Origin: Candidatus Hydrogenedentota bacterium
GTDB lineage: Bacteria; Hydrogenedentota; Hydrogenedentia; Hydrogenedentales; JAGMZX01
Assembly (NCBI GenBank): GCA_018005585.1
Contig: JAGMZX010000008.1
Span: 15,361-72,903, forward strand
Length of the DNA: 57,543 bases
Reading direction: 5' to 3'
Shown here: one piece after another, positions 1-57,543 of the stretch
How positions within the stretch are numbered: the first letter of the stretch is position 1
How the letters are laid out: the number at the start of each line of letters is the position of its first letter
Position numbers and translations under genes: made by a program
The notes under the pieces: generated by a model
Told to the model about the DNA's origin: nothing
The model's database searches: none
Seen by the model: the letters and a program-made list of their open reading frames with translations, nothing else

Positions 1-1
1 C

Positions 2-313
2 CTGTACCATGTGTGCGCGTGCGCCGACGCCGCGCTGGCGCAGCATGAGCGCGTCTGGGTGGTCTGGGTGGGCGGCTTCGGCAACGTGGACTTCGCGGAA
101 CGCGTCGGCGGGTATCTTATGAAGCGCAGCCTGCCCTATACGCGGCGCGCGTTCTGGGCGGGGATGGCGTGTATCTTCGTTTTCGACGTGCAGCGCGGGC
201 CGGGCTATGTTCCGCCTTCGTCCGCAGTCGTGGACGCCGCGTATCGCGCGGTCACGGACGGCCTTGCCATCGTTAATGACGGCACCAGCGCGGGCATTCC
301 CGTCGGCCCCTGA
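2..313 (+). CDS. Truncated protein, C-terminal 103 residues, unknown
   Basis: The reading frame is open from the window edge (Leu-Tyr-His before a possible GTG at 11) to a TGA at 311-313, so this is the tail of a gene that begins outside the window. The visible part has a hydrophobic, Trp-rich stretch near the start (VWVVWVGGFG) and a second one around residues 50-60 (FWAGMACIFVF), which could be membrane-associated, and a Gly/Pro-rich end. I do not recognise the family. It converges with the minus-strand phosphoesterase gene, with only 10 bases between the two stop codons. Codon use resembles the neighbours, so the frame is probably real, but no function can be assigned. Confidence 0.55.
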   Translation: MYHVCACADAALAQHERVWVVWVGGFGNVDFAERVGGYLMKRSLPYTRRAFWAGMACIFVFDVQRGPGYVPPSSAVVDAAYRAVTDGLAIVNDGTSAGIPVGP

Positions 314-323
314 GCCACTTTCG

Positions 324-1346
324 CTAATCGATTGGCACGCGCTGTTCCGGGGCGCGCGCGAGCACGCCGGAGATCGTCATGTCGATGAAACGCAGCCAGC
401 CGTCAACCGCCGCGGGCGTCATGATCAGCTGCGTCTTGCCCCAAGGCGCGACGGCCTCTTCCTGTGTGTTCTCGCGGTGGAAATGGCCGAACGCGAGCGC
501 GTCGAGCGGCTCATCGACAAACAGGATCAACTGGCTGCGCAAACCCATCATCTGCTCGTAGCGATGCGTGAGGCCGACGGTCCAGCGGCAGGGCTTGAGC
601 GCGCGGCGGAACACCTGCAGGTCCGCGTCCTGACGCCCCAACTCGTCCGCCATTACGTAGTCTTTCGTGTCAAACGCGAGAAAGCCGTCGTAACCGAATC
701 GGAACATGTAGGTCAGCGGGCCGAAAAATGTCTCGTAATGCGTGCCCTCGCGGTCGTGGTTGCCCGGTTGCACGAAAGTCGGCAGCCGGCACGTATCGAG
801 CACGCGCAGAAACGCGCGGAACTGCTCCGGCGACCCGCTGTCCGTCAGGTCGCCGGTAATCACTGCAAGCGTCGCGTCGGAATCGTTCACGACGCGCAAA
901 AGGTCGGCGAAAATGACCTCCGCGGCGCGGGCGTGGCGTGTCGAACCCACGTGCGCGTCCGTCAGGTGCGCGATGACGTAGTAGTCGGGGAAGTGCGCGT
1001 AGAGGAAGACGGCGCGGGCATGGCGGTCCGTGCCATCGGGCGTGCGCGCTTCGAGCGCGTAGGTACCCGCGGCCGCGCTTTCGGGCACGGCGCAGAACGC
1101 GCGCTTCCATCCGCCAGGGAGGTCACTCCAGATTACCTCGAGCGGCAACGGGCCGGTATCTCCTACAAGCGCCAGGCCGGCTTCGTGTTCGAGCACCGCC
1201 TCGAACGAGCCGCCCGGCTCCGAGATCGCGGGCGCGCCGTTATGCGGCGCGTGGATGAGCCCCAGAGCGCCGTCCGCCTCGCGCGCGAACGCCACGGCGC
1301 AGCACGCATACAGGAAAGACCCGCATAGGATTGCGCAACGGTTCAT
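324..1346 (-). CDS. Secreted calcineurin-like metallophosphoesterase
   Basis: A 340-residue protein with the blocks of a binuclear metallophosphoesterase in order: a D-x-H block (LTDAHVGS), GDLTDSG, GNHDRE, and a late GHFH. These ligate the two metal ions in this superfamily. An N-terminal hydrophobic stretch (CAILCGSFLYACCAVAFA) looks like a signal peptide, and about 110 residues of probable beta-sandwich precede the catalytic part. The substrate cannot be told; phosphomonoesters or phosphodiesters are possible. ATG at 1346 is chosen because it overlaps the upstream gene's TGA as ATGA, with GGAG eight bases before it, so the two genes are probably translationally coupled. A longer frame starting at 1367 would lie inside the upstream gene and is less likely. 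Confidence 0.85.
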   Translation of the reverse strand: MNRCAILCGSFLYACCAVAFAREADGALGLIHAPHNGAPAISEPGGSFEAVLEHEAGLALVGDTGPLPLEVIWSDLPGGWKRAFCAVPESAAAGTYALEARTPDGTDRHARAVFLYAHFPDYYVIAHLTDAHVGSTRHARAAEVIFADLLRVVNDSDATLAVITGDLTDSGSPEQFRAFLRVLDTCRLPTFVQPGNHDREGTHYETFFGPLTYMFRFGYDGFLAFDTKDYVMADELGRQDADLQVFRRALKPCRWTVGLTHRYEQMMGLRSQLILFVDEPLDALAFGHFHRENTQEEAVAPWGKTQLIMTPAAVDGWLRFIDMTISGVLARAPEQRVPID

Positions 1347-2440
1347 TCCGCCTGCTCCGGCCGCCATGCGGGCGCGTACTCCGCCTCGGTTGTCTCAGTC
1401 AGGCGCAGCGTCTCCGACCCGTCCCGCCGCGCCACGTACAAATCTGGATTGCCCCCCCGGTCCGAGACATAAACCAGCCACTCCTCGTCCGGGGACCAGT
1501 CGGGAGCCCAACAGTCATAGTTGGCGCCCGCGGCAACGGCAAAAACGCGCGCGGTTTCAGGATACACGGCGTAGATGCCGCGGCGGCCGCCGCGAAACGA
1601 CTCGAAGGCAAGGTAGCCGCCGTCTGGCGACCAGACCGGGGACCAGTCCGCCTCGCGGTGGTTCGACACGTCGCCGATACCGCGTTTCCCCAGCACGAAG
1701 ATCTCGCGGTCGCCGCCGTCATTCGACTCGAAGGCAAACCGTTCGCCGTCGGGGTCGGGCCGCGGCGCCCATTCGGCGTACGAAGCGCCAGGCGGCAACA
1801 GAAACGCAAGCAACGGCGCAACCTGGGTGCGGGTAACGAGATAGAGTTCGGTCGACAGGCGTCCCGGCGTCCCGGTCAGGCCCGCGGCCACGAGCGCGCC
1901 TTCGGCGGCGGCTTCCGCAAGGAAGACGCCCGTGTCCAGCCCTTCCCAAGTCACTTTTTCCTCGGGGTCAAGCGCCCGCATCAGGTCGAGGTTCGGCGCC
2001 CATACCGCATCGAGCAGGCCCTCGCGGCCGCCGCCCCATTCCGCCTCCGTATGCGACGCGAGGTCGTACACCACCAGGCGCTGCGCCAAGGTCCCCTCCT
2101 GCGAAGCGGCGAACACGAGCCGCTTGCCGTCCGGCGACCAGACGGGCCGGTGGTTCCAGCGGCGGCTGGTGTTCAAGAAACAGCCCTCGGCGCTGTCCGC
2201 GCGCGCGACATAGATGCCCATGCCCTCGCCGTACTTCGAGGGAAACGCGAGCCACACACCGTCGGGCGACCATCGGGGTGCGCCATCGTGCCCGCCGGGC
2301 CCCACGCGCCGGACCGACTTCGAGCGGAGGTCCAGCACACACGCGCAACGCGTACCCTGACCGGTCCCGGCGACAAACGCGATTTGACCCCCGGGTGCGC
2401 CGCTGTACGCGGCGGCCAGCAAATAAAGGCCCAGTATCAC
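1343..2440 (-). CDS. TolB-like WD40/PD40 beta-propeller protein
   Basis: A 365-residue protein with repeated WSPDG-type motifs (APRWSPDG, RPVWSPDG, SPVWSPDG, PDWSPDEEW), each followed by a strand ending in LAF, LVF or LVY. This is the signature of PD40/TolB-like propeller blades. The first residues (LGLYLLAAAYSGAP) are hydrophobic and could be a short signal peptide. The start is a GTG at 2440 with GGGAG about nine bases upstream. It is the first gene of a two-gene unit with the phosphoesterase, whose ATG overlaps this stop. It is probably an exported sensing or scaffold protein; no enzymatic residues are seen. It should not be equated with the Tol-Pal TolB, since no pal or tolA gene is nearby. 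Confidence 0.75.
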   Translation of the reverse strand: MILGLYLLAAAYSGAPGGQIAFVAGTGQGTRCACVLDLRSKSVRRVGPGGHDGAPRWSPDGVWLAFPSKYGEGMGIYVARADSAEGCFLNTSRRWNHRPVWSPDGKRLVFAASQEGTLAQRLVVYDLASHTEAEWGGGREGLLDAVWAPNLDLMRALDPEEKVTWEGLDTGVFLAEAAAEGALVAAGLTGTPGRLSTELYLVTRTQVAPLLAFLLPPGASYAEWAPRPDPDGERFAFESNDGGDREIFVLGKRGIGDVSNHREADWSPVWSPDGGYLAFESFRGGRRGIYAVYPETARVFAVAAGANYDCWAPDWSPDEEWLVYVSDRGGNPDLYVARRDGSETLRLTETTEAEYAPAWRPEQAE

Positions 2441-2527
2441 CCGCGCTAACTCCCGCTTGCCGGCCCCTGATGCAGATTCGCCGCCGCGTCAGCGACGTGG
2501 CGGCGACTGGGGTTTGTCCATTTCAAG

Positions 2528-5500
2528 TTAACGATACAACGCCGCGTTCACGACCGTCTGCATGTCAAGCGCATTCACGTATCCGTCCCGGTTGGCATCG
2601 GCATTCAACTGCGACTTCGCTTGCGAGAGGATGGCGTTGACCACGATTTGCAGGTCCAAGGCATCCACGGCACCGTCGCCGTTCACATCCGGGTTGGGAA
2701 CCTTCGACGCGTCCGGCGTGAAAGTGAAGGCCTGTTGGAGCACGCCCGTGCCGGAAGGCGTCTTGACCACCACGTCCACCGTGCCGGCCAGATGCAGCGG
2801 CGTCACTACTTCGAGCTGCTCATCGCCCAGCGAGAAGACCTGGTCGGCCTTTATGCCGCCGAAGGTAACCTGCATCGGCATGTTCAGCCATCTGCCCTGT
2901 ACGATGACGCGGTCGCCGCCCGCGATCTCGCCGAAGTTCGGCGTAACGGAGTCGATCTGCGGAACGGCCAATACGTGGACCACGGGCGAAAACGCCTCCG
3001 CGCCCATCACGTAGTACTGCGAGAAAGGAAGAATCGAGAACGACCAGGATTCACCGCCCTGCACCTGCGTCGCCGGGACATTCCACCGGTTCGTCAGCCC
3101 CGGCACCAGCGCGCTGTTCCGGTACCAATACAGTTGCGACGGACCTTCGGCATGGCCTTGAGGCTGCGAATAGGTATACGCGGCAGAGAGCGGCACGCCC
3201 GGCGGGATATCGCGGCTCAGGGACGGATTCTCAAGCGGGAGACCGGTCGATAGCCGCAGACCGCTTGCCTCGGGCGCTTCATACACTTCGCCCACGACGA
3301 TGCGGACATCCTGGTACGCGACCTCCACGCCCGACGTTGCCATAATCCGCAACGCATAGGTCCCCGCGTCCGAAAGGGTCGTCTGCCAGTCAAAGCGGGC
3401 GGTACCGTTGCCGTTATCCGCGAACGGAATCGGCTGCGCAAGGTCCCAGGTTGCCGTAAGTTGCGGTGTGGCCGCGCCCGCGGGCGCCGTTGCCTGCACA
3501 GGGAACGTAACACGTTCGCCGGCGTCCACAATCGGCATTGCAATGGGCTCGATGCGCAGGCGCGAAGGCGAAAGCGGGCTCTGCGACAAATCGGTCTCGG
3601 TCGTTCTCCCGGCCACGTTGTCGAACAGGTCCGCCGGGTCCACGGGACGGCCCTGGCCATTGGAGAGTCCCACCACCGCGTTTTCAACCGACAACTGCAA
3701 GTACGTGAACCGGATTTGCCCGTTGTCGAACAGTTCGACTTGCATCGTGTTCGTGTCCGGCGCGGGGAATGAGCGCCCTTGATTCTCGGGCACCTGCTCG
3801 AATGTGAAGACAAGACGGTCATCCAGGCGCCGTGCCCAAGCCGTGCCGCCAATATTCACGGCAAGATCCGCGAACAGGAAGGAAATGCGCGGCACATCGA
3901 AGTGCGCGGCCAGCGAGGGGAAATTGTCGAAGTCCCAGGTGGCTATGGGGCTGAATACGATATAGCCGTTCTCATACAGGTAGATGTAGGGATAATAGAT
4001 GCCGAAGAAATAGAACGGCCGCCCGCCCGTGTAGAACGACACCGCGTCGTTCTGGAGGAATGTGAGGCTGTACGCGCTGCCCTGCGCGTCGGACCGTGGC
4101 ACGGGCAGGCGGAACACGTTGTGCGCGCGAGTAACCTCGTATCGCTCGTAGCCTGTTTGCATCGGGCTGTCGATGGCTCCCGCCGGCGCGCCAACGGGCG
4201 TGAAGGTCAATTGTGAATTGGCCAGGTCAATCCCGTGCGCGCGGCCGAACGCTTCCGTAAGATAGTTCAGCTGCCCTGTCCCCGCGATAGCGTTCGCCTG
4301 TGAAATAAGCAGGCTGCCGTCCAGATGGTCCTGGACGAGTGTGTAGAAATACTCGACACCGGGCAGCACGTCCAAATCAAGGTACTTGCTCTCGAGTCCG
4401 GGTTCGATGACCAGGCCTTCGCCGGCCTCCGTCGTGTACCCGGTCGTGCTCCGGACAATGATGGTATTGGCCAGCAGACTGGGATTGGGCACTTCCCAAT
4501 ACAGAGAGACGGCCGGTTGGCCTTCGAGCGTTTCCGTCGCCGTGGCCTGGAAGACGGCCGATTCTCCCGGCGGCACGATTTCTACCGCCTGGCAGCCCGC
4601 CAATACATTGAGCCGTTGCTCAAAAGCCAGGTCCAGATTGACGGCGCCCTGCATGAGCGCGAAGTAGAGGTCGTGGTAATCCGCCGTCTTCGGCAGCGTC
4701 ATCTGGCACTCCCAGAACAGGTCCGCCGTGGTGTCGATCCCGAGACCTTCGACCTTCCGGTTGTTGAACTCATCGCCGTCCGTGAGCAAATAGCACAGCT
4801 TGTTGCCGATGCCGCTGTTGATGTGCACGCCGCCATTGTCATAGCCGCTGTTTGGCGGAATCACCAGCGGACTGTTGAGACGGTCCGGGTCGCCGAACAC
4901 CGTCGGGTCTTTCATGTCGCGTATGCCGCGCTCCAACGCTCCCGGAACCATCAACTCAAGCAAGTACTCGGGGATATCTTCGCCGCACAACCAGCGCACC
5001 GCATCCGAGTCGTCGCCGCGGCCGTTGGTCAGGTCCACGAACTCGCCCCAGATATCCGAAAAGGATTCACTGATAGCCCCGGAGAATCCCTGATACTCAA
5101 GATTCGAAGCATATTGCGTGACACCGTGCGTGAATTCATGCGCCGTCACGTCATCCACAACGAAATCCGTGCCGAAGTAGAAGGCCGAATAGGGTCCCGC
5201 GGACATGAAAAACGCATTCACCAGCGGCAGCCGCACGTAGGCGGTAATCGGCATGAAACTATAGCCGCCCAATGGCGTTTCCTGACCGTTGTCGAAGTTG
5301 TCCCAGTCGTGATGCGTCAGGAAAAAGCTATACGTATCTCCGAGGAAATCATACGCGTTGTCGACATCGGCGATACCCGTTGGCCCCTGCGTTTCGACGC
5401 GTGCGGGCGTCGCGGGGATGTAATTCGTGTTGTTCAGGTCATAGATGATGCGCAGCCGGCCATCCATGATAAGGGAGAAATGCAGGGCTTCTTCGCCCGA

Positions 5501-6223
5501 TTGGGCGTCAATCAGCACCGCCTCCTTGACCGGCGGCTGTTTCGTGCTCACCACCTCCATCGACCACACCAGGCGCGCAGCCCCGGACAGCCCCAGCACC
5601 GTCGGCTGGTATATCATCAACTCCGGCCCTTCGCTGACCCGCAAGTCCGCCTCGGTGACGTTCTCCGAGCGCCCCGCAACGCCCGTCTTCGCCTTCGCCG
5701 ACGCCGTGGCGGCGTCCACTCTGGGCGCAAGCGGAATCGCGCCGCTGTCCAAACCGCGCAGGTCACGCGCTATGTCGCTCGCCACGCTAAGCACGTCACC
5801 CGCAGCGTTGACCTGCACCACCACCTCCGCACCGAACACGCGCAGCCCATTGTACGTCTGCTCCATCCGCACCACCGTGCGCACCCCGAGCGGCACGGTT
5901 CTGGTCCGGCGCAGCCCGACGCGGTCGCTGACCAGCCCGAACGCCTTGCCGTGTGTCTCCAGAAATGTCCTGGCCGCTTGTTCGGGGGCCGCGTTCTTCG
6001 CCGGCGTATCTACCACATAATGACCGCCCGGCGGCGCGCCCAGAAAACGAAGGAAACCTTCGTCCGTCTGGAATACCAGCGGCCGCTCGGTGGCGCCCGG
6101 TGCGCGCAACGCCCCCATGACGGCTTCCAGGTCTTGAGGGTCCGCTTCCAGCGCACTCGCGGGAACTGTCACGCCGATAAGCACCCCGACAAGCGCCAAG
6201 ACGGCCAGGATATTACTCCGCAT
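2528..6223 (-). CDS. Secreted M4 (thermolysin-family) metalloprotease with IPT/TIG and dockerin
   Basis: A 1231-residue secreted protease. Residues 1-24 form a clear signal peptide (ILAVLALVGVLIGVTV, cleavage after ASA). An FTP/PepSY-like propeptide covers about residues 30-250. The M4 catalytic domain follows: zinc motif HEFTH at 362-366, third zinc ligand Glu386 in ESFSD, and the later GGVHINSG block with His467 acting in transition-state binding. An FN3-like region lies near 575-660, then a large beta-sandwich, an IPT/TIG domain near 1085-1165, and a C-terminal type I dockerin with two Asp/Asn-rich calcium loops (DVNGDGAVDALD and DANRDGYVNALD). ATG at 6223 is preferred over 6286 because GGAAGGAGG sits eight bases before it and it begins the signal peptide. 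It probably degrades extracellular protein; the dockerin suggests attachment to a cohesin, none of which is encoded here. Confidence 0.92.
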   Translation of the reverse strand: MRSNILAVLALVGVLIGVTVPASALEADPQDLEAVMGALRAPGATERPLVFQTDEGFLRFLGAPPGGHYVVDTPAKNAAPEQAARTFLETHGKAFGLVSDRVGLRRTRTVPLGVRTVVRMEQTYNGLRVFGAEVVVQVNAAGDVLSVASDIARDLRGLDSGAIPLAPRVDAATASAKAKTGVAGRSENVTEADLRVSEGPELMIYQPTVLGLSGAARLVWSMEVVSTKQPPVKEAVLIDAQSGEEALHFSLIMDGRLRIIYDLNNTNYIPATPARVETQGPTGIADVDNAYDFLGDTYSFFLTHHDWDNFDNGQETPLGGYSFMPITAYVRLPLVNAFFMSAGPYSAFYFGTDFVVDDVTAHEFTHGVTQYASNLEYQGFSGAISESFSDIWGEFVDLTNGRGDDSDAVRWLCGEDIPEYLLELMVPGALERGIRDMKDPTVFGDPDRLNSPLVIPPNSGYDNGGVHINSGIGNKLCYLLTDGDEFNNRKVEGLGIDTTADLFWECQMTLPKTADYHDLYFALMQGAVNLDLAFEQRLNVLAGCQAVEIVPPGESAVFQATATETLEGQPAVSLYWEVPNPSLLANTIIVRSTTGYTTEAGEGLVIEPGLESKYLDLDVLPGVEYFYTLVQDHLDGSLLISQANAIAGTGQLNYLTEAFGRAHGIDLANSQLTFTPVGAPAGAIDSPMQTGYERYEVTRAHNVFRLPVPRSDAQGSAYSLTFLQNDAVSFYTGGRPFYFFGIYYPYIYLYENGYIVFSPIATWDFDNFPSLAAHFDVPRISFLFADLAVNIGGTAWARRLDDRLVFTFEQVPENQGRSFPAPDTNTMQVELFDNGQIRFTYLQLSVENAVVGLSNGQGRPVDPADLFDNVAGRTTETDLSQSPLSPSRLRIEPIAMPIVDAGERVTFPVQATAPAGAATPQLTATWDLAQPIPFADNGNGTARFDWQTTLSDAGTYALRIMATSGVEVAYQDVRIVVGEVYEAPEASGLRLSTGLPLENPSLSRDIPPGVPLSAAYTYSQPQGHAEGPSQLYWYRNSALVPGLTNRWNVPATQVQGGESWSFSILPFSQYYVMGAEAFSPVVHVLAVPQIDSVTPNFGEIAGGDRVIVQGRWLNMPMQVTFGGIKADQVFSLGDEQLEVVTPLHLAGTVDVVVKTPSGTGVLQQAFTFTPDASKVPNPDVNGDGAVDALDLQIVVNAILSQAKSQLNADANRDGYVNALDMQTVVNAALYR

Positions 6224-6572
6224 AAACGGCCTCCTTCCGAAGCACTTCGCAGCCCGCAGCATCGTATACCTCTCTCTTGCCTGCACCGCGCCGCCATCCG
6301 CAGCCAGCGCAGGCCATCACAGACACAACACACATACCGCCTCATGACCCATACGAGACCACGGGGCAGGCCTGTTATCGCATAAGCGTATGTTGGCTTT
6401 ATCTTTGTACACTAAGCCCAGAATGCAAGTCAAGGAAAACCTTCGACGGACAGGAAGCATTATGTGAAAACAGCGAATTATATCTGAGCCATGCCGCTAA
6501 AGCTGAACTGACCGCGCGACGATAAGATTTCCAGAGCGACCTCAACGATGTCCCTCGCGGACCGAGCCAAGG
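6224..6572. other. Divergent intergenic region, 349 bp
   Basis: This segment lies between the minus-strand M4 protease and the plus-strand gene at 6573. Its middle (about 6370-6490) is clearly richer in A and T than the surroundings, which suits promoters. On the minus strand a TATAAT hexamer reads from 6482 to 6477, but no good -35 box lies at standard spacing and it would give a leader of about 250 bases, so I do not call it. No RNA gene, repeat or ORF that I trust was seen. Confidence 0.4.
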
Positions 6573-6995
6573 ATGGCGTACGTGCGCATTGCGGCAGTCA
6601 CATCTGCGGGAATTACCCCCATGTTCCCGTTGAAACCTTCGGAACGGGCGCGGCCCTGCGTGGCCACAGGCGCGTCTTCGGCGCGGGATGTCGCACCGTC
6701 GTCGGCTATAGACGCTGTGGATGTCGTGTTCCAGTTGTCCCGGGGCGGCCGCGACGTACTCGGCGCGGTCTATGCTCTGGACAAGGAACAGCTTCAGGAG
6801 TTCCTGCGGATTACGGCGGACCTGCTCCGGCAAGGGGTCGTCGGCACCGAGGTCCTGAACGTGCGCGGCGAACCTTATGTCAGTTACCTGCCCGAACGGG
6901 TCGCCGACCCGAAGCTGCGTGACGCACCCCCGTGGCGCGACCGGCGTTCCATCCCTCTCCCTCTCCCTCTCCCGCACCTTGACATACGCGTCTGA
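6573..6995 (+). CDS. Hypothetical protein, 140 aa
   Basis: A small protein with a disordered, Ser/Ala/Pro-rich first third and a structured middle at about residues 48-118 (strand DVVFQL, a helix around KEQLQEFLRITADLL, then EVLNVRGEPYVSYLP). The composition of this middle part looks like real coding sequence. The end is basic and Pro/Leu repetitive (LPLPLPLP), from a CCCTCT-type simple repeat near 6955-6972. The start is uncertain: ATG at 6573 has only an AAGG directly in front of it. No family is recognised and there is no operon partner, since the next gene starts 107 bases later with its own ribosome binding site. A large overlapping minus-strand frame is judged a shadow. Confidence 0.5.
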   Translation: MAYVRIAAVTSAGITPMFPLKPSERARPCVATGASSARDVAPSSAIDAVDVVFQLSRGGRDVLGAVYALDKEQLQEFLRITADLLRQGVVGTEVLNVRGEPYVSYLPERVADPKLRDAPPWRDRRSIPLPLPLPHLDIRV

Positions 6996-7102
6996 AGCCC
7001 AACATAGTGTCCCCGGCGCTTGTGTGTTATCGCCGCGCCAGGGCCCGAGTTGCGCCGCGGTTGCAGGCGCGCGGTCACGAGCACGGCAGAGGAGTTCGCC
7101 CA

Positions 7103-8371
7103 TTGACTAAGCACCGCTTGCCGCTGCTTGCCCTCTTGCTCTTCGCTGTCAGTTATGGGTTATTCCCGGCGACGCAAAGCGTTGCGGAACGGTTTTGCCT
7201 CGCGCGCGCGGACGCCCATGAGCGAACGACCGCCGTGCCGGCTACGGCCGTACCGGACCAACTTTGTCTGACCTGGAGCGGCGACCCGGCAACCACGCAA
7301 ACCGTGCAGTGGCGCACATCCCCCGCAGTCGCGCAAAGCGCGGTTCAATACCGCCTCAGCGGGGGCGATGCCGGGGAGGTCACCGAGGTCAAGGCCGGCT
7401 TGCAGGTCCTCGAAGACCCGCTCCTCGTGAATGACCCCGCAAATCACCGGTTCACGGCCACGATCACGGAGTTGACGCCCAACACTGCGTACATCTATCG
7501 CGTGGGAAATCCCGCGGCCAATGTCTGGACCGAGTGGACGGAGTTCACGACTGCCCCGCTTGACGCCGGGCCATTCTCTTTTGCTTATTTGGGCGATGCG
7601 CAATTGGGCTATGAGGAATGGGGGCGTCTGCTGCACCGCGCGGCGGAACAGAGACCCGGCCCGGCGTTCTATCTGATGGCGGGCGACCTCGCTAATCGCG
7701 GCAACGACCGGGAAGACTGGGACGCGCTGTTCCATGCGGCGCAGGGCGTATACAACCGGCGGCCCGTCATGCCCGCGATAGGCAATCACGAATACACGAG
7801 AGAAGAGAATCCGCGTTTGTTTCTGGACATGTTCACGTTGCCGAAGAACGGGCCGGCGGGCATCCCCCCGGAGCGGACCTACCGTTTTGCCTACCGGAAC
7901 GCGCTGTTCCTGGTTCTGGACTCGAACCAGCCCGCAGACGCACAACGAGCCTGGCTGGCAGAGCAACTGGCCGCATCGAACGCCACATGGAATTTTGCCC
8001 TGTTCCACCACCCGGTGTATTCGTCGGCGCCGCGCAGGGACAACCCTGAGATCCGTGAGCACTGGGGCGCGGTCTTCGACGAATACCACGTGGACATGGT
8101 GTTCACGGGCCACGATCACGCGTACCTGCGCACGCCGCCGATGCGCGCCGGGCAGGCTGTCGCGTCCGCCGCGCAAGGCACGTACTACGTCGTGGCGAAT
8201 TCCGGCTTGAAACACTACGAGCAGGAATCGCATGAATACGCCGCGGTCGCGTTTACCGACATCCCCACCTATCAGTTGATCGACATCGAAACCAGCGGCG
8301 GCAACACACTGACCTATCGCGCCTATGACGCGAATGGAAACGTGCGGGACGAGGTAATTATCGAAAAGTGA
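7103..8371 (+). CDS. Purple acid phosphatase-like metallophosphoesterase
   Basis: A 422-residue exported protein. The start is taken as TTG at 7103: it follows AGAGGAG with eight bases between, and it places a signal peptide (RLPLLALLLFAVSYGLF) at the N-terminus; an upstream GTG at 7007 would add an Arg-rich, unlikely extension. Residues about 45-150 form a purple-acid-phosphatase N-terminal FN3-like domain (VQWRTSPAV ... NTAYIYRVGN). The catalytic domain follows with FAYLGDAQLG, YLMAGDLANRG, GNHEYTRE, FHHPVYSS and FTGHDHAYLR, which supply the metal ligands in the family. It probably releases phosphate outside the cytoplasm. It appears monocistronic; a weak promoter for the next gene follows. 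Confidence 0.88.
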   Translation: MTKHRLPLLALLLFAVSYGLFPATQSVAERFCLARADAHERTTAVPATAVPDQLCLTWSGDPATTQTVQWRTSPAVAQSAVQYRLSGGDAGEVTEVKAGLQVLEDPLLVNDPANHRFTATITELTPNTAYIYRVGNPAANVWTEWTEFTTAPLDAGPFSFAYLGDAQLGYEEWGRLLHRAAEQRPGPAFYLMAGDLANRGNDREDWDALFHAAQGVYNRRPVMPAIGNHEYTREENPRLFLDMFTLPKNGPAGIPPERTYRFAYRNALFLVLDSNQPADAQRAWLAEQLAASNATWNFALFHHPVYSSAPRRDNPEIREHWGAVFDEYHVDMVFTGHDHAYLRTPPMRAGQAVASAAQGTYYVVANSGLKHYEQESHEYAAVAFTDIPTYQLIDIETSGGNTLTYRAYDANGNVRDEVIIEK

Positions 8372-8433
8372 CGCGGAGGAGCGCCGGGGGCCCCGCATGA
8401 CACGATAGTCCCGCTTGCTTTTGCGCGCGGTAC

Positions 8434-8463
8434 TTGATTGCCTCACGGAAACCGGACTATGAT
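8434..8463 (+). promoter_or_regulatory. Putative sigma-70 promoter for the PH-domain gene
   Basis: TTGATT at 8434-8439 is separated by 18 bases from TATGAT at 8458-8463. The -10 box matches the consensus at five of six positions and the -35 at four. It lies 36 bases before the ATG at 8499, a sensible leader length. Pattern match only. Confidence 0.4.
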
Positions 8464-8498
8464 GCCGATCCATCGGAGAGTCACGGGAGGGTCTAGCC

Positions 8499-8966
8499 AT
8501 GCTCGAGGGTAAAAAGCTGCTGGAAGTGCGGCCGTCTTGGTGGAATTACATCGGGTGGTATCTGTTGTCCGTAATTATCGCCGCCTCGGCTATCCTCCTG
8601 GGCAGGCACTTCCCTGACGCGTGGTTCCTCCTTTGCCTGCTTCTTGTGCCCCTGGTCGTCGTGCTCTGGAAGCGCGCCGGCATGCGGATCGTTGTTTACG
8701 AGGACAAGGTCGTATCCAGCCGCGGCGTGCTCAGCAAGACCGAGAACCACATTTCGTGCGCGGACGTTCGCGCCATCGAGACGTTCCAGTCGCTTATTCA
8801 ACGCGTCGTGAACATCGGCTCGGTACGCATCGGCACGGCGGGGACGGAAGGCTGGGAAGAAGAGGTGTTCGGCGTGCCTGACCCCAGCGGCATCAAAGAC
8901 CTTGTGCTCAAACAGAAGCGCATCCAGGTCGAGAAACGGCAGGGCGCTCAACACGACGGCGAATAG
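8499..8966 (+). CDS. Membrane protein with bacterial PH (bPH2/YdbS-like) domain
   Basis: A 155-residue protein with a short cytoplasmic start, two close transmembrane helices (residues about 17-36 and 42-58) and a soluble C-terminal domain. The soluble part follows the bacterial PH-like pattern (formerly DUF304): strands MRIVVYEDKVVSSRGVLS, then ENHISCADVRAIETFQSLI, then RVVNIGSVRIGTAG and an amphipathic end. YdbS/YdbT-type proteins have this architecture; their biochemical role is poorly known. The start has GGGAGGG nine bases upstream. It stands alone, with a possible promoter directly upstream and a 336-base gap downstream. Confidence 0.75.
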   Translation: MLEGKKLLEVRPSWWNYIGWYLLSVIIAASAILLGRHFPDAWFLLCLLLVPLVVVLWKRAGMRIVVYEDKVVSSRGVLSKTENHISCADVRAIETFQSLIQRVVNIGSVRIGTAGTEGWEEEVFGVPDPSGIKDLVLKQKRIQVEKRQGAQHDGE

Positions 8967-9302
8967 GGCTCCCACACCGCCACGCTTTCCCTGTGCTCAG
9001 TACCAGCAGGGGGGCCGGCCGCCACGCGGCTTCAATGGCCATGTTGCCTGACCGTCTGTCTAAAGACTCGTTGCGCCATCGGCAACCGGCACGGGTTGCC
9101 CATGCAGGCAGATAGCACGCCGGTCCTGTTTATGAACGGTGTCTCCTTTCGCGCTTAACCCGCTTCTTTCCGTCAAAGCTATATGCCTGTCCCGGCGGAG
9201 GCGGCTCTTGCGAAAGTGGAGCAAGCATGGCGCACTTTGTTACTGTGACACGGCATTCTGAGATGCAAAGCAGCGAGGTTCACGCCGAACGGCGAGGGTG
9301 CG
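8967..9302. other. Intergenic region, 336 bp, with two small inverted repeats
   Basis: This gap lies between two plus-strand genes. It contains a 7-bp inverted repeat (GGCAACC at 9081-9087 and GGTTGCC at 9094-9100, six-base loop) with no T-tract behind it, so it is at best a weak terminator for the PH-domain gene. A second pair, AAAGTG at 9213-9218 and CACTTT at 9233-9238, sits about 65 bases before the HlyD start and could be an operator. No ORF or RNA gene was recognised. Confidence 0.35.
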
Positions 9303-10631
9303 ATGAAACGCAAGGCGTTCTGGGGAATGGTAATACTGGCCCTTGCAGCGGGCGCGGTGGTGGCATTGCGCCCGCGGCCCGTGCTGGTCGCATACGGACG
9401 GCCGGTCCGCATGACGGTGCGCGAGTACATCGCGGAAGATGCGGAGACCCAGTTGGCGCGCACGTATACGGTCGACATGCCCGTCTCGGGCACCGTGTCG
9501 CGGATCGAATGGGAAGTAGGCGACATTGTGCAGCAGGGCGAAGCCCTGACGCGGGTCGAGTCCCTGCCTATTGAACAGCAGATCAAGGGTCTGGAGGCGC
9601 TGGTCGCGCAGACGCGCGCGCAGATAACCGGCGTGGATGTCTCGAAACCCAAGCCGGAAGCGCTTGCGGCAGCCGAAGAGCGCGTGAAGGAAGCTACGGC
9701 GTCGCTCGAAATGGCGCGCAAGGCCCGCGCCATCGTCGAGATCAACCTGGAACAGGCGCGGAAAGACTATGAGCGCGCGCAGCGGCTTCGGGCCGAGGGG
9801 GTCATGAGCCAGCGTTCCTATGACGAGGCGGAGAGCGCCTTTCGCGCGCTCGAACAGGATTTGGCAAGGGCGCGCCTCGCCGAGCAGGCCGCCGGAAAAG
9901 GGCTCGAAATCGCGACCCTGGCGTCACGGCAGCTAGCGGATTCGGTGGACGACAACGAATTCATGCGCGAGGCGCATCAGGCCCAAATCGCGAACTTCGA
10001 GGCACAACTGGAGATTCTCCGCGATGACCTCGAGAAGACGACGATTCGCGCGCCCGTGACCGGTCCGATTCTCATGAAATTCGTCGAGAACCGGCGCACC
10101 TTGCTCGCCGGCACGCCGCTGTTGCAGATGGGCGACCCGGCGTCGAGCGAAATCCTGTGCGACGTGCTTTCGGAGGAGGTAGTGCGCGTCGCGCCGGGCG
10201 ACGCGGTCGAGATCACGGGCAAGGCGCTGGACGGCGAGACGGCCCTGGGCACCGTCAAGCGCATACACCCGGCCGCATTCAAGAAGATATCCGCGCTCGG
10301 CATCGAACAGCAACGCGTGCGCGTCCTGATTGATTACGATACGCAGGCGGTCACGCTGCGCCCGGGCACCAGTCTCGACGTCAAGATTATCACCGCCGAA
10401 AGCGCGGACACGCTCGCCGTTCCGGACCGTGCGGTGTTCCAGCATGAGGGCGCGTGGCACGTATTCAAGACCGATGGCGGGACCGCGTGGCTGACGCCGG
10501 TAACTGTGGGGCTCAAGAACGAGGATTGGGCCGAGGTCACTGCGGGCCTCGGCCCGGAGGATACGTTTGTTGCCGAGCCGCCCAACGACTTGGCGGACGG
10601 CGCGCGCGTGAAAGAGAAAGACCCCTCGTAA
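9303..10631 (+). CDS. HlyD/MacA-type membrane fusion protein
   Basis: A 442-residue periplasmic adaptor for an export system. It has one N-terminal transmembrane anchor (residues about 5-21), a first lipoyl half (TVSRIEWEVGDIVQQGEAL), a long coiled-coil hairpin (about 90-240, rich in Glu, Ala and Arg), a second lipoyl half (TTIRAPVTGPIL), then a beta-barrel and a membrane-proximal domain. ATG at 9303 follows a GGCGAGGG box. No transporter directly follows; the nearest candidate partner is the ABC permease/ATPase pair at 15.3-18.4 kb on the other strand. The lack of a neighbouring TolC-like gene is also notable. The adaptor family is clear but its partner is a guess. Confidence 0.88.
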   Translation: MKRKAFWGMVILALAAGAVVALRPRPVLVAYGRPVRMTVREYIAEDAETQLARTYTVDMPVSGTVSRIEWEVGDIVQQGEALTRVESLPIEQQIKGLEALVAQTRAQITGVDVSKPKPEALAAAEERVKEATASLEMARKARAIVEINLEQARKDYERAQRLRAEGVMSQRSYDEAESAFRALEQDLARARLAEQAAGKGLEIATLASRQLADSVDDNEFMREAHQAQIANFEAQLEILRDDLEKTTIRAPVTGPILMKFVENRRTLLAGTPLLQMGDPASSEILCDVLSEEVVRVAPGDAVEITGKALDGETALGTVKRIHPAAFKKISALGIEQQRVRVLIDYDTQAVTLRPGTSLDVKIITAESADTLAVPDRAVFQHEGAWHVFKTDGGTAWLTPVTVGLKNEDWAEVTAGLGPEDTFVAEPPNDLADGARVKEKDPS

Positions 10632-10669
10632 CCGTCAGCCGCGCCTGTGCCTGACCCTTCGTATTGCGT

Positions 10670-10966
10670 TCAGGCGCCATCGGGGTGCGTTTGGTCCAGG
10701 GATTCCGTCAATTGCGCCAGTTCCAACCCGAGGGCGGCGCGCTCTTCGGCCGTGCGCGCGGTGCGGCGGCCGCGCAGCAGGTGTCGCACCCGCCGCCAGA
10801 ACATCAGCCGCTCCCGCACCCAGGCGGACTGTTCATCCGGATGCCATTCCGGGAAGGGCGCGGCCGAAGGCGGTTCCGGCGTTTGAGCCGCGCCATTGCG
10901 GGGCCAGCCGGCGATTACGGCGGCGAACCCCAGCGACAGACAGCATGTGAGCAAACAGGAAATCAT
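10670..10966 (-). CDS. Small membrane-anchored protein of a phage-like islet
   Basis: A 98-residue protein with one N-terminal hydrophobic helix (ISCLLTCCLSLGFAAVIAG), a Pro-rich spacer, and a basic/acidic helical C-terminal half (ERLMFWRRVRHLLRGRR, then EERAALGLELAQL). AAAGAGG lies about five bases before the ATG at 10966. It lies 15 bases downstream of a fibre-like gene and probably shares its transcript. The same arrangement, fibre-like gene then small protein with an N-terminal membrane helix, closes the capsid cassette at 49837-50776. It could be holin-like or a membrane anchor. No family is recognised. Confidence 0.5.
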   Translation of the reverse strand: MISCLLTCCLSLGFAAVIAGWPRNGAAQTPEPPSAAPFPEWHPDEQSAWVRERLMFWRRVRHLLRGRRTARTAEERAALGLELAQLTESLDQTHPDGA

Positions 10967-10981
10967 GGGGCACCTCTTTCT

Positions 10982-11656
10982 TCAGACGTAGCTGAGGCGC
11001 ACGCCAATCAGGCGCGCGTCCGCGTCGAGCGTGTCGTCCGCATGCGACGCTTCGCGCTGCACGGTGACCACGAGCACATTGCCCGCGGCTGCATTCGCGG
11101 GGGTGCGCGTCCCCGCGACGGCGTGCAGGTCCTTCAACGCAATAAGACCGTCAGACAGCGCAAAATTCTCGATAACCGTGTTGTCGAGCCCGTCGCCGTC
11201 GCCACTGCAGCGCAAGTAAATGCGCCAGCGCACGTTGCCGCCCGTGCCGGACGTGGCGGTCCAGTACAGCGTTACGCGCAATTCGCGGCCGTCATAATCC
11301 GGCGGCAGGACGAAGTTGAATGCGCCATATTCATCCGTGTCTTTGTCGAAATCGAGCGTATGCCAGCTCAACCGCCAAGAACCCGAGAACCCCATCAGCG
11401 TGGGGCCGCCGCAGGGATTGCTGTATGCGGGCCATCCCTCTTTGGCCGTGCGGAAAGCACTCCAGGTTCCGTCGACGCCCGACACCTCGAGGTTGCCCCC
11501 GATGTCCGCGTCGCCGTCAACCGTCAGGTCGCCGTCGAGGGCGACGTTGCCCTGCTTATCCATATCCGCGCCGCCGTCCGGGGTGGACCCGTAGCCGCCG
11601 CCGATGCGCAGTTCTTCAAGGTACCGGGGCTTCGCGCCCATAGCCGGCAAGGTCAT
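10982..11656 (-). CDS. Phage tail-fibre-like protein
   Basis: A 224-residue protein starting at ATG 11656, chosen because GGAG sits about seven bases upstream and the N-terminus (LRIGGGYGSTPDGGADMDKQ) matches phage fibre or appendage proteins. Residues about 30-60 form short beta repeats (GNVALDGDLTVDGDADIGG), typical of left-handed beta-roll fibre shafts. A beta-rich C-terminal domain follows (FNFVLPPDYDGRELRVTLYW, WRIYLRC, NVLVVTVQREAS). No signal peptide is seen. A longer frame from 11806 adds unconvincing sequence. The gene forms a pair with the small membrane protein at 10670. A hairpin (11689-11714) lies about 33 bases before the start, as in the main capsid cassette. Confidence 0.65.
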   Translation of the reverse strand: MTLPAMGAKPRYLEELRIGGGYGSTPDGGADMDKQGNVALDGDLTVDGDADIGGNLEVSGVDGTWSAFRTAKEGWPAYSNPCGGPTLMGFSGSWRLSWHTLDFDKDTDEYGAFNFVLPPDYDGRELRVTLYWTATSGTGGNVRWRIYLRCSGDGDGLDNTVIENFALSDGLIALKDLHAVAGTRTPANAAAGNVLVVTVQREASHADDTLDADARLIGVRLSYV

Positions 11657-11688
11657 GTCGTATCTCCGCGATTGCGGCCGGCGAAACC

Positions 11689-11714
11689 CGGCCCCACCCT
11701 TCCACGCGGGGCCG
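11689..11714 (-). repeat. Inverted repeat before the fibre-like gene
   Basis: Arms CGGCCCC (11689-11695) and GGGGCCG (11708-11714) enclose a 12-base loop. There is no T-tract, so it is not a classical terminator; it would form in the leader RNA of the fibre-like gene. Confidence 0.4.
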
Positions 11715-11826
11715 TTGCACCCGCCCGAGGCAGGAATAGCACGGTAGAAAGCTTGCAGGACGGAGAGGGCAAAAGAGACTGGGAAAACGGGTACGGCGAC
11801 GTCCAACTCCGGCGCAATCAGCCCTC

Positions 11827-11855
11827 TTGACTCCTGCGCGTGAAATGCCTAGACT
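11827..11855 (+). promoter_or_regulatory. Sigma-70 promoter of the MFS gene, almost leaderless
   Basis: TTGACT (11827-11832), a 17-base spacer, and TAGACT (11850-11855). The -35 matches consensus at five of six positions and the spacing is optimal. Transcription should start near 11861-11863, only two to four bases before the ATG at 11865, which fits the absence of a ribosome binding site there. Confidence 0.6.
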
Positions 11856-11864
11856 CCCGCCGCT

Positions 11865-13118
11865 ATGTTCACCCCTCTCCGCCGCATGTACCTTGTTGGA
11901 TTCGTGCTCGATTTCGCCATAATGGCTGGAATTACAGGAACGCCTTTCTTTCTCTACGATGTGCTGCATGGCGACGAGCGCATGTCCGGCTATATCGGCG
12001 GCCTGCAAATGGCCGCCTACGCGTTCGCTTGTATCGCGGTGTCGGGCATCGTCTCGCGCGTGCGCAACGGGCTTTGGTACGCCATGGGCGGCATCGCCGT
12101 GTTCTCGCTGGTCTATGCGCCTTTTCCGCTGACGCGCAGCCCGATCGTGTGCGGCGCGCTGACCGTGGTCGCATTCGGCGCTCTGGCCTTTGTCTGGCCG
12201 GCGCTCCATTCCTGGGTCGGCGCGGAGCCAAACCCGGCAAAACGCGCGCGGCAACTCGGCTGGTTCAACGTGGCGTGGAGTTTCGGCTTTGCCGTCAGCC
12301 CAATGCTTGCCGGGCCGCTCTACGACCTCGATTTCCGCCTGCCCTTTCTTGTCCTGCTGCTGCTGGGCAGTGTCTGTTTCGCGCTGCTCCTCTCGCTGCC
12401 GCACGAGCGCGACCTGTTCGGTCCGGGACATGACCAGGTATCAGAGGAGCGCGCGGCTCACGACCGCGCAAGCGAGGTATACTTGTACGCGGCGTGGTTC
12501 GCGACGTTTGTGGTCAACGTGCTCGTCGGTGTGCTGCGCACCGTATACCCGAAACGGATCCAGGACCTGCTTGGCTCCGGCGAATTATGCATGGCCGCTG
12601 GCTGGCCGCTGCCCGGGTTCCTGCACGCCGCGCCCGCGACCACCTACGCCCTCCTGGCTTCCGCGCTCAGCCTGCTCACCGCCGCCGCCTTCATGCTGCT
12701 GGGACGTTCCCGCTGCTGGCGGCACGATTTCCGGCTGGTCATCTGGCTGCAGGCCGGATGCGCGGGGGCATTCTGGCTGCTGGGCCGGACGTCGAGCCTC
12801 TTGCTGATGGCCCCATGCTTTGCGGTGGTCGGCGCAGCCCTGGGGGTGGCCTTCTTCTCGAGCGTGTATTACAGCGTGACCGACGCCGCGCACAAGCACC
12901 GGCGCGCGACTATCAACGAGGCCGCGGTAGGTATGGGCGGATTCGCGGGCAGCGTCGTATTCGGCTACGTCATCGGGCGCTCGGGCAATCTCGCTCTGCC
13001 CTTCCTCTGCACGCCCCTCTTCATCGCCGCCGCCCTGTTCCTGCAACGCCTCTTGATCGCCCACGGCAGGCGCCGCGTAGAGGCGTCGCCCGCCGCGTCT
13101 GCTGAAAATGATCGGTAG
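11865..13118 (+). CDS. Major facilitator superfamily transporter
   Basis: A 417-residue polytopic protein with about 12 hydrophobic helices in two halves, split by a hydrophilic loop at about residues 178-202 (LPHERDLFGPGHDQVSEERA). The first half has short basic loops (VSRVRNG), as in many MFS carriers, and PNPAKRARQLGWFNVAWSFGF resembles drug or metabolite exporters. Substrate is unknown. No Shine-Dalgarno sequence precedes the ATG; instead a good promoter ends about ten bases upstream, so the mRNA is probably leaderless or nearly so. It converges with the transketolase gene, with only ten bases between the stop codons. Confidence 0.85.
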   Translation: MFTPLRRMYLVGFVLDFAIMAGITGTPFFLYDVLHGDERMSGYIGGLQMAAYAFACIAVSGIVSRVRNGLWYAMGGIAVFSLVYAPFPLTRSPIVCGALTVVAFGALAFVWPALHSWVGAEPNPAKRARQLGWFNVAWSFGFAVSPMLAGPLYDLDFRLPFLVLLLLGSVCFALLLSLPHERDLFGPGHDQVSEERAAHDRASEVYLYAAWFATFVVNVLVGVLRTVYPKRIQDLLGSGELCMAAGWPLPGFLHAAPATTYALLASALSLLTAAAFMLLGRSRCWRHDFRLVIWLQAGCAGAFWLLGRTSSLLLMAPCFAVVGAALGVAFFSSVYYSVTDAAHKHRRATINEAAVGMGGFAGSVVFGYVIGRSGNLALPFLCTPLFIAAALFLQRLLIAHGRRRVEASPAASAENDR

Positions 13119-13128
13119 GCCGGGCCGG

Positions 13129-15024
13129 CTACCCCGCCAACTGCCGGATCTTCGCGAGGAGACTGTCGGGGTCGAGCCCTTGATGGAAGATATGTTCGCC
13201 GAGACCACCCCGCCCCGCCTTGCCCACGCCAAGGACCGCCAGGCGCGGCGCGTAGCCCCGCTCGAGCAGCCAAGTCCCGAACCGGCTGCCCAGTCCCGTC
13301 TTCACGTTCTGCGTTTCCGCGACCATGACGAACGGCGCCGAGCCCAGCGTCTGCATCATGTCCTCGTCCACAACGTTCAGTGTCGGCTTGTTGATCAAGC
13401 CCACGTCGATACCCGCGTCCCGCGCGCGCTCCACCGCGTCCAGCGCGCGGTACAGCATGTCGCCGTAGGAAACGACAAAGCCGCGCGACCCGTTACGGAT
13501 GATCTCGTCCTTGCCCGGCACGAACTGGTAGCCACCCTCGTAATACTTCGAGCCGTCTTCTTTCAGAATGAAGGGGACTTTGCTGCGCGTCGAGAAGATG
13601 AACCGGACCCCGCCGTCGTTCCACACCGCGCGCACGAGGCTCTTGAGCTGCAGCGCATCCGCGGCGAAATACAGGCGCGTCACGTCGTCTTCGGGCAGAC
13701 CGTTATCGCCGTAGAAGATGTTGATCCCATAGTGGCACGTGTTGTCGGCCATGTCGTCCACGCCCGCGTGCGAGAAATGGCAGATCACGTTCGCGCCGTT
13801 CAGCCGCGCCATGGTGAGTTCCGAGACGATCATCTCGAGAAACGCGGAGAAGGTGCTGAAGATGCCCTGGCGGCCCGGCTCGAAGCCAAACCCCGCCGCC
13901 GCCGAGAAATTGCCCCGCTCCTGCACGCCGCCGTTGATGAACACTTCGGGATGCCTCTCGCGGATGCCCTTGAGGCCCGTCGAGCCTTCCAGGTCGGAAT
14001 CGACCACGAGCACCTTCGCGGCCCGCTCGGATTCCGGCATGCCATCCAGGATTTCGTTCACGATCTTGCCGAATTCCGTGCGGTTGCTTGCGGAATCCTC
14101 CGACGAACCCCTCAGCGCGCCGCCACCCCCCACTTTCTTGACCGCGTTCAGATACGTCACCGCTTCGGTAAGTCCGCGCCGCGCCAGGTAAGCTGCCGCG
14201 TTCTCCTTGCCGATGACGTCGTGGCCCGCGTGCGTGCCTTCGATGCCCGGCACTCCGGGCGCCATGACCCGCTTGTTGATCAACGCCACGGGCCCTTCCG
14301 TCCGCACCGCCATGAGCATGCGCGCGAACAGCGCGTCCAGGTCTTCGCCGTCGCCAACGTCAACCGTCAGGCCGTGGCCCCGGAGCGTCCGCGCGATGTC
14401 GTAGCCCGGCAGGTATTTCGAAGGATGCCCGGAAATCGTCACGTCGTTGTCATCGATGCACAGCTTCACGTTAAGTTGCTGCGCGACGGCCAGGCGCGCC
14501 GCTTCGGCATCGTCGCCTTCCTGCTGCGAGCCGTCCGACCCGAAGAGGAACACGACCTTGTCCGGATGCGCCTTGGACACGCCGTTGACAAACGGCCAGA
14601 GGTGCCCGAGCCGGCCCGAGGCGAACTTGATGCCCAGTTCGCGGTCGATCTCAGGATGGCCGTAAAGGCCCTCGTTCGCTGCGCGGTATTGCAGCAGTTT
14701 CTCAAACGGCATCTCGCCGTTGAACGCGGCCATCGCGTACTGAAGCGCCACGCGGTGCCCACCTTCGTCGAAGTAGACCGGGTAGACCTTCTTGTTCCCT
14801 TTCATGAACGCGTCCGCAATGAGCGCCTCCGGCACGATGCTGTACGCGCCGCCCGTGTGGCCGCCAAGTCCCTTCGCGCCCGCAACGCTGGTGAAAAAGA
14901 TGATAACGTCGCGCACGACCTGAATGTTCGCCAGCAGCTGCACGCGTTGGTCCGCTGAGATCTGGCCGCCGAACGGGTCAATTGCCACCGCTTTGTAGCC
15001 GCTTACGTCAATCGGAAAACTCAT
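13129..15024 (-). CDS. Transketolase-family thiamine-diphosphate enzyme
   Basis: A 631-residue single-chain enzyme. The N-terminal domain carries a GHTGG block (His56), a GHPE...ASGRLGHLWP block (residues 122-144) and the cofactor motif GSDGSQQEGDDAEAA (162-176) followed by Asn193, which bind ThDP and its metal ion. The pyrimidine-binding domain holds EVFINGGVQERGNFSAAAGF, with the conserved Glu and the family's typical order. The C-terminal domain ends with GLGEHIFHQGLDPDSLL. It would transfer two-carbon units between sugar phosphates in the pentose phosphate pathway, but it diverges from housekeeping transketolases, so a related ketose or acetoin-type substrate is possible. ATG at 15024 has GGAGG nine bases before it; the longer frame from 15213 is not supported. 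Confidence 0.8.
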   Translation of the reverse strand: MSFPIDVSGYKAVAIDPFGGQISADQRVQLLANIQVVRDVIIFFTSVAGAKGLGGHTGGAYSIVPEALIADAFMKGNKKVYPVYFDEGGHRVALQYAMAAFNGEMPFEKLLQYRAANEGLYGHPEIDRELGIKFASGRLGHLWPFVNGVSKAHPDKVVFLFGSDGSQQEGDDAEAARLAVAQQLNVKLCIDDNDVTISGHPSKYLPGYDIARTLRGHGLTVDVGDGEDLDALFARMLMAVRTEGPVALINKRVMAPGVPGIEGTHAGHDVIGKENAAAYLARRGLTEAVTYLNAVKKVGGGGALRGSSEDSASNRTEFGKIVNEILDGMPESERAAKVLVVDSDLEGSTGLKGIRERHPEVFINGGVQERGNFSAAAGFGFEPGRQGIFSTFSAFLEMIVSELTMARLNGANVICHFSHAGVDDMADNTCHYGINIFYGDNGLPEDDVTRLYFAADALQLKSLVRAVWNDGGVRFIFSTRSKVPFILKEDGSKYYEGGYQFVPGKDEIIRNGSRGFVVSYGDMLYRALDAVERARDAGIDVGLINKPTLNVVDEDMMQTLGSAPFVMVAETQNVKTGLGSRFGTWLLERGYAPRLAVLGVGKAGRGGLGEHIFHQGLDPDSLLAKIRQLAG

Positions 15025-15278
15025 CGCTTCAGACCTCCGTTGCCTTCCTGTTCCGGGAGCGCAACCCGCGCCAAACAGACTACCCGAACACACCCCGAAG
15101 AAGATTAGCGCATACACGAAAACGCCCGCCGCGTGCGCCTGCGTCATGAAATGGATTTGGCGGGCATCGAGCACCACCACGGAACAAGAACCAGTATAGC
15201 AAAAAAAGGCCAACGAATTCCTATCGCATGCCTGCGCGACTGCGTGCAGCGCGCGGAACCCCGCCAGGCCGGAACCGT

Positions 15279-17651
15279 CTACTCACGTTCCTTGAGCACC
15301 TCCACGAGGTCGAGACGCCTGACCTTGACACTGACGGCCAGATTGGCTGCGATGATAAAGGCCAAGGTGAGCGCGGTGGTGATGCCGAGAGTGCGCGCGG
15401 AGATGTGGAAGGGAAGCCGGTAGAGGTCGGAGTCGTACGCGTGAATGAGCAGCCGGCAGAGCGCAAACCCGCTCGGAAAACCGGCCAGCAGGCCCAGTAC
15501 GCCCAGAACGAAGTTCTCGATGTACATGATGCGGCCGACTTCGGAGACGGTAAGCCCCATGACGCGAAGCGAGGCAAGTTCGCGCTGCCGTTCGGCCAAG
15601 GATACGGAAGTAACGTTGTAAATGACCGCAAAAGCGATCACGCCCGCGAACAAGACCAGCATGACGTTCATAACGCGCATGCTCTGCGCGAGCGTATCCA
15701 GTACCGCCTGGTACGCTCGTTCGCGCGAAACGATGGACGCCACGGCGGCGACGTCGCGCAGCGCGAAGTTGACGTCCGGTTCACGGCCCGGTTCGGTGCG
15801 AAGCAGCGCCGCGTTCATGACGAACGGCTCGTTGAGAAGATGGCTGAGCGCGCCGATGTTCATGTACGCGCCCACCCCCAGAAACTGGCGGTAGATACGG
15901 CGCACCACGACCTCGCTTTCTTGCGTAACGCGACCCATGAGCGGTTTGAGCACCACGCGGTCGCCCACGGAAATGCCAAGCGTCAGCGCGAGGTGTTCGT
16001 CAATGCTGAGGCCATCCTCCCCAACATCGACGCGCGTGCCGTTTTCATCGAGCAGACGCTGCATATCCGCGCCGCGGGGCAGGCCGGTCACGATAATGTC
16101 CTTCTTGCGCCATCCATTGCGGATTTCGAAGGGGTACTCAAGCACGGGCTCGGCGTCGCGCACATGGTCGAAACGCAGCACATCGTAATAGGTCTGCCTG
16201 CCCTGTTCGAGTTGAAAACTGATCTTGAGGTCCTGGCGCTGCATCTGGTGGAACTGCATGTCGAGGCCATAGTGCAGGGCATCCATGGTGAAGAAACCCA
16301 CGATCAGGATCGCGGCGGACACCATGACGCCGAAAGCATTGATTCCCGCACGAAAGGCGTTGCGCGAGATGTTTCGGCAGATCATCTTCCCGGTGAAACT
16401 GAGGCGCCGCCAGAGCCGCGTGAAGCGTTCGAGCCAGACGCGGTGAGCGTAGCGGGGTGCTTCCGGCCGCATGGACTCGGCGGGATGGATGCGCGCGGCG
16501 CGGATGGCGGCGCTGAGCGCGCCAAGCACGGCGAAAACCATGGCGATGCCGATGGATCGGGAAATCACATCGGGGTACACGCGGGATTCGAGCAGGGGAA
16601 ACTGATAGACCTCGACATACATCTGGATCATGCCGTAGGCAAGCCACTGGCCCACCCCAAACGCGCCGACGGCGCCAAGTACGGCCAGGATCAGCGCGAA
16701 TTGAAGGTAATGCCCGGCCACCTGAATGTTGCTGTAACCGTAGGCCTTGAGCAGCCCGATCTGCGTGCGCTCCGTGCGCACCATGCGGTTGAGCAGCACA
16801 AGCAGGATTAGTGCGGCTACCCCCTGGAAAATCGCGGGGATAATCCGCGCGGAAACGCCAAGGCCCTTGATCTCGTCCGAGAGAAAACGGTTCGAAATCT
16901 GGTTTTCCCGCTTGGTCTTGGCGAAGACGCCGTAGGGCTCGAGTATCTCCTCCGCGCGCTCGAGCACGCCGTCCAGCGTTTCGATTTCGTCGACGACGCC
17001 CACGATGTTATTGCAGGCCTCGCGCATGTCCAGCGCGGTCTCGGCGAAGGCCTGCGGCACCCACAGGATGCCGAAACGCTCGAAACTGGGCACGAGTTCC
17101 TGCACGTTGCGTATCATGTAGACATATTCGGGTGACAGCGCGAGTCCGACTATGCGCAGAGGGTAGCGGCGGCTCTCGACGGACACCTCGACTTGGCCTC
17201 CGAGTTCCAGACCATTCTTGACCGCGAATCGCTCGCTGAGGATAACTTCGTTCTGCGCGCCCTCGGAGAAATAGCGGCCGCGGCGCAGACAGATGTCGTT
17301 GAGCACGGGCTCGCGCGGGTCGGGCATCGAGATGAGTCGCCCGATGCGCGACTCCCGTTCACCAGGCACGTCCACCTTGACATCCTGGACGATGCGGCCC
17401 CGCACACGGCGCACTCCCGTAATGGCCGACAGCTTGGCGGTGGCGGTCACGGGCGCGCGCTCCAGGTGGATCTCGAAATCGGCGAAACGGTGCTGTGCGT
17501 AGTAGGTGTCGCGCGTGAGCAGAAGATTGCGGTATGCCGACGCAATACAGATATAACAGGCCGTGCCGCACAGCACAACCATTACTACCGCGAGCGACTG
17601 CCCAGGCGTCTTGAGCAGGGTGCGCAGGAGCTTCCTGTGCAGGATGCGCAT
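15279..17651 (-). CDS. ABC transporter permease, FtsX/MacB type, two-domain
   Basis: A 790-residue integral membrane protein of the long (duplicated) FtsX-permease family. It begins with a helix after LHRKLLRTLLKTPGQ, has a large extracytoplasmic domain (about residues 50-250), a cluster of three helices (FQGVAALILLVLLNRMV to about 395), another helix and extracytoplasmic domain (about 430-660), and three C-terminal helices ending in VRRLDLVEVLKERE. Each FtsX unit has the ERxxLxxLRxxG-type loop (RTERTQIGLLKAYGYS and AERQRELASLRVMGLT) that contacts the ATPase. Its ATG at 17651 overlaps the ATPase stop codon (TAATG), so the two are coupled. A second ATG six bases upstream is also possible. It probably exports or extracts a lipid, lipoprotein or peptide. 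Confidence 0.9.
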   Translation of the reverse strand: MRILHRKLLRTLLKTPGQSLAVVMVVLCGTACYICIASAYRNLLLTRDTYYAQHRFADFEIHLERAPVTATAKLSAITGVRRVRGRIVQDVKVDVPGERESRIGRLISMPDPREPVLNDICLRRGRYFSEGAQNEVILSERFAVKNGLELGGQVEVSVESRRYPLRIVGLALSPEYVYMIRNVQELVPSFERFGILWVPQAFAETALDMREACNNIVGVVDEIETLDGVLERAEEILEPYGVFAKTKRENQISNRFLSDEIKGLGVSARIIPAIFQGVAALILLVLLNRMVRTERTQIGLLKAYGYSNIQVAGHYLQFALILAVLGAVGAFGVGQWLAYGMIQMYVEVYQFPLLESRVYPDVISRSIGIAMVFAVLGALSAAIRAARIHPAESMRPEAPRYAHRVWLERFTRLWRRLSFTGKMICRNISRNAFRAGINAFGVMVSAAILIVGFFTMDALHYGLDMQFHQMQRQDLKISFQLEQGRQTYYDVLRFDHVRDAEPVLEYPFEIRNGWRKKDIIVTGLPRGADMQRLLDENGTRVDVGEDGLSIDEHLALTLGISVGDRVVLKPLMGRVTQESEVVVRRIYRQFLGVGAYMNIGALSHLLNEPFVMNAALLRTEPGREPDVNFALRDVAAVASIVSRERAYQAVLDTLAQSMRVMNVMLVLFAGVIAFAVIYNVTSVSLAERQRELASLRVMGLTVSEVGRIMYIENFVLGVLGLLAGFPSGFALCRLLIHAYDSDLYRLPFHISARTLGITTALTLAFIIAANLAVSVKVRRLDLVEVLKERE

Positions 17652-18379
17652 TACCATTCCAGTTCTTCCGGGGACTTGCGCCGCGCGTTCACGAGGATGT
17701 CGCGCACGTGGCCGTCCGACATGCGTATTACCCGGTCGCCCATGCCGCCGATGGCCGCGTTGTGCGTGATGATGATAAGGGTCGCGCCCAGACACACGTT
17801 GATGTCGCTCAGCGCTTCGAGTACGACCTTGCCGGTCGAAAAATCCAGGGCGCCCGTGGGTTCGTCGCACAGCAGGATTTCGGGCCGCTTGGCCACGGCC
17901 CGCGCGATAGCCACGCGCTGCTGTTCGCCGCCCGACATCTGCGAAGGAAAATGCGTGCGACGCGCCTCGAGTCCAACCAGGCGCAACGCTTCGACGGGGT
18001 CCATCGGGTCCGGGGCGATCTCCGTGGCAAGGGCAACATTCTCTTCCGCGGTCAAATTCGGCATGAGATTGTAGAACTGGAACACGAAGCCGATGCGTGA
18101 CCGCCGGTAACGCGTGCGCTGCGCATCGGTGTAGTTCGTCAGTACCTCGTCGCGGAAATAGACCTCGCCCGCGGAGGGCGCGTCCAGGCCGCCGATGATG
18201 TTCAGCAGCGTGCTTTTCCCTGAGCCGCTGGGGCCGAGAATCACGAGAAACTCGCCCGCGGCAACGTCGAGGGTGACCCCGCGCAGCGCGGATACGGTAA
18301 CCTCGCCCATGCGGTAGTCTTTGCGCAGCTCGCGTACGCGAAACACGACATCCCGCTTCTCTCCGTTGTCGTGCGACAT
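17651..18379 (-). CDS. ABC transporter ATP-binding protein, LolD/MacB type
   Basis: A 242-residue ATPase with all nucleotide-binding motifs: Walker [10 protein letters not shown] at residues 49-57, Q-loop [14 protein letters not shown], signature [14 protein letters not shown], Walker [13 protein letters not shown] and the switch His in [22 protein letters not shown] and DEPTGALD are typical of the LolD/MacB/FtsE group, which pairs with FtsX-type permeases such as the next gene. ATG at 18379 follows AAGGAG with a ten-base spacing; the longer frame from 18514 lacks homology-like sequence. It overlaps the permease start. An HlyD-type adaptor that could complete a MacA-like system lies 8 kb away. 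Confidence 0.93.
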
Positions 18380-18542
18380 GAAACCGAGACTCCTTGTTTG
18401 ACGGCGTCTATTGTACGGCCGCGGCAAGGGAGAGACCACCGCGCGCCCAAGAAGGCCCTCTTGCGTTGGCGCTCGTCCCCGCAACGGACATTGCGCGCGC
18501 GGATTGGCGGGCAATCGTCGAAAAACGGCGGAGGAAAAACCA

Positions 18543-18571
18543 TTGCAGCTCTGCGAATACTACGCTATACT
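18543..18571 (+). promoter_or_regulatory. Putative sigma-70 promoter of aroE
   Basis: TTGCAG (18543-18548), 17-base spacer, TATACT (18566-18571). The -10 box is good; the -35 keeps only TTG. It lies in the 229-base divergent region between the ABC genes and aroE, 37 bases before the GTG start. Confidence 0.45.
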
Positions 18572-18608
18572 CAAGGTCAGATAATGGCGACGGAAGGGGT
18601 AACACTGC

Positions 18609-19469
18609 GTGAAGATCGATACCGCGACACAGGTATGCGCCGTCATCGGCAATCCCGTAGAACACTCGCTGTCGCCGTTGATACACAACGCGGCGTTCGA
18701 GGCCACGGGGCTCAATTATGTGTACGTGGCGTTCCGGGTAGAGGACGTGACGGGGTGTCTGCAGGGCATGCGCGCCCTGCCGGGCCTGCGCGGGTTGAGC
18801 GTCACCATACCGCACAAGGTCGCCGTGATGCCGCATCTCGACGAAGTCGACGCCATGGCGGTGCGTGTTGGGTGCGTGAACACGATCACGAATGTGAACG
18901 GGCGCCTCGCCGGAACCGTGACGGACGGTCTGGGCACGTTGCGCGCTTTCGAGGAGGCGGGCGTCGCGCTCGCAGGGAGACGCGTGTTGTTCCTGGGCTC
19001 CGGCGGCGCTGTGCGGGCCGTAGCGTTTGCGTTCCTCGAGCACGGCGGCGTGGGAAGCATGACCGTTCTGGGGCGGAACCCGGAACGGCTGGCCAAGTTG
19101 GTGGGCGATCTGCGCTCCCACGGCCGGGTCCCCGTGGAAAGCGGGAGTATTGCCGAAGACGTGGGTAATGCCGTGCCCGCCCATGACATCATCGTACACG
19201 GCACTCCGGTGGGCATGTTTCCTCACTCCGTCGGTGAAACCTGCGTGCCGGCCGCCTTGCTGCGCGCAGGACAGGTGGTGTTCGACATGGTGTACCGCCC
19301 GTTGCGAACGCGCCTCCTGGCGGACGCGGACGCGGCCGGCTGCACGATTATTCCGGGATTGGAAATGCTGGTAAACCAGGCCGTTTTGCAGTTCGAGACG
19401 TGGACAGGCGTGGCGGCGCCGCGGTCCGTCATGCGCGACACGCTCATGGCCGCGTTGCGGCAAACGTGA
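18609..19469 (+). CDS. aroE: Shikimate dehydrogenase
   Basis: A 286-residue enzyme that reduces 3-dehydroshikimate to shikimate with NADPH in the chorismate pathway, in the cytoplasm. The substrate site is complete: NPVEHSLSPLIHNAAF (Ser20 and Ser22), the catalytic Lys70 in SVTIPHK, Asn91 in NTI and Asp106 in TVTDG. The cofactor domain has the Gly-rich loop GSGGAVRAVAF followed by VLGRNPERL, where the Arg favours NADP. The start is GTG at 18609 with GGAAGGGG about nine bases before it. Length is normal for the family. No other aromatic biosynthesis gene is nearby; the next gene, 30 bases downstream, encodes an unknown 73-residue protein. Confidence 0.95.
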   Translation: MKIDTATQVCAVIGNPVEHSLSPLIHNAAFEATGLNYVYVAFRVEDVTGCLQGMRALPGLRGLSVTIPHKVAVMPHLDEVDAMAVRVGCVNTITNVNGRLAGTVTDGLGTLRAFEEAGVALAGRRVLFLGSGGAVRAVAFAFLEHGGVGSMTVLGRNPERLAKLVGDLRSHGRVPVESGSIAEDVGNAVPAHDIIVHGTPVGMFPHSVGETCVPAALLRAGQVVFDMVYRPLRTRLLADADAAGCTIIPGLEMLVNQAVLQFETWTGVAAPRSVMRDTLMAALRQT

Positions 19470-19499
19470 CCCCGGCGCCGGAAAATGGAAGGGAGAGCG

Positions 19500-19721
19500 A
19501 TGAAAGTACACACCTTTTTGGGCAAGGTCAGCATTGACGGGCTGCACCAACTGGATACGCATATCAACGATTGGCTGGCGGAACACAATCCCAAGATCTC
19601 CGATATCCGCCAGTCGTTCGGGATGCACAAGCACCATGACGGGCGGCACGAGGAGCCTGTGCTGCTCATAAGCGTGTGGTACGACGACGGTGCGGAGCCG
19701 GGGTCCGCGACCATATTGTGA
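19500..19721 (+). CDS. Hypothetical protein, 73 aa
   Basis: A small soluble protein (MKVHTFLGKVSIDGL...). It resembles an alpha/beta domain with a first strand VHTFLGKVSI, a helix GLHQLDTHINDWLAEH, and a last strand PVLLISVWYD separated by a His-rich loop (GMHKHHDGRHEE). Four His residues in eight could bind a metal. ATG at 19500 is preferred over 19485 because GGAAGGGAG lies five bases in front. The gene follows aroE closely and probably shares its transcript. I recognise no family, but the codon use and ribosome binding site make it a real gene. Confidence 0.65.
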   Translation: MKVHTFLGKVSIDGLHQLDTHINDWLAEHNPKISDIRQSFGMHKHHDGRHEEPVLLISVWYDDGAEPGSATIL

Positions 19722-19795
19722 CTGCGAAAGCGCTGTGATACCATGGCGGCGCGCGACCGGACGCGGCTTCCGTCCGTGTACTTCCGGAGTCAGCA

Positions 19796-20653
19796 ATGAT
19801 GGTCTCACACGAAAGGTTTGGCATGTTGCTTACGAAATTCATCTCGAAGAACTGTATTGTTCCGGAAATAGAAGCGTCCACGAAGCCGGATACATTGAAG
19901 GAATTGACACACCTGCTTTTCGACCGGAAGAAGGTCAAGGGTATGGGGCCCGCCTTGGACCAGATCATCGCGCGCGAAACGACGGAGAGCACGGGCATCG
20001 GCCAAGGCATTGCCGTGCCGCACGCCCGCGTATCCGGGCTGAAGACGCTGATGTGCGCCGTCGGGCGCAGTACGGTCGGCATCGATTTCATGGCGGTGGA
20101 CCGCAAGCCGGTCCATCTGGTGTTCTTGATCTGTTATCCGCCTACGCAACAGACCACCTACTTGAATTTCATCGCGACGATTGCACGGATGTTGCGTGAA
20201 CCCGACCGCCTGAACGCGTTGCTGCGCGCGGAAACCGCCGATGAGATATACGGCGTGCTCGAGGAGATGTCCGAAAATCTCGTGGCGCCGGAAAACCACT
20301 ATGCCAAACAACTCAAGGCCGACCCGGAAGTACTCAAGGCCCGCGACGCGCACGCGGACCTCATCCTCCTGGCTCGCCTGCAGCTCTGCCAGGAAATGCT
20401 GGACTCGGCCAAGACGGGCAAGACGCAGATTCGCGAGCGTATTGAAAACATCCGCAGTCTGGTGGACCCGCGGATTCTCAAGCATTTCGACCGCCTGATG
20501 AAGAGCCGGGCACCCGCGCTCGTGCCGGTGGAAGGCGACACCTGCCAAGGGTGCTTCATGAAGCTGCCGTCGCAGTTCGCGCAGAAGGTCCGGCAGGATG
20601 CCGAGCACATCCACACGTGCAGCAACTGCAGCCGCTTCATCTACATGGTGTAA
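19796..20653 (+). CDS. PTS EIIA (fructose-type) domain fused to a C4 zinc ribbon
   Basis: A 285-residue two-domain protein. Residues about 10-165 form a fructose/mannitol-type PTS EIIA domain, with the phosphorylatable His76 in GIAVPHAR. After a helical stretch (about 170-235) comes a zinc ribbon with C250-x2-C253 and C275-x2-C278 (DTCQGCFMKLPSQ and HTCSNCSRFIYMV), like the CT398-type/zf-RING_7 domain. No EIIB, EIIC or HPr gene is nearby, so a regulatory role such as PTS-Ntr sensing is more likely than sugar import. Two starts are possible: ATG at 19796 (GGAG six bases upstream) or ATG at 19823, which fits the usual EIIA length. A cyclic-nucleotide-binding protein follows. Confidence 0.85.
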   Translation: MMVSHERFGMLLTKFISKNCIVPEIEASTKPDTLKELTHLLFDRKKVKGMGPALDQIIARETTESTGIGQGIAVPHARVSGLKTLMCAVGRSTVGIDFMAVDRKPVHLVFLICYPPTQQTTYLNFIATIARMLREPDRLNALLRAETADEIYGVLEEMSENLVAPENHYAKQLKADPEVLKARDAHADLILLARLQLCQEMLDSAKTGKTQIRERIENIRSLVDPRILKHFDRLMKSRAPALVPVEGDTCQGCFMKLPSQFAQKVRQDAEHIHTCSNCSRFIYMV

Positions 20654-20719
20654 TGCGCGATTCCGTCAAGACAACCACGGAGGCGTATGGTACGCCCCCA
20701 GCGTGAGGAGAGGTGCGGT

Positions 20720-21157
20720 ATGGCCATGACGCGCGCTCAACTCGAGTCCCTGATTCAACGTGTCTCCCTCTTTCAGGGTCTGATTCCGGAGGAGGTCGAG
20801 AAAATCTTCGCGCATGGGTTGACCATGGCGTTCAAGAAGGGCGACGTGCTGTTTTACAGGGACACGGTCGGCAATCAGATGTACGTCGTGCTCGGCGGCA
20901 GAGTGGGCGTCTTCGGGGACGGGGACACGTGTCTGGCCACCCTGACCACGGGGGACATGTTCGGCGAAATGGCGCTCGTAACGCATGAACGCCGCAGCGC
21001 TACCGTCAAAGGCCTTGAAGACGGCTATGTCTTCGTGCTGAACGAGATTACCTTCTATCGCCTGCTCACCAAGAAGGTGGCGATCCAAATCCTCCTCAAC
21101 ATGGTGCGCACGCTCTCCCACCGTCTCAAGGAAGCCAACGCTCGTCTGCGGCAATAG
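20720..21157 (+). CDS. Cyclic-nucleotide-binding domain protein
   Basis: A 145-residue protein that consists almost only of a cNMP-binding beta-barrel: GLIPEEVEKIF, FKKGDVLFYRD, MYVVLGGRVGVF, and the phosphate-binding cassette TTGDMFGEMALVTHERRSATVKG. The GEMAL...R..T pattern has the conserved Glu and Arg that bind the nucleotide phosphate. A C-terminal helix follows (VAIQILLNMVRTLSHRL) but there is no helix-turn-helix, so it is not a DNA-binding CRP-type regulator by itself. ATG at 20720 has AGAGG seven bases upstream. It probably works as an adaptor that responds to cAMP or cGMP, perhaps with the EIIA protein encoded just upstream. Confidence 0.85.
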   Translation: MAMTRAQLESLIQRVSLFQGLIPEEVEKIFAHGLTMAFKKGDVLFYRDTVGNQMYVVLGGRVGVFGDGDTCLATLTTGDMFGEMALVTHERRSATVKGLEDGYVFVLNEITFYRLLTKKVAIQILLNMVRTLSHRLKEANARLRQ

Positions 21158-21248
21158 CCCGCTGTCTCCCACCGTTCTCCTGGTGACGAATTGCGCCCTG
21201 ACGGGTAGTGTTAACGAAAGACCGGCGCAACCAAGAGGAGAACCTTGC

Positions 21249-21788
21249 ATGAGCCCGCGAATCTCACAAGCATGCCTCCTGCTGGCGGTGTCCGCACTAC
21301 TGGCCGGTTGCCCGCCGCCGGAAGGTTGGCCCAAACCTCCCTTTGATACCACAGGCAGCTACCTGGGTGTCTGGTCCGGACGCAGCAATGAAGAGGCGGA
21401 ACGTCAACAGATTATTGAAGATTGTCCACTGAGCCTCAAGCTCGTCCAGGACCTGACCAGGCCCTATCCGGGAGACCACAGCGTGTCGGGCGCCGTTACG
21501 GTCGATTATTCGTGTATCGACTTGCCCGATTGGGTTGAGGAAACCCCGCCAAGCACCGTCACCGTTAGCGGTCTGCTGGGCGACGGCGGCCAGCTTACCT
21601 TGCTTTCGGGCGGCTGTGCGCCAGGCATGTGCGTGGTCCTGACGCTGGCGGGTCAAGGGGAAAACCTTGACAATGACGCTGAGATGGACCGCTATGCGGG
21701 CAGCTGGGCGTACCTGGTGCTCTTGGCTGGCGTGCCGCCGTTCGGCATCACCGGCACATTCGATGTGTCAGCCGTAGAACCGCTGTGA
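21249..21788 (+). CDS. Lipoprotein of unknown function
   Basis: A 179-residue protein with a type II signal peptide: basic start, hydrophobic core ISQACLLLAVSALLAGC, and lipobox LLAGC (Cys18 is the lipidated residue). The mature part begins with a Pro-rich linker and has a beta-rich body (GSYLGVWSG, HSVSGAVTVDYSC, STVTVSGLLGDGGQLTLLSGGC). Four further Cys residues could form disulphides. ATG at 21249 follows AGAGGAG. It ends in convergence with the CPBP-like gene, with a shared hairpin between the two. No family is recognised; the end (FGITGTFDVSAVEPL) suggests a small beta-barrel or lipocalin-like fold. Confidence 0.7.
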   Translation: MSPRISQACLLLAVSALLAGCPPPEGWPKPPFDTTGSYLGVWSGRSNEEAERQQIIEDCPLSLKLVQDLTRPYPGDHSVSGAVTVDYSCIDLPDWVEETPPSTVTVSGLLGDGGQLTLLSGGCAPGMCVVLTLAGQGENLDNDAEMDRYAGSWAYLVLLAGVPPFGITGTFDVSAVEPL

Positions 21789-21807
21789 CGCCCTGACCCG
21801 CAGGAAC

Positions 21808-21837
21808 CGATGAGGGCGCCGTCAGTCGCCCTCATCG
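21808..21837. terminator. Bidirectional hairpin between convergent genes
   Basis: Perfect 11-bp arms CGATGAGGGCG (21808-21818) and CGCCCTCATCG (21827-21837) with an 8-base loop. It lies 20 bases after the lipoprotein stop and contains the last codons and stop of the minus-strand membrane protein. No T-tract follows in either direction. Confidence 0.5.
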
Positions 21838-23183
21838 ATGTTCCGGGCGCACCAGACAATAAACACCAGCAATACCCCGATGCAGAGGAGCGGTATCACC
21901 AGCGTCGCATAGGTGGGATGTTCGATGTTCCAGGGGCCGACGCTGTAATCGACTTCCAGCAGGCCCGAATCCCCTTTGCTGAACAACTTGCCAAAAGTGC
22001 TCCCCAGCAGGCCGTGCACAAAACCCAGCGCCACCAGGTTCCGTTTCCGGTCTTCCATGAATACGTAACTGAGAGGAATGCCAAGACCGAACGTCACCGC
22101 AACAAGGAAGTACGAGTCGATGTGGATCAAGCCGAAACAGGCGCCGGTAAGCGTGGCAACCAGCAGGCGTTTCGCGTCGCGGCACAAGTAGTAACCGTAG
22201 ACGATGCCGAAAAAGAACATCACAAGGCCAATACCCATCGGAATGGCGGCGGGGACGCTCGCCGTGCTGTACGCCGAACTTAATCCGATAAGCGACAGGA
22301 TGTACGCGCCCAAGCCGGCGTTCGCACCCACGAGGAGAGACTTGAACACCACCCTGCGCCGCGAGCGCGGCGCGGCCGGCGGCGCCCCGGGCGCGAACGC
22401 CTTGCGGAAACGGGTGCCGAAATACGCGCTGAAGAGCAGCTGCTGCACAAATCCCCAGAACACGTAACCGAACACGTCGAGCACCCACGGGACGAACCGA
22501 AGGCGCGCGAATGCCGCGCCCCCCCGCTGGACCCACGCCGCGAGCAGCACAAGGCACAGGAGCGGCGCGGCGATCACCAGAGCGGTGCGAAAGGCCGTCA
22601 GGAAGTTGTCATACCGGATGGCGAAGAGCAGTATCACCGCCGCGCCGGCACTTCCGAACAAAAAGACCAACAGGCGGCCCGGGTAGTCGTTGGTGAAGCT
22701 TTGGAGCACGCTCCCCTGCACCCCGAAGAAATCGAGCACGTGATGCCAATTGACATAATTGGCGTAGTTGAGGCCCAGGAAGACGGCCAGCAGCACAAGG
22801 AACAAACCGCCGCGCCGCATCAGCGTACCCGTGCGCAAGAGCCGCCACAGCGTTCTCGGATTGCCCAGCCCCCAGGATTCGGGCGTATCCCGATGGAGGA
22901 CGGGCGCCACAAAGAGCAGGTACGCGCCGCCAAGAACAAGAAACACGTTCGTAACCACGTTTACGATGTCGTATCCGCGGAGCACTCCGAAATGATAAGC
23001 GGCCGGCCACAACAGAATCAGGATAAACGTCATCACGACGAGCCCTTCAACCGCGTTGAAGCGCCGCGAAAAGGCTTCGCGTTCTTCCTCGCCCGCCGTG
23101 TTCACAATGCCGGGTATATCGGACACTTCTGGCAGTGAATCCGTGCTATCCGCCGATGGTGCTGTCAGACCCTCACCCGTCAT
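21822..23183 (-). CDS. CPBP-like intramembrane protease homologue with altered catalytic motif
   Basis: A 453-residue polytopic protein with about ten transmembrane segments and a disordered acidic N-terminus. The C-terminal half fits the CPBP/CAAX-protease (ABI) family: GFVQQLLFSAYFGTRFRK occupies the position of the EExxxR motif, ACFGLIHIDSYFL the F-x-x-x-H motif, and LVALGFVHGLLGS the final H-G-x-x-x motif. The two glutamates that normally activate water are both Gln here. It may therefore be inactive as a protease, or belong to a subgroup with different chemistry. A Shine-Dalgarno GGAG precedes the ATG at 23183. It is divergent from fliD across a 465-base gap. Function is inferred from these motifs only. 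Confidence 0.6.
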   Translation of the reverse strand: MTGEGLTAPSADSTDSLPEVSDIPGIVNTAGEEEREAFSRRFNAVEGLVVMTFILILLWPAAYHFGVLRGYDIVNVVTNVFLVLGGAYLLFVAPVLHRDTPESWGLGNPRTLWRLLRTGTLMRRGGLFLVLLAVFLGLNYANYVNWHHVLDFFGVQGSVLQSFTNDYPGRLLVFLFGSAGAAVILLFAIRYDNFLTAFRTALVIAAPLLCLVLLAAWVQRGGAAFARLRFVPWVLDVFGYVFWGFVQQLLFSAYFGTRFRKAFAPGAPPAAPRSRRRVVFKSLLVGANAGLGAYILSLIGLSSAYSTASVPAAIPMGIGLVMFFFGIVYGYYLCRDAKRLLVATLTGACFGLIHIDSYFLVAVTFGLGIPLSYVFMEDRKRNLVALGFVHGLLGSTFGKLFSKGDSGLLEVDYSVGPWNIEHPTYATLVIPLLCIGVLLVFIVWCARNIDEGD

Positions 23184-23648
23184 GCCTCTTGTACTCCTTC
23201 ACTCCGCCCAAAACCGCTCACCAGTCGCGCCCCCCTCACGTACTGAACGCCTTAAGTCAGGCGGCCCTACTTGCGGCCCTGCGTGGTCAATCCGCGACAC
23301 CGGGCCGCACGGCAACTGCAAAACGCTGCCGGAAATCCTCGAAAGCACGCACCTGGCAAGTCCTGGAACAACCGTGTACAATCTGAGAGGATATCACAGG
23401 TATTCCTGACGAGGAGGTTACGCGCGTATCACGTGGCCCTCGACAACATTTTCATAATTCACATTCTGCAAGAATATACCAGTTTTCGCTATTTTGTCAA
23501 GAGGCCCACCCGGGCTACCCCTGGCCCGGTGAGAAATGACGGCCAATGTTAAAGTCAATAACCTGTATTGCCGATACTGGACATGACGAAGTCTTGACAG
23601 TAGTGCGTGTTGTGTAAGCGCCGACCCGGCAGCAGCGGAGAATGCATT
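23184..23648. other. Divergent intergenic region, 465 bp, upstream of fliD
   Basis: Between the CPBP-like gene (minus) and fliD (plus). The part from about 23440 to 23500 is AT-rich for this genome. An imperfect hairpin (CACCCGGGC ... GCCCGGTG, about 23508-23532) lies just before the sigma-28-type promoter at 23550-23577. The 93-residue frame at 23271-23552 has no ribosome binding site or recognisable content and is not called. Confidence 0.5.
23550..23577 (+). promoter_or_regulatory. Sigma-28 (FliA)-type promoter of fliD
   Basis: TAAA (23550-23553), 16 bases, then GCCGATAC (23570-23577). The flagellar sigma factor recognises TAAA and GCCGATAA about 14-16 bases apart. Seven of eight bases of the -10 element match. 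Transcription would start near 23584, about 65 bases before fliD. Confidence 0.75.
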
Positions 23649-25376
23649 GTGAGCGGTTTGATCAGCGTGGGCGGACTGGTAAGCGGCCTGGACACGAACA
23701 CCCTGATAGCGCAGCTGATGCAGTTGGAGAGGCAACCGATTGTACGGATTGAAGACCGCATCAGCAATCTGGAGCTACAGCGCGACGCGATCCGCGGCCT
23801 GCGCACGACACTTACGACGCTGCGCAACCGCATGCAGGATTTCCGGCTGAACAGCGTGTTCAGCCAGTTTGCCGCGGCTTCCAGCGAGGAGAAGGTCCTT
23901 ACGAGCCAAGTCTCCGGGGAAAACCCCGTCTCCGGCTCGTTCTCGGTCAACGTGACCCAACTGGCGAGCGCCACAACGGCGCAGGGCAGCAGCGTGCTCG
24001 GCGCCTCGATCAACACCGCAGCCTCGTTGGATACCAGCGGGATCAATCAGGAGATCACGGGCGGCGCCTTCTCCATCAACGGCGTGCAGTTCACCGTGGA
24101 CCCGGCGACACAGAGCCTCGATGACATTATTTCGCAGATCAACGCGAGCGCGGCCGGCGTGACCGCCACGTACAACGCCGGCACCGACACCATCGCTATC
24201 GCGAACACGGCCCCGGGCGACACCGGTGTCATCAACTTCGGCGCGTCCGGTGACACGAGCAACTTTCTTTCGGTACTCGGCGCGACAGGGGCGACCCAGT
24301 ACACCAACGGCAGCGGCTCGACGGAAGTCACGGGCACCCGGCACCTGGGCGCCATTGAGCCTTCCGAGGCGCTGGGAAACACAAACTTTGCGGGCGGCGC
24401 CGTAACGGCCGGCGCGTTCTCCATCAATGGTGTCGCGATCGCGGTGGACCCCGCCAACGATTCCATGCTGGACATCGTAGCGCGGATCAATGCGTCTGAC
24501 GCGAACGTGACGGCCAGTTACGACACAGCCACCGATACCCTTCGGGTCGTGTCAAACACACTGGGCAGCCGCACCATTCGCTTCGGGGCGGCCGGCGACA
24601 CGAGCAATTTCCTCACGGTGGCCGGGCTCGATACGGCGGTCCAGACCGCGGGCAACGACGCCCAGTTCACGGTGAATGGCGGGGCCGTGCAGACGCGCAG
24701 CACCAACGAGATCGCGGATGTCATCGGCGGCGTTACGGTCACGCTGCTGAGCACGGGCACGAGCACGGTGACGGTTGCGGTGGATGATGAGGCCATTATT
24801 GAAGACGTGCGCGGATTCCTCGATGAATTCAACGCGGCCATCAGCGAACTGCGCCAGTTGACGGCGAATGAGGGGACATTGCGCGGCGACTCGACGCTGC
24901 GCCAGATCGAAAACTACTTGTTCGGCAACATCTTCAGCCAGGTGACCGGCATCGCCGGGGAATTCTCGACGCTGCTGGATATCGGTATCTCAACCGGCGA
25001 AGAATTCGATTCCAGCGCAACGCCGGCCCTCCAGCTGGACGAAGAGGATTTCCGGGCCGCGTTGCGCGACGACGCGAGCAATGTCGCGGCCCTTTTCGCG
25101 AACGACGCGGAGAACGGCATTGCCGACATATTCTTTGACTATCTGGACGAGGTGGCGGGTTTTTCGGGGTTCCTGAACCAACGGGCGCGCGCAAACGGAA
25201 TCCTGGACCAGCAAGTCCAGGGACTTAACGGTCAGATTGACCGTATCGAAGAACGTCTGACGCAGAAGGAAGAACGTCTGCGACGGCAGTTCTTGCGCAT
25301 GGAACAGATGCTGGCGCAGTTCCAGAATCAGGGTACCGCGTTAAGCAACCTTTCTTTGCAGATCGGCAACTTTTAG
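23649..25376 (+). CDS. fliD: Flagellar hook-associated protein 2 (filament cap)
   Basis: A 575-residue filament cap protein that sits at the flagellar tip and folds exported flagellin. The N-terminus (ISVGGLVSGLDTNTLIAQLM) is diagnostic, followed by a coiled coil of the D0 region (LERQPIVRIEDRISNLELQR). The middle carries two repeat units of about 115 residues built on ITGGAFSINGVQFTVDPAT and TAGAFSINGVAIAVDPAND, each ending GAxGDTSNFL; these are flagellin-hook IN motifs. The C-terminal FliD domain ends with a coiled coil (IDRIEERLTQKEERLRRQFL) and MLAQFQNQGTALSNL. The start is GTG at 23649 with CGGAG upstream; the ATG at 23642 is out of frame. It is expressed from the sigma-28-type promoter and followed by fliS. 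Confidence 0.95.
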   Translation: MSGLISVGGLVSGLDTNTLIAQLMQLERQPIVRIEDRISNLELQRDAIRGLRTTLTTLRNRMQDFRLNSVFSQFAAASSEEKVLTSQVSGENPVSGSFSVNVTQLASATTAQGSSVLGASINTAASLDTSGINQEITGGAFSINGVQFTVDPATQSLDDIISQINASAAGVTATYNAGTDTIAIANTAPGDTGVINFGASGDTSNFLSVLGATGATQYTNGSGSTEVTGTRHLGAIEPSEALGNTNFAGGAVTAGAFSINGVAIAVDPANDSMLDIVARINASDANVTASYDTATDTLRVVSNTLGSRTIRFGAAGDTSNFLTVAGLDTAVQTAGNDAQFTVNGGAVQTRSTNEIADVIGGVTVTLLSTGTSTVTVAVDDEAIIEDVRGFLDEFNAAISELRQLTANEGTLRGDSTLRQIENYLFGNIFSQVTGIAGEFSTLLDIGISTGEEFDSSATPALQLDEEDFRAALRDDASNVAALFANDAENGIADIFFDYLDEVAGFSGFLNQRARANGILDQQVQGLNGQIDRIEERLTQKEERLRRQFLRMEQMLAQFQNQGTALSNLSLQIGNF

Positions 25377-25393
25377 GCAGGGGAGAACAACCC

Positions 25394-25840
25394 ATGGCCG
25401 CGGCAAATCCACGTGTGGGCGCATATCAGCAGGTAGACATCGAGACCGCTTCCCAGGGCAAACTGATCGTCATGCTGTTCAACGGCGCCATCAAACGCGC
25501 CGAAGAGGCCAGACGCCAGCTCGAAAAACGAAACATCCCCGAAGCGCACCGGAACCTCATTCGCGCCCAGGAGATCCTGGGGGAATTGCGCGGCGCGCTC
25601 AACATGAAAGCCGGAGAGATCGCGGAAAACCTCGACCGCATTTACGAATACCTGCAGCACCTGCTTATCACGGCCAACATACGCAAAGATGTCGCGCCCA
25701 TTGACCAGTGCATAGGCTTTCTCACCTCGATCCGGGACACTTGGCGTGAGGTCTTCGACATGGTCGCCCGCGACCAGGCCACGGCCGCGGCGCCGGCCAT
25801 CAACACGCACGGCAACACCGTGCTGAACGTGCAAGGGTAA
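25394..25840 (+). CDS. fliS: Flagellin export chaperone
   Basis: A 148-residue four-helix protein that binds the flagellin C-terminus in the cytoplasm and prevents early polymerisation. The family pattern is clear: RVGAYQQVDIETASQGKLIV, MLFNGAIKRAEEAR, then helices through ALNMKAGEIAENLDRIYEYL and the last helix VAPIDQCIGFLTSIRDTWREV. It follows fliD by 17 bases with GGGGAG before its ATG, and the two form a unit. No flagellin gene is present in the window. Its stop lies 12 bases from the convergent glucan phosphorylase gene. Confidence 0.93.
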   Translation: MAAANPRVGAYQQVDIETASQGKLIVMLFNGAIKRAEEARRQLEKRNIPEAHRNLIRAQEILGELRGALNMKAGEIAENLDRIYEYLQHLLITANIRKDVAPIDQCIGFLTSIRDTWREVFDMVARDQATAAAPAINTHGNTVLNVQG

Positions 25841-25852
25841 CCGCCACCCCGC

Positions 25853-28414
25853 CTACGCCCAGACAATCAGCGCCGTCTCGTGTTTTTCCGCCAAGTCGGA
25901 GTGGTTGGGAATGGCCCGGACGGTGAAGCCTTGTTGTCCTGTCTTCTCGCAGACAACCGCGCCTTCAAAACGGTACACATCCTTGCCTGCCGGTCCCGTG
26001 CAGGCCATCTCCACGGCGCGCCCGAGGGTTACTTGACCCTCCGGGTCGAGGTCGCCGTAGTAGATTTCCACGGTCACGTCGTCGGGAGTCAACCCTTCGA
26101 GCACGACCTCGGCGCTGACCGGAAGCTGCGCTCCGCACGGCAACCTGTCGCGGTCGCCGCACTGCACGTTCCGGACAGCCACCTTGGGCCAATGCTTGTG
26201 CATGAGTTGTTTCCAGGCCGCGAGAGTCCGGGCGCGCAGCCGATTGTCTTGCTTGAACTCGCTGCGCCGGGTCGAACAGGGCAGGTAAAAGCGATCGGTA
26301 TACTCCTGCACCATGCGATGCGTGTTGAAGACGGGGGAGATGGTGCGAATGGCGGCTTTCATGCGCGCGATCCACTCGCGCGGCAGCCCGTCGCGGCCAC
26401 GGTCGTAGAAGGTCGGCACCACTTCCTGTTCGAGGATTTCGTACAGAGCCTGCGACTCCACGTTGTCCTGTTCCTCGATGGTGTCGTAGGTCTCGCCCAG
26501 TCCTATGTTCCATCCGTTCACGCCGGGGATCGCCGCTTCACACCACCAGCCATCGGGCACGGAGATGTTCAGCGCGCCGTTGGCCGCGGCTTTCATGCCA
26601 CTGGTGCCGCTTGCCTCCATGGGCCGGCGCGGCGTGTTCAGCCAGCAGTCCACCCCCTGCACGAGATACCGCGCCACGTTGATGTCATAGTTCTCAATAA
26701 AGACGAAGTGCATTCGGATATCCGGGTCCCGGGCGAAGTGGACGAGGTCGCGGATCAGGTGCTTCGCCTGGTGGTCGGCCGGGTGCGCCTTGCCCGCAAT
26801 AATAAACTGGACGGGCGTGTCGGCGTGCAGCAGAATCCGGCGCAGACGCTCGGCGTCGCGCAATATGAGCGTAGCGCGTTTGTACGTGGCAAACCGGCGC
26901 GCGAAACCGATGGTCAGCGATTCCGGGTCGAGCACCTCCATGGCCAGCCTCAGTTCGGTGCTGGGCGCGCCACGGTTGGTAAGCTGGGTGTGCAGCCGGC
27001 GCCGCGCAAACGTGACGAGCCGCTCACGGCGGCGCTCGTGCGTGCGCCACAGTTCCGTATCGGGCACTTCGTCGATATGCTCCCAAATGGACTGGTCATC
27101 GGGGCTGTTGATCCAGCCCGGCCCGAGGTAACGGTCGTACAGGTCGGCCAGGTCGCGCGAGATCCAGAACCGGGTGTGGATGCCATTGGTGATGTGCGTA
27201 ATGGGGATTTCGTTTTCCGGTATGCCCTTCCACGTGTTGCGCCACATGTTTCGCGCCACTTCGCCGTGCAGCCGGCTGACGCCGTTCGCGCCCGCGGAGA
27301 GCTTGATGGCGAGCACGGTCATGCAGAAGGGCTCGCGCTTGTCGGCCGGGTTCTGCCGGCCCAGCGCCAGCAGCTGGTCCGTGGTGATGCCGACCTCTTC
27401 GCAGTACTTGGAAAAATAGTATTCGACCATTTGCGGGTCGAACATGTCGTTGCCCGCGGGCACGGGCGTATGCGTGGTGAAGAAACTGCCGGCCTTGATG
27501 GTCTCGAGCGCTTCGTGAAACTGCTGTCCCTCGAACTGCACGAGTTCCTTGATGCGCTGCAGCGTCATGAACGCCGAATGCCCTTCGTTCATGTGGAAGC
27601 ACGTGGGGCGGTGGCCCAGCTTGTGCAGCGCCATCACGCCGCCCATGCCCAGCATGATCTCCTGGCGGATGCGCGTGTCGCGGTCGCCGCCGTACAACTC
27701 GCCCGTGATGCGCCGGTCTTCCGGCGTGTTCTCTTCGTAGTCCGTATCCAGCAGATAGAGCGGCACGCGCCCGACGTGACACTGCCAGACCCGCCCCTTC
27801 ACGGTGCGCCCCGGATACGGAACTTCGACGTGCAGCGGCGCGCCGTCCGCGTCGTAGACCAGCTCGATCGGCATGTTGTAGAAATCGTTGCGCGGGTATT
27901 CTTCCTGCTGCCAGCCGTCGGCATTCAGGTACTGGCGGAAGTAACCGGACCGGTAAAGCAACCCAATGGCGACAAGGGGAATGCCAAGGTCGCTGGACGC
28001 CTTGAGATGGTCCCCAGCGAGCACGCCCAAGCCGCCCGAATAGACTGTCAGGCACTCGTGAATGCCGTATTCGGCGGAGAAATAGGCGATTTCGAATCCT
28101 TCCGGCGCGGCGGGGTGCTTTTCTGCCCAGCGGCTGCCCCGCATATAGTCCTCGAGTTTTCGCACGACACGATCGAAATGCGCGAGGAAGGATTCGTCCC
28201 GAACAAGCTCTTCGAAGCGGATTTGACTGACCTCGCCAAGCATGCGTTTCGGGTTCTGATGCATCGCCACCCACATCTTGTGGCGGTCGATGCGCAGAAA
28301 CAATTCAATGGCGTCCGGGTCCCAGCACCACCACATGTTGTTCGCGATATCCGCCAGTTTCGCGACGCGATCGGGCAGCTTCGGGACCACCGTGTACCGC
28401 ATTACCGTGGCCAT
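25853..28414 (-). CDS. glgP: Alpha-glucan phosphorylase (GT35)
   Basis: An 853-residue cytoplasmic enzyme that releases glucose-1-phosphate from glycogen or maltodextrin with phosphate. It is the bacterial/archaeal short type of GT35. The N-terminal part has ANNMWWCWDPDAIELF and EYGIHECLTVYSGGLGVLAGDHLK. The middle has HMNEGHSAF and VARNMW with ITHITNGIH. The PLP-binding Lys608 is in SGTSGMKAAANGALNIS, followed by DGWWCEAAIPGVNGWNIG. ATG at 28414 is preferred (GAGGAGAACGAG upstream); the longer frame from 28507 adds a poor leader. It follows the ftsA-like gene by 123 bases on the same strand. A very long frame on the opposite strand is a shadow. Confidence 0.95.
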   Translation of the reverse strand: MATVMRYTVVPKLPDRVAKLADIANNMWWCWDPDAIELFLRIDRHKMWVAMHQNPKRMLGEVSQIRFEELVRDESFLAHFDRVVRKLEDYMRGSRWAEKHPAAPEGFEIAYFSAEYGIHECLTVYSGGLGVLAGDHLKASSDLGIPLVAIGLLYRSGYFRQYLNADGWQQEEYPRNDFYNMPIELVYDADGAPLHVEVPYPGRTVKGRVWQCHVGRVPLYLLDTDYEENTPEDRRITGELYGGDRDTRIRQEIMLGMGGVMALHKLGHRPTCFHMNEGHSAFMTLQRIKELVQFEGQQFHEALETIKAGSFFTTHTPVPAGNDMFDPQMVEYYFSKYCEEVGITTDQLLALGRQNPADKREPFCMTVLAIKLSAGANGVSRLHGEVARNMWRNTWKGIPENEIPITHITNGIHTRFWISRDLADLYDRYLGPGWINSPDDQSIWEHIDEVPDTELWRTHERRRERLVTFARRRLHTQLTNRGAPSTELRLAMEVLDPESLTIGFARRFATYKRATLILRDAERLRRILLHADTPVQFIIAGKAHPADHQAKHLIRDLVHFARDPDIRMHFVFIENYDINVARYLVQGVDCWLNTPRRPMEASGTSGMKAAANGALNISVPDGWWCEAAIPGVNGWNIGLGETYDTIEEQDNVESQALYEILEQEVVPTFYDRGRDGLPREWIARMKAAIRTISPVFNTHRMVQEYTDRFYLPCSTRRSEFKQDNRLRARTLAAWKQLMHKHWPKVAVRNVQCGDRDRLPCGAQLPVSAEVVLEGLTPDDVTVEIYYGDLDPEGQVTLGRAVEMACTGPAGKDVYRFEGAVVCEKTGQQGFTVRAIPNHSDLAEKHETALIVWA

Positions 28415-28537
28415 AGGGCTCGTTCTCCTCGAGGCGTCCGTCCCCCCGGGACGCGGCACGCCCATGCTGTGCGCGCGTAAGATACCACCGCGTTCTGAGT
28501 CAGACAAGAACCGCCGCGCACCGGGTTTCTATCTCGC

Positions 28538-29833
28538 TCAGATGAAGTAACGGGCGACGGCATTCTTCACGCGCCGCCAGAGGGCGGCCAGCGGTCCGCG
28601 AGCATGCATGCGGCCATTCTGCGCGGCCGTGCGATAGGCCGCGCCGTGCCGCAGCACCCCCACGACCGCCGAGAACTCCGCCGAATTGATGGGGCCCGGC
28701 AGGCCAGGAATTCCCTCGGGCAATCCCATGCGCGCGGGCACTTGAAACACCGCTTCCGCCAATGCCGCCTGATTGCGGATCGTGCTGGCGCCGCCGGTGA
28801 GCACCATGCCCCGGACCAGGTGCTTCATGAGGCCGCGGGACTGCAGATGCTGCCGGACCTTGGTCATGAGTTCTCTCGAGCGCTCGAAGATAATCATGTC
28901 GAGTTCGTTGCGTTCGACGATGGACGGCGCTCCATGAACCGCGCTTTTCAATTTGAGCGGCGATCGCGGTTCCTCCAGCGTGATACTGGAACGCCCCCTG
29001 TCCTCGGCGCCTTCATCGTCATCGTAGCGGCGGACCAGCGTCTCAGACACGCCGTACTCTAGGATCAGGTCCTGCGCTTCCTCAAACGAGACCTGAAGGC
29101 CGGCGGCCACGTCCCGCGTGATATGGTAGCCGCCCCACTCGAAGCAGGAAGCGCCCAGGATACGGTAATCGCGGTAGACGGCAACGCCGGTCGTGCTGCG
29201 GCCCATGTCCATCACGCCCACGCCAAGCTCCATGTCTTCCATGGTCAGGCAACCCAGCGCCGAGGCCAGCGGCAGAAATACCACGTCTTCGAGTTCGCGG
29301 TTGAGCGATTCGATGCACGTGGCAAGGTTTTCCTCGATCGCGGCCGGCATCCGCGCAAAATGCACGCGCGCCTTAAGCACGCCGCCCCGGATGCCAATGG
29401 GATCGATGACGCGCAACTCGTCGACGTACCATTCCTGCGAAGTAATGGAACTGACCACGTGCCGGCCCGGCGACAGGATATCGCGCGAGGCGATGTCCAG
29501 CGCCTCTTCCATGTGGCGGTACTCGACCACTTCTTTTTCGAGCTTGACGTTGCCCTCCCGGATGAATGTCTCGACGTTGCGTCCGTTCACGCCGCAAAAT
29601 AGCGACATCGTCTTGACGCGAGACTCCTTCTCCGCACGCCCGAGGGCCTGTTTCAACGCGATCTGAGCCGCGTTAAGGTCTTGAATCACGCCTTGGGATA
29701 CACACCCCTTGCCGGGCGCCGTGCCGTGGCCCAATACGTGGAGCGAACCGTCGTAGTCGCGCCGCGCTATCAGCACCCGTACGTCGCGGGAACCGAAGTC
29801 TACCGCGCCGATTATCTCGCCCCGTTTGCTCAC
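28538..29833 (-). CDS. ftsA: FtsA-like actin-family cell division protein
   Basis: A 431-residue actin-fold protein. FtsA tethers FtsZ filaments to the membrane. Visible features: phosphate-1 loop GAVDFGSRDVRVLIA near the start, the SHS2 domain (about residues 85-165, HVVSSITSQEWYVDELRVIDPIGIRGG), phosphate-2 loop VGVMDMGRSTTGVAVY, GGYHITRDVAAGL, and LTGGASTIRNQ for adenosine binding. It ends in an amphipathic helix (ALWRRVKNAVARYF) suited to membrane anchoring. GGGTT is replaced by GRSTT in the second loop. The start is a GTG at 29833. No ftsZ or ftsQ is nearby; instead it follows a coiled-coil gene by 53 bases. It could be a second paralogue; PilM is less likely because of the SHS2 insertion and the terminal helix. 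Confidence 0.82.
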   Translation of the reverse strand: MSKRGEIIGAVDFGSRDVRVLIARRDYDGSLHVLGHGTAPGKGCVSQGVIQDLNAAQIALKQALGRAEKESRVKTMSLFCGVNGRNVETFIREGNVKLEKEVVEYRHMEEALDIASRDILSPGRHVVSSITSQEWYVDELRVIDPIGIRGGVLKARVHFARMPAAIEENLATCIESLNRELEDVVFLPLASALGCLTMEDMELGVGVMDMGRSTTGVAVYRDYRILGASCFEWGGYHITRDVAAGLQVSFEEAQDLILEYGVSETLVRRYDDDEGAEDRGRSSITLEEPRSPLKLKSAVHGAPSIVERNELDMIIFERSRELMTKVRQHLQSRGLMKHLVRGMVLTGGASTIRNQAALAEAVFQVPARMGLPEGIPGLPGPINSAEFSAVVGVLRHGAAYRTAAQNGRMHARGPLAALWRRVKNAVARYFI

Positions 29834-29886
29834 CCTCTTACACGACCTCCCAAACGTGGACGGGTCAGGCCCGCCTTCCTGTAGTC

Positions 29887-31740
29887 TCAGAACAACTCAT
29901 CGCGTGGTTCCGCCGGAACGGGCCCCACGGGCGCGCCGCCCATAACCACGCGAATGCTCTCAATGGTTTGCGCGATCTGGCTGACCGCTTGCTTCCGCTG
30001 CTCCAACGCCACCAGCGCGCTCTGCAGGTCGGAATCGTGTTCCGTGCGCTCCTTGCGCAGACGCGAAACGCGATTGCGGCTCTCTTCGAGCGTTTCGTGC
30101 GCGGCCTGCGCCGTGTCGTTCAGATGTTCAATTTCCGTCTGGATCCGGCTTTCATGCGCAAGCGCTTCTTCCTGCTCGTCGCGCACGGCGGCAAGGCGCT
30201 CGACCTCGGCCTGGCGGCGCTCTTCGAGCTTGCGGATCTCCTCGTCAATCCCCTCGATCACCCCCTGTATCGCGGCCACTTGTTCATGCAGGCGCGATAG
30301 CTGCGCGCGGCACTCGCCCAATTCGCGTTCCCGTCCCGTCACCCGCTCCTCGGCGGCCGTTACCTCCTGCTCCTCCTGACGAACGGCCTCCTCCGCCTCG
30401 GCAATGGACGTCTCGTTCTGCGTCAGCAACGCTTCCGCGCGGCCCACTTGCTCCTCGACGCGCTGGGCTTCCAGCCGGGCCATGTTGATCGCCAATTCGA
30501 GCGCGAGCAATTTCGCATCGGCCACGTTGCCGCTGCTGATGGCTTGGCGCGTGTGCTGCAACAACGTTTCGGCCGCCGCCGCCCCGGTCCGCGGCGCCGC
30601 TGGCGCCGCCACGGGGATGGCAGCCGGCTTCGCCACGGGGTGCGCGGGGGACCCCAACGGAGGCGGGCCTTCTTCGACGGCAGTCTCCGCGCTCGCCACA
30701 ATGGCCGCGGGCTCCTCGAAGGGCGTCACTTCTTCCGGAGACTCCGCGAGCGACAGGAGGTCGGCCTCCTCGACGATTTCTTCTTCTATCTCCTCCCCAT
30801 CACCTTCTTCCCGCGTCTCTCCGGCTGGCTCGAACACGCCGGTGTCCTCGAGAACCGGCTCTTCTTCGCCGGGCTCTGGCTCTTCCTGCGTTTCTTCCGT
30901 TTCCTCTTCCTCTTCTTCTTGTTCTTCTTCGAGCAAGTCGCCCAAGGCTGGCAGATTGCCCGAATCTTCGGCTGATGCGGGGGTCAGGCCGGGCTCGACA
31001 AAAGCCGGGGCCATGACGGGGTCGGCCGCCGGCGCGTTCGCAACGGCCTCAGCTTCTTCTTCGTCCTCCGCATTGGAGTCCGTCAATTCAAACAAGGAAC
31101 CCTGCTCCTCAGGCTCCTGCGCGGCCACGGCCGGGGCCGCCCCCCTCATTTCGACCGCCGTTTCTATTTCCTCTTCTGCGTCGCCGTCGTCCTCGACCAG
31201 GGAAATCCCCAAGTGCTGCATGTCCTCGACGGCGCGCCGAAACCGTTCCCGCCATTTCTGCATCACGCCCGAACGCACATTGTCGACAATCAAGTCGCCC
31301 ACCATCAGGCACAGGATCTCATAGCTGTCCTGCAGGAAGGAGACGCATTGCTGCGCCCTCTCCACCCGCTCATAGGAATGCAACACGCGCGCCGTGTCCG
31401 TCAACGCCTGCGTGACGTCATTCCACCCTTGCGTCATGGACAACTCGATGCCCGCGATGATCTGGTTCATGCACTCGTCGCACCACTGGGACTGCAGCGC
31501 GCCGCTTTCCGCACGAGACACCTGGCGCTGAAACCGGCCCAGCGCCGTGAGCAAGCGGTGGGTGGGGTCCCCCATCGAAGCGGGCGCCGGTTCACCAATA
31601 ACGCCCTCGCCCACGTCTGCATCGTTGTCGAGCAGCGCACTGCGTTCTTCTGATGCGACCCCGCTCGATTCCCCGCCGTATTCGCTGCCAAACAGACGAC
31701 GGCCTGCAAGCCAGCCACGATTTCGCTTTGCAAATCGCAC
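29887..31740 (-). CDS. Acidic, coiled-coil protein upstream of the ftsA-like gene
   Basis: A 617-residue protein of three parts. Residues about 55-185 are a helical domain (LLTALGRFQRQVSR ... WRERFRRAVEDMQHLGIS) with four Cys residues. A disordered acidic region (about 185-400) includes LLEEEQEEEEEETEETQEE. The C-terminal part (about 400-600) is a long coiled coil (ARLEAQRVEEQVGRAEALL, LEERRQAEVERLAAVRDEQE) similar in pattern to SMC or myosin-like rods. There is no signal peptide or membrane helix. The GTG start at 31740 has GGAGGAG upstream and a promoter near 31765-31793. It probably forms an operon with the ftsA-like gene, so a role in cell division or envelope organisation is plausible; no family is recognised. 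Confidence 0.7.
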   Translation of the reverse strand: MRFAKRNRGWLAGRRLFGSEYGGESSGVASEERSALLDNDADVGEGVIGEPAPASMGDPTHRLLTALGRFQRQVSRAESGALQSQWCDECMNQIIAGIELSMTQGWNDVTQALTDTARVLHSYERVERAQQCVSFLQDSYEILCLMVGDLIVDNVRSGVMQKWRERFRRAVEDMQHLGISLVEDDGDAEEEIETAVEMRGAAPAVAAQEPEEQGSLFELTDSNAEDEEEAEAVANAPAADPVMAPAFVEPGLTPASAEDSGNLPALGDLLEEEQEEEEEETEETQEEPEPGEEEPVLEDTGVFEPAGETREEGDGEEIEEEIVEEADLLSLAESPEEVTPFEEPAAIVASAETAVEEGPPPLGSPAHPVAKPAAIPVAAPAAPRTGAAAAETLLQHTRQAISSGNVADAKLLALELAINMARLEAQRVEEQVGRAEALLTQNETSIAEAEEAVRQEEQEVTAAEERVTGRERELGECRAQLSRLHEQVAAIQGVIEGIDEEIRKLEERRQAEVERLAAVRDEQEEALAHESRIQTEIEHLNDTAQAAHETLEESRNRVSRLRKERTEHDSDLQSALVALEQRKQAVSQIAQTIESIRVVMGGAPVGPVPAEPRDELF

Positions 31741-31764
31741 CGTGAGTACTCCTCCGTGCGGTTT

Positions 31765-31793
31765 ATTGTATCATAGGCGGCGTTGCGGGGCAA
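31765..31793 (-). promoter_or_regulatory. Putative sigma-70 promoter of the coiled-coil/ftsA operon
   Basis: On the minus strand TTGCCC (31793-31788), 17-base spacer, TACAAT (31770-31765). The -10 matches five of six positions. The start would fall near 31757, about 17 bases before the GTG, leaving the ribosome binding site in the leader. Confidence 0.5.
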
Positions 31794-31958
31794 TACATGT
31801 TGTGGTGCATAACGTCAAACACCTCAAGGGGTTGTTATGCGGGAAACAGGCCCGAAAGGCACTGTCCGCCTGCCCCTGGAATCCCAAGCGACAGATTGGC
31901 GTTTCTTCTTCATGGACCGAAACGGGCGCGGGCACCCATCAGCGAGGAGAATGAACTC

Positions 31959-32528
31959 ATGCCAAGGCCGCCTGTCTTGCCGGCAATTGACTGGAGACTT
32001 GTGTTTGAATCGGGCGCGCCGTTTGACAAATGGATCGCCGCGGGCGAATCAGCGGAGAACCGGGCCACCATGCGGGAGCGGGAAGCAGCCCAGGTGCTTG
32101 AACCACACGCGGCGGCCCTGCTCGGCGCGCTCGCGCGGCCCGTGCATGTCGTGGCCATCGCGGAGGACTGGTGCGGCGACGTGGTGCGGCATGTTCCGGT
32201 GCTCGAACGCATGGCGCGCGCAACGGACCAATTGCGCGTGCACTACATTGCGCGCGGGCAACACAAGGAGGTCTTCGCTCGATTCCTGACCAACGGCGGC
32301 GAGGCGATCCCTAAATTCATCTTTCTGAATGACCGCTTTGTCGAGTGCGGCAATTGGGGGCCGATGCCCAACGCATGCCGCGAAGTGATCGCCCGCGGAA
32401 AAGCCTGCGGCGACGTCGCGACGGCGCGCAAGAAAGTCGGCGCACTCTACGAGGCCGATCCCGAGCGGCGCGTGGTGATGCGCGAACTGTTGCAGCTTAT
32501 TGATACCGCATCCGCCAGCGCGCCTTGA
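31959..32528 (+). CDS. Thioredoxin-like protein with a single active-site Cys
   Basis: A 189-residue soluble protein of the thioredoxin-9-like family. The active-site region VHVVAIAEDWCGDVVRHVPV aligns with the family's WCGDC motif, but the second Cys is Val. A cis-Pro strand GEAIPKFIFLND follows at the expected distance, then a helical C-terminal extension rich in Arg and Glu. With one Cys it cannot form the usual disulphide and may act as a monothiol reductase or a binding protein. ATG at 31959 follows GAGGAG by nine bases. It is divergent from the coiled-coil gene and converges with the GH172 gene 19 bases downstream. Confidence 0.8.
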   Translation: MPRPPVLPAIDWRLVFESGAPFDKWIAAGESAENRATMREREAAQVLEPHAAALLGALARPVHVVAIAEDWCGDVVRHVPVLERMARATDQLRVHYIARGQHKEVFARFLTNGGEAIPKFIFLNDRFVECGNWGPMPNACREVIARGKACGDVATARKKVGALYEADPERRVVMRELLQLIDTASASAP

Positions 32529-32547
32529 GGCGGCCAGACGAATGCTC

Positions 32548-34086
32548 TTACTTGCCCTTCTGTTCGAGTAGCCGGTTCCGAACCGTCAGGTAACCTTCCA
32601 TGTCGTCCAGCCGCAACAACACCAGCGCGGCGATGCCGAGTCCGTTCATGTTCGGCATGAGCGGGCGGGCGTTTGGCGACGGACGGCCCGTTCCCTCGAA
32701 ACGCAGCGTGTGCGTGCCGGCCTTCAGGTCGTGGGTGTCGAGTGAAATCCAGCATGGGTCGTATTGACCCTGCACGAAGTCCCGCGCTCCGCCCAAGGGC
32801 TTTGCGTCGAGATAAGGCTGATAGACGCCGCACGGAATACCGTACAGAAAGACGCCGCTGATTTGATAGCGCCCGTCCTGTTCAATTTGAACGTCAAACT
32901 CGATCTTAGCGTCGGACACACTGGGCAGATAAGCCAGAAACGGGTCCATGGGCAGGACGAGGAACGGCGGGTCCGCGCGATAGGTCAAATCCGAGCCTTT
33001 GATGACGCGATATGGCGGGATGCGTTGCGCGGCGGGCGGCAGCGGTTCTTCGATGCGGGCCGGCGGGTACTGGTACCAGAACGCCACCGAACTGAGCCAG
33101 TCCGCGCGCTCCTCGAAATTGCCCAGTTCCAGTTCGGTGAGACTGGCGCGGTCGTTGAAAACGCTGCCGCGATGCTCGATCACGACGCGCAGCGATTCCT
33201 GGAACGGAACGGGGTCGAGAATGTGCCAACGGTACGCGGTGACGCGGTCACCCGTGAGCACACCTTCGTAAATCGGCACGCCGAAATAGGGGGCGCAGAA
33301 TTCGCGAAAGCCCCATGCGTCATTGAAATAGTCTTCCGTGCCCGTGCCGCGCAGTTGCGGCGTGTCCGCTCCATCGATGTAGAAGAAGTCGTCGCCCTCG
33401 CCGAACCAGCCTGATTCCATCTGCTGGACCGAATAGACCGTCCCGGCGTAATGGCCGCGGCCCGTCGTTTCCAGCAGGGTGTAATTGCCGGGTTGTGCCG
33501 GGAATTCCTGGCGATAGCGCGCGTGGAAATAGGCCGTGTCTTCGGGCAGGCTGTCGAGCTTTTGCCAATCCACATAATAATAGAACGAATCCACTTCCTG
33601 CGTCTCGGAATCATTGGTGACGGCGATCTTGATGGAATCGTGGAAGGGCATCCGCCAGTAACAGGACCGGCTGCGTCCGTAGGAAGTCACCGTAACCGGC
33701 GCGGAATTCAGGTTGCGCCACGCGGCGTGCCCGATGCCGAAAAAATCGCCCAGCGGCGTCTGCACGCTCGGCTGTTCGCTTCCATCGTAGTAAACGCGCA
33801 GCGACAGCGAGCGGCCGTGGAAGATGTCGTAGCTCGCAATGGTGTGCCAGATATGCGTGACCATGCCGGGGCCTTTTTCGTCCAGGAGCACGAGCGTTTC
33901 GCCCGCGCCGATGCCGCGCGCGTCCCCGTTGCGCGTGACATCCTCATGCGAACTGCTCGACCGCCGCGCTTCGAACTGTTGCTGGCGCGTTAGCGCATCG
34001 AGCGCGCTTGCATCCGGACTCGCAGCGGCAATCCCGCTGACGCCCGCCGCCACCAAGAACAGAATGATGAGACGATAGCTACGCAT
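32548..34086 (-). CDS. Secreted GH172 (DUF2961) glycoside hydrolase
   Basis: A 512-residue protein with a signal peptide (RLIILFLVAAGVSGIAAAS). The body matches DUF2961, now glycoside hydrolase family 172, whose known members act on arabinofuranosides or fructofuranose dianhydrides. Family marks: GPGMVTHIWHT, PLGDFFGIGH, FGEGDDFFYIDG (residues 228-239) and LRGTGTEDYF (245-254), where Glu230 and Glu251 are in the conserved acidic positions; then GDRVTAYRWHILDPVPF. A C-terminal beta-sandwich follows (GRYQISGVFLYG, LKAGTHTLRFEG). It is probably exported and degrades fructan- or arabinan-like sugars. The ATG at 34086 fits the signal peptide. It is the last gene of the minus-strand run beginning at pepF. 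Confidence 0.85.
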   Translation of the reverse strand: MRSYRLIILFLVAAGVSGIAAASPDASALDALTRQQQFEARRSSSSHEDVTRNGDARGIGAGETLVLLDEKGPGMVTHIWHTIASYDIFHGRSLSLRVYYDGSEQPSVQTPLGDFFGIGHAAWRNLNSAPVTVTSYGRSRSCYWRMPFHDSIKIAVTNDSETQEVDSFYYYVDWQKLDSLPEDTAYFHARYRQEFPAQPGNYTLLETTGRGHYAGTVYSVQQMESGWFGEGDDFFYIDGADTPQLRGTGTEDYFNDAWGFREFCAPYFGVPIYEGVLTGDRVTAYRWHILDPVPFQESLRVVIEHRGSVFNDRASLTELELGNFEERADWLSSVAFWYQYPPARIEEPLPPAAQRIPPYRVIKGSDLTYRADPPFLVLPMDPFLAYLPSVSDAKIEFDVQIEQDGRYQISGVFLYGIPCGVYQPYLDAKPLGGARDFVQGQYDPCWISLDTHDLKAGTHTLRFEGTGRPSPNARPLMPNMNGLGIAALVLLRLDDMEGYLTVRNRLLEQKGK

Positions 34087-34155
34087 GTTCAGACTCCCCG
34101 CATTGCCTCGCGACTGCTTGCCATATATCCCGGCGGCCCGGGGGTCCGCGCCGCG

Positions 34156-35961
34156 TCAAATCAGCTTTTCGAGTTCCTCCACGCATTCGCGGAAGTGCGT
34201 CATGGCCGCGGCGACGGCATCGGGTTTTTCGAGGTCGACGCCCGCGGCGCGCAACTGGTCGAGCGGATAGGCCGAGCCGCCGCTCGCCAGAAATTCGAGA
34301 TAGCGGTCGCGTTCCCGCGCGCCGCCGTGCAGCACGGCGCGGGACAGCGCGATGGCGGCGGACAGGCCGGTGGCGTACTTGTATACGTAGAATCCGCTGT
34401 AGAAATGGGGAATGCGCAACCCCTCCAATTCCAGCGCGGGATCGAGCGCGAAATCAGGGCCGAAATACGCCCGCAATAGCTTGCCATATTCCTCGCGCAG
34501 GCGCTCGACGGTCAGCGGCTCGCCGGCCTCGGCGGCAGCGTGCAGTATCTTCTCATATTCCGCGAACATGGTCTGGCGCACAATGGTGCCGCGCAACTCG
34601 TCGATCTCGCGGCTGACCAGCCGCGCACGCATCTTCCGGTCCCGCGCCTTTTCAAGAAGATGATGACTGAGCAATTGCTCATTGAAGGTCGAGGCAACTT
34701 CGGCGACGAAGATGCTGTAATGCGAATCCTGATACGGCTGCCGTTTCCGGCTGTAGTACGAGTGCATCGAGTGCCCCGCTTCGTGCGCGAGCGTGAACAT
34801 GCTGTCCAGCACGTCTTCCTTGTAGTTCATCATGATGTACGGTGGTGAATCGTAGGTCCCGTACGAGAACGCACCGCTGCGCTTGTTGCGGTTCTCGTAG
34901 CGGTCTACCCAGCGCCCCGTCAACAGACCTTCTCGGAGCGTCTTGAGATAGTCCGGCCCGAGCGGCCCGAGTGCGGCGCAGATATGGTCCACCGCGACTG
35001 CGTACGAAATGCGCGTCTTGCCCGCCCTTACGAGCGGCGCGTAGGTGTCGTACATGTGTATGTCCGGCAGCCGGAACACGCGGCGGCGCAGTTCGAGATA
35101 GCGGTACAACGTCTCGAGGTTCGCGCGCACCGCCGCAATCAGGCTCTCATACACGGCAGCAGGCACCTTGTCGTCGAAGAGCGCGGCCTCCAGCGCGGAG
35201 GGATAGTTCCGCACGCGCGCGTGGTAGACGTCCTGCAATACCGAACCGCTCAAGGTTGCCGCGAGCGTGTTCTTGTGCGCGTCATACTGGGCGTAGAACA
35301 GGTCAAACGCCCTCTTGCGGACCGGCCGTTTCGGCGATTCGAGCAGGCTGCGGAATGTCCCCTGCGTCAGCTCCACGCGCACGCCCTTTTCGTTCGTTAC
35401 GAAGCCGAACTTGAGGTCCGCGTCGTTCAGCTGGCCAAAGACCTTGCCGGGCGTGCCCGCCACTTCGCCCTGCATAGCCAGTACGCGCTCTTCCTTCTCC
35501 GAAAGAATGTGCGGCCGGTAGCGCAGCAGTCTCTCCAACTGGAACCGGAAAGGTTTCAGTACGGGGCTCTTGAGAAACACCTCCATCTTCTTCTTCGGGA
35601 TGGCCCGGATTTCCGGCGCGATGAAGCTGGCCGCCTCCCCCGCTTTCGTGGCCAGGTACGTGTACCGCGCGAGCATGCCCTGATACCGGTCGACGGTAAC
35701 GTCCTCGGTCGACTTCAGGTACGCGTAGACGCCAAGGTTCTCCGCAAGCCGGTTAAACGCCACTTCGAATTCGCAGCAATCGCGCAGCATCTTCGCCGAG
35801 CGGCCCAGTCTGCCGCGGAACTTTGCGAACGCGGGCACCATATCCGCGAGCCGTTCATAACCCTTTCCCCATGCCGCGTCCGACCGGAAAAGCCTCGTCA
35901 GGTCCCACGTGTCCTCCAGGTGCAACTCTTTGCGCTCGGGAATGCGTTTCGTCTTGGCCAT
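34156..35961 (-). CDS. pepF: Oligoendopeptidase F (M3 family)
   Basis: A 601-residue cytoplasmic metallopeptidase that cleaves oligopeptides. The zinc motif HEAGH is at 393-397 in LAHEAGHSMHSYYS, and the third ligand Glu421 is in IFVAEVASTFNE. The family's AFSYGTYDSPPYIMMNY and the C-terminal FYSGFYVYKYATG with GGSAYPLDQLRAAGVDL blocks are present, and the length is normal. ATG at 35961 (GGAAGGA upstream) is chosen over 36021. Its upstream neighbour is a glycosyltransferase gene on the same strand, 84 bases away; the relation is probably accidental. Confidence 0.94.
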   Translation of the reverse strand: MAKTKRIPERKELHLEDTWDLTRLFRSDAAWGKGYERLADMVPAFAKFRGRLGRSAKMLRDCCEFEVAFNRLAENLGVYAYLKSTEDVTVDRYQGMLARYTYLATKAGEAASFIAPEIRAIPKKKMEVFLKSPVLKPFRFQLERLLRYRPHILSEKEERVLAMQGEVAGTPGKVFGQLNDADLKFGFVTNEKGVRVELTQGTFRSLLESPKRPVRKRAFDLFYAQYDAHKNTLAATLSGSVLQDVYHARVRNYPSALEAALFDDKVPAAVYESLIAAVRANLETLYRYLELRRRVFRLPDIHMYDTYAPLVRAGKTRISYAVAVDHICAALGPLGPDYLKTLREGLLTGRWVDRYENRNKRSGAFSYGTYDSPPYIMMNYKEDVLDSMFTLAHEAGHSMHSYYSRKRQPYQDSHYSIFVAEVASTFNEQLLSHHLLEKARDRKMRARLVSREIDELRGTIVRQTMFAEYEKILHAAAEAGEPLTVERLREEYGKLLRAYFGPDFALDPALELEGLRIPHFYSGFYVYKYATGLSAAIALSRAVLHGGARERDRYLEFLASGGSAYPLDQLRAAGVDLEKPDAVAAAMTHFRECVEELEKLI

Positions 35962-36045
35962 GCAGCGGGTATCCTTCCGTTGTTGCGGGAGAATTGTAAC
36001 GAACGCGCGCCATTCATGCACGCGGCGCGTTACGCGCCGCGAATA

Positions 36046-37275
36046 CTATGCCCGCGCGCGGAGCAGGTCCACGAACGGGCCGTAGACGGCCTCGGGGCTG
36101 TACCGGGCCTTTGCGAAAGCGCGTGCGCGCGCTTCGAGTTCGCGCCGCGCTGCCGAATCCGTCAACATGCGGATAAGCGGCGCAGCCATGCCATTCGCCG
36201 TTTCGGCGCAGAGCACCGGCAATTCCTCCGGCGCGCCAAGACCCTGCAGGCCCGCCGGGGTGCAGACGAGACAGCGGCCGTGCGTCAGCGCCTCGACGGA
36301 TTTGATCTTCAACCCCGTGCCGTAGGGTACGGGATTGATCACCGCGGCCGCGCGCGCATACAGCGGCGCAATATCCGCGACGACACCTTCGACGCGCACG
36401 CCTCGCGTCCCTCGCGGCACGGCCTCGCCCACCCGCCCGGCGACCACCAGCCTCGCATCGGGAACCGCCTCGATCACATGCGGCCACGCTTGCTCCAGGA
36501 AGGCGAGCAGGCCGCGCACGTTGGGGTCGTACAGATTGCCCACGCATAATACCTCGCGCGACGCGTCCGGGCTTGGCGCGTATTCCGGCATGGCCTGCGC
36601 GTGCTGCACGAGCAACACGGAGACCCCGGGACACATCGCCCGCAGTTCGTCCGCTTCTTCTGCCTGAATGGCAAGAAGGAGGTCCGCGCGCCGCAGTTCG
36701 CGCGCTTCCTCCTCGCGCCCACATGCGATATGCGACAGGTCGCCGCCCGCCGCACGCGCCACCGCCGAGCGCTTGTGCTGCACGTCGATCGTGTCGAGCA
36801 CGCGCAAAACCCCCGGCGGCGCGTGGTCCAAGGCGCGCGCCAATCCGGCGTATACGGCGATCACGGCCAATGGCGGCTCGGCATACGCCGCCTGTCCCGT
36901 CAGGAGTTCGAGGCTGGGCCGCCGGTTCTCTTCAAGCCATGTCGCGAGACGCGACCCGGGCGGCGCCACGCCGGACCAGAGCCGGCGCGACGCAGCGTCG
37001 CGCAGACGCTCCATGCGGCGGCGGACGCGCGTGCGAAGGGAGACCGCGGCCATGCCGTTGTCTGCCACGCCTTGCGGCGGCTGCCAGAGCCGGTCCACGC
37101 GCCGCGCGATCGCGGCGTCGTACTCGCCGTGATTGCCCGTAATGAGGTCAACGCGCAAACCTCGGCTGCGCAGGAAATCGATCAGCGCCCACACGCGCGC
37201 CGCGCCGCCGCCCCGGACCGGCATCAGCCCGCCAGGATGCACAATCAGCACCGTGGGGGAACCCGCGGCGCTCAT
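36046..37275 (-). CDS. Family 4-type glycosyltransferase
   Basis: A 409-residue GT-B enzyme. The N-terminal Rossmann domain starts with TVLIVHPGGLMPVRGGGAARV, a nucleotide-sugar enzyme hallmark. The second domain has EVLCVGNLYDPNVRGLLAFL, VVAGRVGEAVPRG, and the donor-binding loop GTGLKIKSVEALTHGRCLV, where the E of SVEAL is the conserved acid. It transfers an unknown sugar. ATG at 37275 overlaps the preceding tandem glycosyltransferase stop (ATGA), so the genes are coupled. Together with the DUF115 gene it forms a three-gene operon (40557 to 36046) for making a surface or flagellar glycan. Confidence 0.85.
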   Translation of the reverse strand: MSAAGSPTVLIVHPGGLMPVRGGGAARVWALIDFLRSRGLRVDLITGNHGEYDAAIARRVDRLWQPPQGVADNGMAAVSLRTRVRRRMERLRDAASRRLWSGVAPPGSRLATWLEENRRPSLELLTGQAAYAEPPLAVIAVYAGLARALDHAPPGVLRVLDTIDVQHKRSAVARAAGGDLSHIACGREEEARELRRADLLLAIQAEEADELRAMCPGVSVLLVQHAQAMPEYAPSPDASREVLCVGNLYDPNVRGLLAFLEQAWPHVIEAVPDARLVVAGRVGEAVPRGTRGVRVEGVVADIAPLYARAAAVINPVPYGTGLKIKSVEALTHGRCLVCTPAGLQGLGAPEELPVLCAETANGMAAPLIRMLTDSAARRELEARARAFAKARYSPEAVYGPFVDLLRARA

Positions 37276-39671
37276 GATTGACGCTCCCGCGCTTCTTCGA
37301 TCAACGCGAAGGTCATCTCGATCATGGCGGCTTCCGTGAAGGCCTGCACCCGTTCGCGCGCAGCCGCGGCCATCTCCTGCATGGCCCCGGGGCGGCGCAA
37401 CGCGTCGATTACGGCGTCGCGCAGGCTCGCGATGTCGTCCACGGCGCACAGCAGGCCGTGCCGTTCGTGCTCGATGATCTCGGGAATGCCGCTGGCGCGC
37501 GTCGCGACAATCGGCAGGCCTGCGGCCATCGACTCCAGCAGCGAAAACGGCTGGCCCTCATGGCGCGAGGGATGCACAAAGAGATCACAAGCGGCGAGCA
37601 GGTCCGGGATGTCGCCGCGCACGCCCAGGAAGCGCACATACTCCTCGACGCGATAGGCCGCGGCCATTTCCCGGAGCCGCTTCTCCCACGGGCCATCTCC
37701 GGCCCAGATGAAGCGCACATCCGGGAACGTCGCGGCAATATGCGCAACCGCGGGAATCAGCACATCGTAACCTTTCTGCCCCGCAAGACGGCCCACGGTC
37801 AGCAGCAGTCGCGTTTCCGCCGGAAAGCCGAGTTCCTCGCGCACGCGCTGGCGCGCCTTCGCGCGCTCGGCTTCCGCGTGCTTGAAACGATCCAGGTTCA
37901 CGCCGTTCGGCACGACATGAATGCCCGACGCCCCGACGCCGAACAGCCGGCACAAAAGGTCGCGGTTGTGCTCCGATACGGCGACGCAGCGCAGCCTGCG
38001 GCGCAGTAGCATCCGGTACAGACTCCGCCGCAACGGGCCGTAAACGATGTCGTCGCGGACCAGTTGGTAGACGGCCACCACGGGTGTTTTCGTGACCGCG
38101 CAGGCGAGCAGCGGCCCGAAACCGAACTGCGCGCCGGGCAGTTCGAGCAGGACCGCGCCAGGCTTGAAGCGCCGCAGATAGCGCAGCGTGCGTGTGATGC
38201 GCTTGCGCGGTTTTGCTTGGCCGCGCTTGTTGCCCAGTTCGCAGATTTCAAGCGGGTGATAGTGCGCGCCGAGCGAGCGGAAATCACGCACGAGCGAATC
38301 GGTTGTGTGCCGGTAAGGGAAGCCCGCGGTCACCTCCCAACCCCGTGCGCGCGCAGCACGGGCAATGGTAAGCGTGTAGTCCTCCGCGCCGCCTCGGACC
38401 GGCGACGGAAATGCAATCAGCAGGCGCTTTGCGTCAGCCGGAGCCGCGGGGGAAGAGATTCCCGGGCGTGGTTCGGTAGCATGAGCAAGATGCCTGTCCT
38501 CCTCCCGGCACGGAACTCCCGCCGGTGCAAGAGTCTGAGCCGTGTCCTCACGGAAGAGCCCGATGCCCTCGAACGGCCGCGACGGCTCGAGCGGACGGTC
38601 CGCGGGCCGGCGCGGCCCGGGCATGGCCAGCGCACGGTCCAGCACTTCCGAAAAACGCGCGACGTAACTCTCCATGGAATAAAGACGCGCGGTCTCGTGC
38701 GCGGCGCGGCCCATCACCGCGATGCGTTCCGGCTGCTGCGCCAGCGCGGCAATCACGTCGGCCATGACGTCCATCTCACCGATGGGCACGAGCATCCCGT
38801 TCGCGTTCTCCTCGATGACGCCCGCGACACCGCTTTCCGTGCGCGTGATGACCGGGACCGTGCCGCAAGCCATGGATTCAAGCATGCTGTTGCTCGTGCC
38901 CTCGAAATCGGAGGTCTGAATGAAGATGTCGTGTTCCGCCCAGACCCGCGGCATCGCCTCGGGCGGAACGCGGTCGAGCAGGCGCACGCGCCCGCCGTGC
39001 GGGACCTGCTCCAGCGCCGTTCGCAGTTCCGCAAGCTGCCTGCCCGCGCCGATGATGTCGAAAACGAAATCAACGCGCCGTTCCAGGAGTTTTTCGGCGA
39101 GAGGCACAAAATCCATCACGCGTTTCTGCTGCTGCACGATGCGGCCGCCGTACACGAGGCGGATGGGGCGCGCGGACCACACGCGCTCGAGGCGTTCCGG
39201 GACCCACACGCCCGTGGGCAGCACCGTGATGTCGCCCGCACGGTGCGGCAGCCGCTCACCGAGGCGCCGGCCGCACTCGGGGCTCACCGCGACGAACTGC
39301 GCAATGACGGGGTCAAACCACGCCAGGGGCGCATAGTATTCTTCCTCGCTATCGGCGCGGCAGAAGCCGATGGTCCGCAATTCCGCGCCGGTTTCCGCGA
39401 GTTCAGCGGCGATCGGGAAGATATCCCAGACGAAATTCGGCACGACGACAGCCGGGGCGCGGTCCGCGCATACCGCGCGCACCGCGGCGTCCGAAGGCGC
39501 GGCGACGTCAAAGCGCCCGATGTTGTTGCCGGTGACGCGGCAGTTCACAAGCAGGATTTCGTAACGGGGATGCACGGCAAAGGCATCGCGCAAACGGAAC
39601 CCCCACGAGACGACGCCCGACGCGAAATCGCCGAGGGCAATCAATACGGGGATGCGCCGTTGCGCGTTCAT
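37272..39671 (-). CDS. Tandem glycosyltransferase (two GT4 modules)
   Basis: A 799-residue fusion of two GT-B glycosyltransferases. Module one, about residues 8-365, has RIPVLIALGDFASGVVSWG, the central LVYGGRIVQQQKR and the donor motif FEGTSNSMLESMACGTVPV (E-x7-E). A Pro-rich linker of about 60 residues follows. Module two, about 420-799, begins RLLIAFPSPVRGGAEDYTL and has VPNGVNLDRF, LTVGRLAGQKGYDVLI and HEGQPFSLLESMAAGLPIV (E-x7-E). Both modules keep the catalytic patterns, so it can probably add two sugars in order. ATG at 39671 lies four bases after the stop of the DUF115 gene and has a weak ribosome binding site, implying re-initiation. Confidence 0.88.
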   Translation of the reverse strand: MNAQRRIPVLIALGDFASGVVSWGFRLRDAFAVHPRYEILLVNCRVTGNNIGRFDVAAPSDAAVRAVCADRAPAVVVPNFVWDIFPIAAELAETGAELRTIGFCRADSEEEYYAPLAWFDPVIAQFVAVSPECGRRLGERLPHRAGDITVLPTGVWVPERLERVWSARPIRLVYGGRIVQQQKRVMDFVPLAEKLLERRVDFVFDIIGAGRQLAELRTALEQVPHGGRVRLLDRVPPEAMPRVWAEHDIFIQTSDFEGTSNSMLESMACGTVPVITRTESGVAGVIEENANGMLVPIGEMDVMADVIAALAQQPERIAVMGRAAHETARLYSMESYVARFSEVLDRALAMPGPRRPADRPLEPSRPFEGIGLFREDTAQTLAPAGVPCREEDRHLAHATEPRPGISSPAAPADAKRLLIAFPSPVRGGAEDYTLTIARAARARGWEVTAGFPYRHTTDSLVRDFRSLGAHYHPLEICELGNKRGQAKPRKRITRTLRYLRRFKPGAVLLELPGAQFGFGPLLACAVTKTPVVAVYQLVRDDIVYGPLRRSLYRMLLRRRLRCVAVSEHNRDLLCRLFGVGASGIHVVPNGVNLDRFKHAEAERAKARQRVREELGFPAETRLLLTVGRLAGQKGYDVLIPAVAHIAATFPDVRFIWAGDGPWEKRLREMAAAYRVEEYVRFLGVRGDIPDLLAACDLFVHPSRHEGQPFSLLESMAAGLPIVATRASGIPEIIEHERHGLLCAVDDIASLRDAVIDALRRPGAMQEMAAAARERVQAFTEAAMIEMTFALIEEARERQS

Positions 39672-39675
39672 CGCG

Positions 39676-40557
39676 TCACGCCGGGAACAGCGCTGCGTAA
39701 TCGCATCGCTCGAAGACGTCGAGAGCGGTGTGGGCGCTCGCATTGTAAACACGGCGGCCCGCGCGCACGAACGTGTCGCGGGCGAGGGCGTAGGCCTGTT
39801 CCTGGCGCTCGACGTCCGGCACCCCGATCTGGTCGCCGACTTTGTAGTACTGGTGGCTGAAATGCAGGCCGCGGATCAGGTCGATGTTCTCTTCCGTGAT
39901 CGTGATCTTGCCCGGCGGGAAGCGCTTCGGCAGATCGCCGTAGTCGTGGTCGAGCCCGATGACGTAGACCGGGTCGCAGCCGAGATGATAGGCGAGTTGC
40001 AGCATGATGTGCGTAACCGTCGAGCCGAGATGCACGATCCCGGCGAAATCGGTCGAGAACTGAGGATATAGTTCGGTCCAGTAATACTTGCCGCCGCGAT
40101 AACGGGGCGCGTGGAAGAAGATCGTGTCCTGATCGGCGCGGAAGCAGTAGGCGTTGTAGATTGCGGCGAGCTTTTTCGGCCCTTTTACCGCCGCGATGTC
40201 CTTGCGGCGCAGCTCGATCTGCTCGATGTCCTCGAAGACGAGATACGTGGTCGTAAATCCCCACTCTGGGTAGAGCTGATAAATGCCGTTGCAGCCGATG
40301 GTGATTTCCTTGCGCAATTTCGAGAGGTCCAGCTGCTTGAGGCTCGGACCGTTCGCCAGCACGAAACAGCGCTTGCCCTTGTACCGGTCGCGCATGACGG
40401 CCAGCCGCTGCTGATAGCCTGGGACCATCGCCAGTTTGGGCCGCCAGCCGCCCCATGTGACGCCGATGCGGTCATAGAACCGGCGGCGCGCCCTGAGCAG
40501 GCGCCAATAGCCTACCGGCTTTTCCCACCAGGGGATTTGTGGAGTCCAGGCAATCAT
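39676..40557 (-). CDS. MptE-like/DUF115 protein
   Basis: A 293-residue soluble protein. The pattern GKRCFVLANGPSLKQLDLSKL followed by ITIGCNGIY and TYLVFEDIEQI is that of the DUF115/MptE-like fold, named after the archaeal 6-hydroxymethylpterin diphosphokinase and also found in bacterial Maf motility accessory factors and sugar-transfer loci. A later segment VYVIGLDHDYGD carries conserved acidic residues. Because two glycosyltransferase genes follow on the same transcript, a role in glycan or nonulosonate transfer is more likely than folate metabolism. It is the first gene of the operon; four palindromes lie in its upstream gap. Confidence 0.78.
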   Translation of the reverse strand: MIAWTPQIPWWEKPVGYWRLLRARRRFYDRIGVTWGGWRPKLAMVPGYQQRLAVMRDRYKGKRCFVLANGPSLKQLDLSKLRKEITIGCNGIYQLYPEWGFTTTYLVFEDIEQIELRRKDIAAVKGPKKLAAIYNAYCFRADQDTIFFHAPRYRGGKYYWTELYPQFSTDFAGIVHLGSTVTHIMLQLAYHLGCDPVYVIGLDHDYGDLPKRFPPGKITITEENIDLIRGLHFSHQYYKVGDQIGVPDVERQEQAYALARDTFVRAGRRVYNASAHTALDVFERCDYAALFPA

Positions 40558-40649
40558 CCAGCGCGTATCACCACGATCGTCTCACGCCCCGCAATCTCCT
40601 GAAGATAATGCCACACGGTCCCGCGGCCGGACAAGACCGCTTGGGACTG

Positions 40650-40753
40650 CGAGAGCTTGCTCTCGTCTTCACCGCGCGCGGCTTGCCGCACGCCCGTCTT
40701 CTTCCGGGCGGCAAGCTGCCCGGAACAGGAGCGGGAGCAAGCTCCCCCGCTCC
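40650..40753. repeat. Cluster of four TT/AA-centred palindromes
   Basis: Four hairpins within 104 bases, all with a GC-TT-GC or GC-AA-GC centre: CGAGAGC-TT-GCTCTCG (40650-40665), GCGGC-TT-GCCGC (40678-40689), TTCCGGGCGGC-AA-GCTGCCCGGAA (40702-40725) and GGAGCGGGAGC-AA-GCTCCCCCGCTCC (40728-40753, two-base bulge). Three share the heptamer AGCTTGC or its complement; the second has only the central GCTTGC. They lie between the GH28 stop and the DUF115 start. No T-tract follows. Confidence 0.7.
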
Positions 40754-40762
40754 AAAGGGACA

Positions 40763-42154
40763 TCATTTCCGCGTGGGCCCGCCCATCACGGGTTCCGCGG
40801 ATGTGCCGTTGCCGGTCAAGTGCGATACGTGCAGGTCCGCAACGTCGTCGCAGACAAATGCCGGCCGCGCGTCGGGCGTCATGGTGGTCACCGCAATATC
40901 GTTGAATGCCAAGCCGCGCGCGTGGCGGCAGTAGAAACCGTAGGCAGGCAGCACCCCGAACATCTTGTATTCGGGATATTCCGCTTCCTGTTTGGGCGGC
41001 ACGCGCGCGGCGTCTTCCGCCGTGCCGCCACCCGCGAAATCGAGGCGCACGTCGCTGATGCTGACGTTCTCGACGGGATGGCCCGGCAGACCCGCGATGG
41101 CGCAGCCGGTCTGGTCCGCGCCGGTCGCGCGGATGTGGCTGATGCTCACGTTGCGCAGCGCGCCGACGCCGGGTTTCTCGCCGCCGTCGATGAAGGGCCG
41201 CGCCCGGTTGCCGAGCCGGATGAAAATGGGGCAGCCGACGTTCTGCATGGCGAGATTGGACACGACCACGCCGTCCATGACGCCGCCGTCCACGATCTCG
41301 AGGGCCAAGCCCGAGAGGCGCGTGTCGTATATCGCGCAATTGCTAATCGCGATGTTCTGGAAGCCGCCGTTGGATTCCGTGCCCATCTTGAGCGCGTTGC
41401 AGGCCGTGCTCAGCACGCAGTTCGTCACCACGACATTGCGGCAGGGCTGCGCGGACGTGCTCTTCAGCACGATCGCGTCGTCGCCGCTGCTGATGTCGCA
41501 GTTGCTGATGACCACGTTCGCGCTGCTGTCGATGTCGAGACCGTCGTTGTTCTTGTTGCAGCGGCTGCGGATGACCACGCCGGAGACGCGCACGCCCTCG
41601 CAGGCCAGGAAGTGCACGGTCCACATGGCGCCGTCGCGCAGTCCAACGTCTTCGAGCGCCACGTCGCGGCAGGAGACAAACCGCAGCATGTAGGGCCGTT
41701 TCTTGTACTCGCCGGAAAACGCCGCGCCCTGCCCGTCGATCACGCCCCCGCCTGTGACGGCCACGCCTTCCTGATCCTCCGCGAAAAGCAGCGCGCGGTC
41801 CGTGTACCGGTCCGTGTAGGAGCGGTAGGCCACCGTGCGCGCGGGGTAGTCGTCGAGATTCGTGCTGCCAAGCAGCGTTACGCCGCTTTCGAGATGCAGC
41901 GTCACGCCGCTTTTCAAGAAGACCGTGCCGGTGAGGTAGCGCCCCGGCGGCACGCGCACCACGCCGCCACCCGCCGCCGCGCAGGCGTCGATTGCGGCCT
42001 GAATGGCGGGTGTATCGAGCGTCGCGCCGTCCGCGACGGCCCCGAAGGCGCGGACATCGTAGCCGCACGGCCCCGTTTCCGCCGCAAAGGCCGGCGACAC
42101 CGCCAGACAAAGGCAGATACCGAGTTTCAGCATCATTTTGTTGTGCATCGTCAT
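40763..42154 (-). CDS. Secreted GH28-type polygalacturonase-like protein
   Basis: A 463-residue right-handed beta-helix protein with a signal peptide (LGICLCLAVSPAFAAE). It opens with YDVRAFGAVADGATLDTPAI, the typical pectate-lyase-like start. The GH28 catalytic segment is NNDGLDIDSSANVVISNCDISSGDDAIVLKS, given here by its parts: NNDGLDID (first Asp), ISSGDDAIVLKS (the next two Asp). The usual HG motif is replaced by ALKMGTESNGG, as in several rhamnogalacturonase-like groups. It may hydrolyse galacturonan or a related polymer outside the cell. ATG at 42154 (GGGAAAGG upstream) starts the signal peptide; the 42181 frame is longer than needed. Confidence 0.85.
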   Translation of the reverse strand: MTMHNKMMLKLGICLCLAVSPAFAAETGPCGYDVRAFGAVADGATLDTPAIQAAIDACAAAGGGVVRVPPGRYLTGTVFLKSGVTLHLESGVTLLGSTNLDDYPARTVAYRSYTDRYTDRALLFAEDQEGVAVTGGGVIDGQGAAFSGEYKKRPYMLRFVSCRDVALEDVGLRDGAMWTVHFLACEGVRVSGVVIRSRCNKNNDGLDIDSSANVVISNCDISSGDDAIVLKSTSAQPCRNVVVTNCVLSTACNALKMGTESNGGFQNIAISNCAIYDTRLSGLALEIVDGGVMDGVVVSNLAMQNVGCPIFIRLGNRARPFIDGGEKPGVGALRNVSISHIRATGADQTGCAIAGLPGHPVENVSISDVRLDFAGGGTAEDAARVPPKQEAEYPEYKMFGVLPAYGFYCRHARGLAFNDIAVTTMTPDARPAFVCDDVADLHVSHLTGNGTSAEPVMGGPTRK

Positions 42155-42514
42155 GCCCTTTCCCGCTTTGCGGCCTACCATTCCAGTCTTTTCCGGCGCA
42201 TGTCAAGCGTAGTTCGCGCGCTATGCCGCCGCCAAGGGGCGTCGCTTTCGCCGGAGATGGCCCTGCGCATCGAGAAGGCGTTCGGGCCGAAGATGGACAC
42301 ACTGCTGCGCATGCAGACGGCCTACGATACCGCGAAGGCGCGCCACCGCGCGGATGAAATCAAGGTGAAGCGGTATATACCGGCCTCTGCCCGCGTTCGT
42401 GCGCATTCCGCGCGTTAGGCGGCAAGACGCCGCGCGCGGCCTTCTGTTCTTTCCCAGTGCAATGCACCTGCATAGGGGGATGGGTGTGAGGGGAGAACAG
42501 AAAGGGAACTGTGG
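42155..42514. other. Divergent intergenic region, 360 bp, with antitoxin remnant
   Basis: Between GH28 (minus) and the portal gene (plus). About half is occupied by a HigA-like remnant (42206-42418). The rest holds a small palindrome ATGCA-CC-TGCAT (42462-42473) and an AAAGGGA box before the portal start. No integrase attachment site was recognised. Confidence 0.5.
42206..42418 (+). pseudogene. Remnant of a HigA-family antitoxin (C-terminal part)
   Basis: The plus-strand frame ending at TAG 42416-42418 reads ASLSPEMALRIEKAFG, then LLRMQTAYDTAKARHRADE and IKVKRYIP. This is the conserved end of HigA/XRE-type addiction-module antitoxins, including their last helix and the terminal IKVxRYxP. The N-terminal half, with the first helices of the helix-turn-helix, is missing; the sequence before 42206 belongs to the GH28 promoter side and has no start codon with a ribosome binding site. 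No HigB toxin gene is nearby. It is best read as a decayed toxin-antitoxin system at the edge of the capsid cassette. Confidence 0.7.
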
Positions 42515-43810
42515 ATGGCACGTTGGTGGCCGATGCCCTTCTGGCGCGAAAAACGGGGTTTGGGCCGGCGCGCCGGCGAAGGCAAGGGCCGGGGCTTGCG
42601 CCCCGTGCCGCTGCCGCCCGCGGGCGTGTTCAAGACGGCGTCGGTGCCGGAGGACGTGAGCCGGTTCGGCGTGCACTGGGACCATTTCGTGCCGCTGCCG
42701 AACGAGACGCCTTTCGAGATGCTGCAGGTCTACCGCTTCCTGCGCGACGCGATACCGGACATCTCGGACGCGGTATGGACGTGGAAGCGGCTGTGCCAGA
42801 CGGGCTACGAGGTCGAAATCGCTGATGCAAGTTCGGACACGGCCCGGCGGCGCGCCCAGCGGCTGATCGACGACCTGAACCACCGTGTCAACAGCGGCGA
42901 TCGCGGCATGGACGGCCTGCTCGATGTCTTCTACACGTCCCTGTTCACATACGGGGCGGCGGCGCTCGAGATCGTATTGTCGCAGGGCCGCGAATCCATC
43001 TGGGACGTGGTCCCGGTGGACGTCTGGACGGTCCGGTTCAAACGCGAAGAGGGCGCGCTCGAGGCGTATCAGGTCTGGAACGGCGCGGAAATCCCGCTGC
43101 CGACGGAGCGGTTCATTTACGTCGGCATGGACCGCGACGGCACCAACCCGTACGGGCGCTCGATGCTGCGCTCAATCCCGTTCGTGGTAAAGATTCAGCA
43201 GCGCCTGCTCGAGGACATGGCGAAGGCGACGCACAACGCGGGCTGGGCCAAGCTGCACGTGCAGTACGCGCCGGACGAACGGCAGCGCGGGGAAAGCCCC
43301 GAGGCGTACCAGGCGCGCATCGGCGCGAACTTCAAGGATCTGCGCGACAGGCTCAGCGGGCTTGAAGTGGACCAGAACCTCGTCACGTACGACAACGTGA
43401 AGATTTCGGTGGTCCGCGCCGATCAGCACGCGCAGGTCTTCTACGACAATCACAAGGCGGTCGAAGAACAGGTGATCACGGGCATGCATCTGATGCCAAT
43501 CCTGCTGGGGCGCAACTACGGCACGACCGAAACCTACGGCACGGCGCAATTCGAGATCATCACGCGGCAGGTCGAAGGCATCAACCGCAGCGTCAAGCGC
43601 ATCCTCGAACGGCTCTACAACTTCGAACTGGCGCTGATGTGGGGCGAGGCGCGCGCGAAGGTGCACATGCGACAGAACCGCACCGTGGACGTGCTCAAAG
43701 AAGCACAGGCGCGCAGCCGCGACATTGCCAATGCGCTGACGCTGTTGGACCGCGGCTTGGTCGGGCGCGACCAGGCCGCCGCGCTGCTGCGCCTTCCCGA
43801 ATCCCGCTGA
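42515..43810 (+). CDS. Phage portal-like protein
   Basis: A 431-residue protein with portal features: LPNETPFEMLQVYRFLRDA, PVDVWTVRFKREEGALEAYQ, NPYGRSMLRSIPFVVKIQQR (the typical stem/clip-region block), VEEQVITGMHLMPILLGRNYG with TETYGTAQFEI, and an Arg/Ala-rich helical end. Portals form the dodecameric ring at one capsid vertex through which DNA passes. The N-terminus is basic and Arg/Gly-rich. ATG at 42515 has an AAAGGGA box. It starts the cassette. A terminase large subunit, which normally precedes a portal, is absent; a HigA remnant is found instead. Confidence 0.82.
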   Translation: MARWWPMPFWREKRGLGRRAGEGKGRGLRPVPLPPAGVFKTASVPEDVSRFGVHWDHFVPLPNETPFEMLQVYRFLRDAIPDISDAVWTWKRLCQTGYEVEIADASSDTARRRAQRLIDDLNHRVNSGDRGMDGLLDVFYTSLFTYGAAALEIVLSQGRESIWDVVPVDVWTVRFKREEGALEAYQVWNGAEIPLPTERFIYVGMDRDGTNPYGRSMLRSIPFVVKIQQRLLEDMAKATHNAGWAKLHVQYAPDERQRGESPEAYQARIGANFKDLRDRLSGLEVDQNLVTYDNVKISVVRADQHAQVFYDNHKAVEEQVITGMHLMPILLGRNYGTTETYGTAQFEIITRQVEGINRSVKRILERLYNFELALMWGEARAKVHMRQNRTVDVLKEAQARSRDIANALTLLDRGLVGRDQAAALLRLPESR

Positions 43811-43838
43811 ATCCCGCCACATCATCGGAGGCATCCGC

Positions 43839-44546
43839 ATGGAACTGGAACCCTTTGTCTTTCGGCGCGACGGCGCGCTGCTCGGCATGCGCGCGGAGGA
43901 ATCCGGCGCGAACGCTGAGGCACAGAAGCTGCTCGACACGGTGAACCGCTACACGCTGCGCCCGCTCGCGCGCGAGGAATTCGCCGTTTTCACCCTCGAC
44001 CTCTGTCATAACCAGATCGACCGGCATTTCAGCCGGTTCCCCGACGAGGAACTCGACAAGATCGACCGGCTGACGCCGGGCCGCCCGTTGATGGAGCGCC
44101 ACGACCTGCGCGGGTCGCTGCCGCGCGGCACGTTCTTCCGCTCGCAGTTGCACCGCGACGGCGAGCGCCTTTCCGTGCGGCCCGACGTGTACGTCCTGCG
44201 CACGGGGGACAATCGCGACTTCATTCTCAACATCGAGGGCGGCGTCTATCGCGAGACGTCGATCGGCTTTTCCTTCCGCACACCCGAGTGCTCGGTTTGT
44301 GGGCGCGACCTGCGCGCCTGCGACCACGTGCCCGGCCGCACCTATAGCGGCAAGCTCTGCCACTTCATCATGCGCGACGTGCTGGAAGTGATCGAGGGTT
44401 CAGTTGTTGCGTCAGGTTCGCAGGGCACGCGATTCGTGCCGAGCGAGGCGCGATGCGTGCCCGCCCCGGACGCGCTCGCGATTGCGCGCGACCTGTGGCA
44501 CGCGCCCATCGAATTGCAGCCGCGCCGGTTCTGGGCCGCCGAATGA
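43839..44546 (+). CDS. Prohead protease-like protein (HK97/S78 type)
   Basis: A 235-residue protein. HK97-type prohead proteases mature the capsid by cutting scaffold and coat. The catalytic pair is recognisable: His88 in PLMERHDLRGS and Ser141 in YRETSIGFSF, with beta strands between. A cluster C151-x2-C154 ... C161-x-H163 ... C174 (ECSVCGRDLRACDH) follows the Ser and probably binds zinc, which the HK97 enzyme lacks. GGAGG lies eight bases before the ATG. It sits between the portal and an LigD-type domain protein. Confidence 0.82.
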   Translation: MELEPFVFRRDGALLGMRAEESGANAEAQKLLDTVNRYTLRPLAREEFAVFTLDLCHNQIDRHFSRFPDEELDKIDRLTPGRPLMERHDLRGSLPRGTFFRSQLHRDGERLSVRPDVYVLRTGDNRDFILNIEGGVYRETSIGFSFRTPECSVCGRDLRACDHVPGRTYSGKLCHFIMRDVLEVIEGSVVASGSQGTRFVPSEARCVPAPDALAIARDLWHAPIELQPRRFWAAE

Positions 44547-44574
44547 CCTGGTCCCACCAACGCGAGGAAACAAG

Positions 44575-45279
44575 ATGTTCTGGAAACTGGATTGTGAGCA
44601 GGCCGCGCCTGCGCGAGAGACGGACGCGGAACGGTTTGCCGGGCGTTTCGTACTGCACCGGCATCACGATGCGGAGGGTCCCCACCTCGATTTGCGCCTT
44701 GAACAGGACGGTTATCTTGTCGGCTGGCGCATCGAGAGCACGAAGCTCGAAGGCGGACTCTGGGCGCGCGAGAAGGGGCCGCACCCGGTGGCATGGCTCG
44801 AACAGAACGGCGACGCCATGCGCGAGGACGCCGGGCTGTACGCCTGGCTGGAACGCGACGCGGCCAGCGGTACGCTCATCCTTCGCGGGGCGCAAGGGGA
44901 CCGCGTGCTGCGTGTGCGCCGCGTATCCAGGTTACCCACGGCGGCAATGCGCGGCGTGTGCGAGGCGCTGCGGGAATGCGCCGCGCCTGCGGACCATGCG
45001 GGCAGGCTCGTGCGCGACGGCGTTGCGGCGCGGCGGCGGGCCATTGCGCGGCTCTGCGGCTTGGGCCGCGAACTGGACGGCAGCGCGTTCGACGAGACGG
45101 TCTGGCGGCGCACGCTCGAATCGTGCAGCCTCGATGAAATCTACGCGCATCTGCGGGCCTTCGAGGTGCGTTTCGACACGAAATATCCGCCGCAGCCCGT
45201 GTCGCGGCCCGTGCCGCTCGCGGATGCGCCGCCGTGCGGCGGACGCAACCGCGCTCTGGAAATCGTGCAGAACGGATAA
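44575..45279 (+). CDS. LigD-type 3'-phosphoesterase-like protein in a capsid cassette
   Basis: A 234-residue protein. Residues about 20-120 match the 3'-phosphoesterase (PE, LigD_N) domain: RFVLHRHHDAEGPHLDLRLEQDG aligns with the PE core, here noted by its parts FVLHRHH (His30/31), HLDLRLE (His37, Asp39, Arg41) and KGPHPVAWL (His70), followed by beta strands ending VLRVRRVSR. These are the metal and phosphate ligands of bacterial PE enzymes, which trim 3'-phosphates and 3'-ribonucleotides at DNA ends. The rest (about 125-234) is helical and Arg-rich. No ligase or polymerase domain is attached and no ku gene is nearby. It occupies the slot between protease and capsid genes, where scaffold is often found. 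GAGGAAA precedes ATG 44575. Confidence 0.72.
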   Translation: MFWKLDCEQAAPARETDAERFAGRFVLHRHHDAEGPHLDLRLEQDGYLVGWRIESTKLEGGLWAREKGPHPVAWLEQNGDAMREDAGLYAWLERDAASGTLILRGAQGDRVLRVRRVSRLPTAAMRGVCEALRECAAPADHAGRLVRDGVAARRRAIARLCGLGRELDGSAFDETVWRRTLESCSLDEIYAHLRAFEVRFDTKYPPQPVSRPVPLADAPPCGGRNRALEIVQNG

Positions 45280-45302
45280 GCCGTACTGGGGGACACAAAC
45301 GC

Positions 45303-45317
45303 GCTCCCCGCGGGAGC
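45303..45317 (+). repeat. Small hairpin before the decoration gene
   Basis: GCTCCC (45303-45308), CGC loop, GGGAGC (45312-45317), 34 bases upstream of the decoration protein start, in the gap after the phosphoesterase-like gene. No T-tract. Confidence 0.35.
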
Positions 45318-45351
45318 CAAAACCCAAACAAGACAGACAGGAGGAAGCATC

Positions 45352-45732
45352 ATGGCATTTGGCGATATCGGCGGCGTTGTCACCGAGTTGATCCTCACGT
45401 GCGCGACGCCCGCGTCTGGCAGCGTGGCGATCGGCAAGGGCGACGCCGTAAAACTGACCGGCAATTACACCGTAACCAACGCGACCAGCGCGGAAGACGC
45501 CGTCTTCGGCCAGGCGCTCGCCGACGCCGCGGAAAACAGCGTGGCCATCCCGGTGAAGGTTCGCGGCGTCTGCGAATTCCAATACACGGGCTCGGCCCCG
45601 GCCGTGGACGGCGCGGCGGGCATCACGGCCTCCGATACCGCGGGCAAGGTCAAGACTCCGGCATCGGGCAACGGCAAAGGAATCAACGTCAAAGTCGACA
45701 CGGCCGCCACGACGGTCTACGTGTTGCTGTAG
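45352..45732 (+). CDS. Capsid decoration protein-like (DUF2190 type)
   Basis: A 126-residue beta-rich protein of low complexity (Ala, Gly, Thr, Val). It has the form of DUF2190-like capsid decoration proteins: VAIGKGDAVKLTGNYTVTNA, then VFGQALADAAENSVAIPVKV, then GKGINVKVDTAATTVYVLL. These trimeric proteins sit on the capsid surface and stabilise it. AGGAGGAAG precedes the ATG. It is followed after 15 bases by the major capsid protein gene; the pair is flanked by hairpins at 45303 and 46830. Confidence 0.75.
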   Translation: MAFGDIGGVVTELILTCATPASGSVAIGKGDAVKLTGNYTVTNATSAEDAVFGQALADAAENSVAIPVKVRGVCEFQYTGSAPAVDGAAGITASDTAGKVKTPASGNGKGINVKVDTAATTVYVLL

Positions 45733-45747
45733 GAGGCGCGCATCACC

Positions 45748-46800
45748 ATGAACTACCACGACGGTTTAATCCGCGACCGCGTCGCGTTTCTCGGCCAGCC
45801 CGCGGAGAAGCTGCACGCGGTCCGCGGCCAGCAGTTGTACGAAACGCTGCAATCCCTCGGATTGACCCACCGGCACTACTTCCAGGCGCTAGGCACGAAC
45901 GTGCAGGACTACTGCGCCCGGGAGTTCGGCATCGACGTGGGCCGGATCACGGTCGAGCGATTCTTCCAGTCAGACCCGAACGCGAAATGGCTGTTCCCGG
46001 ACATCGTGCGCGAGGCCGTGCTTGACGGACTCCGGCGCAAGCCGCTGTATCCTGAGTTGATCGTGCGCGACGAGGCGGTCAACGGCACCGCCTACGACCT
46101 GCCCTACGTCACCGAGAACGAGGCGGAGGAGGAACTGCGCACGGTGGCGGAGGGCGCGGCAATCCCCGAGTCCGAGATCGCCTACGGCGACCGCATCGTG
46201 CGCCTGGACAAGCTGGGCCGCGGCGTGGTCGCGTCGTATGAGGTCGTGCGCCGCATGTCCGTCGACATGCTCCGTGTGCACCTGCGGCGCATCGGCGAGC
46301 GGCTGGGGCGCACGCTTGATGCCCGGCTCGCGATGGTGCTGGTCGAGGGGGACGCGTCCGGCCCGGGCACCGCGCCGCTGGTCCTCAACACGGCGACGGG
46401 CAACACGTGGGCCTACGCGGACCTCGTGACCGGTTTTCTGACGTTGACCGCGGGCCACTACTTCACGCCCACGCACATGCTGGCCGACCCCGAGACCTGC
46501 GAGGCGATCCTGAACCTCGCCGAGATCAAGGACAGCCAGTGGTTCGACTTCGCGAAGACGGGCAACCTGCCCACGCCGCTCGGCGTGAAGCTCGCACCCA
46601 TGGCTGGCCACCCCGAGAAGAAACTGACCATCCTCGACGCGGGCTATGCCGTTCAGAAGCTCACCGAGCAGGACCTCCTCGTCGAAAGCGACAAGCTCAT
46701 CAACCAGCAGTGGGACCGCACGTACCTGACCGTGGTCACGGACTTCGCGATCCTCTATGACAAGGCGCGCGTCGTCCTGAACAGCGACTGGACCCCGTAA
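45748..46800 (+). CDS. Major capsid protein-like
   Basis: A 350-residue protein in the position and size class of an HK97-fold coat protein. Features: SDPNAKWLFPDIVREAVLDG, a beta-rich E-loop-like region (LPYVTENEAEEELRTVAEG), the P-domain spine helix (RRMSVDMLRVHLRRIGERLG), and a late block TPTHMLADPETCEAILNLA typical of A-domain strands. ATG at 45748 follows GGAGG. There is no long N-terminal scaffold-like extension, so a separate scaffold or the phosphoesterase-like protein may fill that role. A strong hairpin lies 30 bases after the stop. It is probably the most abundant product of the cassette. Confidence 0.8.
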   Translation: MNYHDGLIRDRVAFLGQPAEKLHAVRGQQLYETLQSLGLTHRHYFQALGTNVQDYCAREFGIDVGRITVERFFQSDPNAKWLFPDIVREAVLDGLRRKPLYPELIVRDEAVNGTAYDLPYVTENEAEEELRTVAEGAAIPESEIAYGDRIVRLDKLGRGVVASYEVVRRMSVDMLRVHLRRIGERLGRTLDARLAMVLVEGDASGPGTAPLVLNTATGNTWAYADLVTGFLTLTAGHYFTPTHMLADPETCEAILNLAEIKDSQWFDFAKTGNLPTPLGVKLAPMAGHPEKKLTILDAGYAVQKLTEQDLLVESDKLINQQWDRTYLTVVTDFAILYDKARVVLNSDWTP

Positions 46801-46829
46801 CCGAACCTTGTCCGACCCCACCCGCACAT

Positions 46830-46868
46830 GCCGGCGCGGGGAGACTGCTCCCTTCTCCCCGCGCCGGC
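46830..46868 (+). terminator. Strong hairpin after the major capsid gene
   Basis: Perfect 15-bp arms GCCGGCGCGGGGAGA (46830-46844) and TCTCCCCGCGCCGGC (46854-46868) with a 9-base loop. It lies between the capsid stop and the connector start and could attenuate or process the transcript. No T-tract follows, so full termination is uncertain. Confidence 0.6.
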
Positions 46869-46885
46869 CATAAGGAACCTGCATC

Positions 46886-47302
46886 ATGGCTACCTTCGCT
46901 ACCGAAGACGACGTCCGCGAACGTCTCCAGGCCCATGACACCGAGACGATTCCGTCCGGTCTTGTTACAGCCATGCTCGAGGACGCGCACGAGGAAGTGC
47001 TGCGCCGGTTCGATCTTGCGTACGAAGAAACGCCCCTCCCCGCGGGACTCGTCGCGGGCGAAGCGCTGCTGGCGGGCGCGCGCCTCCTGCAAGCGCTGGC
47101 CTCGGCCGACGCCATCGAGCAGCAGCACCTCAGCATCGGTGGACAGCGTTTCGAGGCGGGCAGCCGGTTCGCGGCGCTCCTGGCCATGGCGGACCAGGCA
47201 GAGGCGCGGGCCTGGGAGATGCTCGAGCCCTATCTCCTGTCCACGCTCGCGCAACGGGAGCTGGACGTCTCGGACAGCACGCCCGTGCTCGGCGGGGAGT
47301 GA
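46886..47302 (+). CDS. Head-tail connector-like protein
   Basis: A 138-residue helical protein starting MATFATEDDVRERLQAHD, which resembles gp6-like/DUF1320 connectors. After a helix of Arg/Glu pairs (SGLVTAMLEDAHEEVLRRF) come a hydrophobic helix pair (EALLAGARLLQALASADAI) and a Gly strand GQRFEAGSR. Connector proteins close the portal after DNA packaging. Position, right after the capsid gene, supports this. AAGGA lies before the ATG. Its stop overlaps the next start (GTGA). Confidence 0.65.
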   Translation: MATFATEDDVRERLQAHDTETIPSGLVTAMLEDAHEEVLRRFDLAYEETPLPAGLVAGEALLAGARLLQALASADAIEQQHLSIGGQRFEAGSRFAALLAMADQAEARAWEMLEPYLLSTLAQRELDVSDSTPVLGGE

Positions 47303-47994
47303 AGCCCGTGGCGATTACCTTGGGCAATTACGTCTTTGACGAGACGCGCACGGCCATCGCGGAGAAATACGCGGAAGTCGGCGGCCGCGACGCCCGCCAG
47401 GTCCGGCTGTCGGGCGCGATACTCGGCAAGCGCACCCTGGCCGAACTCGAAGCTGCGCTCGACGCCGTGCTGGCCGCCGCTTCGGCGGACACCGCGGACA
47501 CGCCGCTCGTCCTGCGCGAAGGCCGCCGGTTACTGGTGCGGCGCACCGGCTTCACGCGCGAGGTGAGCCGCAAACCGCTCGTCGGCGCATTCACCGTGCA
47601 GCTCGAAGCGCCGTCCTCCTTCGAAGAAGCCGTCGACGAAACCGAAGTGAACTGGAACATCTCAGCCTCAGGCGTAACGCGGACGCTCACGGCTGGCGGC
47701 AATGCGCCCGCGCCGCTGCGCATCACCCTCGCCGCTTCCGGCAGCGTCATTGCGCCCCGGTTCAGCGACGGGGTGCGCGCCATTGCATATTCCGGCGCCG
47801 TTGCGAGCGGCGAGGCACTCGTTTTCGACGGCGCCGCGGGCCGCGTCACGCTCGAAGGCGAGGACGTCACGCCCTACACGGACGGCGTGTTTCCGCGGGT
47901 CTCGCCCGCAAGCACGATGCTCACATACACGGACGATCCGGACAGCACGCACGTGTGCGCCGTCACGATCGCGTACCGGGACCGTTGGTGGTAA
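47299..47994 (+). CDS. Phage tail-like protein (distal-tail or tube type)
   Basis: A 231-residue protein with a GTG start overlapping the connector stop. It has two halves: an N-terminal mixed region (ITLGNYVFDETRTAIAEKY, then LGKRTLAELEAALDAVLAAA) and a beta-rich C-terminal half (NWNISASGVTRTLTAGGNAP, EALVFDGAAGRVTLEGEDVT, DRWW end). Similar layouts are found in Dit-like and other short tail proteins. It is followed two bases later by the nuclease-containing tail protein. The assignment rests on context and fold pattern, not on a specific motif. Confidence 0.55.
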   Translation: MKPVAITLGNYVFDETRTAIAEKYAEVGGRDARQVRLSGAILGKRTLAELEAALDAVLAAASADTADTPLVLREGRRLLVRRTGFTREVSRKPLVGAFTVQLEAPSSFEEAVDETEVNWNISASGVTRTLTAGGNAPAPLRITLAASGSVIAPRFSDGVRAIAYSGAVASGEALVFDGAAGRVTLEGEDVTPYTDGVFPRVSPASTMLTYTDDPDSTHVCAVTIAYRDRWW

Positions 47995-47996
47995 TC

Positions 47997-49736
47997 ATGG
48001 AATACCGCATCGAAGTCTACGATACCTGGGGCCGCCGCGTCGGCGCATTCGACGACGTGCCATTGCTCGAAGCCACACGCACCGCGCCGGATGAGCCCGA
48101 CGCCGTGCGCGGCCTGCTGCCCGCGGAGGCCGCGGCGTTGGGCACGGCGTTCCGCGTCCGCGTGTTGGTCGAGGGCGCGCTGTTCTGCGAGGCGCCGGTA
48201 GCCGGCATCGGCCCGCAATGGGGCGATACACGCAAGTTGATCCTGGATCGCTATGTGCCATTCCACACGGTGCTTGAAGTTGGCGCGGAACAGCCGCCGG
48301 ACGTGATTAACAGGCCTGTATCGCAGGCGCATACCAACCAGGAAATCAGCGCCATTGTCAAGAGCGTCATCAATGGCGCGCTCGGGCCCGTGCACTATAC
48401 GGTCGCGCATGCGGCATACCCGGATGGCGCACAGCGGGAATACGCGAAGTTTCTTGCGCGCAAGTCGCTCGACAACGAACTCGAGGTCGGCGGCATCGCG
48501 GCTGGTCAGTGGGCCGGCGCGCCGCGCCTCGACGCAAGCAACGCCTACGCCAAGGACGGCGACACCATTGCCGGGCTGGCCGTGGACGGCGCGGCATGGC
48601 CGGACCTGCGCCTGATGATGGTGGACGCGGAGGAAACGAGCCGGAACAGTCACGCCGTCAAGCGCCATCCCGAAACGGCGGCGTGGACCGATGCGCGGTA
48701 TGACGCGAGTGGCTACAAGCGCGCCGCCGACGCGGCCCGGGCGTTCCTGCAAGACCTGCTCGGTCAGAAAGGCATCGATTACGTCGAGTTGAATCCGCAT
48801 AAAGACGCCTCCGGCGCGTACGACGACCGGATCGACGCATATGGGCGCTATATCGGCCTCGTCTTCGGCGGAGGCGAGTGTCTCAACGCCGCGCTTGTCG
48901 AAACAGGCCACGCCGACGTCTACCTCTACGAGGAAGGCCGCTACCACGTGCCGGAAATGGCCCTGAAGGAGTTCTATTCCTATCGGGGCGCCCACGGAGA
49001 CTCGGTACAACATACGGGCGCCTCCCTGGCAGAATTCGACGCTTCAGGCGGCGTGCTTGAAGTGCTCGCCGCGCTTGCCTACGCCGCGCACGGCCATGTC
49101 TTCACGGTAAATGCGGACAAGGCCGTTGCATTCGGACCGGTTGAAGCGCCGGACCACGTGTTCTTCTACGATCCGCTGCGGATGAGCGTGCGTTTTGGCG
49201 CGGATGCCCGCGACCTCGCAAATTACATCGCGTTACGGGGCAATCCGTTCACGGGCGCGCTCAACAAGACATACAGCCGCGCGTCGAGCATTGACGCCTA
49301 CGGAGTCGCGGCGCGCAAGTTCGACTACTTCAGCATTTCGCGCGTCGAAGACGCGGATCGCATCGCTGCGGGGCTGCTGGCCGATATCGCGTATCCCGAG
49401 CCGTCCGGGACCGTCACCTTCTTCGACGGGAACCACGAGGCGCGCGTCGGGGACCTCGTCGAACTACGCGGGGCGCCCGTGCGCCGCATCGAACCCGCAC
49501 TCGACGACGAATGGGACGGACGTTACCCGGACAAGATCGTCGCGCGCGTGCGCCGTGTAAGCCACAAGTTCTCCGGTCGTCGGGCAAGCACGACGCTGCA
49601 TCTCGGGTCGCCGCTGCGGTCCGTCGCGCGCCCGCTGAGTTTCATCGTGCGCAGTCAGCCCGCCGCGTCGACGTTGTTCGGATTCCGGCTCGACGATGCG
49701 CGCGTCGGATTGGACATGGGATTTCACCTGGACTGA
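47997..49736 (+). CDS. Phage tail protein with inserted staphylococcal-nuclease-like domain
   Basis: A 579-residue protein with three parts. Residues about 1-165 are a beta-rich tail region (MEYRIEVYDTWGRRVGAF). Residues about 180-330 match the staphylococcal nuclease (thermonuclease) fold: KDGDTIAGL (Asp189, like Asp21), DLRLMMVDAEE (Arg205, Asp210, Glu213, like Arg35, Asp40, Glu43), YKRAADAARAFLQDLLG, YVELNP, and IDAYGRYIGLVFGGGE (Arg284, like Arg87), then CLNAALVETGHADVYLYEE. The rest, 340-579, is a beta-rich tail or hub region (HVFTVNADKAVAFGPVEAP, DGNHEARVGDLVELRG, STTLHLGSPLRSV). No signal peptide. All four catalytic residues of the nuclease are retained. It lies two bases after the previous gene. 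Confidence 0.78.
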   Translation: MEYRIEVYDTWGRRVGAFDDVPLLEATRTAPDEPDAVRGLLPAEAAALGTAFRVRVLVEGALFCEAPVAGIGPQWGDTRKLILDRYVPFHTVLEVGAEQPPDVINRPVSQAHTNQEISAIVKSVINGALGPVHYTVAHAAYPDGAQREYAKFLARKSLDNELEVGGIAAGQWAGAPRLDASNAYAKDGDTIAGLAVDGAAWPDLRLMMVDAEETSRNSHAVKRHPETAAWTDARYDASGYKRAADAARAFLQDLLGQKGIDYVELNPHKDASGAYDDRIDAYGRYIGLVFGGGECLNAALVETGHADVYLYEEGRYHVPEMALKEFYSYRGAHGDSVQHTGASLAEFDASGGVLEVLAALAYAAHGHVFTVNADKAVAFGPVEAPDHVFFYDPLRMSVRFGADARDLANYIALRGNPFTGALNKTYSRASSIDAYGVAARKFDYFSISRVEDADRIAAGLLADIAYPEPSGTVTFFDGNHEARVGDLVELRGAPVRRIEPALDDEWDGRYPDKIVARVRRVSHKFSGRRASTTLHLGSPLRSVARPLSFIVRSQPAASTLFGFRLDDARVGLDMGFHLD

Positions 49737-49741
49737 GTCTT

Positions 49742-49814
49742 TGGGGAACGCGGCCGGGACGCCTGTTGTTGCATTGCCTTCACCCCTCCCCTCTGTCCCG
49801 GCCGCGTTTCCCCA
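49742..49814 (+). terminator. Long hairpin between tail and fibre genes
   Basis: Arms TGGGGAACGCGGCCGGGAC (49742-49760) and the matching sequence at 49795-49814 (one extra A gives a single-base bulge) enclose a 34-base loop. It begins six bases after the tail-protein stop and ends 22 bases before the fibre-like start. It is a likely terminator or RNA-processing site. Confidence 0.6.
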
Positions 49815-49836
49815 GCTACACCGATTGGAGGACGCC

Positions 49837-50358
49837 ATGGCGTTCAAAGGACCCGCCTACTTAAAGACGACCTGGAGTTTCGAGGAGCGTCCTGTCGCTT
49901 CCTCTAAACTGAACACTTGGGACGACCGCATCGAGGCCGCGCTCGAACTCGTGTGCCTGCTGCTGAGCCTCGCCTGGGGCGGCGGCAGCGGCGTGCTGCG
50001 CGGGGCCGCGACCGACGACCTCAAGACCGTCGCCAAGACCACGCCGGGATTCTCTGTCGAGGTCAAGCCCGGCTACGCGATCATCGATGCATTCCCGTTC
50101 AAGCTGGCCGCGACAACGGAGACCGTCGAAGTGACGCCGCCCGTCTCCCAGAACCGCATCGACCTCGTCGAGGCGAGCCTCGAATCGTGGAGCATCAAGA
50201 CCAAACAAGGTGCGGAAGCCGCTTCGCCGAGCGCGCCCGCCCCTGACACCGGCTGCATTGCACTGGCGCACTTGTACCTGCGCCCGGGCATGACCGTTAT
50301 CAAGAACTCCGACGACTCGACCAACGGCTACATCATCGACGCGCGTACGTTCCTGTGA
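49837..50358 (+). CDS. Fibre or appendage-like protein of the capsid cassette
   Basis: A 173-residue protein starting MAFKGPAYLKTTWSFEERP, with GGAGG upstream of ATG 49837. The region LKTVAKTTPGFSVEVKPGYAIIDAFPFKL and TVEVTPPVSQNRIDLVEASLES matches phage tail-appendage or baseplate-wedge N-terminal domains that contain a GxAxIDGFPF-like strand and a NRIDLV motif. It ends with TNGYIIDARTFL. It is followed by a small membrane protein gene, and a fibre/membrane pair also lies at 10.7-11.7 kb. It probably attaches to a tail or surface; ligand unknown. Confidence 0.65.
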   Translation: MAFKGPAYLKTTWSFEERPVASSKLNTWDDRIEAALELVCLLLSLAWGGGSGVLRGAATDDLKTVAKTTPGFSVEVKPGYAIIDAFPFKLAATTETVEVTPPVSQNRIDLVEASLESWSIKTKQGAEAASPSAPAPDTGCIALAHLYLRPGMTVIKNSDDSTNGYIIDARTFL

Positions 50359-50395
50359 GCCAGGCCCGCCGCGCAAAATAGAGGAGATTTTTGCC

Positions 50396-50776
50396 ATGCA
50401 AATCGATACGCTCGCCGTGCCGGACGTGGCGCTAACGCTGGCCGCAGCCGGCCTCGGCGCGGCCTGGGCATTCTTCAAGGGCACCGCGTGGTTCGAGCGC
50501 CTGCAGCGGCGCCGTTTCGCCAAGGTGCTTCACGTGCTCGAAGCCGCCGTCGACGAGACCTACCGCGTTTACGTCGAAACGATCAAGGCCGCGCGAGCCG
50601 ATGGCCGGCTCACGCCGGAAGAACGCCGCCACGCACGGGAACTCGCCCGCGAACGCGCCCTCGTTCTGGGCCGCGACCAAGGCATCGATGTCCTCGCCGA
50701 ACTGGGCCGGGACTACCTCGACCTCTGGATCGCCCGGTCCGTGAAGCGGCTGAAGCGGCGCGCCAAGCCTTCGTAA
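50396..50776 (+). CDS. Small membrane protein, holin-like candidate
   Basis: A 126-residue protein with one N-terminal hydrophobic helix (VALTLAAAGLGAAWAFFKG, about 11-29), then a basic, amphipathic helical body (WFERLQRRRFAKVLHVLEA), an acidic stretch with LTPEERRHARELARERA, and a very basic end (RSVKRLKRRAKPS). GAGGAG precedes the ATG. Holins and some membrane anchors of phage particles look like this, but one helix is few for a holin. It closes the cassette; a sigma-70-like promoter follows for the next host gene. Confidence 0.55.
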   Translation: MQIDTLAVPDVALTLAAAGLGAAWAFFKGTAWFERLQRRRFAKVLHVLEAAVDETYRVYVETIKAARADGRLTPEERRHARELARERALVLGRDQGIDVLAELGRDYLDLWIARSVKRLKRRAKPS

Positions 50777-50784
50777 TTGTCTTC

Positions 50785-50813
50785 TTGGACCGCCGCGCCG
50801 GAACCGGTATAGT
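50785..50813 (+). promoter_or_regulatory. Putative sigma-70 promoter after the capsid cassette
   Basis: TTGGAC (50785-50790), 17-base spacer, TATAGT (50808-50813). The -10 matches five of six positions. It lies 55 bases before the propeller gene and suggests that host transcription restarts here. Confidence 0.45.
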
Positions 50814-50868
50814 GTCTGCGCATGCATAGGGCCGGGGGCGCGACCGCCGCTCCCGGCGGGAGGTTCCG

Positions 50869-52824
50869 ATGACATTCGCCACGCTTTTGGCATCGTGCAT
50901 CCTGGGCATGGACGTGTCCGGCGCGGAAGACACGGCGGACTTCGCCCACGTGTCGCAGTGGGAAAGCTGGTTGCGCCATCCCGTCTACGGTGACGCGTCG
51001 TTCGACGGCTTTGAACACGCCGCGGGCAACCCGGTGCACCGCGGGGCCGCGCCCTACGAATGGCCTGTGAACGGTTTTCTCTTCGAAGACCCCGTCAGCG
51101 GCGACTGGTTCCTCTATGTGGGGCATTACTGCACGGGCTACGCGTTCAAAGAAGAAGCGCCCAGCAAATGCACCGTATTCCGGTCGCGCGATCACGGCGT
51201 TTCGTGGGAACACCAAGGCCCGGTCTTCGACCCCGAGCCGCACGTCTTCGAGGGTGAAACCTCGCCCGTCGACCATGCGCCGGACGTGTCCGTGCTATAC
51301 GACGGCGGGCGCTATCACCTCTGTTTCGACTGGTGCACCGCGACCACCACGTGGGCGAACGCGGCCAATCCCCCGCCGGACGCGAACAGCGGCGCCGGCT
51401 ACGCCTGGGCGGAGCGCCCGGAAGGACCGTTCCACATCACGGCACGGCCCTTGGCGACGACACGCGATCAGGAACCGCTGTTAGGCAAGTACCGGCGGCT
51501 CTACGCTTCGACGATCATCCGCCGCGCCCAGGACTGGCTCGTGCTGACGCTCACGGATTCGGGGCCGTACTTCGGCTGGGCGCTGTTGGGCATGACCGCC
51601 GCAGCGCCGGAAGGCCCCTACACGAAACCGCTGCTGCTGCTCCATCCCGAATCGCACCGCTACCATCCCCCACTACTCGAATTCTTCCCTGCCTTCGTGC
51701 ATGAAGGGTTCATTTACGCCCCGGCGACGTCCGTCGCGATGAACCGCAACTATCAGGCGCTGTTCCGCGTGCCGGTCGAGGACGCGATGCGCCCGGAGGC
51801 ATGGCAACTGCATCAGGCGGGTTCCGTATGGCACGCCGAGCCGGTCGAGAACGAGTTTCACGGCATTTGGGGTCAGACTTTCTCGGGCTTCGTCGCGCGC
51901 GACGGCATTTTCCACGTGATGTTCCCCTCCCGCGACGAAAACGGCAACGGGACTATCAATATCGCGGCGCGCCCCTGGGCGCAGCCGCTGCGCGAGCGCG
52001 GCTTCGTCGTGAGCGGGCATGAAAGCCCGAGCTTGGTCCTGTTGCGGCGCGCGGGACCCGCACGAAGCCTCGAGACCGCGCTCCAAGTTCGCGGCACGGC
52101 CGTAATCGTATGGAATGCGGCCATGCCCTTGGGCCCAAACCTCGCCCGTTCGAACGCGACGTTGCACCCGCTCATGACAACGCGCTTTCACGGCTTGGAA
52201 CTGGGCCCCGGCGCCTGGACAATCGTGGAGTACAATGACCACGGCAAGCGCAGTGTTATCGCGGAGGGAACACGTGGGCCGGACCCGTCCGTGCATCTGA
52301 AAATAGCCTGGGAAGCAGACACGGCTCAGCTGGAAATCGACGGCGCGGCCGCGTGGTCCGGCGCGTTGGCCCAGGGGCCGGGCGCCTTTGGCATTTACGC
52401 AGGAAAACACAGTCACATCCGGGCCGATCAATTCCTGCTGACCGGCGTATCCGGCATGCCGCGCTTGACCTATTTGTACACCGAAGGACTGCTCGGCGCA
52501 GCCCAGTCTCTCGAACATTGGGAGGAAGTATCGGACGCGCGGTTCCGCTACGGCGCCGGCGCGGTCTCGAAGGCGGACACGGCGCGCGCCAAGTGGAACT
52601 TTGAGGGAACGGCTGTGACGCTGTATGCGCCGCGCGGGCCCGATTACGGCGCGGCGCAGCTATTCGTCGATGGCGCGCCCGCGGCGACGGTTGATTTCCG
52701 CGCCGGCGCACCCGCGGCATCGCAACCCCTGTTTGCGCGCGCGGACCTCGCCGAAGGCCGTCACACGCTGGTGCTCGAAGCGCGGCAAGGCCGGTTTCCC
52801 CTGGATTGCATCGAGGTGGAATAA
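50869..52824 (+). CDS. Glycosidase-like beta-propeller protein, probably secreted
   Basis: A 651-residue protein with a short hydrophobic N-terminus (TFATLLASCILGMDVSGA). The N-terminal two thirds look like a five-bladed propeller of the GH32/43/68-type clan: WPVNGFLFEDPVSGDWFLYVG, CTVFRSRDHGVSWEHQGPVF, PDVSVLYDGGRYHLCFDWC, GYAWAERPEGPFH, and RLYASTIIRRAQDWLVLTL. The C-terminal third is a beta-sandwich (FGIYAGKHSHIRADQFLLTG and RADLAEGRHTLVLEARQG). No catalytic acids can be named with confidence, so activity is uncertain. GGGAGG precedes ATG 50869. It is likely involved in polysaccharide use. Confidence 0.65.
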   Translation: MTFATLLASCILGMDVSGAEDTADFAHVSQWESWLRHPVYGDASFDGFEHAAGNPVHRGAAPYEWPVNGFLFEDPVSGDWFLYVGHYCTGYAFKEEAPSKCTVFRSRDHGVSWEHQGPVFDPEPHVFEGETSPVDHAPDVSVLYDGGRYHLCFDWCTATTTWANAANPPPDANSGAGYAWAERPEGPFHITARPLATTRDQEPLLGKYRRLYASTIIRRAQDWLVLTLTDSGPYFGWALLGMTAAAPEGPYTKPLLLLHPESHRYHPPLLEFFPAFVHEGFIYAPATSVAMNRNYQALFRVPVEDAMRPEAWQLHQAGSVWHAEPVENEFHGIWGQTFSGFVARDGIFHVMFPSRDENGNGTINIAARPWAQPLRERGFVVSGHESPSLVLLRRAGPARSLETALQVRGTAVIVWNAAMPLGPNLARSNATLHPLMTTRFHGLELGPGAWTIVEYNDHGKRSVIAEGTRGPDPSVHLKIAWEADTAQLEIDGAAAWSGALAQGPGAFGIYAGKHSHIRADQFLLTGVSGMPRLTYLYTEGLLGAAQSLEHWEEVSDARFRYGAGAVSKADTARAKWNFEGTAVTLYAPRGPDYGAAQLFVDGAPAATVDFRAGAPAASQPLFARADLAEGRHTLVLEARQGRFPLDCIEVE

Positions 52825-52901
52825 GCGGGTTCCGCGGCGCATTTATGATGACGCGGCGTCCGCGGCGCAAACCGCCGCATCCCGTAAAGAAGAGGAGTCT
52901 T

Positions 52902-53741
52902 ATGGCACAATCGGAAACCGGTCCCAAAAAACACTCGATCGTAAAAGCGTATAAGAACCTCGAATTCCTGAACTCGCCGGACGCCCGGCTGGTCCGCGTC
53001 ATGTGCGAATTCACGGAACCCCAGGCGCGCCTGCGCCGCGCGCGCATCCGTGACACCATCGTGTTCTTCGGGTCGGCCCGGCTGCCCTCGGCTGAACAGG
53101 CGCGGGCGCGTCTCGATGCGCTGCGCAAGCAGCGTTCCAGGAACCGCTCCCTCGTAAGCAAGGCCGCCTGGGAAGCCGCGCTGCGCGACCGGGAACTCTC
53201 CCGCTATTACGAGGACGCGCGGGAACTCGCGGCGCGTATGACCCGCTGGTCCCTGTCGCTGCCTAAACGGGGCCGCCGCTTCGTCGTGTGTTCCGGCGGC
53301 GGACCGGGCATCATGGAGGCGGCAAACCGTGGCGCGCGCGAGGCCGGGGGACAGTCGCTGAGCCTCAATATCAGCCTGCCGTTCGAGCAAATCCCGAATC
53401 CGTACCAGACACCCGAGCTGGCCTTCGAATTCCACTACTTCTTCGTGCGGAAATTCTGGTTCGTCTACCTGGCAAAGGCGTTGGTCGCGTTTCCCGGCGG
53501 CTTCGGGACGCTCGACGAGTTGTTCGAGGTGCTCACCCTCGTCCAGACGCGCAAAACGCAAAAGGAAATGCCGGTTGTCGTCTATGGAAGGAAATTCTGG
53601 CGGTCGATCCTCAATTTCGACCTGCTGGCGAAGCGGGGCGTCATATCGCGCGATGACCTGAAGCTCTTCCGCTTCTGTGACACCGTGGACGAAGCAGCCG
53701 CGTATCTTCAGTCGGAATTGACGCGCCTGTATATGAGCTGA
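52902..53741 (+). CDS. LOG-family nucleotide phosphoribohydrolase-like protein
   Basis: A 279-residue Rossmann-like protein. Family marks: RDTIVFFGSAR near residues 51-60, VVCSGGGPGIMEAANRGA (128-145) and VAFPGGFGTLDELFEV (195-210); PGGFGTLDE is the active-site motif of LOG-family enzymes, which release the base from cytokinin-type or other nucleoside 5'-monophosphates. The old name lysine decarboxylase is incorrect for this group. It has an N-terminal helical extension of about 45 residues and a long helix between. ATG at 52902 follows GAGGAG by four bases; the 52806 frame is longer than the family needs. Confidence 0.87.
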   Translation: MAQSETGPKKHSIVKAYKNLEFLNSPDARLVRVMCEFTEPQARLRRARIRDTIVFFGSARLPSAEQARARLDALRKQRSRNRSLVSKAAWEAALRDRELSRYYEDARELAARMTRWSLSLPKRGRRFVVCSGGGPGIMEAANRGAREAGGQSLSLNISLPFEQIPNPYQTPELAFEFHYFFVRKFWFVYLAKALVAFPGGFGTLDELFEVLTLVQTRKTQKEMPVVVYGRKFWRSILNFDLLAKRGVISRDDLKLFRFCDTVDEAAAYLQSELTRLYMS

Positions 53742-53907
53742 CGCGGAATTTCGGGCGGTTCATCCCGGAAGCCCTGAAACGCGGCTTGGCGCGCGCACGG
53801 GCCGTTGCGTTATCGTATCTCATCCGGTTCCCTCTGGGAGCTGGACTGGCACAATGGTAGAAAATGCCGGGCGACTGACCCGGCCCATGTTCGTTTGAGT
53901 ATTAGTT

Positions 53908-55149
53908 ATGTCTCAAAGTTCCCTACTGTCTCGACGCGCATTTCTGGCCGCGACGCTCTTGCCGGCCACGGCCGCAATCGCGCAGCCAAGCCGGCCCGGG
54001 CCGCCTGGTCGCGTCGTCACGGGGCACATCGGCGTTGGCGCGCGGGGCTGCGCGCTGCTCGCGCGGATGCGCGGCAGCGCCGCCGCCGTGTGTGACGTAG
54101 ACGAGGAACATCTGGCGGACGGCGCGGCCCTCGTTGGCGCGGGTGTGCGCGTCTTCCGCGACTACCGGGAACTGCTCGAACAACCCGACATCGACGCCGT
54201 CGTGATCGCGACGCCAGACCACTGGCACGCGCTGCAGACGGTTCATGCTTGTGAAGCGGGCAAGGACATCTACGTCGAGACGCCCGCATGCCGTGTCTTC
54301 GAGGAAGCCCAAGCCATGGTCCGGGCCGCCACCTGGTACGGCCGGGTCGTGCACGCGGGCGCGGCGGGACCCCTTTCGCGCGCGGCAGCCGCGGCGCGCA
54401 TGGGTATGCAGCGCGGCGCACTCGGCGCGGTACAGCGCATCGATTGCTGGGGCGCGGCCAATCCGGAAGGGGGCGACCCGGCAAAGAACGCGATAGCGCC
54501 AGAGTCTCTCGACTGGGACCAGTGGCTCGGCCCGAACCGCTGGCGCCCGTACAACCCGGAGTGCGCCCACGGGGATTGGCGATGGCTGATAGACTTCGGC
54601 GGCGGCAACGTGTGCCAGCAGGGCGCGCAACTGCTGCACATGGCTTATGACCTTCTGGGGCTGCCTGTCACGGGCACAGCGACCGTATCCGCCACGGGTG
54701 CGCGCCCCGTCTCGGGCCTGTGGGATTGCCCCCCCACGCTGGAGGCCGCGTGGTCGTTCTCCGCGTCTGAAGTCACCTTGCACTGGCGGCAACCCGGCCC
54801 CGCCGAGGCCGCGCCCGCGGGCTTGGCGGTCCAGGGCGCATCGGACACGCTGCGTGTGAGTTGGCGCGGCGGCCAATGGCGTTTCGACGCGCCATTGCAG
54901 GAACCGGCGGCGGAAGAAAGCGAAGATGCTGACCCGCTGGCCGTCTGGCTCGAAGCAGTGCGGAACGGCTATGCGTCCAGCGGTGGCTTGACAACGGCCT
55001 GCCGCGCCGCGTCGCTGGCTGCGCTCACGAATGTTGCATGGCGCTTCGGCCGGCCCATCACGTGCGACCTCGAGACGGGCGCGTGCGTGGGCGACCTGCA
55101 GGCGGAACGCCTGCTGCGCGCGCCCGGCCGGGGAGCTTACCGCCTATGA
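53908..55149 (+). CDS. Tat-exported Gfo/Idh/MocA-fold protein lacking the catalytic Lys and His
   Basis: A 413-residue protein with a Tat signal (LSRRAFLAATLLPATAAIA). The nucleotide-binding domain starts HIGVGARGCALLARM and has DIDAVVIATPDHWHALQT. At the position of the family's EKP motif it reads YVETPAC (Thr125 instead of Lys), and the usual DxGxH block reads GGGNVCQQGAQLLHM (Gln240 instead of His). These residues normally do the hydride-transfer chemistry, so it may be inactive, a binding protein, or use other residues. A C-terminal beta-sheet part follows. The start ATG has no clear ribosome binding site. Its TGA overlaps the HEAT-repeat start (ATGA). Confidence 0.8.
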   Translation: MSQSSLLSRRAFLAATLLPATAAIAQPSRPGPPGRVVTGHIGVGARGCALLARMRGSAAAVCDVDEEHLADGAALVGAGVRVFRDYRELLEQPDIDAVVIATPDHWHALQTVHACEAGKDIYVETPACRVFEEAQAMVRAATWYGRVVHAGAAGPLSRAAAAARMGMQRGALGAVQRIDCWGAANPEGGDPAKNAIAPESLDWDQWLGPNRWRPYNPECAHGDWRWLIDFGGGNVCQQGAQLLHMAYDLLGLPVTGTATVSATGARPVSGLWDCPPTLEAAWSFSASEVTLHWRQPGPAEAAPAGLAVQGASDTLRVSWRGGQWRFDAPLQEPAAEESEDADPLAVWLEAVRNGYASSGGLTTACRAASLAALTNVAWRFGRPITCDLETGACVGDLQAERLLRAPGRGAYRL

Positions 55150-57377
55150 CCCGGACAAGACACGTTCCGCGAGCACATGCCGGACCCGCGCTGGCGCGCT
55201 GCGCGCTTGCAGCGTTGTTGTTCGGCTTCCCCCTTGCCCTACCCGCGCAGGAAAACACGCCGCCGGATATGCCGCCTTCGGAGACCTCCGAAACCGCCGC
55301 CGGGATATCGGGGCGTGTGGCGGAATTCGGCGCGGCGCTGCTCGACGCCGACCCGGGGCGCGCGGCGGCGGCGCGCCGCGAACTCGAAACGCTGGTCTTT
55401 CAATCCGGCGCTCCTGAAACGAATACGGACCGTGCCGCGCTTGCCCAGTCGCTGGAACAACTACTCGATGAACTCCCGGCAGAAACGGAATCCGCGGCTG
55501 CATGGAAACCAGAAACGGATTTCTTCGCGTGGCTGCATGCAATTCCCGCTGCGGCGCAGAATACCGCCGCGCGTGTACGGCTCGATCAGGCCCGCCGGGA
55601 CATCGTGTTTTGGCTGAGCCTCGTTATCGAAGACAGTGATGCCGCCTCCTTGGCGAAATGGGTGGCGGACCCCGTGCTTGCCGAAGACGCGATTGCGGCG
55701 CTGGCGCGCATGCGCGGCGACACCGCAAAGCGGGCCCTGCTGGATACGCTGGTCTCCGCTCAAGGCCTCACGCGCTTGAGCGTTATCCGCGCGCTGTCTT
55801 CGTGCGGCGCAACGGAAGCCGTGCCGGGCTTGACCGCGCTCGCGCGCACGGAGCAGGGCGATGTGCGCTGGTGCGCGTTGGGCGTCCTGAGCGCATTGGG
55901 CGTGCCCGCTACCGCCGTTATGCCGCTTGACCCGGCCGCGCCGCCGCGTCTGGCCGCGCGCTATGCGGCGGATTGCCTGCGCGCCGCGCTGGTTCTGGCC
56001 GAACGCGGCGATCATGCTCAAGCAGAGCGTCTGCTGCGCGGGTTCACGGACCTCAACGCGCGGCAGCACCAGATTTGCGCCGCGCTGCTGGGCTTGGCCC
56101 GGCTCGGCTCGCCGGCACTCACGCGCAGCGCGCTCGGGTTCATCGGCACGCCGGGCGTGCGGGCGACCGCGATCGAGGTGCTGGCTGCTGACCGGTCACC
56201 CAACGTCGAAGAGACGCTGGTCAAGGCCTATCCCGTGACGGACCCGTCGATGCAGGCGGCCATTCTCCGCATCCTGGTGCGCCGCCACTCCGGTCAGGCC
56301 GCGCCGCTGCTGCAGCAGGCGCTCAGCGCGGCGCATGCCGAGGTGCGCGTCGAAGCCGCGCGGCTTCAGGGGCTCATGCCGGCGGAAGGCGACCTGTGGG
56401 AACTCGCGCAGCGCGGCGCGCCGTGGATCCGTCATGAGGCGCTGCGGCTCTTTCTCGACGCGGCGTGGCAGCGCGCCGCCGCCGGTCAAAAAGACGTGGC
56501 GCGCGAACAGTTCACGCTCGTGCTTCAGGGAATGTTCCCCACCGAAGCGCGCCGTGAGGCCCTGAACGGACTCGAACGCATCGCGGACCCAGCGGCGCGG
56601 CCCTTGATCGAGCGCTGGGCAAAGGACCCCGACGTCGCCGAGGCCGCTGCCTGCGCGCTCGTGGCCGTCATCGGCGTCGGCGACGACCAAGCCGAAACCC
56701 AGGCGCAACTGCTGCAACTGGCGCAGGAAACGCCGTATGAACCCGCGGCCGCCGCGGCCGTGACCGCGCTCGCCGCGCGCGGCGTCGATATCATCCCATT
56801 GCTCAAACAGAGGGGATATCTCATCGACTGGCAAGTGCTGGGGCCGTTCCCCCGGGACCACGCGGCCATGACCGCCGTTGAGGCGCAGCTCGCAAAGCCG
56901 GGGCAGCCACCCGCCTCCCTGTCGCATGAGGGCGCCGAGTTCACGTGGCGCGACGCAAGAGCGTCGGGGCTCCCGGCGGTGGTGAACCTGGAATCCGTGT
57001 TGGGCCCGTACCAGCAGACCGCGGCATATGCCTTCGCGCGGGTCGCTCTGCCGCAATGGCGGCCCGCGGAACTCCATCTGATTTTCGACGACATGATAGC
57101 CATGTGGGTGAACGGGGAGAAAGCGTATGAGTCCGTTATGTCCGGCGCCCTGGACGCCGCGCCGGAATCTGCCCGGGTTACCCTCCAACCGGGTTGGAAC
57201 GGTATTCTCGTGCGTGTGACGCAAGAAAATGGCGCATGGGGCTTTGGCGTGCGGCTCGTCGACCGGCGCGGCGATGCCATCGGCCTCGACGCCCAGTCCA
57301 TGCCCGACGACGGGATGTCCGGCATCGGCGTGACCGCGGACACCTTGCGCCCAGTAATAGCGGAAGACGCGCCATGA
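55146..57377 (+). CDS. Exported HEAT-repeat protein
   Basis: A 743-residue protein with a signal peptide (ALARCALAALLFGFPLALPAQ). The middle is a series of HEAT-like helical repeats: DPVLAEDAIAALARMRGD, GLTRLSVIRALSSCGATEAV, QGDVRWCALGVLSALG, GVRATAIEVLAADRS and HAEVRVEAARLQGLM. The last 170 residues are beta-rich (IDWQVLGPFPRD, ELHLIFDDMIAMWVNGEKAY, GWNGILVRVTQENGAWGFGV), like a carbohydrate-binding or DUF1080-type sandwich. ATG at 55146 overlaps the stop of the previous gene as ATGA, so it is coupled to it; a frame from 55038 would lie inside that gene. A scaffold or binding role is likely. Confidence 0.8.
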   Translation: MTRTRHVPRAHAGPALARCALAALLFGFPLALPAQENTPPDMPPSETSETAAGISGRVAEFGAALLDADPGRAAAARRELETLVFQSGAPETNTDRAALAQSLEQLLDELPAETESAAAWKPETDFFAWLHAIPAAAQNTAARVRLDQARRDIVFWLSLVIEDSDAASLAKWVADPVLAEDAIAALARMRGDTAKRALLDTLVSAQGLTRLSVIRALSSCGATEAVPGLTALARTEQGDVRWCALGVLSALGVPATAVMPLDPAAPPRLAARYAADCLRAALVLAERGDHAQAERLLRGFTDLNARQHQICAALLGLARLGSPALTRSALGFIGTPGVRATAIEVLAADRSPNVEETLVKAYPVTDPSMQAAILRILVRRHSGQAAPLLQQALSAAHAEVRVEAARLQGLMPAEGDLWELAQRGAPWIRHEALRLFLDAAWQRAAAGQKDVAREQFTLVLQGMFPTEARREALNGLERIADPAARPLIERWAKDPDVAEAAACALVAVIGVGDDQAETQAQLLQLAQETPYEPAAAAAVTALAARGVDIIPLLKQRGYLIDWQVLGPFPRDHAAMTAVEAQLAKPGQPPASLSHEGAEFTWRDARASGLPAVVNLESVLGPYQQTAAYAFARVALPQWRPAELHLIFDDMIAMWVNGEKAYESVMSGALDAAPESARVTLQPGWNGILVRVTQENGAWGFGVRLVDRRGDAIGLDAQSMPDDGMSGIGVTADTLRPVIAEDAP

Positions 57378-57403
57378 CGGCGCGCCTCGCGGGAGGCATA
57401 CGA

Positions 57404-57543
57404 ATGTTCAAGTGGATGCTTTGTCTGGCGGTAACGAGTTTTCCGGCTCTCGCGCAGGAGGCCGCGCCGGTACCCCTGCCGCGCGCACATTCGCACAATG
57501 ACTACGAGCATGACCGGCCCCTGCTTGATGCGCTCGACCACGG
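57404..57543 (+). CDS. GDPD/PI-PLC-like secreted phosphodiesterase, N-terminal part
   Basis: The first 46 codons of a gene cut by the window end. A signal peptide (FKWMLCLAVTSFPALAQEA) is followed by PLPRAHSHNDYEHDRPLLDA, which is the opening active-site block (HSHNDY) of the GDPD/PI-PLC-like phosphodiesterases. GGGAGG lies seven bases before the ATG at 57404. It follows the HEAT-repeat gene by 26 bases and probably belongs to the same operon. The full length and catalytic residues cannot be checked here. Confidence 0.72.
   Translation, partial: MFKWMLCLAVTSFPALAQEAAPVPLPRAHSHNDYEHDRPLLDALDH

Follow-up and report, generated by a model that had tools for sequence, protein, structure and literature searches.

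A LigD-type phosphoesterase domain joined to a scaffold-type module in a putative gene-transfer-agent-like element of the Hydrogenedentota

Introduction

Gene transfer agents (GTAs) are recognized by proteins that derive from tailed phages, by endogenization, often across several loci, and by vertical inheritance and co-diversification with their hosts; further criteria are that mostly random host DNA is packaged, that the whole of the agent's own gene set cannot be packaged, and that DNA is delivered to other cells (PMC9662315). The Brachyspira GTA has a single terL gene, which is unlinked (PMC9662315). Known GTAs come from few lineages, their discovery from sequence is hard, and their true prevalence is unknown (PMC11841831).

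The element described here, found in Candidatus Hydrogenedentota, resembles the known agents RcGTA, BaGTA, BhGTA/VSH-1, Dd1, and VTA in that it also consists of tailed-phage genes at several loci, is likewise vertically inherited and congruent with its hosts, and has an unlinked single terL, as in the Brachyspira agent. It differs from them in residing in a different host phylum, and neither particles nor transfer have been shown. It further encodes a 3'-phosphoesterase (PE) domain fused to a scaffold-type module, a fusion that we found reported for no GTA.

Results

The DNA analyzed, hereafter the window, is a stretch of 57,543 nucleotides of contig JAGMZX010000008.1 (genome G000 in our sample). 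It contains a phage-derived cluster at 42515-50776, the features of which are given in Table 1. The gene under study begins with an ATG and ends with a TAA, has a Shine-Dalgarno-like GAGGAA immediately 5' of its start, and follows the prohead protease ORF after a gap of 28 bp. Its position between prohead protease and capsid genes, as reported in the first-pass annotation of the window, was borne out by the family matches of its neighbors (phrog_16951 on the 5' side, phrog_4588 and phrog_3922 on the 3' side). The prohead protease of the window lacks the C-terminal scaffold-type extension of its phage relatives.

Table 1. Coordinates of the cluster genes, of the domains within them, and of one upstream gene in the window
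Feature	Coordinates	Strand	Evidence and remarks
MptE-like protein	39676..40557	-	PF01973; directly upstream of the cluster
Portal protein (Mu-type)	42515..43810	+	PF06074 E 2.3e-8, phrog_3753 E 1.2e-47; conserved first cluster gene in relatives
Prohead protease	43839..44546	+	phrog_16951 E 1.8e-34; homologous to Jenst, fHoEfm07, and gut-phage proteases
PE domain plus scaffold-type tail protein, 234 aa	44575..45279	+	
LigD-type 3'-phosphoesterase (PE) domain, about residues 20-112	44632..44910	+	Invariant H30, H37, D39, R41, H70
Tail domain, residues 141-213	44995..45213	+	Homology to C-terminal extension of phage prohead proteases
Decoration/cement-type protein	45352..45732	+	phrog_4588 E 4e-13
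Major capsid protein (MCP)	45748..46800	+	PF25209 E 1.4e-10, phrog_3922 E 2.2e-47
Head-tail adaptor-like small protein	46886..47302	+	Role from position only; same place in 26 loci; no family match of weight
Distal tail (Dit) protein	47299..47994	+	PF22768 E 4.2e-7, phrog_33 E 1.8e-10
Tail-tip-like protein with inserted SNase domain (residues 218-327)	47955..49736	+	PF00565 E 6.8e-6
Staphylococcal-nuclease (SNase) domain	48606..48935	+	Inserted within the 47955..49736 product
Virion structural protein	49696..50358	+	Weak phrog_9534 E 7e-5
Small protein with hydrophobic N-terminal stretch	50396..50776	+	Last cluster gene, conserved in 28 loci; no family match; possibly a holin (role inferred)

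Ten genes tested in the flanks of the cluster encode ordinary proteins (glycosyltransferases and MptE-like, GH28, GH43-like, LOG-type, GFO/IDH, HEAT-repeat, M3 peptidase, and DUF2961 proteins), and there was no integrase or replication gene among them. The MptE-like protein stands beside glycosyltransferases and the GH28 protein.

The first-pass annotation had assigned the 234-residue product to the LigD-type PE domains from a pattern of His30/His31, His37, Asp39, Arg41, and His70, and had proposed a search against LigD_N. With the single sequence, this search was only partly favorable: PF13298 gave a weak match (18.7 bits, E 0.002) that did not reach the gathering cut-off of 31.1, and TIGR02777 matched with an E value of 1.3e-4. 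A 39-row alignment and profile was then assembled from the query and 38 homologs, all from the same phylum. Compared with PDB sequences, the profile had PE domains as its five top matches (3p43, E 1.9e-7; 3p4h, E 1.3e-5; then 5dmp, 2lj6, and 3n9b). The profile of the N-terminal half matched the PE domains of two genuine LigD proteins from this phylum, one of them encoded beside Ku in genome G029, with a score of 40.5, an E value of 1.9e-6, and 31% identity. The maximum score of 100 column-shuffled profiles was 20.1, and together with the PDB matches this places the PE match well beyond chance, upholding the assignment. Single-sequence structure models were weak; one (pLDDT 65.8) had several PE chains among its top structural matches, none of them significant. 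All residues of the proposed pattern stand where the annotation had put them, and five of them are among the positions invariant in 39/39 sequences (H30, D32, G35, H37, D39, R41, G50, R52, K67, and H70); H30, H37, D39, R41, and H70 are kept even in homologs with as little as 27% identity to the query.

The PE domain of LigD has His42, His48, and Asp50 as Mn2+ ligands, Arg52 and His84 at the phosphate site, and a catalytic Tyr88 (PMC8656161). In the alignment, H30, H37, and D39 fall on the three metal ligands, and R41 and H70 on the two phosphate-site residues. The N-terminal domain is thus, on sequence grounds, homologous to the LigD PE superfamily (PF13298/TIGR02777; Pseudomonas aeruginosa LigD PE 3N9B; archaeal PE 3P43, 3P4H, and 5DMP). 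It differs in having one additional residue separating the first His from the second and in the equivalent of Tyr88, which is Trp74 in 37/39 sequences and Leu in the other 2/39, so that the catalytic Tyr is not kept and five of the six catalytic residues are present. Because of this replacement, enzymatic activity cannot be assumed; the chemistry is likely to be similar, but the protein is not a proven PE enzyme.

Unlike LigD, the 234-residue protein has no ligase, polymerase, or Ku, and is fused to a phage capsid-assembly domain. PE domains are known both in LigD and in stand-alone repair enzymes (PMC8656161), and the gene could on that account be read as a host NHEJ or DNA repair factor that merely stands beside phage genes. 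The gene context already contradicts this explanation, which we regard as scarcely tenable: the PE domain is always found in a portal-protease context, fused to the phage assembly domain, and neither Ku nor LigD was found in G000. Across the phylum, Ku was present in one of 40 genomes and canonical LigD in two of 67, and their absence from the remaining 39/40 and 65/67 genomes, with the phage gene context, speaks against an NHEJ reading. The only canonical LigD found beside Ku is at G029:C81:103364-104655; the other LigD is in G056.

The first-pass annotation had also suggested that the gene occupies a scaffold slot, and the helical tail did prove to share homology with the scaffold-type extension that phage prohead proteases carry at their C terminus. 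Such a domain is present in the extended proteases of Brevibacillus phage Jenst, Enterococcus phage fHoEfm07, and gut phages MT835769, MT836604, and MT121964, which share with the window the order portal, protease with tail, decoration, and capsid. The phage proteases include the tail, whereas in the window it is split off and carries the PE domain. Residues 141-213 align with the extension of Jenst, fHoEfm07, and two gut phages (hhalign E 1.3e-5 using the full profile, and 3.1e-6 using only the tail). Against the observed score of 45.5, 100 shuffled profiles reached at most 22.4 and the profile in reverse 15.3.

Natural variants separate the two modules. G015 and G021, both from a single genus, have no PE domain, and one ORF encodes their protease together with the tail; the fused tail of G015 is 57% identical to that of the window. 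In G032 (locus L219, G032:C191, contig positions 9899-10567) the PE domain has decayed with loss of all catalytic residues, and the tail is intact. At least two lineages thus no longer have an intact PE domain, through loss or decay. Tail homology, the G015/G021 fusion, and the G032 decay with an intact tail lead us to regard the protein as two modules in one chain, PE and a capsid-assembly part. Most simply read, a scaffold-type module (the tail) has been retained, and PE is an added enzyme that two lineages have lost; capsid scaffolding by the tail is inferred from its homology, its position, and the short (350-aa) capsid protein. In many relatives (L023, L044, L050, L055, and others) a coiled-coil and transmembrane protein of ~70-80 aa lies between protease and PE. 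It has an XhlA-like layout, had no family match, and is absent from the window.

These variants also bear on whether the PE domain is an enzyme at all. The domesticated element could be real and its PE domain non-enzymatic, with the fold contributing structure or DNA binding to the scaffold-type protein, given that the Tyr88 essential in LigD is Trp74 and that G015/G021 do without PE and G032 has it only in decayed form. We consider this possible but doubtful, since the three metal ligands and the phosphate-site Arg and His are invariant in 39 homologs down to 27% identity, and since G032 lost all of its catalytic residues together, which would be expected if catalysis was the selected trait.

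In the tail-tip-like protein, the SNase residues R218, E226, and R297, equivalent to catalytic Arg35, Glu43, and Arg87, are invariant in 22 genomes. A tail-tip nuclease and a head PE protein are encoded within one cluster. SNase cleavage leaves 3'-phosphates, and a link in which PE heals such ends is attractive, but an obligate pairing was rejected, because the domains do not strictly co-occur: no SNase match accompanied PE locally in 19 loci, some of which have split clusters or are truncated at contig ends, and SNase occurs without PE in G015/G021.

The distribution of the element was determined in 68 genomes of the phylum, 38 of them of high quality, which represent one order, 11 family codes, and 44 genus codes. 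PE was found in 55/68 genomes (34/38 of high quality) and MCP in 52/67 (34/38), and the high-quality genomes without PE (G008, G031, G034, and G054) are the same four that lack MCP. PE, MCP, and the large terminase subunit (TerL) are nearly always present as a single copy per genome; additional matches within a genome were fragments of MCP spread over different contigs (G028, G046), a weak partial match (G011), and the true LigD of G056. A comparison of gene order in relatives, a check put forward in the first-pass annotation, favored a conserved head cluster: the order portal-protease-PE-decoration-MCP is constant wherever the genes are linked, with all five present in 33 of the 40 loci examined. 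The flanking genes vary among genomes, and MCP is unlinked from portal-PE in G002, G004, and G029. Family f6 and part of f10 have no Dit or SNase genes in the local cluster. This short cluster (L026, L027, L035-L039, L041) also lacks the virion protein locally and has an M15-like endolysin (phrog_894, E 1e-6) after the capsid gene. Evidence for a complete particle therefore does not extend to all lineages; for tail-tube and tape-measure genes, the search covered only the loci examined.

The possibility that the element has no terminase was refuted. Profiles PF03237 and PF04466 gave no match to its TerL, which was found first with phrog_2, and true orthologs were then traced using the TerL of G014 as query. 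The ortholog is present in 56/67 genomes (37/38 of high quality), mostly with 60-78% identity; in some genomes there are further TerL genes, less closely related, which appear to belong to real prophages. In G000 it lies on another contig (G000:C61:1270-2688; phrog_2, E 3.9e-15), and no head genes were found in the flanks (up to about 10 kb) of 20 sampled TerL loci. In 12-15 of these 20, TerL comes after a small TerS-like gene and a gene with a 3D domain (PF06725, E 1.1e-17), and in G000 the separate conserved locus (L152:1261-3841) comprises TerL, the 3D-domain lytic-type protein, and the TerS-like small protein. Only in G014 is TerL linked, just behind the head cluster.

Gene trees were built with FastTree to compare the history of the element with that of its hosts. 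In 33 genomes, the tree of concatenated portal, protease, decoration, and MCP shared 20/30 splits with that of rpoB, and at most three splits were shared in 1000 relabelings. Among the strongly supported rpoB splits, 16/18 recur in the head-gene tree, and both strong conflicts concern G024 only. The TerL tree shared 11/24 splits with rpoB (null maximum 4), a weaker congruence than that of the head genes. Pairwise dN/dS, excluding pairs with saturated dS, was 0.06-0.30 for PE, 0.04-0.19 for MCP, and 0.03-0.16 for portal, which indicates that the element genes are under purifying selection. The PE values, together with homologs of 27-68% identity in the same slot, support the coding status of the ORF.

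An ordinary or decaying prophage, with an accessory PE gene inserted between protease and capsid, would account for the phage order in which the portal, protease, capsid, Dit, and tail genes stand. This explanation is largely refuted and in our judgment very improbable: we reject ordinary-prophage status because the genes are near-universal in the phylum, nearly always single-copy, congruent with rpoB, and under purifying selection, and because the terminase is unlinked. The flanks vary as well, with no integrase among the flanking genes tested. No close relatives of the element were found in phage records or in IMG/VR, where a profile scan with PE gave no usable relative and one with MCP found relatives only about 27% identical. 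Nor did we find any phage with PE between protease and capsid. An Eremiobacterota locus (L022) was discarded as a relative, as it shares no other cluster gene.

Discussion

The element meets the GTA criterion of tailed-phage proteins with its portal, protease, capsid, Dit, and TerL, that of endogenization across several loci with its separate TerL and the three genomes in which MCP is unlinked, and that of vertical inheritance with the splits that its head genes and TerL have in common with rpoB. Self-packaging of the element is unlikely because its terminase is unlinked; there are no particle data. We consider it probable on balance that the 234-residue protein combines PE and capsid-assembly modules within a domesticated, multi-locus set of tailed-phage genes, vertically inherited throughout the phylum, whose likeliest function is that of a GTA. 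Particle formation, the packaging of host DNA, and DNA transfer are inferred.

The capsid set could instead have been domesticated for a use other than transfer, such as a compartment storing protein or DNA, or a particle directed at competitors. There are known cases of phage parts put to other uses, and some lineages of the element have no local tail genes. This alternative nevertheless seems improbable to us, since portal, TerL, TerS-like, endolysin-like (phrog_894), and 3D-domain genes have been retained, which favors DNA packaging and lysis. We therefore retain as the best reading an undescribed GTA-like element with a 3'-end-healing enzyme, of which the particles, the DNA transfer, and the PE activity are unproven.

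How the PE domain might serve such an element can only be proposed, as its activity, location, and substrate are all inferred. The tail would place PE inside the procapsid or on its surface. There, packaged host DNA with blocked 3' ends (3'-phosphates or 3'-ribonucleotides) would be given clean 3'-OH ends by PE, and these may then be used for recombination or ligation in the recipient cell. That a phylum-wide GTA uses a scaffold-type protein to load an end-healing PE domain into its capsid, so that packaged host DNA leaves with recombination-ready 3'-OH ends, is put forward tentatively, as a possibility short of a probability.

While GTAs are a known kind of system, the lineage, the phylum-wide spread, and the PE-scaffold fusion appear to be new. 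Our literature searches yielded no report of PE domains in GTAs or phage head clusters, and none that links GTAs to Hydrogenedentota; coverage was partial in both cases, and this is weak evidence of novelty.

If this reading is true, a domesticated DNA-packaging machine spread throughout a phylum would be a case both old and broad. The element is open to testing because MCP, PE, and TerL are single-copy genes. The PE-scaffold fusion also opens a neglected question, namely whether gene-transfer particles process DNA ends for use by the recipient.

Follow-up and report, generated by a model that had tools for sequence, protein, structure and literature searches.

A vertically inherited, phage-derived gene cluster of Candidatus Hydrogenedentota with a nuclease-like domain in its hub-position tail protein

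Head, stub-tail and lysis-type genes at the locus

The window (by which we mean the whole stretch of DNA analyzed, 57,543 nucleotides from a genome of Candidatus Hydrogenedentota) contains a cluster of ten genes for head, stub-tail and lysis functions at 42515-50776, a span of ~8.3 kb. All ten are read from the forward strand in the following order: portal, head morphogenesis/protease, LigD-phosphoesterase-like, decoration, major capsid protein (MCP), adaptor, distal tail protein (Dit), hub-position protein with an internal staphylococcal nuclease (SNase) domain, baseplate-like and holin-like.

The head genes are the most readily recognized. The portal protein (42515..43810), of the Mu type, matches PF06074 (E 2e-8) and phrog_3753 (E 1e-47) and is a conserved syntenic gene; the head morphogenesis protein (43839..44546) matches phrog_16951 (E 2e-34) and from its position is also a putative prohead protease. 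A head decoration protein (45352..45732; phrog_4588, E 4e-13) is followed by the MCP (45748..46800; PF25209, E 1e-10; phrog_3922, E 2e-47). The sequence at 42256-42416, just upstream of the portal gene, is a remnant similar to the C-terminal end of a HigA-type antitoxin (a weak match to phrog_1381, E 0.004).

Between the protease and decoration genes lies a conserved gene (44575..45279) whose product we label, putatively, LigD 3′-phosphoesterase-like. Its profile matches PDB entry 3p43 (E 6e-8), and LigD_N is found in 18 of 24 members of the family (best E 8e-6), within which H30, D32, H37, D39, R41 and H70 are invariant; the protein from the window scores 18.7 bits against PF13298, below the Pfam cut-off of 31.1.

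The tail portion is short. A putative head-tail adaptor (46886..47302), a member of a conserved family with a weak match to phrog_137 (E 0.7), stands between the MCP and a Dit-like protein (47299..47994; PF22768 SPP1_Dit, E 4e-7; phrog_33 Dit, E 2e-10). The hub-position gene (47997..49736; protein P0001, 579 amino acids) comes next, and is followed by a putative baseplate or virion structural protein (49837..50358; phrog_9534, E 7e-5), the start of which we place at the ATG at 49837, after GGAGG, where homologues begin to align (residue 48 of the longer open reading frame). The conserved last gene of the cluster (50396..50776) encodes a small, putatively holin-like protein with a weak match to phrog_13712 holin (E 0.08) and, as read from the sequence, an apolar N-terminal membrane segment. 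No tail-tube or tape-measure gene is present between MCP and Dit in any hub-bearing cluster. A search with one tape-measure Pfam family returned matches in 4 of 15 genomes, all on contigs other than that of the cluster; in the window genome a tape-measure-like protein (L218, contig C185:7026-7520) probably belongs to a separate prophage.

The order of the genes is fixed in more than 30 genomes. The clusters of relatives include additional genes, namely an XhlA-like membrane protein, a secreted fibre-like protein and an M15 peptidase; both the M15 endolysin and the XhlA-like gene are absent from the window genome. The fibre-like family carries a signal peptide, varies in length and, in several genomes, lies between the protease and phosphoesterase genes (L061:6281-7084, L044:8034-9299, L053:12104-13780). 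In genus g4 (L037, L040) the decoration gene has no portal or protease gene upstream of it, and the cluster appears split into two loci.

Genes of the cluster are of head, tail and lysis type only; the terminase (TerL) is encoded elsewhere. In the window genome it was found on another contig: a search with PF03237 was negative, and the divergent TerL (phrog_2, E 4e-15) was recovered by way of a relative's sequence. This second locus (L128:1258-3841, contig C61) comprises TerL, a gene in the putative TerS position and a 3D-domain lipoprotein, the last a possible wall-cutting enzyme.

The nuclease domain of the hub-position protein

The 579-residue protein had been described, from the letters of the sequence, as a phage tail protein with an inserted SNase-like domain, which we place at residues 165-335 (48489..49001). 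A search of the whole protein with PF00565 returned a match over residues 204-313 (E 6.6e-6, 27 bits), and a search of the excised domain gave 30.7 bits (E 4.4e-7); both lie above the curated cut-off of 21 bits. No other Pfam family matched the protein. PHROG 452 (‘endonuclease’) matched at E 2.5e-6, the staphylococcal nuclease structure 1syb was found with the single sequence (E 8.4e-5) and a further staphylococcal nuclease, 2pw5, was found with a profile of 24 sequences (E 3.3e-7). The alignments place DGDT (Asp189), LRL (Arg205), VDAEE (Asp210, Glu213) and YGR (Arg284) on the corresponding residues of staphylococcal nuclease, which agrees with the pairing first proposed (Asp21, Arg35, Asp40, Glu43 and Arg87). 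A match by chance is rejected, given a score above the curated cut-off and an active site that is conserved in relatives. AlphaFold predictions of the full protein and of the isolated domain, from alignments of 4 sequences each, had pLDDT values of 36-37.

The domain is a true insertion, because one homologue (L068) corresponds to the protein with the domain neatly left out: residues ~134-340 are missing and the two outer parts are joined in a single open reading frame. The view that the SNase was part of an original phage hub is disfavoured: three phage proteins examined from the position immediately following Dit are of other tail families and are without SNase, although they are not demonstrably homologous to this hub.

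The part played by the remainder of the protein is suggested by gene order: in every hub-bearing locus with enough contig the gene stands directly after Dit, the place of a hub. The preliminary description had called the flanks of the domain tail-like, and the constant position beside a Dit homologue favours this, whereas the flank sequences do not: comparison with known hubs gave phrog_177 baseplate hub at E 0.2 with one member only, and a flank profile set against phage hub proteins was not significant (E 0.16, probability 0.4%). It is because of this want of similarity that we speak of a hub-position protein and not of a member of the Tal/gp27 family.

The hub-position protein occurs once in each of 37 genomes of Ca. 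Hydrogenedentota from the order to which the window genome belongs (44-75% identity), most copies being of full length and a few fragmentary; among 32 genomes from other parts of the domain it was not found. Neither 50,697 phage records (INPHARED) nor IMG/VR yielded a relative in searches with the single sequence, and a search of IMG/VR with the alignment was equally negative. Among the open-licence papers found in searches for SNase in tail proteins, no title or abstract describes such a protein.

Distribution, inheritance and loss of the tail

Most of the genomes available are fragmented drafts, those with names being metagenome-assembled, and absences of genes were judged by similarity search. 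Within these bounds the capsid and terminase genes extend beyond the hub. MCP is present as a single copy in 52 of 67 Ca. Hydrogenedentota genomes (34 of the 38 good ones; in two fragmented genomes it is in two pieces), and TerL in 56 of 67 (37 of the 38 good ones), with extra, more distant copies in a few.

To compare the history of the cluster with that of its hosts, trees were built for 36 genomes from five concatenated cluster proteins and from RpoB, the species tree thus being that of one gene. The two have 16 of 33 splits in common, where random labels give three at most, and 15 of the 19 RpoB splits with support of at least 0.95 are recovered in the core-gene tree. No strongly supported conflict was found between the two trees of 36 taxa; at a support cut-off of 0.7 there are 9-11 conflicting splits. 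The correlation of path distances is 0.87, against a permutation maximum of 0.35. Values of dN/dS, from a simple count method, range from 0.03 to 0.41, and are rough because many of the synonymous distances are large. The gene set is phage-derived, vertically inherited and under purifying selection. The preliminary description had assigned the protein to a phage; it belongs instead to a single-copy cluster, inherited and maintained by selection throughout a phylum, that is devoid of tube and tape-measure genes.

Not all families have retained the tail. Families f5 and f6, and f10 in large part, have an M15 and/or a holin-like gene directly after the MCP, with neither Dit nor hub; adaptor and Dit, without the hub, persist in a few f10 genomes; and one f10 genus (G041, G051) retains the hub. 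The nested position of this genus suggests that the ancestor of f10 had the hub and that repeated losses followed. Purifying selection continues to act on the capsid genes of the tailless families. Loci L110, L111, L113, L115 and L117-L121, from f6 and f10, contain capsid, portal, phosphoesterase and lysis genes and are without Dit, hub or baseplate gene. Since families that have no hub protein keep both terminase and capsid, the SNase is not essential to the element, and for the same reason a part in packaging, such as an indispensable processing of the packaged DNA, becomes less likely.

Function of the element and comparison with known systems

On balance, and with moderate confidence, we favour the view that the cluster is a domesticated element akin to gene transfer agents (GTAs), transmitted vertically in the phylum Ca. 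Hydrogenedentota, with a tip protein in the hub position into which an SNase has been inserted. It looks like a GTA that has, until now, gone unrecognized, and none of the open-licence papers searched joins Hydrogenedentes with gene transfer agents. The formation of a particle, the packaging of cellular DNA, the tip position of the hub and the activity of the nuclease are all inferred from the genes. A headful terminase, encoded at the second locus, would pack cellular DNA into a small capsid; the particle would bear a stub made of adaptor, Dit and hub in place of a tail tube; and M15 peptidase and/or holin-like proteins would lyse the producer cell. Displayed at the tip, the SNase might cut nucleic acid at the surface of the recipient or in the surrounding matrix. 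We propose this last step only tentatively: the reason for placing the action of the SNase on what the particle meets at a recipient is that other hubs carry an inserted lysozyme or peptidase that cuts the cell wall.

ComEC, a family found in 64 of the 67 genomes of the phylum, would permit DNA uptake. A more elaborate scheme, to which we give little credence, would have the tube-less GTA release its DNA at the cell surface, where the tip SNase would nick or trim it for ComEC-type uptake and the LigD-type 3′-phosphoesterase would heal the 3′-phosphate ends left by the SNase. This phosphoesterase may simply be an inheritance from the phage ancestor, where it was fused to the protease, and the pairing of nuclease with end-healing is for that reason only speculation.

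The strongest competitor to a GTA is a domesticated element with some other job: a capsid turned antagonistic, bringing a nuclease to competitors in the manner of a bacteriocin, or a capsid for the disposal or storage of DNA. A tip-mounted nuclease is what a weapon might carry, any role of benefit to the host would account for vertical inheritance and selection, and the GTA reading itself draws on gene content. We nonetheless consider a job of this kind unlikely. Terminase, portal and capsid are conserved throughout the phylum even where tail and nuclease are gone, which fits DNA packaging better than the delivery of a toxin; moreover, the hub has no conserved immunity gene for a neighbour, and there is no tube through which to inject.

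A second alternative concerns the domain and not the element: the SNase could be a structural or DNA-binding relic that has lost catalysis. SNase folds can indeed serve as non-enzymatic modules, Tudor-SN being an example, and in three of ~34 homologues the active site has degenerated in part or in full: L051 (genome G021) has D189N and D210E, L062 (G024) has D189R and L064 (G039) has several changes. These suggest that activity may have been lost in some lineages. Against a relic in general stands the complete active site kept in the alignment by 31 of 34 relatives, with each residue almost always retained (D189 in 32 of 35, R205 in 33 of 34, D210 in 32 of 34, E213 in 33 of 34 and R284 in 33 of 33). 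The domain also evolves more slowly than its flanks: mean identity to the protein of the window is 68% for the SNase part and 53% and 48% for the flanking parts, and in all five pairs compared dN/dS was lowest in the SNase part. A relic is thus improbable, and the inserted domain, with its intact-looking active site, is probably an active nuclease.

Least credible is an ordinary prophage, or its remnants, integrating repeatedly: all genes of the cluster are of phage type, and the flanking host genes are not shared among genomes, differing even between two members of one genus, but the element is always in single copy with a phylogeny like that of the species, has no relative above ~33% identity in viral collections, is bordered by host genes in the flanks scanned in the window, has its terminase at a separate locus, and spans ~8.3 kb without tube or tape measure at a GC content of 66% and with GC3 like that of neighbouring genes. 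A recent prophage is rejected.

If the element is a GTA, as we favour, then a whole phylum of uncultured bacteria would be added to the range of this mode of gene exchange, and the element would be about as old as the phylum itself. The families form a series that begins with a stub tail bearing the nuclease, passes through clusters that keep just adaptor and Dit, and ends with those that have no tail, while selection preserves the genes for capsid, terminase and lysis; which parts of a phage are needed by a DNA-shuttling particle thereby becomes testable from genomes.

Free phages offer the first comparison. Those with portal, protease and MCP in the same order as here (IMG/VR L169-L200, MT835769 and KT001914, Caulobacter phage Seuss) differ in having the protease and a phosphoesterase-like domain fused in one open reading frame, where the cluster has separate genes; the fusion of protease and LigD phosphoesterase is seen in many free phages with like head genes (L173-L200). 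Identity to free-phage relatives is ~25-33% for MCP and 20-32% for TerL. In phage L174 MCP and Dit are ~9 kb apart, and in L212 a tape measure of 1532 amino acids immediately precedes Dit. In 13 of the records of phages with portal, protease and MCP, a search for the hub family was negative.

Known GTAs are closer in organization. In RcGTA and CcGTA structural genes are clustered, accessory genes lie elsewhere and inheritance is vertical (PMC11841831). Like them, the element has a head-tail cluster of phage origin, accessory genes placed elsewhere, a long history of vertical inheritance and genes for lysis (PMC11841831). It differs from both in its phylum and its capsid lineage (phrog_3753 portal, phrog_3922 MCP), in a cluster with neither tube nor tape measure, in the SNase of the hub-position protein and in the existence of families without tail genes. 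FpGTA of Faecalibacterium, in the part of its account on which we draw, has been described from a single genus, has podovirus-like genes and is documented by electron microscopy, proteomics and packaged DNA of 8.4-8.9 kb (PMC12946183). According to the same portion, it resembles the present element in its two separate operons (head/packaging and others), a cluster of ~10 kb and lysis genes (PMC12946183). Its capsids are without visible tail, which makes it the nearest likeness in the reduction of the tail; that portion of the account mentions no nuclease tail protein (PMC12946183).

The SNase itself may be set beside two groups of enzymes. Similarity above the cut-off and five active-site residues unite it with the staphylococcal nuclease family (PF00565), but here the domain is embedded between the halves of a tail-position protein and is not a secreted or stand-alone enzyme; compared with staphylococcal nuclease, the stretch from Glu213 to Arg284 is longer.

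With the T4 gp5 lysozyme and the Tal peptidases, enzyme domains inserted in tail hubs, it shares a place in a tail-tip protein after Dit. Those domains cut peptidoglycan; here the domain is that of a nuclease, and a nuclease that has replaced the usual wall-cutting enzyme at the tip of a tail would represent a novel type of tail weapon or tool.
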